A stretch of 20,190 nt of DNA, taken from the IMG/VR virus record IMGVR_UViG_3300032073_004819, positions 1 to 20,190 of that record; one strand, given 5' to 3'. The notes beneath the pieces are model-generated. The model was not told where the DNA came from and ran no database searches. It worked only from the letters and a program-made list of their open reading frames with translations. Below, in pieces: positions 1-20,190 of the stretch (its first letter is position 1; every line of letters begins with the position of its first letter). The stretch is from a virus. The position numbers and the translations under genes are program-made.

Positions 1-294
1 CCTTGCAATCCTACTTCTTTTTCGGTTGGTCTCATCGACTTCACCAGCAACTGTAATAGTTCGCTTTCCGGGTTGCACATCGACCTTTAACTCGTCACGG
101 GCAAACCCAGCGAGGGCAAATTCAAGGATCGTAGATCCGTCATCATCTCGATAAATATCCACAACTGGATAACCCTTTGTCGAGCGTTTGATAGCACCAT
201 CCATAAAGTGCTGGTCCCCGAAGAGGTTGTCAAAAACCTCTTCGAAATATTTGTGACCCAATAGTCCGGGTCGGTGTAGTGTAATTGCGTTCAT
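1..294 (-). CDS. Small heat-shock protein Hsp20 (partial, C-terminus cut by window edge)
   Basis: An open frame starting with ATG at 294 runs off the left edge; 98 residues are visible. It translates as an Hsp20/alpha-crystallin protein: an N-terminal arm (MNAITLHRPGLLG...YFEEVFDNLFG), then the beta-sandwich start with YPVVDIYRDDDGSTILEFALAG, FARDELKVDV and TITVAGEV. These match the family's pattern of a first strand, the 'lAGF..del.v' stretch and the 'l.v.G..' strand. Such ATP-independent holdases are common in T4-like marine phages. The start at 294 has a strong Shine-Dalgarno sequence (TAAGGAGGAATATAAC before ATG). An in-frame ATG at 360 would add 22 residues; it lies where the promoter predicts the transcript to begin. 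It is probably transcribed alone from the promoter at 367-395. The C-terminal IxI motif cannot be checked. Confidence 0.9.
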   Translation of the reverse strand, partial: MNAITLHRPGLLGHKYFEEVFDNLFGDQHFMDGAIKRSTKGYPVVDIYRDDDGSTILEFALAGFARDELKVDVQPGKRTITVAGEVDETNRKRSRIAR

Positions 295-331
295 GTTATA
301 TTCCTCCTTATTAAGCAAGTTACGCACTATG

Positions 332-356
332 TCGAAGACCCCGAAGCGATCTTCGA
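332..356 (-). promoter_or_regulatory. Possible hairpin in the hsp20 5' leader
   Basis: TCGAAGA (332-338) and TCTTCGA (350-356) are perfect 7-base inverted arms around an 11-base loop. A competing 5-bp hairpin (CGAAG/CTTCG) can form inside the same stretch. It lies between the predicted transcription start near 360 and the Shine-Dalgarno sequence near 302-309, so it could shape hsp20 translation or mRNA stability. It does not pair with the ribosome-binding site, so I do not call it an RNA thermometer. Function is inference. Confidence 0.3.
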
Positions 357-366
357 TCATACCTAT

Positions 367-395
367 ACAATAAACACAACCGGGTCGCTTGTCAA
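367..395 (-). promoter_or_regulatory. Sigma70-type promoter upstream of hsp20
   Basis: Minus-strand -35 box TTGACA (390-395), 17-base spacer, -10 box TATTGT (367-372). The transcript should start near 360. The -35 box overlaps the stop codon of the upstream membrane-protein gene. The spacer end and -10 region (GTGTTTATT) match the groEL promoter at 4285-4313. Confidence 0.75.
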
Positions 396-730
396 CAGTA
401 AAGTTGAATAAAAATAATCAAAAGCGCCAAACTAAAACATATCATCGTTTTGGGAGTGAACATGGTTTCACCCAAAAGATACCAAGTTAGAATAGGGAAT
501 ATTATGTACCCCATCGAGGATCCAATGAATCGCCCTGTCCAAGCAGATCCAGTTTCATCCACTATCAACTTCCACGAGTACCAAAAAAACAGCGAACACG
601 GTACGCCCATGAGAAAGGCAGCAGATATTGGTCTGTCTTTCCACCAGTCTGACAAATACTGTGCGTTAAGTTGAAAGAATCCAATGACCTGAGCGAAGAA
701 AACGAGCAAGATGCCCAACCAAAGTTTCAT
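392..730 (-). CDS. Small four-helix membrane protein, DMT/DUF486-like
   Basis: 112 residues with four hydrophobic segments at roughly residues 4-21, 36-56, 64-84 and 92-111, so it is almost certainly an inner-membrane protein. The ending 'LLGE.MFTPKTMICFSLALLIIFIQL' resembles the half-size drug/metabolite-transporter-like proteins (DUF486/EamA style), where a 'GE' sits before the last helix. The resemblance is remote and I cannot assign a substrate. I recall similar small membrane proteins in marine T4-like phages. The ATG overlaps the previous stop codon by one base (TAATG), so translation is coupled. It is the last gene before the hsp20 promoter. Confidence 0.8.
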   Translation of the reverse strand: MKLWLGILLVFFAQVIGFFQLNAQYLSDWWKDRPISAAFLMGVPCSLFFWYSWKLIVDETGSAWTGRFIGSSMGYIIFPILTWYLLGETMFTPKTMICFSLALLIIFIQLYC

Positions 731-1074
731 TAATGTATCTCCAAACTTATTGACGATTTTAACAGCGCCTTTTTAGATTCTATCAAGGATCTCAAGCAAG
801 ACTGAACCGTTACCATTTCCTCTTCATACAGGTCTAGCGACCCATCCTCTCTTTCGTTTGCACTATCTAATATTTGTTGAGAATAGTTTTGAGAGATGTA
901 AGAGTTGACATTAAGTTTTGATACCTCAATGACAACCTCCTCGGTGTACTTAAGATCCTCACTAAGTGCGTCCTTCAATAAGTTATCAGTAACCATCTTA
1001 TACTGTACTGCCATTTCCATTATTTCTTCGATGACTTTCCGAGTCACTAATATTTCCGGTGCCTTATGAGACAA
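730..1074 (-). CDS. Hypothetical helical protein
   Basis: 114 residues, not recognised. Predicted mostly alpha-helical and acidic, with no cysteines arranged as a metal site and no membrane segment. The start is TTG at 1074 (TTG TCT CAT AAG), preceded by a GGGGTAAAGG stretch that can serve as a ribosome-binding site; the next in-frame ATG is 18 codons further in. It overlaps the end of the upstream gene by 11 bases and the downstream gene by one, so it fits the operon. No function is proposed. Confidence 0.7.
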   Translation of the reverse strand: MSHKAPEILVTRKVIEEIMEMAVQYKMVTDNLLKDALSEDLKYTEEVVIEVSKLNVNSYISQNYSQQILDSANEREDGSLDLYEEEMVTVQSCLRSLIESKKALLKSSISLEIH

Positions 1075-1459
1075 AACCTTTACCCCAAAAATGTTTACTT
1101 TTTCTCTTCTCGGTAATCAGCAACGCTGAGATATGCATCCCTTCGTTAGACCTGACCAGACTTGCTTTATATAATTCTAATTGTCCATATTTTGTTTTCC
1201 GCACTCGCCTTTGAAATTTCTTTCTTGGCGGTGGTGTATTAATGTATTCAACACAACCCCTAATGATTTCATCATCCGTCCAATTCGGTGCCGTGTCTGC
1301 GAGAACTTTTATCTTTGTTGCAACAACCCACTTACTTGTCCCAAATCCAGGTATGTCCCAAAACATACTCCCATGATAGCGCCCGTATTTCTTGCGGTTG
1401 GTGTCGCATATGTCAACACATATATATTCTTCTTGTAACTGCAGTTCGCACTCAATCAT
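1064..1459 (-). CDS. Hypothetical protein with basic C-terminal half
   Basis: 131 residues, not recognised. The N-terminal half is mixed hydrophobic (ECELQLQEEYICVDICD, then a Trp/Gly-rich stretch around residues 30-45), suggesting beta structure. Residues 76-95 are rich in Pro, Lys and Arg (TPPPRKKFQRRVRKTKYG), and the C-terminus is also basic, so nucleic-acid binding is possible but unproven. The ATG at 1459 lies 8 bases inside the end of the glutaredoxin gene, so the two are co-transcribed. Confidence 0.7.
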   Translation of the reverse strand: MIECELQLQEEYICVDICDTNRKKYGRYHGSMFWDIPGFGTSKWVVATKIKVLADTAPNWTDDEIIRGCVEYINTPPPRKKFQRRVRKTKYGQLELYKASLVRSNEGMHISALLITEKRKSKHFWGKGFVS

Positions 1460-1706
1460 TTAACCAACCCCTCAGGTCGTCACACCCCCCGATGAGTTTA
1501 ACCTTGCCTGTAGGTCCGTCAATGCTCAACACTATCGGAACAGTATTGTGGTTATAAAATCTTTTGACTTCTTCCAAGAATTCCCTATCGTCTTCAAGGT
1601 CGAAGAAACTATAATCTAACCCAGCAAAACCAAGCAAATCTGTAGATTCAACACAGTAGGGGCACGATGACCTCCCGTACACTAAAAAACTGACTTCTCT
1701 AGCCAT
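1452..1706 (-). CDS. Glutaredoxin
   Basis: 84 residues from the ATG at 1706. The redox motif CPYC is at residues 15-18, directly after the first strand (VSFLVYGRSS). The cis-proline motif TVP follows at about residues 55-57 and the glutathione-binding 'GGCDDL' near the C-terminus, so all three family landmarks are present. It would reduce disulfides, for example those of ribonucleotide reductase, using glutathione. An upstream ATG at 1769 would add 21 basic residues, but AGAGG lies just before 1706 and the conserved fold starts there, so I use 1706. It overlaps the upstream gene by 8 bases. No ribonucleotide reductase is in the window. Confidence 0.9.
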   Translation of the reverse strand: MAREVSFLVYGRSSCPYCVESTDLLGFAGLDYSFFDLEDDREFLEEVKRFYNHNTVPIVLSIDGPTGKVKLIGGCDDLRGWLND

Positions 1707-1983
1707 GGAGTAACCTCTTTTTGTTGTTCGCAACTTCTTTAACCAGGTCTTCATACCTCGCAAGCACAACGATAGTCTCCACCTGCTGACCCACAGAGTA
1801 TCTCACTTCTGTTACGGACTCCCTGCTACACGGTTGATCGTTAACCTCCCTAATAACTGCCCATGGTCCAGACGGGGGACGAATAGATACTATGTATTGC
1901 GGGTTAATAGATATTTTAGTTGTTGTGAAATGTCCAGTAATCTTAGATCTTGTATCATTCTCTATCTTGTCAAGCGTCAGCAT
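1699..1983 (-). CDS. Hypothetical beta-rich protein
   Basis: 94 residues, not firmly recognised. The pattern 'KISINPQYIVSIRP ... VIREV ... VTEVRYSVGQQVETIVVLARYEDLVKEV' reads as three to four strands followed by a C-terminal helix. This recalls small FlbD-like proteins ('lNpd.I..i ... v.l..g....v.E....v...i'), but similarity is in layout only. It overlaps the gene upstream by 14 bases and glutaredoxin downstream by 8. Confidence 0.7.
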   Translation of the reverse strand: MLTLDKIENDTRSKITGHFTTTKISINPQYIVSIRPPSGPWAVIREVNDQPCSRESVTEVRYSVGQQVETIVVLARYEDLVKEVANNKKRLLHG

Positions 1984-2326
1984 TTTCCCCTAACCCTTTC
2001 ACTGACTTTGAGAGTTCTCCGACTCTTTCCAGCACTTCACCCATCTTTCTTTCCTGTTCCTCAGTCGCCTGTGGTCTTGGTGAAAAGTTTGCAAGAAATC
2101 CAGTCAGGACGCCTTCCATATCCGCCGTAGTCTCCATGATGTCCGATGAGATCATCTTTGCTGTCGTGGTTTTGGATAATGAGTTGACTCCATGATCCCC
2201 ACTTTCCGACAGACCCTCACACAGGATCACTAATTCTTTCGCTTTCTTGAGGACTTCTGACGCCATTTCGCTGATGACGATTGGAATCCTCTCTGAGTCT
2301 ATTGTGTAAGAAATTTTTACTTTCAT
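1970..2326 (-). CDS. Hypothetical phage protein, helical
   Basis: 118 residues. It starts with one short strand (MKVKISYTID) followed by long amphipathic helices (residues 13-40 and 85-115). The 'MKVKISYT' start is one I associate with small conserved proteins of T4-like marine phages, without known function. No membrane segment, no cysteine cluster (a single Cys in residues 1-40). It lies 14 bases after the XhlA-like gene and overlaps the next gene by 14. Confidence 0.7.
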   Translation of the reverse strand: MKVKISYTIDSERIPIVISEMASEVLKKAKELVILCEGLSESGDHGVNSLSKTTTAKMISSDIMETTADMEGVLTGFLANFSPRPQATEEQERKMGEVLERVGELSKSVKGLGENADA

Positions 2327-2340
2327 TTTTTTCCTTTGTT

Positions 2341-2616
2341 TTAGTTGAACCCTCGAAGGGCAAATGCGCTAGCTAAACCAATTAGTGCGGTAAAGAAGGT
2401 CCACAGTATTTTAGAAGAGGTGTCTTTCCAGGACTCCAACGCTCGGATTCGGGCATAAAGTCCCTCGTCAGGATTGTAGACCGCTTCTTTTATTTTAGAC
2501 ACATTCTCAAGCATCTCGGTCTGCCGGGCGTTCACTGTCTCTATTGTTAAACAAACTTTATCAATCTTCCTAGTTAATTCCACTACTAACTCGTTGGGTA
2601 AACTCGATTCTGACAT
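2341..2616 (-). CDS. Coiled-coil protein with C-terminal membrane anchor (XhlA-like)
   Basis: 91 residues. Residues 7-45 form an amphipathic, coiled-coil-like helix. They are followed by the recognisable 'VYNPDEGLYARIRALESWK' stretch and one C-terminal transmembrane helix (about residues 70-87). This layout is that of haemolysin XhlA-type phage proteins, which sit in the inner membrane and are often linked to holins or lysis, but lysis function is not shown here. A strong ribosome-binding site (AAAAGGAGGTTATTAGC before ATG) supports the start. It is the first gene after groEL; no convincing promoter of its own is visible. Confidence 0.8.
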   Translation of the reverse strand: MSESSLPNELVVELTRKIDKVCLTIETVNARQTEMLENVSKIKEAVYNPDEGLYARIRALESWKDTSSKILWTFFTALIGLASAFALRGFN

Positions 2617-2672
2617 GCTAATAACCTCCTTTTATTCCTGAACTCTACAAATAAATAGTGACTACACTCCCA

Positions 2673-4250
2673 CTACTCCTCAATAATGGCATAATTCGTA
2701 GTCAAAAGAGTTCCCGCTGCTGATACAGCGTTCCTTAGAGCGTTCTTAGTTACCTTCGCAGGATCAATTATTCCCGATGTGTACATGTTCGTTGCCACAC
2801 CATCGAGAAAATTAAATCCCACATCGAATTGCTCGGCATCAATAATCTTATCGACATCCTGGTAGGTATATCCAGCGTTTTGTGCCATCGCTGCGATGGG
2901 TGACTGCAGAACATGAAGGAAGATTTCTGCAGCATATTGTTCATCCTCAGTCAATTCTAACGGCGATACGTCCTCTGAGAGCGATTTAGATATGCGATAG
3001 AGGGTAAGACCCCCGCCCGGAACTAAACCCTCTTGTTGAGCAGATCTGACCGCCTCTAGTGCGTCTTCTATTCGGTGCTTCTTCTCCACCATCTCCACTT
3101 CGGTAGGCGCACCAACTCTGATAATAGCCACACCGCTAGACAATCTTGTTATTCTGTTCTGTAGTGCCTCGGCGTCGTCCATGGATTGAGATGTATTGAT
3201 TTGCGTTTTTATGTCTTCGATTCTAGAGTGCATCTCACCGTGATCTCCGCCGCCGCCAACGATAATGGTACCGTACTTAGATATTTCAATCGTGTGGCAG
3301 GTACCAAGGTCATTAATGGTTACGTCACGCACCTGATCTCCGAGCATCGTCCTAAAATATTTAGCGCCGGTGGCGATTGAGAGATCCTCCATCATTGATC
3401 GACGTTCTTCGCCATAACTCGGAGACTTGACTGCAGTGACCTTCATTGATCCACGCACAGAGTTCATGATTAGTGCCGACAATGCTTGTCCCTCAACACT
3501 GTCACAAATAAAGACTACAGGTTTCTGTTCTCTTGCGGCGATCTCCAAGACTGGCAAAATAGTCTGCACTTGATCGACTTGTGCATCGCACAGGAACAGT
3601 AGCGGGTTCTCATACCTACAGATAGATCTCCTCTCGTCAGTTATAAAATAGTTTGATAAATATCCAGATTGAAACCTAAAACCCTCAACCAAGTCAAGCG
3701 TTGTTTCGGTGGAGCGTCCGTCCTCAATTGTAACAGACCCCCCTTTACCAACTTTGTCCACTGCTGTCGCTACAAGATCTCCAATGACCTGGTCGTTATT
3801 CGCAGAAATCTTTGCGACGAATGCGACGTCATCTGCGCTAGAAATAGGTCTAGATATCTCTTCTATCTTTTCGCACACCATATCACATACTTTGTCTAGT
3901 CCACGCTTAACCTCGACCGGACTAAGACCTTTATCAATAAGATCTAGTGACTTTGAAAATATCGCCCTCGCAAGTATGGTAGATGTAGTAGTGCCGTCAC
4001 CTGCGTCTGAATTGGTCTTTTCCGACGCCTGCTTTACAATCTCGACTGCTGCGTCCTGGAAAGGGTCGTCAAGACTCACAAACCTAGCAACCGTTACGCC
4101 ATCTTTTGTGATTATTGGTTTACCATCCTTATTCCTAAGAATGACGTTGCGACCCTTGGGTCCATATGTTGACGCTACGTTGTCGGCGAGTTTGTTGACG
4201 CCGTCAAGCATTAGGCGATGGAGTTCCTTACCGTCAGAAAATTGCTTCAT
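2673..4250 (-). CDS. groL: GroEL-type chaperonin, large subunit
   Basis: 525 residues, near the bacterial length of about 548. Group I chaperonin signatures are present: STYGPKGRNV at 27-36, ITKDGVTVAR at 47-56 (D50, aligned with E. coli D52), AGDGTTTS at 83-90 (D85, aligned with D87), and RIEDALEAVRSA...GLVPGGG (D396, aligned with the hydrolytic D398). Thus equatorial ATPase residues appear intact and the ring should be active in folding. The C-terminus ends in TNYAIIEE, without the Gly-Gly-Met tail of most bacterial GroELs. It is transcribed from its own promoter at 4285-4313, with an AGAGG ribosome-binding site. No groES lies next to it; a GroES-like gene is 15 kb away at 19534-19845. It is a phage copy, presumably for capsid or tail protein folding. 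Confidence 0.97.
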   Translation of the reverse strand: MKQFSDGKELHRLMLDGVNKLADNVASTYGPKGRNVILRNKDGKPIITKDGVTVARFVSLDDPFQDAAVEIVKQASEKTNSDAGDGTTTSTILARAIFSKSLDLIDKGLSPVEVKRGLDKVCDMVCEKIEEISRPISSADDVAFVAKISANNDQVIGDLVATAVDKVGKGGSVTIEDGRSTETTLDLVEGFRFQSGYLSNYFITDERRSICRYENPLLFLCDAQVDQVQTILPVLEIAAREQKPVVFICDSVEGQALSALIMNSVRGSMKVTAVKSPSYGEERRSMMEDLSIATGAKYFRTMLGDQVRDVTINDLGTCHTIEISKYGTIIVGGGGDHGEMHSRIEDIKTQINTSQSMDDAEALQNRITRLSSGVAIIRVGAPTEVEMVEKKHRIEDALEAVRSAQQEGLVPGGGLTLYRISKSLSEDVSPLELTEDEQYAAEIFLHVLQSPIAAMAQNAGYTYQDVDKIIDAEQFDVGFNFLDGVATNMYTSGIIDPAKVTKNALRNAVSAAGTLLTTNYAIIEE

Positions 4251-4284
4251 TATTACCTCTCTTTGTTATACTTTGATATTTATT

Positions 4285-4313
4285 ATAATAAACACGTTTT
4301 GCTTGTTTGTCAA
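4285..4313 (-). promoter_or_regulatory. Sigma70-type promoter upstream of groEL
   Basis: Minus-strand TTGACA (4308-4313), 17-base spacer, TATTAT (4285-4290), preceded by GTGTT as in the hsp20 promoter. It gives a leader of about 28 bases before the groEL ATG at 4250. It fills the 70-base gap between the 408-residue unknown and groEL; no hairpin terminator is visible there. Confidence 0.8.
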
Positions 4314-4320
4314 GGGTTTT

Positions 4321-5547
4321 TTAAACTTGAGTTGAGTTTTGCCCAATGCGCCTAAGTGGTTTTGACATTATCCTTATGGATAAACTGGCAGACTTTATAA
4401 TCGTGATTCCATGCACTTCTTCTGTTTCAATCTCTACCCCCATGGATTTAAGATAATCCTCCTTGGTGGTTCCCTCAGGGGGATTTACAAAATTAATCTG
4501 CGTGATCTCCGCTGCAGTAAATGGTATTTTGTGTCCATTGGGTCCAAACCTACTGTGGAATACAGGTTCGTGCTGACCTGTAGGTAATTCAGGTTTTTGA
4601 TATATACTATCAGCAGAGATAGTGACTTCAGACTCCCCCGTCTTCTTAACATTGAAATCACCAAACACTAAATATTCTGCTGCGTCAGGACCTGAACCAT
4701 AGACCATTGCAGTCCTCCTGGCGGACCGTTTCTTCATAGGTCGGTGGAATCCAGCAGTTGATCTTTTTGGACCATCCTTAGAAAACAATATATCCATGCG
4801 CCACTTTCTAATTGCCGCCTCCATGAAGTCTGATGCGTCTTTTTTATCACTAGAAACAAGGTTTTTATACGCTTCGAATCCCGGTGCCTTGTGGGAAATT
4901 CCCGTGCCAGGCACAATTCCATCCTTACTGGCAGCGTAAAAATCAGACATGCCAAAGCGTTCCGGATTCTTCACGAAACCTCCCACATTTTCATACCTAC
5001 TTCCACCCATAACAATAGTACCTGGTGTTTTCATACTTATCCCAGCATCAAAAAGTTTTCTATTCAAGTCGTTAAGGTACTCTTCTTCGATAGCATCCGA
5101 CTGCTCTGAAGCAGTACGTAAATACTTAACTCTCTTACCGGGTTGAACGCCTGTTAAGGTTATGTTTTCGTCGTCTAAAAAAACCGCACCGGTGAGAAAC
5201 TTTGGTCTCTGGTTGCCTAGTCTGTTGGCGTCTGAAATTAAAGAAATTAACTCTTCCTGACTGTAGGATTTCTTGGTGAAATAAAACCTCAAGACCAACC
5301 CATCTGCCGACTTGAATTGTTTGGCGAATATACGTCCCGATGATACGGACTGCAGTACCTTGATGGTCTTGTAGTTTTTGTACTTCCCGAGAGCATCAGA
5401 GACGATTGGGAATACCAACTTCTTCAGTTTGCTTGCAGAGTACAGTGTCGGGTCAACGTAATAAAAACTCCTTACGCTCCTTACCGTACCCTCTGAAACG
5501 ATTGACATCATTTCGACCATCTGCTCTAGTAGTACTTGTCTATTCAT
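4321..5547 (-). CDS. Unknown protein of the clpP operon
   Basis: 408 residues, not recognised. It is soluble-looking and has no signal peptide. The N-terminal 150 residues look alpha/beta (YNY-rich 'KYKNYKTIKVLQSVSSGRIF', 'GLVLRFYFTKKSYS'). The centre (about 165-300) is Gly/Lys/Arg-rich with aromatic residues, and the C-terminal third holds a PELPTGQHEP stretch and 'PEGTTKEDYLKSMGVEIE', which looks like a small folded subdomain. Its ATG overlaps the clpP stop as ATGA, so it is translated together with ClpP. A structural protein or a ClpP substrate/partner are possible readings, neither shown by sequence. Confidence 0.75.
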   Translation of the reverse strand: MNRQVLLEQMVEMMSIVSEGTVRSVRSFYYVDPTLYSASKLKKLVFPIVSDALGKYKNYKTIKVLQSVSSGRIFAKQFKSADGLVLRFYFTKKSYSQEELISLISDANRLGNQRPKFLTGAVFLDDENITLTGVQPGKRVKYLRTASEQSDAIEEEYLNDLNRKLFDAGISMKTPGTIVMGGSRYENVGGFVKNPERFGMSDFYAASKDGIVPGTGISHKAPGFEAYKNLVSSDKKDASDFMEAAIRKWRMDILFSKDGPKRSTAGFHRPMKKRSARRTAMVYGSGPDAAEYLVFGDFNVKKTGESEVTISADSIYQKPELPTGQHEPVFHSRFGPNGHKIPFTAAEITQINFVNPPEGTTKEDYLKSMGVEIETEEVHGITIIKSASLSIRIMSKPLRRIGQNSTQV

Positions 5548-6227
5548 AGATAATCGTCTGCAATCCCATACTTGATAGCTTCCTCTGCAGATAAATAGAC
5601 GTCGACGTTGTTTAAAAGTAATTTTTTAATCTTTCGCCTGGACAGTTTCGTGCACGAACAGAGGTAGTCGAAGTACATATCTTGAAGTTCCTTCGTCTCC
5701 CTCATTTCGTTTTCTACATTGGGAAAAGATCCGTGATGACCGCTGATCACACTGTGGAGCATAACTCGACAATTCCGGCCGATCTTTCTCATACCCTTGG
5801 TTCCGCTGGCAAGCATTAACACTCCCGCAGACATTACCTTACCAATACCAACAGTCTCAATATCACAACCCCTCTTGATCATTTCCATTATATCTAGGAT
5901 AGAAAACATATCAGAAACTACGCCGCCATGGGTAGATATATACACCCTGAACGGTCTGATAACCGACATGGCCGTGCCATCATCCGCTTCAAGGATATCT
6001 TCCTTTGTGTGGTTGAAGTACAGCATCGCCTGGACAACATCTGATGCCATCCTCTCATTAATATCTCCATAGCAATTTATTGAACGAATATCATCTTTAC
6101 CATCAGACTGTCCGCCGATGTTATTGATGATATACAAGGGTTGCCCCAACTCCTCAGACAAGGCGCTGGTGGTATCAACAGGAAGCGACTGGTCCTTTTT
6201 CTTTTTGTCAGATGACTTTTTTGGCAT
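5544..6227 (-). CDS. clpP: ClpP-family serine protease
   Basis: 227 residues. After a Lys-rich, disordered-looking start (residues 1-25) comes a ClpP fold: INCYGDINERMASDVVQAM (the usual 'l.g.i.....a..v.a.l' segment), YISTHGGVVSDMFSILD, VGIGKVMSAGVLMLASG with nucleophile S133, RVMLHS with H158, and NNVDVYLSAEEAIKYGIADD with D209. The triad spacing (25 and 51 residues) closely follows E. coli ClpP (25 and 49). It could degrade host proteins with a host Clp ATPase, or act as a phage maturation (prohead) protease, since ClpP-like enzymes do both in phages. No Clp ATPase is in the window. It starts 20 bases inside the gene before it and overlaps the next by 4. Confidence 0.93.
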   Translation of the reverse strand: MPKKSSDKKKKDQSLPVDTTSALSEELGQPLYIINNIGGQSDGKDDIRSINCYGDINERMASDVVQAMLYFNHTKEDILEADDGTAMSVIRPFRVYISTHGGVVSDMFSILDIMEMIKRGCDIETVGIGKVMSAGVLMLASGTKGMRKIGRNCRVMLHSVISGHHGSFPNVENEMRETKELQDMYFDYLCSCTKLSRRKIKKLLLNNVDVYLSAEEAIKYGIADDYL

Positions 6228-6501
6228 TATAAACTCTCTCCTTATCAGTGGGTGTTCTCTCTACGATTCTGTATGGGAATTTTCTTAAAAAAGATTTCCA
6301 TTTGACGTCGTTCTTGAACGCCATTTGGAATATCAATATCGTCTCTTTGCTTACAGGTGAGAAACCTTCCGCACACTCTCTCCAACCTTTCAATACATTG
6401 ATGATTGGTTTGATCTTACGTCCGTCTTTATAGGACACCTGTATTCTACATACAACCGACTTGTCGTCGTTCTTAGTCTGTCTCCAAGCAGTAATATTCA
6501 T
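6208..6501 (-). CDS. Hypothetical protein
   Basis: 97 residues, basic, not recognised. The start 'MNITAWRQTKNDDKSVVCRIQVSYKDGRKIKPII' suggests two beta strands; Trp and Lys/Arg are frequent. It overlaps the preceding membrane-protein gene by 4 bases (ATGA) and clpP by 20, so it is part of the clpP unit. No function is proposed. Confidence 0.7.
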   Translation of the reverse strand: MNITAWRQTKNDDKSVVCRIQVSYKDGRKIKPIINVLKGWRECAEGFSPVSKETILIFQMAFKNDVKWKSFLRKFPYRIVERTPTDKERVYNAKKVI

Positions 6502-6845
6502 GATTTGCTTGACCCTTTCCGTAATTCTAAATACTTGTGATACTTCCTAGGGATTGATCCGACCAGTATTGAGGTCGTTATTAGATCCCAGTTCTTTATT
6601 AACTCCCTTTCGGGGGCGCATTGGTTGGCGGATTCCTCTTTCGATAATCCAACCTCCTCTAACCATTCCTCCTTCGTTTTAAGAGCAGATTCTAACTGTT
6701 TTCTTGTTCTCAGTATAATTGGCACATAACTTGCGATGATCGATACAAAGATCTTTCTTTGTTCGTTGGTGTAAATCAGGCGCCTCAACATCAAAGATAG
6801 TGAGGCGCCGGTGATAAACCATATTAGTGAAGGTAACATTTCCAT
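6498..6845 (-). CDS. Membrane-anchored hypothetical protein
   Basis: 115 residues. Hydrophobic segments at about residues 4-20 and 32-46 suggest an N-terminal membrane anchor or hairpin, followed by a charged cytoplasmic helix region (residues 47-90). ATGs at 6845 and 6839 are both possible starts; a TTAAGAGT stretch precedes the first. The predicted promoter at 6852-6880 would start the RNA almost exactly at 6845, so this gene may be read from a leaderless message. It is the first gene of the clpP unit. Confidence 0.75.
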   Translation of the reverse strand: MEMLPSLIWFITGASLSLMLRRLIYTNEQRKIFVSIIASYVPIILRTRKQLESALKTKEEWLEEVGLSKEESANQCAPERELIKNWDLITTSILVGSIPRKYHKYLELRKGSSKS

Positions 6846-6851
6846 ACTCTT

Positions 6852-6880
6852 AATATATCAATTCCCTTTCAGGAAGTCAA
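6852..6880 (-). promoter_or_regulatory. Sigma70-type promoter of the clpP unit
   Basis: Minus-strand TTGACT (6875-6880), 17-base spacer, TATATT (6852-6857), in the 51-base gap after the acidic-protein gene. The expected start falls at about 6845, which is the A of the first possible ATG of the downstream gene. Confidence 0.65.
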
Positions 6881-6896
6881 GTATAAAGTCAGTCTT

Positions 6897-7541
6897 TTAT
6901 AGTTTGATGGATTCTGCGATGCGCTTGGCAACTCTTGCTGCAATTCTCTCTGCAACTTCTTCCAATTCTTCTTGATCCATCTCAGAAAGATCGTCAGTCT
7001 CTGCCAACTCCTCAGGTTCTTCGTCCATTTCTGGTTCTTCGTCCTCAAGTCCTGGCTCCTCATCCATCTCTGGTTCTTCGCCCTCTCCCTCTTCGCCCTC
7101 AACGGCAGACAGGATCTGGTCTAAGATGTCACGTGCAGTTCTCAACGAAGCGACGTCTCCCTCGGGGACATCAACCTCGATGTCTTCCATGTCTCCACCC
7201 TCTTCAGGGGCATCCATAGGATCCTCTTCCATCTCCGAGTCCATCTCCATTTCTGCGTCTGCAGGAGATTCCTCTTCTGCTTCCATTTCGTCCTCTGCGG
7301 CGTAACGCATTTCTTCAAGGTCGTCAGTATCCTCTTCCATCTTCTTTCGACCTTCTTCGTCTTCTTTGGACGCTCGCATCTCTTCGATGTCTTCCCCCTC
7401 ATCGAGTTCTTCGTTCTCTTCGAGTTCATTTTCTTCGTCAAAAACGTATGCTTTTTCGTGAATTGGTCTCAGTCCGGCAATTTGCCAAAACCTTCTTGTG
7501 GTTGCCTCGTTTAAGAGTGCTTTCTTTGTTCTATTAGACAT
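6897..7541 (-). CDS. Highly acidic protein, possible prohead core/scaffold component
   Basis: 214 residues in three parts. Residues 1-34 are basic (MSNRTKKALLNEATTRRFWQIAGLRP), of a kind I associate with acidic prohead-core-like proteins of T4-like marine phages. Residues 35-190 are dominated by Glu, Asp and Met, with a near-tandem repeat of EEPEMDEEP. Residues 190-214 form an amphipathic helix (AERIAARVAKRIAESIKL). Acidic, helical, Met-rich composition fits an internal scaffold degraded during head maturation; a DNA-mimic role is the alternative. A good ribosome-binding site (AAAAGGAGAAAGAC) precedes the ATG. A ClpP-like protease is four genes downstream, but no capsid gene is in the window. 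Confidence 0.75.
   Translation of the reverse strand: MSNRTKKALLNEATTRRFWQIAGLRPIHEKAYVFDEENELEENEELDEGEDIEEMRASKEDEEGRKKMEEDTDDLEEMRYAAEDEMEAEEESPADAEMEMDSEMEEDPMDAPEEGGDMEDIEVDVPEGDVASLRTARDILDQILSAVEGEEGEGEEPEMDEEPGLEDEEPEMDEEPEELAETDDLSEMDQEELEEVAERIAARVAKRIAESIKL
7010..7087 (-). repeat. Near-tandem repeat within the acidic-protein gene
   Basis: Two imperfect copies of about 36 bases lie next to each other, each encoding the core EEPEMDEEP. The copies differ at several synonymous positions, so this is a coding repeat in a low-complexity protein, not a mobile or regulatory repeat. Confidence 0.6.
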
Positions 7542-7588
7542 GTCTTTCTCCTTTTAGAAAAATAGTATTTTTGTTAACAATAATAAAT

Positions 7589-7619
7589 AGAATAAACAGT
7601 ATGAAAAAGAATAGTTAAA
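7589..7619 (-). promoter_or_regulatory. Weak promoter-like site before the acidic-protein gene
   Basis: The 78-base gap 7542-7619 is very AT-rich. It holds TGTTTATTCT (the -10 context seen at the hsp20 and groEL promoters), with -10 TATTCT at 7589-7594, but only a poor -35 (TTTAAC, 7614-7619) at a 19-base spacing. It could be an activator-dependent promoter or simply AT-rich spacer. Confidence 0.3.
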
Positions 7620-7892
7620 TTATTCTACAAACTGTTTAAGGTTCTTTTTGTGAGTTAGTTTTCTCAAAGCATTAATCTCTATCTGCCTCACCTTCAAATA
7701 GTTGATCTGCAAGCGGTCTGCAACTTCATGTAATGTCAACCCTTTATCACAACCTCCTTTTCCCTTTTCCTCAATCGATATCAAACTACAGTTGTACTCG
7801 TCTGGGTAGTCAATCCATTTTCTGCATCCTCCATTTGGACACTCTGTTGTCAATTCTTTGCACAGTCGTGCGCACTTTGGCAATTCGCTCAT
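7620..7892 (-). CDS. Mini sigma factor: cysteine-rich domain plus sigma-70 region 4
   Basis: 90 residues. The C-terminal part (about 52-79), TLHEVADRLQINYLKVRQIEINALRKL, matches sigma-70 region 4.2 ('TL.EIg..LgvtreRVRQIE..AL.KL'), the helix-turn-helix that reads -35 boxes. The N-terminal half has six cysteines (C7, C11, C18, C23, C35, C48), with C7, C11, C18 and C23 spaced as a likely zinc site. Regions 2 and 3 are missing, so it cannot melt promoters alone; it may modify host RNA polymerase, compete with host region 4 or act as a regulator. I recall similar small proteins in marine myoviruses. It starts one base inside the stop of the RHH-like gene (TAATG). Confidence 0.85.
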   Translation of the reverse strand: MSELPKCARLCKELTTECPNGGCRKWIDYPDEYNCSLISIEEKGKGGCDKGLTLHEVADRLQINYLKVRQIEINALRKLTHKKNLKQFVE

Positions 7893-8230
7893 TATATATC
7901 TTCATCTCCTCTCTCAATTAAGTCGAAAACAAAGTCAATATCACACTCAGTTAGACCGAGATCTTGCAGGATTTGGTTACCTTCCTGCATGTCCTCCTTT
8001 GTCTTTGCTATCTTTCTCTTACCGATTCTTGCACTCCTCTCTTTCACTTCTGTCACAAATGATATCAAGTTGGGGTCGTTACTTATGTATCCAGTTATGA
8101 TCGCTCTGAAAAACTGTGACTTGGATAACCCATCTCGGCGCAACCTCACCACTAGGTCCGCATGTCGCTTGTCAGTGTCCGAGAACATTATTGCCTTCTC
8201 GTCACGACCGTATCCGCCACGATAACTCAC
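7892..8230 (-). CDS. Conserved phage protein, possible ribbon-helix-helix DNA-binding protein
   Basis: 112 residues. The start [30 protein letters not shown] is of a type I recall from T4-like cyanophages, where it has no assigned function. Residues 26-50 (LVVRLRRDGLSKSQFFRAIITGYI) fit a ribbon-helix-helix pattern: a strand, then two short helices, with basic residues. The C-terminus is acidic and helical. The start codon is GTG at 8230, overlapping the stop of the enzyme gene upstream as GTGA, with GGGGGTAAG just before it. Adjacent to the mini sigma factor, so a regulatory pair is plausible but unproven. Confidence 0.75.
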   Translation of the reverse strand: MSYRGGYGRDEKAIMFSDTDKRHADLVVRLRRDGLSKSQFFRAIITGYISNDPNLISFVTEVKERSARIGKRKIAKTKEDMQEGNQILQDLGLTECDIDFVFDLIERGDEDI

Positions 8231-9225
8231 CTTACCCCCAAAATGTGCGTACTGCTCTCTACTTGCGATGCTGAAGTTTGTACGATAAATTCAGCACATG
8301 CTTGTAGTTGAGTTATATTTCTTGCACCACTGTAAGATAGTCCGGACCTGATGTTCTGCGTGAGATCATTTATTATATCGATAACAGACCCCTTGTGAGA
8401 TATTGTTGTAGATATACCCTCCAATGATCTTGCTTCACCTCTCCAGTCCGTCTGAGCTTCAACTGATGCCATTCCCCTGTATACTTTATATTTATTTCCG
8501 TCATTCCCCTGGAACACCTGACCGGGACTCTGATCCGTTCCCGCCAACATTGAACCAAGCATGACAAAGTCTGCACCAGCAGCGAGGGCCTTGACAATGT
8601 CCCCGGCGGTCTTAATTCCGCCATCGGCAATGATTGGTACCCCATCCTCATACCCACAAGTCAACACAGATTCGAAAGTTGGAACTCCATGACCTGTCTG
8701 TATCCTAGTAGAGCAAATTGATCCGCCACCAATACCGACTCTCACAGCGTCTGCACCCCATTCCGAAAGTGCCTTATACCCTTTGGGCGTTGCGACGTTG
8801 CCAGCAATTATAGTTATTCCTTCCCCATACTTGTCTCTCAGCGACTTTAAAGCTCGCTCAACCAAACTATGGTGCCCGTGAGCGACATCTAAACAAAAGA
8901 TGGAGACTTTTGAGTGCTCATGTAGATGAGCGACCCTTTCCAAGTAATCTCCACTGGCGCCGATTGCTGCAGCAGCATTAAGTGGTGTCATTTGCGCCTG
9001 TTCAGATATTGAACAGTACCTATGCGTCACGGCAAGTCCTCCGAGTTCACCTATCGCTGAAGCCATCTCTGCACCTGTAACTGTATCCATTGGACTGGAT
9101 ATGATCGGTAGTTGATATCGGCGGTTGCGAATATTTCTAGAGATATCAACCTCAGACCTGGACTCGATGTTACTAAACTGTGGTGCCAACAGCACGTCGT
9201 CAAAACTATGCGTCGGTCTTCTCAT
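8227..9225 (-). CDS. IMP dehydrogenase / GMP reductase family enzyme without CBS domains
   Basis: 332 residues, a TIM barrel: [10 protein letters not shown] at 7-16, SSPMDTVTG at 43-51, AGNVATP at 141-147, the catalytic loop GGGSICSTR with C171 and T173, [11 protein letters not shown] at 200-210 and [10 protein letters not shown] at 249-258. There is no CBS insertion, as in GMP reductases and some IMPDHs. The flap reads [13 protein letters not shown], lacking the Arg-Tyr base of IMPDH (GRVPYKG type), which favours GMP reductase: GMP + NADPH to IMP + NH3. The GMP-reductase glutamate is off by one (E256), so I keep the call at family level. It overlaps the zinc-ribbon gene upstream by 20 bases. 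Confidence 0.92.
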
Positions 9226-9481
9226 TGCGTACCTCCTCTTGCAGATCTTTTATGAACTTAGTTGCTGATTCCCAACAAGTTGGGCAGTAAAGATTTACCT
9301 TATCTTCTTTTTCTCTCACCACTACATTCCAGGTCATCGCTTGCTCTTTGTTAGATCGATCATATGGTTCGAAGCACGTCAAGCAGTGGTCTGGTATTTT
9401 GTCGAAAAGGTTCAATGTCCGCTTCATATCTTTTTTGGACTGCTTTTGTTTCGACCTTCTGATCTTTCTAGACGCTCCCAT
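9206..9481 (-). CDS. Zinc-ribbon protein, conserved in marine T4-like phages
   Basis: 91 residues from the ATG at 9481. A Lys/Arg-rich start (MGASRKIRRSKQKQSKKDMK) is followed by two CxxC knuckles, CLTC and CPTC, about 30 residues apart, so a zinc ribbon is likely. I recall this protein (…MTWNVVVREKE…LYCP.CWE…) from T4-like cyanophages, where it has no assigned role. A GTG one codon upstream (9484) is also possible, but the ATG overlaps the dUTPase stop as TGATG, the coupling pattern seen across this block, so I choose ATG. Nucleic-acid binding is likely by composition only. Confidence 0.82.
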   Translation of the reverse strand: MGASRKIRRSKQKQSKKDMKRTLNLFDKIPDHCLTCFEPYDRSNKEQAMTWNVVVREKEDKVNLYCPTCWESATKFIKDLQEEVRNEKTDA

Positions 9482-9942
9482 CACAAACCCGTGGATCCAA
9501 ACCCGCCGTGGCCACGAGAAGTGTTGGTTGGATATATTTTATCCTGCTTGATCTCACGAAGACCCGGTTGCTCTATTCTCACAAAAACTCCCTGGGCGAT
9601 TTTTTGACCAGGTTCGATATATTGAATGTTTTTGCCTACGTTTTGCAGATTTACAAATATTTCTCCATCATAACCTTCATCAACAACACAGGCGCCTGTA
9701 ATCAATTGTGTCTTCGTAGCTATGCCAGACTTGTTCATTATCTGTAGCATGCAACCCGATGGGACCTCCATTTTTATCCCCGTCTCCAACAACATACTGT
9801 CTCCCGGTTTGACCCTGACTGCTGCGCCTTCGACGGGACAAAAGAAAAAGTCCATCCCAGCATCAGTTCTATGGGCACGTGACGGAATCTTTGCTTCTGG
9901 TCGAACTTTATAAACATTGACAAAATTCTCTTCCCAAGTCAT
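9481..9942 (-). CDS. dut: dUTP diphosphatase (trimeric dUTPase)
   Basis: 153 residues, standard length. All five dUTPase motifs are readable: I, AHRTDAGMDFF (23-33); II, MNKSGIATK; III, GACVVDEGYDGEIFVNLQN, with the catalytic Asp and the Tyr that selects deoxyribose; IV, PGQKIAQGVF; V, SRGHGGFGSTG at the C-terminus. It converts dUTP to dUMP and pyrophosphate, which keeps uracil out of DNA and supplies dUMP to the ThyX encoded at 18830-19534. It overlaps the HAD gene by 4 bases (ATGA). Confidence 0.97.
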   Translation of the reverse strand: MTWEENFVNVYKVRPEAKIPSRAHRTDAGMDFFFCPVEGAAVRVKPGDSMLLETGIKMEVPSGCMLQIMNKSGIATKTQLITGACVVDEGYDGEIFVNLQNVGKNIQYIEPGQKIAQGVFVRIEQPGLREIKQDKIYPTNTSRGHGGFGSTGL

Positions 9943-10319
9943 CTTACCACCTCCTCTGTAGCACCTACCACCACTCTCTTCAATCCCTTATCTCTCTCTA
10001 CATTGAACGCAATTGCACGATATCCCTTGTTTGCTGGATCCATGTCGTTAATCAAATATCTGGGTCCTCTCTCGATGCCCATCAGCAACTTATCCCATGG
10101 AACGTCCCTCAGGAGAAGTTCCTTTACGGTATGATTCCGATACTCTTCTGGTCTGGCGGTTGTGAACACAATCATACACCCCTCTCTTTTCCACTTCTTC
10201 AACTTCTCCAATGCTCCTGGAGTCATGACTGGTTTCGTAGTCTTAAGTGTCTCAAACTTTCTATACTCAAATATCGTCCCATCAATATCGCAAAATATTG
10301 TCCTATTCTTCTTTGTCAT
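9939..10319 (-). CDS. HAD-superfamily phosphatase
   Basis: 126 residues. HAD motif I is FCDIDGTIF (nucleophile Asp11, acid Asp13), motif II IVFTTARPE with the Thr pair, and motif III-like LINDMDP near residues 89-95, with Lys in the following 'NKGYRAIAF'. There is no cap domain of note, so it resembles the small HAD phosphatases (polynucleotide 3'-phosphatase or capsule/LCB-type). The substrate is unknown; DNA 3'-phosphate or a sugar phosphate are options. GGAGGTACAT precedes the ATG, so the start is firm. It overlaps dUTPase by 4 bases. Confidence 0.85.
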   Translation of the reverse strand: MTKKNRTIFCDIDGTIFEYRKFETLKTTKPVMTPGALEKLKKWKREGCMIVFTTARPEEYRNHTVKELLLRDVPWDKLLMGIERGPRYLINDMDPANKGYRAIAFNVERDKGLKRVVVGATEEVVR

Positions 10320-10328
10320 ATGTACCTC

Positions 10329-10961
10329 CTAGCACACGCTCTTGTTCAAATCTTGTTCACTTATCAATGTATATGTAAATGAGTTGCCCCACTTGTCAGC
10401 AGACTTGTTACAAGTGTCCATAAACTCATAGAAGTCCTTGCTACTCTGAAACACCTGACATCCTGCCGATACTCCGCCGGTATACTCTCGCTCGTCTGAA
10501 CCGAACTGTCGGTGAATGTTGATGCCGTACATGCCCTCGTCTTCTGGTCCCACATAGTCTGGCGTAGAGTCCCTATTGTCGTCTCGCCACACACGTACCT
10601 TGCCAGAGCGCTGGCAGAGTGCAGTGTATTTTCGTTTACCTCCGTGGGTATCGATCTTATATGTCGAACGATATTGCCCCGGAACTAGGATCGCTGTGCC
10701 CTTTGAGTTGATTGGGCGCTTGAGAATATTCATACCAGGTTCAGTTGTCGCTGGGTAAATATCACACACCCACTCTCCACCTACCTTATACAAGAGGTTG
10801 ATGAAGTCATCAAACTTTGTTGCATCACCTGATTCATTTCTCACTCCGACGATGTTCAAGTTGTAGTCGCCATTTTCAAAAAAGGCGTAACCCTTACTCT
10901 CAAAAGCAACCTTATATTGGTCAGCAATAATCTTTGCCGACAGTCCCTTAAGTCTAGACAT
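10329..10961 (-). CDS. L,D-transpeptidase-like phage protein, possible cell-wall enzyme
   Basis: 210 residues. I recognise the layout 'NLNIVGVR … FDDFINLLYK … YPATTEPG … KGTAILVPGQYR … KVRVWRDDNRD … GINIHR … SAGCQVF' from a family found in many phages. The pair GINIHR (H150) and VSAGCQVF (C168) looks like the catalytic H…SxGC core of YkuD-type L,D-transpeptidases, which work on peptidoglycan stem peptides. No signal peptide is visible, so it would rely on a holin or be carried in the virion. Ribosome-binding site AGGAGGAAACACA precedes the ATG. It sits between dnaE (11 bases away) and the HAD gene. Function is inference from the motif pair. Confidence 0.7.
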   Translation of the reverse strand: MSRLKGLSAKIIADQYKVAFESKGYAFFENGDYNLNIVGVRNESGDATKFDDFINLLYKVGGEWVCDIYPATTEPGMNILKRPINSKGTAILVPGQYRSTYKIDTHGGKRKYTALCQRSGKVRVWRDDNRDSTPDYVGPEDEGMYGINIHRQFGSDEREYTGGVSAGCQVFQSSKDFYEFMDTCNKSADKWGNSFTYTLISEQDLNKSVC

Positions 10962-10972
10962 TGTGTTTCCTC

Positions 10973-13900
10973 CTATGCTAATATCTTAAACATTTTTCTA
11001 ACCGACCTTGTACTAAATCCCCACTGAGCATCCCAGTTCAATCTAGCCATATAAGGTCTGTTAATATAAATCTTGTCCTTATTGGGGTCCACACCCCAAC
11101 ACTTAATTGTATTTTCTTCCGAATTAGTGTCAATCACTTTTACCAGATAAAACAGTTTACCATTTTTCGTCTTCTTTTGCAAGACTTCTCTTGGTATAAA
11201 CCAACAAACTTGCAATTCTTGATCAAACTCCGAAATAGGGGGTATCATCATTTCATCGAGGCGAGACTGAAGCGCTTCGTCGACAACAGAACTGACAGGG
11301 AAAACACCAACCAAATTGACAAGATGTTGTAACTTCTCCGCCTCAGTGAAATCTCCTTCGGGTTCAAATCGTTCTATGTTTTCAAGCAGGTTCTTCTCCT
11401 TTCTTGGGCGTTCGACAGCAACTGCGGACCAAAAGTGCTTTAATCCCGAAAATCTTTCATCCATGAGGCAGTTAAGTGCCTGACTTAGTGTCAACGCATT
11501 AACCGCCTTCTTATTCAGTTTGGAATATACAATATTCTCGTTAAATAGAAACTCCTCTACCGTACTAAACGGTCTGTTTTCTATGATTTGTGCAATAGCG
11601 GTTGACCCCAAACCTTTAATTGACGACAAGGGTTGTATAAGAGTCTTACCGTCTTTGCTGATCTCCCACCTCACGCCAGACGTGTTAACGTTTAGTGGTT
11701 CAATGTTATATCCATATGATTTCGCAACATTGATTGCTCGCTCCTTTCTCTTGTCCGGTTCCTTATCTAAAAATGCTGCCAACCAGCATTCAGGATAATA
11801 GTTAAGAAGATAAGCACACTGATAAGACAGCACGCAATAGGAAACAGCGTGAGACTTATTGAAACCATATCCAGAAAAATATTCAAACTTTTCCCACAAT
11901 TCTTTCGCTTCATGTTGCTTCAACCCCCTTTCTATACATCCTCTACGAAATTTATCGTAGATCTTATCTTTTTCTTGTTGTACGGCACCAGTTCCCTTCT
12001 TGGTGAGCAACTTACGTAGTTTGTTACCCTCATCTAGGGACAGGTTTTTGCCAAGTTTGTGGGCAAGCATGGCAATCTGTTCCTGAAAGATGAGAAATCC
12101 ATAAGTTTCAGAGGTTATGTCACGCACCTCTTCACTCAAATATTCCACATCTCCCGGATTCTCTTTCGCCCCTATGTACATCTTATCCACACCTGCTGAC
12201 AGTGGTCCTGGGCGATAGATCGACGTGATTGCCGCTAGGTCTGTGATGTTGTTTGGTTTAGCGTGCTTACAGAAAGATTGAGCACCACCTTCGGTAAATT
12301 GAAAAATACCTGCCCACTTACCTTCATGAAATACATTTTTCCATACCGCATCGTCCGCCAGGTCAATTCTCTCTGGATGTAAATTGGTCTCATAAAAAGA
12401 TTTTATGTCCTCAAATGTAGGATTTTCGATATTCTCGTATCGCACAAGTATGTGTCTAATTGCATCTTCCATCATTCTCAAAGATGCTAATCCGAGAATG
12501 TCAAATTTGATAAAACCCATGGGTTCAAGGTGTCGAACGTTTTGACCCTCTGACCAAGGGGTTTGTCGTACACCGCCTGAGTTGATAAGAGGCATCCACT
12601 CATTCAGGTTCTCCCCAATAACGACGCCACCGGCATGTCTAGAAGCAGACCTCGTTTGACCATACAGTTTGTTTACATGTGTTTCCACTTCCGGGTACTT
12701 TTCCAGAAACTTCTGTAAAGACTCTGAGTATTGCATGAGTTCTTCAAACGTAGGATTGTACACACCAGCGGTTATACCGTGCGCTTTTTTTGCCAAAGGT
12801 GTTGCCTCATAGACCATCTTGTTTGTAACTGCGTTAACCTCAGAAAACTCTATCTTGTAGAACTTTGAGATATCTTTCACGAGGGATCTAAGTTGCAGTG
12901 TATTCCAATTTGTGATAGGCACCACAACGTTATCGCCCCATTCTTCGATAAGTTTTTCTTTCAGGACCATCGGGTCGGAAACGTCATAATCGATATCGGG
13001 ATATCCCGTGCCACCTTTTGTCATAAAACGCTCAAATTGGAGTCCGTAACGAATCGGATCAATTTGAGTGATACCTAAGGCATAGGCAACCAGAGAACCC
13101 GCCGCAGAACCTCTTCCTGGCGCTGTGAGTTGCATTCTCGTTGCCTCTTCTGCAATCTTCTTCATAGTCAAGAAATACTTGCTAAACCCACGATCCTCAA
13201 TCACATTGACTTCATATTTAAGTCTCTCTATGTACTCATCCTTGTCATGAAACCCTTTCTCTTTGGCACCAGCTACGCATAAGACTGCTAATGCTTGACC
13301 GGCAGACTGTCCTTCGGGCACAACAAAATCAGGAAGTCGTACAGTATTATCTGGCATGAATTCATCTATCAGATCGTGAGCGATGTCGTACGTACTAGTA
13401 ATCGATTTAAGCACTAAGTCGTCATCGTATTCAACACCCGCTTCCGCTGAGTACTTCTTGTAACTCTCCCACATTTGTTGTCCATTCTTAGGGTATAGTT
13501 CATACCCAATTTCCTCGACATCAATGGGCAGTTCATCACTTAACCACTCCACCTTTCGACCAAGAAATCCAAGGCGTTTATATAACTCTCTATCCTTCCA
13601 CGCTTCTGGTGAATAGTAGTGTGAGTCCGCTGTGGAAATCAATTCGATACCAAACTCATAGTGCATCTGAATGATAAACTGGTTCAGCGTATGCTGTTCT
13701 GGAACATTGTTCCATTGCAATTCACCGTACCACCTGCCACCAAAGATAGACTGCATCTTCTGCGTTGTCTTGCGCATAGCGTCAAGAACGGCGTCCTCAC
13801 CATCATCTCGATTTTGCCAATAGTCTCCAGCATACACACCACCGAGGCATGCCGACGCTGCTATCACCCCTTCGCTGTGCTTTCTCAGCAAGGCATAATC

Positions 13901-14404
13901 AATGCGAGGATATCGATAAAAGTTATCACCCGTGTAAGACTTTGATATCATCTTATAGATATTTTGAAGTCCCTTCTGGTTTTGTGCTAAGAGAATCATG
14001 TGACTTCTTCTGTTCAGCGCTGACTTCATCTTCTTTTTAGAAGCTTCGTTCTCCACCGTTGTGCCAGACTGAGCATCCTTCAGTTTTGATCCCCGCTTAT
14101 TCTTGGTCTCCTCCCTTGCCTTATCGTATTCCTGTTTCCAGTTAGCAATGCTTGGCACAAAGTATGCTTCACAACCAAAAATCGGTTTAAAGTCACGACC
14201 CTCGCTCTTCATCTTCTTTGCGTGTAGTACCTGATATGCCAAACCATTTGCATTGCCATGATCAGTCAGGGCGAGAGCGTCCATCCCGTTTTCATATGCA
14301 AAGTCCATGTGCTGCTGGGGATACCCCAAGGCATCAAATATGGATCCCGCAACAGAGTGTGCATGCAACCCAACAAATGGGATCGACGTTTGTACGTCAG
14401 TCAT
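10973..14404 (-). CDS. dnaE: DNA polymerase III alpha subunit (DnaE)
   Basis: 1143 residues, close to bacterial DnaE (about 1160). Domains: PHP (1-290) with HAH (14-16), TDHGN (47-51), GCE (77-79) and a later ADSHYY, so metal ligands look mostly intact; a charged insert at about 88-130; the C-family polymerase core with TAPGRGSAAGSLVAYALGIT, PDIDYD (D470, D472) and IKFDILGL (D635), the three catalytic aspartates; and a C-terminal OB-like segment (LQVCWFIPREV…). It synthesises DNA 5' to 3'. Most T4-like phages carry gp43 (family B) instead. No clamp, exonuclease subunit or tau is in the window. The end of the nucleotidyltransferase-like gene overlaps its start by 8 bases. Confidence 0.97.
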   Translation of the reverse strand: MTDVQTSIPFVGLHAHSVAGSIFDALGYPQQHMDFAYENGMDALALTDHGNANGLAYQVLHAKKMKSEGRDFKPIFGCEAYFVPSIANWKQEYDKAREETKNKRGSKLKDAQSGTTVENEASKKKMKSALNRRSHMILLAQNQKGLQNIYKMISKSYTGDNFYRYPRIDYALLRKHSEGVIAASACLGGVYAGDYWQNRDDGEDAVLDAMRKTTQKMQSIFGGRWYGELQWNNVPEQHTLNQFIIQMHYEFGIELISTADSHYYSPEAWKDRELYKRLGFLGRKVEWLSDELPIDVEEIGYELYPKNGQQMWESYKKYSAEAGVEYDDDLVLKSITSTYDIAHDLIDEFMPDNTVRLPDFVVPEGQSAGQALAVLCVAGAKEKGFHDKDEYIERLKYEVNVIEDRGFSKYFLTMKKIAEEATRMQLTAPGRGSAAGSLVAYALGITQIDPIRYGLQFERFMTKGGTGYPDIDYDVSDPMVLKEKLIEEWGDNVVVPITNWNTLQLRSLVKDISKFYKIEFSEVNAVTNKMVYEATPLAKKAHGITAGVYNPTFEELMQYSESLQKFLEKYPEVETHVNKLYGQTRSASRHAGGVVIGENLNEWMPLINSGGVRQTPWSEGQNVRHLEPMGFIKFDILGLASLRMMEDAIRHILVRYENIENPTFEDIKSFYETNLHPERIDLADDAVWKNVFHEGKWAGIFQFTEGGAQSFCKHAKPNNITDLAAITSIYRPGPLSAGVDKMYIGAKENPGDVEYLSEEVRDITSETYGFLIFQEQIAMLAHKLGKNLSLDEGNKLRKLLTKKGTGAVQQEKDKIYDKFRRGCIERGLKQHEAKELWEKFEYFSGYGFNKSHAVSYCVLSYQCAYLLNYYPECWLAAFLDKEPDKRKERAINVAKSYGYNIEPLNVNTSGVRWEISKDGKTLIQPLSSIKGLGSTAIAQIIENRPFSTVEEFLFNENIVYSKLNKKAVNALTLSQALNCLMDERFSGLKHFWSAVAVERPRKEKNLLENIERFEPEGDFTEAEKLQHLVNLVGVFPVSSVVDEALQSRLDEMMIPPISEFDQELQVCWFIPREVLQKKTKNGKLFYLVKVIDTNSEENTIKCWGVDPNKDKIYINRPYMARLNWDAQWGFSTRSVRKMFKILA

Positions 14405-15215
14405 CTAATTTCCTTTCTTGCTTCTTGAAAGCGCTTGTAAAACAAAACCTATATTTTGGATATATGTCGATGGGATCGATCCACATATCTTTGTATCCGG
14501 ACCATTGCTGTATGTTATGATACTTATCTACTCCGCAAGTCCTTATATTCTTTCTTACTATATCATTATCTAAAATTAAGTCAAGAGTAAAATCAGAATT
14601 TACACTATTTTTTTTAAATAAATAAGAGCAGTGCTTGACCTCATCCACGCCCAAACAGAACCCTAAGTTTTCGCCGTCCAAAGCAGTGAGTCCATCATGC
14701 TCCAGAAAGAAACTTCCCTCTTCCTTGATTAGAGACCTCTTGACTTCCGGATTATACACTCCGTAGGGACTTGATATGTAATATCGATGAGGCGCAACCC
14801 ACTTTGATATGTTACTACTCACATGAAAACTAGCATGTATACCATCGATGACAGACACGCCCAGGCCTGACTTATCCTGGTGTTTGAACGAAAGCGGTGC
14901 ATACATAATAGGCACCACCCTCCTGTTCTCTTGAGGGTATTTTGAGTGATGCGAACGTTCGTAATCGTGCATGTTCATGACAAATTCTCCACAGATCTTT
15001 TTCAACAAGAGTGCCTGCGAGTCATCACAAACAACCCAGATCGTGTTACATCCCGCATATGCACATTCCACTATCGATCTTTGAATGTTGTAAAATCCGT
15101 TAGCAATTGGCAGAGCCGATGGTGGCAATATCAAATCGATGTCCGACTGGACTCTAGATATTGGTATGATTCCTGCGATATGTTTTGAGGATGATGCCTC
15201 TGTCATGGTGCTCAT
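14397..15215 (-). CDS. Nucleotidyltransferase-like protein (GT-A fold suspected)
   Basis: 272 residues. The start 'IAGIIPISRVQSDIDLILPPSALPIANGFYNIQRSIVECAYAG…TIWVVCDD' has the GT-A nucleotidyltransferase pattern: strand, loop, then 'P..lPiang...iqr.i..c..aG...iwvv'. I recall the same type near replication genes in marine phages. The usual nucleotide-binding GxGxR loop is not visible, so activity is open. The rest (about 90-272) is not recognised. GGAGAGGG lies before the ATG at 15215, which therefore overlaps the end of the upstream gene by 62 bases; the N-terminal fold requires this start. Confidence 0.7.
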   Translation of the reverse strand: MSTMTEASSSKHIAGIIPISRVQSDIDLILPPSALPIANGFYNIQRSIVECAYAGCNTIWVVCDDSQALLLKKICGEFVMNMHDYERSHHSKYPQENRRVVPIMYAPLSFKHQDKSGLGVSVIDGIHASFHVSSNISKWVAPHRYYISSPYGVYNPEVKRSLIKEEGSFFLEHDGLTALDGENLGFCLGVDEVKHCSYLFKKNSVNSDFTLDLILDNDIVRKNIRTCGVDKYHNIQQWSGYKDMWIDPIDIYPKYRFCFTSAFKKQERKLDD

Positions 15216-15918
15216 AATACTTTACCCTCTCCGTACTTTCATAAACAACCTCTTCCATTGGCATGACAACCCGCTCCTGCACAACCGGTTTTGGTTTGCG
15301 TGGACCACGGGAAGGCGATATCAGAGGTCTGATCAACCCACTCTCATTTAGCAGCGATTTCTCTACATATATCCTAGACATAGTATCAGAATAGTCAAAG
15401 CTAGTCAACTGCTCTTTCGATAAAAAAGAAATACTAACAATCTTTTTCTTCCCGTAAAACCTCACCTCCTCAATAAAGGATTCAGGTATCCTAATGTCTT
15501 TCATTTTCTCAACGTTACAGAAAGGCAGTTTCATCATGTCAAGCACACGAAACACGCCCACATTGTCTCGGCGTTTTATGTCCAGATTCGTATTTATCGA
15601 ATCGGACGGAAAGAGATGACACATATCAAAGGTCGCCTCAGAGCGTCCAAACCGAACAGTGTCATCCTCTATACGTACAGAGAATGGTTCCTCCGGGTTG
15701 ACAACTAACCCTTTCATGGATATTAAAAATCTTAAAAAACTCCACGCATCTGACACTGTGTGGAATTCCTGCCCCTCTATTTCCAGGGGAGGTTCTAACC
15801 TGTCGATGAAACTTGGAGGACTGAACTTGGTTAGCACAATCTTTGTGCCGTCGCAATAACTTTTGATTAATGCGTATAAACAATGACCAACAATTAATCT
15901 ATTGAATGTCAATAGCAA
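15154..15918 (-). CDS. Unknown protein preceding the nucleotidyltransferase-like gene
   Basis: 254 residues, not recognised. The start is TTG (15918, or TTG at 15912), following the stop of the lipoprotein gene with 10 bases overlap; no strong ribosome-binding site is visible. The start 'LLTFNRLIVGHCLYALIKSYCDG' looks like a strand and helix. The C-terminal 60 residues (SRGPRKPKPVVQERVVMPMEE…) are Pro/Lys-rich and may be a flexible tail. Soluble by composition. Confidence 0.7.
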   Translation of the reverse strand: MLLTFNRLIVGHCLYALIKSYCDGTKIVLTKFSPPSFIDRLEPPLEIEGQEFHTVSDAWSFLRFLISMKGLVVNPEEPFSVRIEDDTVRFGRSEATFDMCHLFPSDSINTNLDIKRRDNVGVFRVLDMMKLPFCNVEKMKDIRIPESFIEEVRFYGKKKIVSISFLSKEQLTSFDYSDTMSRIYVEKSLLNESGLIRPLISPSRGPRKPKPVVQERVVMPMEEVVYESTERVKYYEHHDRGIILKTYRRNHTNI

Positions 15919-17981
15919 ACACCGTTCGCATAGTCATACCGTTTGCTGTGGGACACTAGAGCAAAAGGACTCGATAAATAATCGTTCATGCCCATCTGCA
16001 CTTCGGCGCCTGCACATATATCATCGATTATGCTCATCAGATCATTGTACATTCTTTGTTGATTTCTCGAAAGTTCAAAAACAAATCCGCCTGTTGGATT
16101 AGCGTATACTTCCCACCTATTAGAATACAGTCCTTCTGAAAAAACATATAACTTCAAATTCGGTGTAGCAGTCAACATATCCAACAGTTGTTGATTTGTC
16201 ACATTCGGTGACAAATACGTCTGCTCCTCCTCATCAGTAAAGAGTATGATTATTCGATCAGCGTTAGGGCGCCAATTTAATACGAACCTATCAAGTTCTG
16301 GTTCTGATCCTATTGAAGGCAGGGACCACGCTGCACGCCTTCGGTCGTAAGAAGGGTTGCCTGTTATGTTATAGATCGCCAACATCAAAGCATCCTTCAT
16401 CATCTCCTTGCTCGTGCCGCCAAACTCTCCAGCGTTTGCAAGTTCAATCAGGAATTGTTCGAACTCTGATATGTTAGCATTTAGAATCAGCATTTCCTTT
16501 GACGTGCCGCCGAACATTTGGGTTGGATGTTCTTTCGGGCCAATTACCAAACCCCATTTTATATTGTCCTCTGCAGAAAAGTGTTGTGCGAAGCGGTTCA
16601 GTGCTGCACTCACCGCTCTAATATAATCTTCCATTGATCCAGACCAGTCAATTATAAATAAGATATCTGTGTCTGGTATCTCTTCCCCATAGTCTGTTAT
16701 TCCATCACAGTCATTATCTGACCCATCACAAACTTCTTCTGTTGGTAAAACCTCACCAGAACAAAAGTCTACAAGAACATTGCCCTCATTGTCCTGCGCT
16801 GCCCACTGCCCTCTGTCACAGTATTGCTGTCCATTGGTGCAGACACCTATACCAACCGTTTCTGCTGGTCCTGAATAGCAGTCCCTGAATAGGTCCTCGT
16901 CTATTACCGTGTCACAGTCTTCATCAAAGTCGTTACAAACCTCTGGATTGATAGGTAGTCCAACAAGCGGGTCGCACTCCTGATCTGGGATCTGGATTTC
17001 TTCGAACCAGTGACAAGGAGCAAAGCACTCTGACATACTTGTCACGGTGCACTCCTCATCTTCACACTCACATGTCTTAAATCCCAATCCGCACGACAAG
17101 GGTGGTTCCATGCAAGGTATCAGGGCGCCTACTATCTCCGGCGGGCACTCACAACTCACACCCTCATCAATAAGTTGATCGCAATCATTGTCTTGTCCAT
17201 CACACTGCTCTACGGACGGTTGCCGAGCAGTACAACTAACCCACTGACCAGACTGGCAGGTCTCTATCCCCCTGTTGCAGGCAGTACTGCACTCACGAAC
17301 CAACTCTTCGTCGACGATATCATCACAGTCGTTGTCAAGACCGTCACACATATCCTGAGGGACATCACCACAACCGTTACAGACGTTTCTTTTGTTCTCA
17401 TCTGTATTGCCATCGCAGTCGTTATCTACAAAATCACAAATCTCATCTGATACAACACAAGTTATACACTCCCCATAATACAACCTACCTTTATCACACT
17501 TGACTTCTTGAGTTCCACTAACTCCATCCACCTCGCAGTCGTAAATAAGTACAAACTCTTCGTTGATACCCGGAGGACAATCAAACGCATGTTGACATGC
17601 TGACTCGTAAATTATTTCAGCGGGTGGACAATCAAGGTCAATGTTCCTGTCGCAAGGTACCAGATCTTCACCACAAATATCTAGGACGGCTGTCTTTGCC
17701 TGGATTTCAGTACCAAGCGGTGGGCAATACCAGGTCTGCCGCTGACAACAACGAGGAAAACACTCACAATAGTCTTCGTCTATGTTCCGAACGTCGGCGC
17801 AGGGGTCGACATAAGCGTCGACGGTGATGTCTGGGATTTCTATAATTTGCACATCTGGAGACAAAAGGTCTACACTTATGCCTACCTGGAGATCCCTCAC
17901 CTCTCCTTGCTGTGGGACGGAATCAGCACAACTAGCAACCGTCAGTAACAGTATCGTAAACTTGCTTAACTTTCTTAACAT
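15909..17981 (-). CDS. Lipoprotein with five MopE-type metal-binding repeats and a von Willebrand A domain
   Basis: 690 residues. The N-terminus MLRKLSKFTILLLTVASC is a lipoprotein signal with lipobox VASC, so C18 would be lipidated after cleavage. Residues 75-180 are cysteine-rich. Five copies of a MopE-type repeat (C-D-x-x-D-N-D-C-D-x-x-x-D-E) lie at residues 180-196, 210-226, 258-274, 347-363 and 416-432. A vWA domain follows (about 437-630) with MIDAS residues DWSGS (D445, S447, S449), a GGTSKEM threonine, and FTDEEEQT. Ca2+, Cu or Mg2+ binding and surface adhesion or host interaction are likely; no exact role is known. The start is 50 bases inside the transglycosylase gene, with AAAAGG before it. 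Most such proteins come from myxobacteria-like genomes. Confidence 0.9.
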   Translation of the reverse strand: MLRKLSKFTILLLTVASCADSVPQQGEVRDLQVGISVDLLSPDVQIIEIPDITVDAYVDPCADVRNIDEDYCECFPRCCQRQTWYCPPLGTEIQAKTAVLDICGEDLVPCDRNIDLDCPPAEIIYESACQHAFDCPPGINEEFVLIYDCEVDGVSGTQEVKCDKGRLYYGECITCVVSDEICDFVDNDCDGNTDENKRNVCNGCGDVPQDMCDGLDNDCDDIVDEELVRECSTACNRGIETCQSGQWVSCTARQPSVEQCDGQDNDCDQLIDEGVSCECPPEIVGALIPCMEPPLSCGLGFKTCECEDEECTVTSMSECFAPCHWFEEIQIPDQECDPLVGLPINPEVCNDFDEDCDTVIDEDLFRDCYSGPAETVGIGVCTNGQQYCDRGQWAAQDNEGNVLVDFCSGEVLPTEEVCDGSDNDCDGITDYGEEIPDTDILFIIDWSGSMEDYIRAVSAALNRFAQHFSAEDNIKWGLVIGPKEHPTQMFGGTSKEMLILNANISEFEQFLIELANAGEFGGTSKEMMKDALMLAIYNITGNPSYDRRRAAWSLPSIGSEPELDRFVLNWRPNADRIIILFTDEEEQTYLSPNVTNQQLLDMLTATPNLKLYVFSEGLYSNRWEVYANPTGGFVFELSRNQQRMYNDLMSIIDDICAGAEVQMGMNDYLSSPFALVSHSKRYDYANGVCY
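16401..16514 (-). repeat. Duplicated GGTSKEM segment within the vWA domain
   Basis: The peptide FGGTSKEM is coded twice, at 16491-16514 and 16401-16424, 90 bases apart. The two copies use different codons (TCA against AGC for Ser, TTC against TTT for Phe), so the sameness is at the protein level. The second copy fits the conserved MIDAS threonine position; the first is extra. Confidence 0.7.
16686..17444 (-). repeat. Five MopE-type repeats in the lipoprotein
   Basis: Five 17-residue repeats, core C-D-x-x-D-N-D-C-D-x-x-x-D-E, at irregular spacing (13, 31, 72 and 52 residues apart). The fourth copy differs most (EVCNDFDEDCDTVIDED) and the last ends in DYG instead of DE. These loops resemble calcium- or copper-binding motifs (Pfam MopE type). 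The linkers are rich in Cys and Gly. Confidence 0.85.
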
Positions 17982-18408
17982 AATACAACCTTTTGTAAAA
18001 TCCTTTCTCTCTAATGCATTTCATTCCTGCGTTATAAACACACAACCCCTTCTCAACATTCCCCTTCGCATAAACTCTTATGCTGTAAGAGAGAATTCTG
18101 GCACCTGCTTCAATCGCAACTTTGGGATTCTTGAGTTGTTTGCAGGTATATTTCTTGCCCCCTGTCTCTTTGCCGCCGGTCCACTTAGGTATTACCTGAG
18201 TTAACCCACAAGCGTTTGCACTGCTCACAACGTGAGGGTAAAAAGAACTCTCAACAAACATAACAGACGCTAACAACGTTGGTTCGATTTTGTTAATTTT
18301 TGCCTGCTTCTTTATCTCACTCTCATAACTACATATGTTCGCTTTCTGTGTAGGCGACAAGTCGTAATGCTGCGAGAACAATAAACAAAGCGACAGTGCA
18401 TGAACCAT
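17932..18408 (-). CDS. Secreted lytic transglycosylase (SLT family)
   Basis: 158 residues. The SLT fold is clear: SVMFVESSF with catalytic E53, ANACGLTQVIP (the 'G.mQ..p' motif), and YNAG. It cleaves the MurNAc-GlcNAc bond of peptidoglycan. Residues 1-12 (MVHALSLCLLFS) are hydrophobic, so a short or marginal signal peptide is likely. There are seven cysteines (8, 26, 67, 89, 123, 131, 158), which suggests disulfides in the periplasm. The start (TAATG overlap with the previous stop) is preceded by AAGAAGAG. It overlaps the lipoprotein gene by 50 bases. It is likely the endolysin or a virion wall enzyme. Confidence 0.9.
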   Translation of the reverse strand: MVHALSLCLLFSQHYDLSPTQKANICSYESEIKKQAKINKIEPTLLASVMFVESSFYPHVVSSANACGLTQVIPKWTGGKETGGKKYTCKQLKNPKVAIEAGARILSYSIRVYAKGNVEKGLCVYNAGMKCIREKGFYKRLYYVKKVKQVYDTVTDGC

Positions 18409-18830
18409 TATTTACTCTTCTTTCTAGATTTCTCCGAGTTCGACACCAAGTCCGAACTACTTTGGATCTTGCCGCCGCCGACATTCCACATAAGTGCAAT
18501 CCCTAACTGATTGCACAAATCAACTTCAGGCGTATTGTTTCCCTTCCTGTCTCCTCCGTTTGCGAACACATCAGGTCTGCAGCGATCAATTGCCTCACAA
18601 ACCGTATTGTCTTGATCGTCTACGTGTTCAACCGAAACAACCCCCTCAATTGACCTTATGATCTCTGCTCGCTCGGTCCAAGGCATAAAAATGTATCCCT
18701 TCTTTCTTAGCAACCAGTCATCAGAATTTGCAACCACAATCACACCACCATGCTCTGCTGCTTCACGGATCATACGCACGTGACCCACATGTATAGGATC
18801 AAAACCACCAGATACCATTATCTTTTTCAT
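18408..18830 (-). CDS. Nucleotidyltransferase with HxGH motif
   Basis: 140 residues from ATG at 18830. The start MKKIMVSGGFDPIHVGHVRM holds the HxGH motif (H14, H17), and GGKIQSSSDLV near the end fits the ISSS-type motif; this is the cytidylyltransferase-like class (RfaE C-domain, TagD). It would couple a phosphorylated sugar or alcohol to a nucleotide, for example in surface sugar synthesis. The substrate is not decided by sequence. A start at 18851 would add 7 residues, but 18830 overlaps the thyX stop as TAATG, with GGAAAAG upstream, so I use it. The last residues (KSRKKSK) are basic. Confidence 0.88.
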   Translation of the reverse strand: MKKIMVSGGFDPIHVGHVRMIREAAEHGGVIVVANSDDWLLRKKGYIFMPWTERAEIIRSIEGVVSVEHVDDQDNTVCEAIDRCRPDVFANGGDRKGNNTPEVDLCNQLGIALMWNVGGGKIQSSSDLVSNSEKSRKKSK

Positions 18831-19534
18831 TACTTCTTTTCCATTTTGCATTTAATGTATGATTCCACTGAGTGCGGAAAGTGCCTTCTAACTATGTCCA
18901 AGCACGCTTTGGCGACTTGCTGTATCTCCCACTGCGCACCCTCATGAACTCGCAATGAAATGAATTTAAGAAGGTTGTGCAAATTTACAGTGCCATAATA
19001 CTGAGTGTAAAGGTTTTGCGGCAGGACCCCCCTAGCTTGCTCTCTGCACACCCCAGAATCAACCAATGCATTGTATAACGATACACTGTTGGTATTGTGC
19101 TTCGCAACAGCATTTGAGGCGGTCTCAAACCCACTGGCAAGATATGCAGAGTCCAAAGTAGGGTTGATCAAATCATCACTACTTGCTTGACGATTTGACT
19201 TATGTTGCGTCCTGAACTCGCTCGGAGAATAGAACTTCATATCCACACTAGTATATCGTCTACTAATCTCATTATATGCCCAAGTACGATGTCTGTGGTG
19301 CTGACTACGTATAAAGAGAGGCACTGTGAACCTAAGTGTGATAGCACAGTGCTCAAAAGGAGAACTGTGATTATGTTCCATGAGGTAGTTGATAAGTTTA
19401 ACATCTTTGTCATCTACTTCTTTCTTTTCTGATCCGAAAGAGACCCTTGCCGCATTAACGACCGACAAATCAGTACCCATATGCGAAATGTATTCCACCG
19501 CACCGTATCCATCACCAAACAATTCTACCTTCAT
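18830..19534 (-). CDS. thyX: Flavin-dependent thymidylate synthase ThyX
   Basis: 234 residues. The ThyX signature RHRTWAYNEISRRY is at 81-94 (R-H-R-x7-S), with EHNHSSPFEH at 53-62 before it. The enzyme makes dTMP from dUMP with methylene-tetrahydrofolate, FAD and NADPH, and needs no separate dihydrofolate reductase. It pairs with the dUTPase at 9481-9942. GTG at 19537 is a possible start, but AGAGG sits 6 bases before the ATG at 19534, which overlaps the co-chaperonin stop (TGATG). Confidence 0.96.
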   Translation of the reverse strand: MKVELFGDGYGAVEYISHMGTDLSVVNAARVSFGSEKKEVDDKDVKLINYLMEHNHSSPFEHCAITLRFTVPLFIRSQHHRHRTWAYNEISRRYTSVDMKFYSPSEFRTQHKSNRQASSDDLINPTLDSAYLASGFETASNAVAKHNTNSVSLYNALVDSGVCREQARGVLPQNLYTQYYGTVNLHNLLKFISLRVHEGAQWEIQQVAKACLDIVRRHFPHSVESYIKCKMEKK

Positions 19535-19845
19535 CACGGTCCTCTATATATGCCCAACACATAATTTTCCAATATAACGTAATGCTTCCTATTATCGACG
19601 TCAATCTCTTCGATCATCGTCTTGTCGATAACAATCTCACTTTGAGGATTCCTTCCATATTTCAACTTTCGCAAATCCTCCTTACAATCACTCGCAACAT
19701 TGACAACTGTTGCCTTGATGTATCTCGCTTCTTCCTTTTTAAAGTCATCTGGCAACAGTACGCCTGAATCTGTCTCGTCTTTTTCAAAATGCGGAACAAT
19801 AGATACATACCTGTTAATTGGTTTGAATATTCTTATCTTACTCAT
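19534..19845 (-). CDS. GroES-like co-chaperonin
   Basis: 103 residues. The layout follows GroES: a first strand (IFKPINRYVSIVPHFEKD), a mobile-loop-like DSGVLLPDD at 26-34 with hydrophobic VLL (compare IVL of GroES), then ATVVNVASD, a variable stretch at 55-70, IVIDKTMIEEIDVDNRKHYVILENYVLGIY at the end. No single GroES signature is exact, so it is a divergent family member. It would cap the phage or host GroEL ring. It is 15 kb from groEL and is co-transcribed with thyX. Its start overlaps the preceding gene by 8 bases and has no strong ribosome-binding site, so coupling is likely. Confidence 0.82.
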   Translation of the reverse strand: MSKIRIFKPINRYVSIVPHFEKDETDSGVLLPDDFKKEEARYIKATVVNVASDCKEDLRKLKYGRNPQSEIVIDKTMIEEIDVDNRKHYVILENYVLGIYRGP

Positions 19846-20110
19846 ATTCGCTGCCGCCGAAGTTTTGTTTCAAGTGCTTGAAATAATCACTAATCATCTC
19901 CAGGTCATCACCCTGCTTAAGCATGCGATATACCTTTACTGCCATCTTCATATCTTCCCTCGTCAACCAGTCGTTTTCACAATAACTTGCTCGAAGATCT
20001 CTAATGTGTTCCCGTAGGGGTTTTATCTCTTCTTCAATGGCGACGAAAGACTTTATAAAATTAACAATGTGCTCGTCCTTGGTTAGCTGACTTTCTTCTT
20101 CGTTAAACAT
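19838..20110 (-). CDS. Small helical protein, GapR-like
   Basis: 90 residues. The helical pattern 'IVNFIKSFVAIEEEIKPLREHIRDLRASYC…DWLTREDMKMAVKVYRMLKQGDDLEMISDYFKHL' resembles the GapR/DUF2312 proteins, which are nucleoid-associated and bind overtwisted AT-rich DNA. In those a helix pair is followed by 'k.irlrk.d....ee...ld.yl..l'. The similarity is in layout and I give it moderate confidence. AAAAGGAGAACAG precedes the ATG. It is the first gene after the promoter at 20139-20167. Confidence 0.65.
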   Translation of the reverse strand: MFNEEESQLTKDEHIVNFIKSFVAIEEEIKPLREHIRDLRASYCENDWLTREDMKMAVKVYRMLKQGDDLEMISDYFKHLKQNFGGSEYE

Positions 20111-20138
20111 CTGTTCTCCTTTTTCTTAATGTACGAAT

Positions 20139-20167
20139 ACAATAATACATTATATCAGTATTGTCAA
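20139..20167 (-). promoter_or_regulatory. Sigma70-type promoter of the GapR-like/groES/thyX unit
   Basis: Minus-strand TTGACA (20162-20167), 17-base spacer, TATTGT (20139-20144). The leader before the ATG at 20110 is about 22 bases. A second TATAAT lies inside the spacer, too close to the -35 box to be used. Beyond 20167 the window holds only 23 AT-rich bases with no visible gene. Confidence 0.75.
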
Positions 20168-20190
20168 GCATTTTTTTATACAAATTTGAC

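Follow-up and report, generated by a model that had tools for sequence, protein, structure and literature searches.

What does a phage gain from a large lipoprotein that joins MopE-type repeats to an integrin-like head? This question is raised by an IMG/VR virus record of 20,190 bases, analysed at its full length and referred to here as the window, whose likely genes all lie on the minus strand. A preliminary description of the locus had reported a lipobox, five MopE-type repeats and a vWA domain whose MIDAS is complete in one 690-residue protein, and all of these features are present (Table 1). The lipoprotein is probably exposed on infected bacteria, where it would most likely alter the binding options of the cell or of a rival phage.

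Table 1. Features of the lipoprotein and of its neighbourhood in the window.
Feature	Position	Strand	Basis or remark
MopE-repeat and vWA lipoprotein gene, ATG start, 690 aa	15909..17981	-	ORF list, Pfam, model
Signal peptide and lipobox, residues 1-18, predicted acylated Cys18	17928..17981	-	conservation across 45 copies
Cys-rich N-terminal region, residues 61-175	17457..17801	-	cysteines conserved; model beta-rich
MopE repeat 1, residues 182-195, CDFVDNDCDGNTDE	17397..17438	-	sequence, Pfam
MopE repeat 2, residues 212-225, CDGLDNDCDDIVDE	17307..17348	-	sequence, Pfam
MopE repeat 3, residues 260-273, CDGQDNDCDQLIDE	17163..17204	-	sequence, Pfam
MopE repeat 4, residues 349-362, CNDFDEDCDTVIDE	16896..16937	-	sequence
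MopE repeat 5, residues 418-431, CDGSDNDCDGITDY	16689..16730	-	best Pfam stretch 415-430
vWA / integrin beta-I-like domain, residues 434-659	16005..16682	-	pLDDT, Foldseek
MIDAS motif D445-W-S447-G-S449	16635..16649	-	D445, S447, S449 invariant in 45/45
MIDAS D583	16233..16235	-	invariant in 45/45
C-terminal tail ending V-C-Y	15912..16004	-	penultimate Cys in 64/72 distinct copies
SLT lytic transglycosylase, 158 aa	17932-18408	-	PF01464, E 4e-17; often absent from relatives
FAD-monooxygenase-fold protein, 254 aa, member of conserved block	15154..15918	-	model pLDDT 93, Foldseek
Conserved 272-aa protein, no family match, directly upstream of PolIII alpha	14397..15215	-	
Phage DNA polymerase III alpha, phage-group marker	10973..14404	-	phrog_405, E 1.5e-216
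GroEL and GroES	2673-4250 and 19534-19845		
Clp-type protease	5544-6227		
IMP dehydrogenase	8227-9225		

Anatomy and predicted fold of the lipoprotein

Profile searches bore out the MopE and vWA assignments. In the protein scan, PF11617 (Cu-binding_MopE) was matched with 50 bits against a cut-off of 27 (E 3.5e-13) in three significant stretches. PF00092 (vWA) scored 20.7 bits in the same scan, slightly below its cut-off of 23.8, and 26.2 bits, above the cut-off, in the genome search. The vWA identity is settled by the fold search, which matched integrin beta-I/vWA domains. NCBIfam held no match for the lipoproteins.

The protein contains 48 cysteines. Four of the repeats read CDxxDNDCD and one reads CNDFDEDCD, and their D-x-D-x-D-G-x-x-D/E pattern suggests that the loops are Ca2+ sites. 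The five metal-type loops would suit a role in metal scavenging or envelope maintenance, with the Asp-rich repeats storing or delivering Ca2+ or Cu and stabilising the outer membrane until burst. As such a role leaves the invariant MIDAS head unexplained, we regard it as unlikely.

An n/h region and a lipobox with an invariant Cys make up a predicted diderm-type lipoprotein signal, which terminates in VAS-Cys18. Among 45 aligned copies, lipobox position -1 is S, A or G in 43, position +2 is mostly A, S, T or N with no Asp among the residues listed, and position +3 is D in 37. In E. coli, a residue other than Asp at +2 directs a lipoprotein to the outer membrane. By this rule the phage protein is predicted to be sorted to the outer membrane, where it would be exposed at the surface. 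Cys18, D445, S447, S449, M450, E526, D530, D583 and E584 are invariant in the same alignment. In the region of the MIDAS threonine, position 523 is T or S in 32 of the 45 copies, the remainder possibly being off by one in the alignment. The C-terminal end '[ILMV]-C-[YFL]' is conserved in the window (15912-15935) and in relatives, and its aromatic end resembles an outer-membrane beta-signal.

An AlphaFold model of the lipoprotein had a mean pLDDT of 82.6, with values of about 86-96 in the vWA domain. The solved structures matched best by the head in Foldseek were integrin beta-3 and other beta subunits (PDB 3nif, 3ze2), with E values down to 2e-7, and vWF A domains (A1/A3) were also among the matches. 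Against viral models the top match was a 266-residue protein (E 2.5e-20). A profile search of PDB sequences yielded marginal matches to integrin beta-8 (E 0.0085). According to the model, the head adopts an integrin beta-I/vWA fold with a DxSxS...T...D metal site. The integrin beta-I domains 3nif and 3ze2 are thus its nearest structures and share the MIDAS DxSxS, but they are eukaryotic, lack MopE repeats and are only about 14% identical to the phage head. Because lipobox, disulfides and MIDAS occur together, an envelope-anchored adhesin is the best reading of the protein, and we consider it probable that it acts as a surface adhesin during infection.

Distribution and genomic slot

A first scan of viral contigs retrieved 24 relatives of the lipoprotein, several of them on contigs of 144-190 kb. 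In IMG/VR, 453 stretches encoded relatives at a tblastn E <= 1e-3, a number that is an upper bound since MopE repeats by themselves could score; the best 80 of the 453 were retained. The G+C content of the lipoprotein gene (45.6%) is close to that of the window (43.5%), so that no composition break exists at the gene. Together, these observations rule out a single-assembly artefact or a one-off insertion. PF11617 was found in none of 14 control genomes, and a dN/dS of about 0.05 between the L005 and L006 lipoproteins indicates purifying selection. Controls, selection and the even composition all argue that the lipoprotein is not a chance occurrence.

That the gene is phage-borne, as the preliminary description held, was supported by the virus record itself and by a 146-kb relative that has a contractile tail sheath as well as a major head protein of the T4 type. 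The assignment of the group to phages relies on these two proteins and on the phage PolIII alpha in the window. The nearest cultured matches of head and sheath were Flavobacterium phage immuto, Rhodothermus phage RM378 and Microcystis phage Mel-JY01, all with less than 50% identity. Among the cultured phage records of INPHARED, neither the lipoprotein nor the 272-aa neighbour had a match.

In most members of the early set, the lipoprotein gene was flanked on one side by GroES/ThyX, to which SLT was sometimes added, and on the other by two conserved genes and then PolIII alpha. The occupancy of this slot was surveyed with PolIII alpha as an independent bait. In each of the 32 records whose PolIII alpha reached 72% identity and whose upstream flank was long enough, the lipoprotein occupied the same slot, which agrees with a position kept in related phages. 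Its distance upstream of PolIII was 1.5-2 kb and larger where a second copy intervenes (L226). In a sister group (PolIII 64-68% identity, about 22 records with flank), the slot contained no lipoprotein. In nine of ten sister records inspected, the block existed without it: GroES, in many cases together with ThyX or SLT, was accompanied by the neighbours of 254 and 272 aa and by PolIII. A search of 12 whole sister-group records found the lipoprotein elsewhere in two. Furthermore, the usual neighbours were all missing at 12 of 94 lipoprotein loci with varied surroundings (e.g. L108, L120, L122, L133, L170), and two tandem paralogues were present in L009, L012 and L013.

The slot survey and these other contexts indicate a gene that is fixed in one group and mobile among phages. 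Within an uncultured group of T4-like phages, the lipoprotein gene belongs to the core set. A recent bacterial acquisition near the window was ruled out, as the lipoprotein is common to phages with diverged PolIII.

Small predicted lipoproteins adjoin the large one in non-canonical contexts (L108 7667-7963, L120 6822-7415, L170 9926-10537, L009 12565-13164). The phage contig L009 also carries a 492-aa ORF (16597-18075) that by eye is phosphoenolpyruvate carboxykinase-like.

The gene is surrounded by GroEL, IMPDH, dUTPase, PolIII and ThyX genes and does not belong to the tail/head block. This location among DNA-metabolism genes suggests that the lipoprotein is probably produced ahead of lysis, and it speaks against both a structural role in the virion and a function restricted to lysis. 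Domains of the vWA and MopE types would suit extracellular binding by an adhesin decorating the particle, and a copy on another contig (L273) adjoins large uncharacterised genes. However, virions of tailed phages are assembled in the cytoplasm, whereas the signal peptide with its invariant lipobox Cys directs the lipoprotein to the envelope, and the usual slot lies among replication genes. A virion-associated adhesin is therefore very improbable.

The preliminary description had also proposed that the protein aids lysis like a spanin. As it had noted, the lipoprotein gene lies directly downstream of a secreted SLT transglycosylase gene, with a 50-base overlap in the window, and in L124 and L132/L133 the two genes are likewise paired away from the usual slot. 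Lipoprotein and transglycosylase might thus breach the envelope together, the former as a spanin-like or lysis-timing factor. SLT, however, is adjacent at only 19 of 70 distinct loci, which leaves a spanin-like role poorly supported, and sister phages possess SLT without the lipoprotein. Spanins consist of a small outer-membrane lipoprotein and an inner-membrane partner, which bridge the periplasm. In contrast, the phage protein is a Cys-rich chain of 690 residues with a globular vWA head and no constant partner gene. The lysis proposal is accordingly judged improbable, although the pairs away from the usual slot leave a slight chance of a link.

Two of the neighbours deserve mention. Among the Foldseek matches of the 254-aa protein is gp47/NGTO (8z79), an FAD lyase of phage thymidine hypermodification; this FAD-type neighbour and the nearby ThyX and dUTPase are hints of thymine hypermodification of the phage DNA. 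The 272-aa protein is present in nearly all related phages, and its N-terminus 'AGIIPxxG' resembles a nucleotidyltransferase by eye only.

Exchange of lipoprotein alleles

Identities of lipoprotein and PolIII were only loosely coupled (Spearman 0.50 over 1,717 pairs, which share members and hence are non-independent). Some pairs have PolIII proteins of 97% identity and lipoproteins of 48-49% (L134 and L208, 49%), and others are 76% identical in PolIII and 85-86% in the lipoprotein (L217 and L007, 85%). Comparison of L003 with L011 revealed a sharp-edged island of divergence that extends from the lipoprotein start through two downstream genes between flanks of 84-94% identity. The corresponding region of L003 (8006-11576) looks as if lipoprotein and downstream genes had been exchanged as one cassette. 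In the comparison of L202 with L208, the divergence is nearly confined to the lipoprotein. The best reading of these patterns is that recombination has replaced lipoprotein alleles in a fixed slot, and has done so without regard to the replication genes.

Two further interpretations were discarded. L004 combines an L003-like left part with an L007-like right part, and the junction lies in or next to the lipoprotein gene. Its reading as a natural recombinant was set aside and not counted as evidence because it may be a chimeric assembly. The PolIII comparisons had also suggested exceptionally fast evolution of the lipoprotein. Genome-wide comparison of G002 and G013, however, gave 76% identity for the lipoprotein against a gene median of 77%. 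PolIII is slow, and with lipoprotein divergence at about the median there is no exceptional arms-race rate.

Proposed function and comparison with known systems

The preliminary description had called such proteins typical of myxobacteria-like surfaces. Their domain content supports this link, and the architecture is bacterial in flavour. Among the matches listed in the genome scan, bacterial MopE-repeat proteins came mostly from Myxococcota or 'Deltaproteobacteria' assemblies. Most of the listed bacterial proteins with both domains have vWA followed by MopE; in L100 and L055, MopE precedes vWA. The Paraliomyxa miuraensis ORF of L100 (7623-9851) has a lipobox-like N-terminus, several MopE repeats and then a vWA domain, which matches the phage profile weakly. 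A vWA-only profile, run against 12 genomes and against 331 from the phylum of L100 in search of a close bacterial donor, gave weak, partial matches only.

Two chromosomally encoded bacterial proteins are the nearest functional analogues. Bd0875 of Bdellovibrio bacteriovorus is a surface adhesin with lipobox and vWA/MIDAS whose function needs the MIDAS (PMC11003981). Compared by description only, it shares lipobox and vWA/MIDAS with the phage lipoprotein but is described as having a cap and, in place of MopE repeats, a beta-rich domain of small size (PMC11003981). Myxococcus CglB, by the account in PMC12282271, is a vWA surface lipoprotein adhesin with MIDAS that is essential for gliding; it belongs to the same MIDAS vWA lipoprotein type, again as compared by description only.

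Such analogues suggest that the phage protein modifies adhesion or motility, so that the infected cell sticks to or releases particles, neighbours or surfaces and progeny are freed near new hosts. The occurrence of MopE and vWA proteins in Myxococcota and the lipobox-MopE-vWA order in Paraliomyxa agree with this idea, whereas the poor match of the vWA domains from the 331 genomes does not. Since the nearest analogues, Bd0875 and (by the account in PMC12282271) CglB, are MIDAS lipoprotein adhesins, altered adhesion stands close behind superinfection exclusion, although by itself it is rather doubtful.

Superinfection exclusion is our first choice, held tentatively and at somewhat less than even chance. 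The alleles are swapped as expected of a partner-dependent envelope protein, and a precedent exists in T5 Llp, a phage outer-membrane lipoprotein that is made during infection and excludes superinfection (PMC9586334). Exchange of this sort would be natural where the partner of a gene is variable, and would also suit an adhesin that meets varied surfaces.

In the proposed mechanism, the phage would produce an outer-membrane lipoprotein during infection, which would localise to the envelope. Its presumably acylated Cys anchor would carry a stalk rich in disulfides, in which about five Asp-rich loops are probably occupied by Ca2+. The stalk would be capped by the integrin-like vWA head, whose MIDAS metal may hold a protein or glycan ligand by one of its acidic groups. 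As a guess, the head could engage either a receptor on the cell surface or the phage tip that binds such receptors. Further phages would then fail to adsorb productively, which would amount to superinfection exclusion and reproduce the effect of T5 Llp with a different protein.

More speculatively, and in our view possible but unlikely, an exchangeable integrin-like MIDAS adhesin on infected cells could serve the whole phage group as a dedicated surface-reprogramming module whose allele swapping tracks rival phages or host surfaces. To our knowledge, few phage proteins act on the outer face of the infected cell. A gene held at one position across a widespread group of uncultured phages, yet exchanged between alleles, points to strong partner-dependent selection on the envelope of infected cells. 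With its mutable metal site, the lipoprotein offers a concrete test of adhesion reprogramming or rival exclusion by lytic phages.

Llp is small and periplasmic, binds FhuA and jams this TonB-dependent transporter (PMC9586334). It is quite unlike a 690-aa adhesin, which weakens the precedent for a superinfection role. Having neither vWA nor MopE, it compares with the phage lipoprotein in its way of working alone, with no homology claimed, and size and domains place the latter outside the Llp-type class. The literature searched contained no phage MopE-vWA lipoprotein. The protein is of the MIDAS lipoprotein adhesin type, now phage-borne and undescribed in the literature and records searched. If the surface-reprogramming reading is correct, these phages would have their own equivalent of the MIDAS adhesins of bacteria and would control superinfection or adhesion in a new way.
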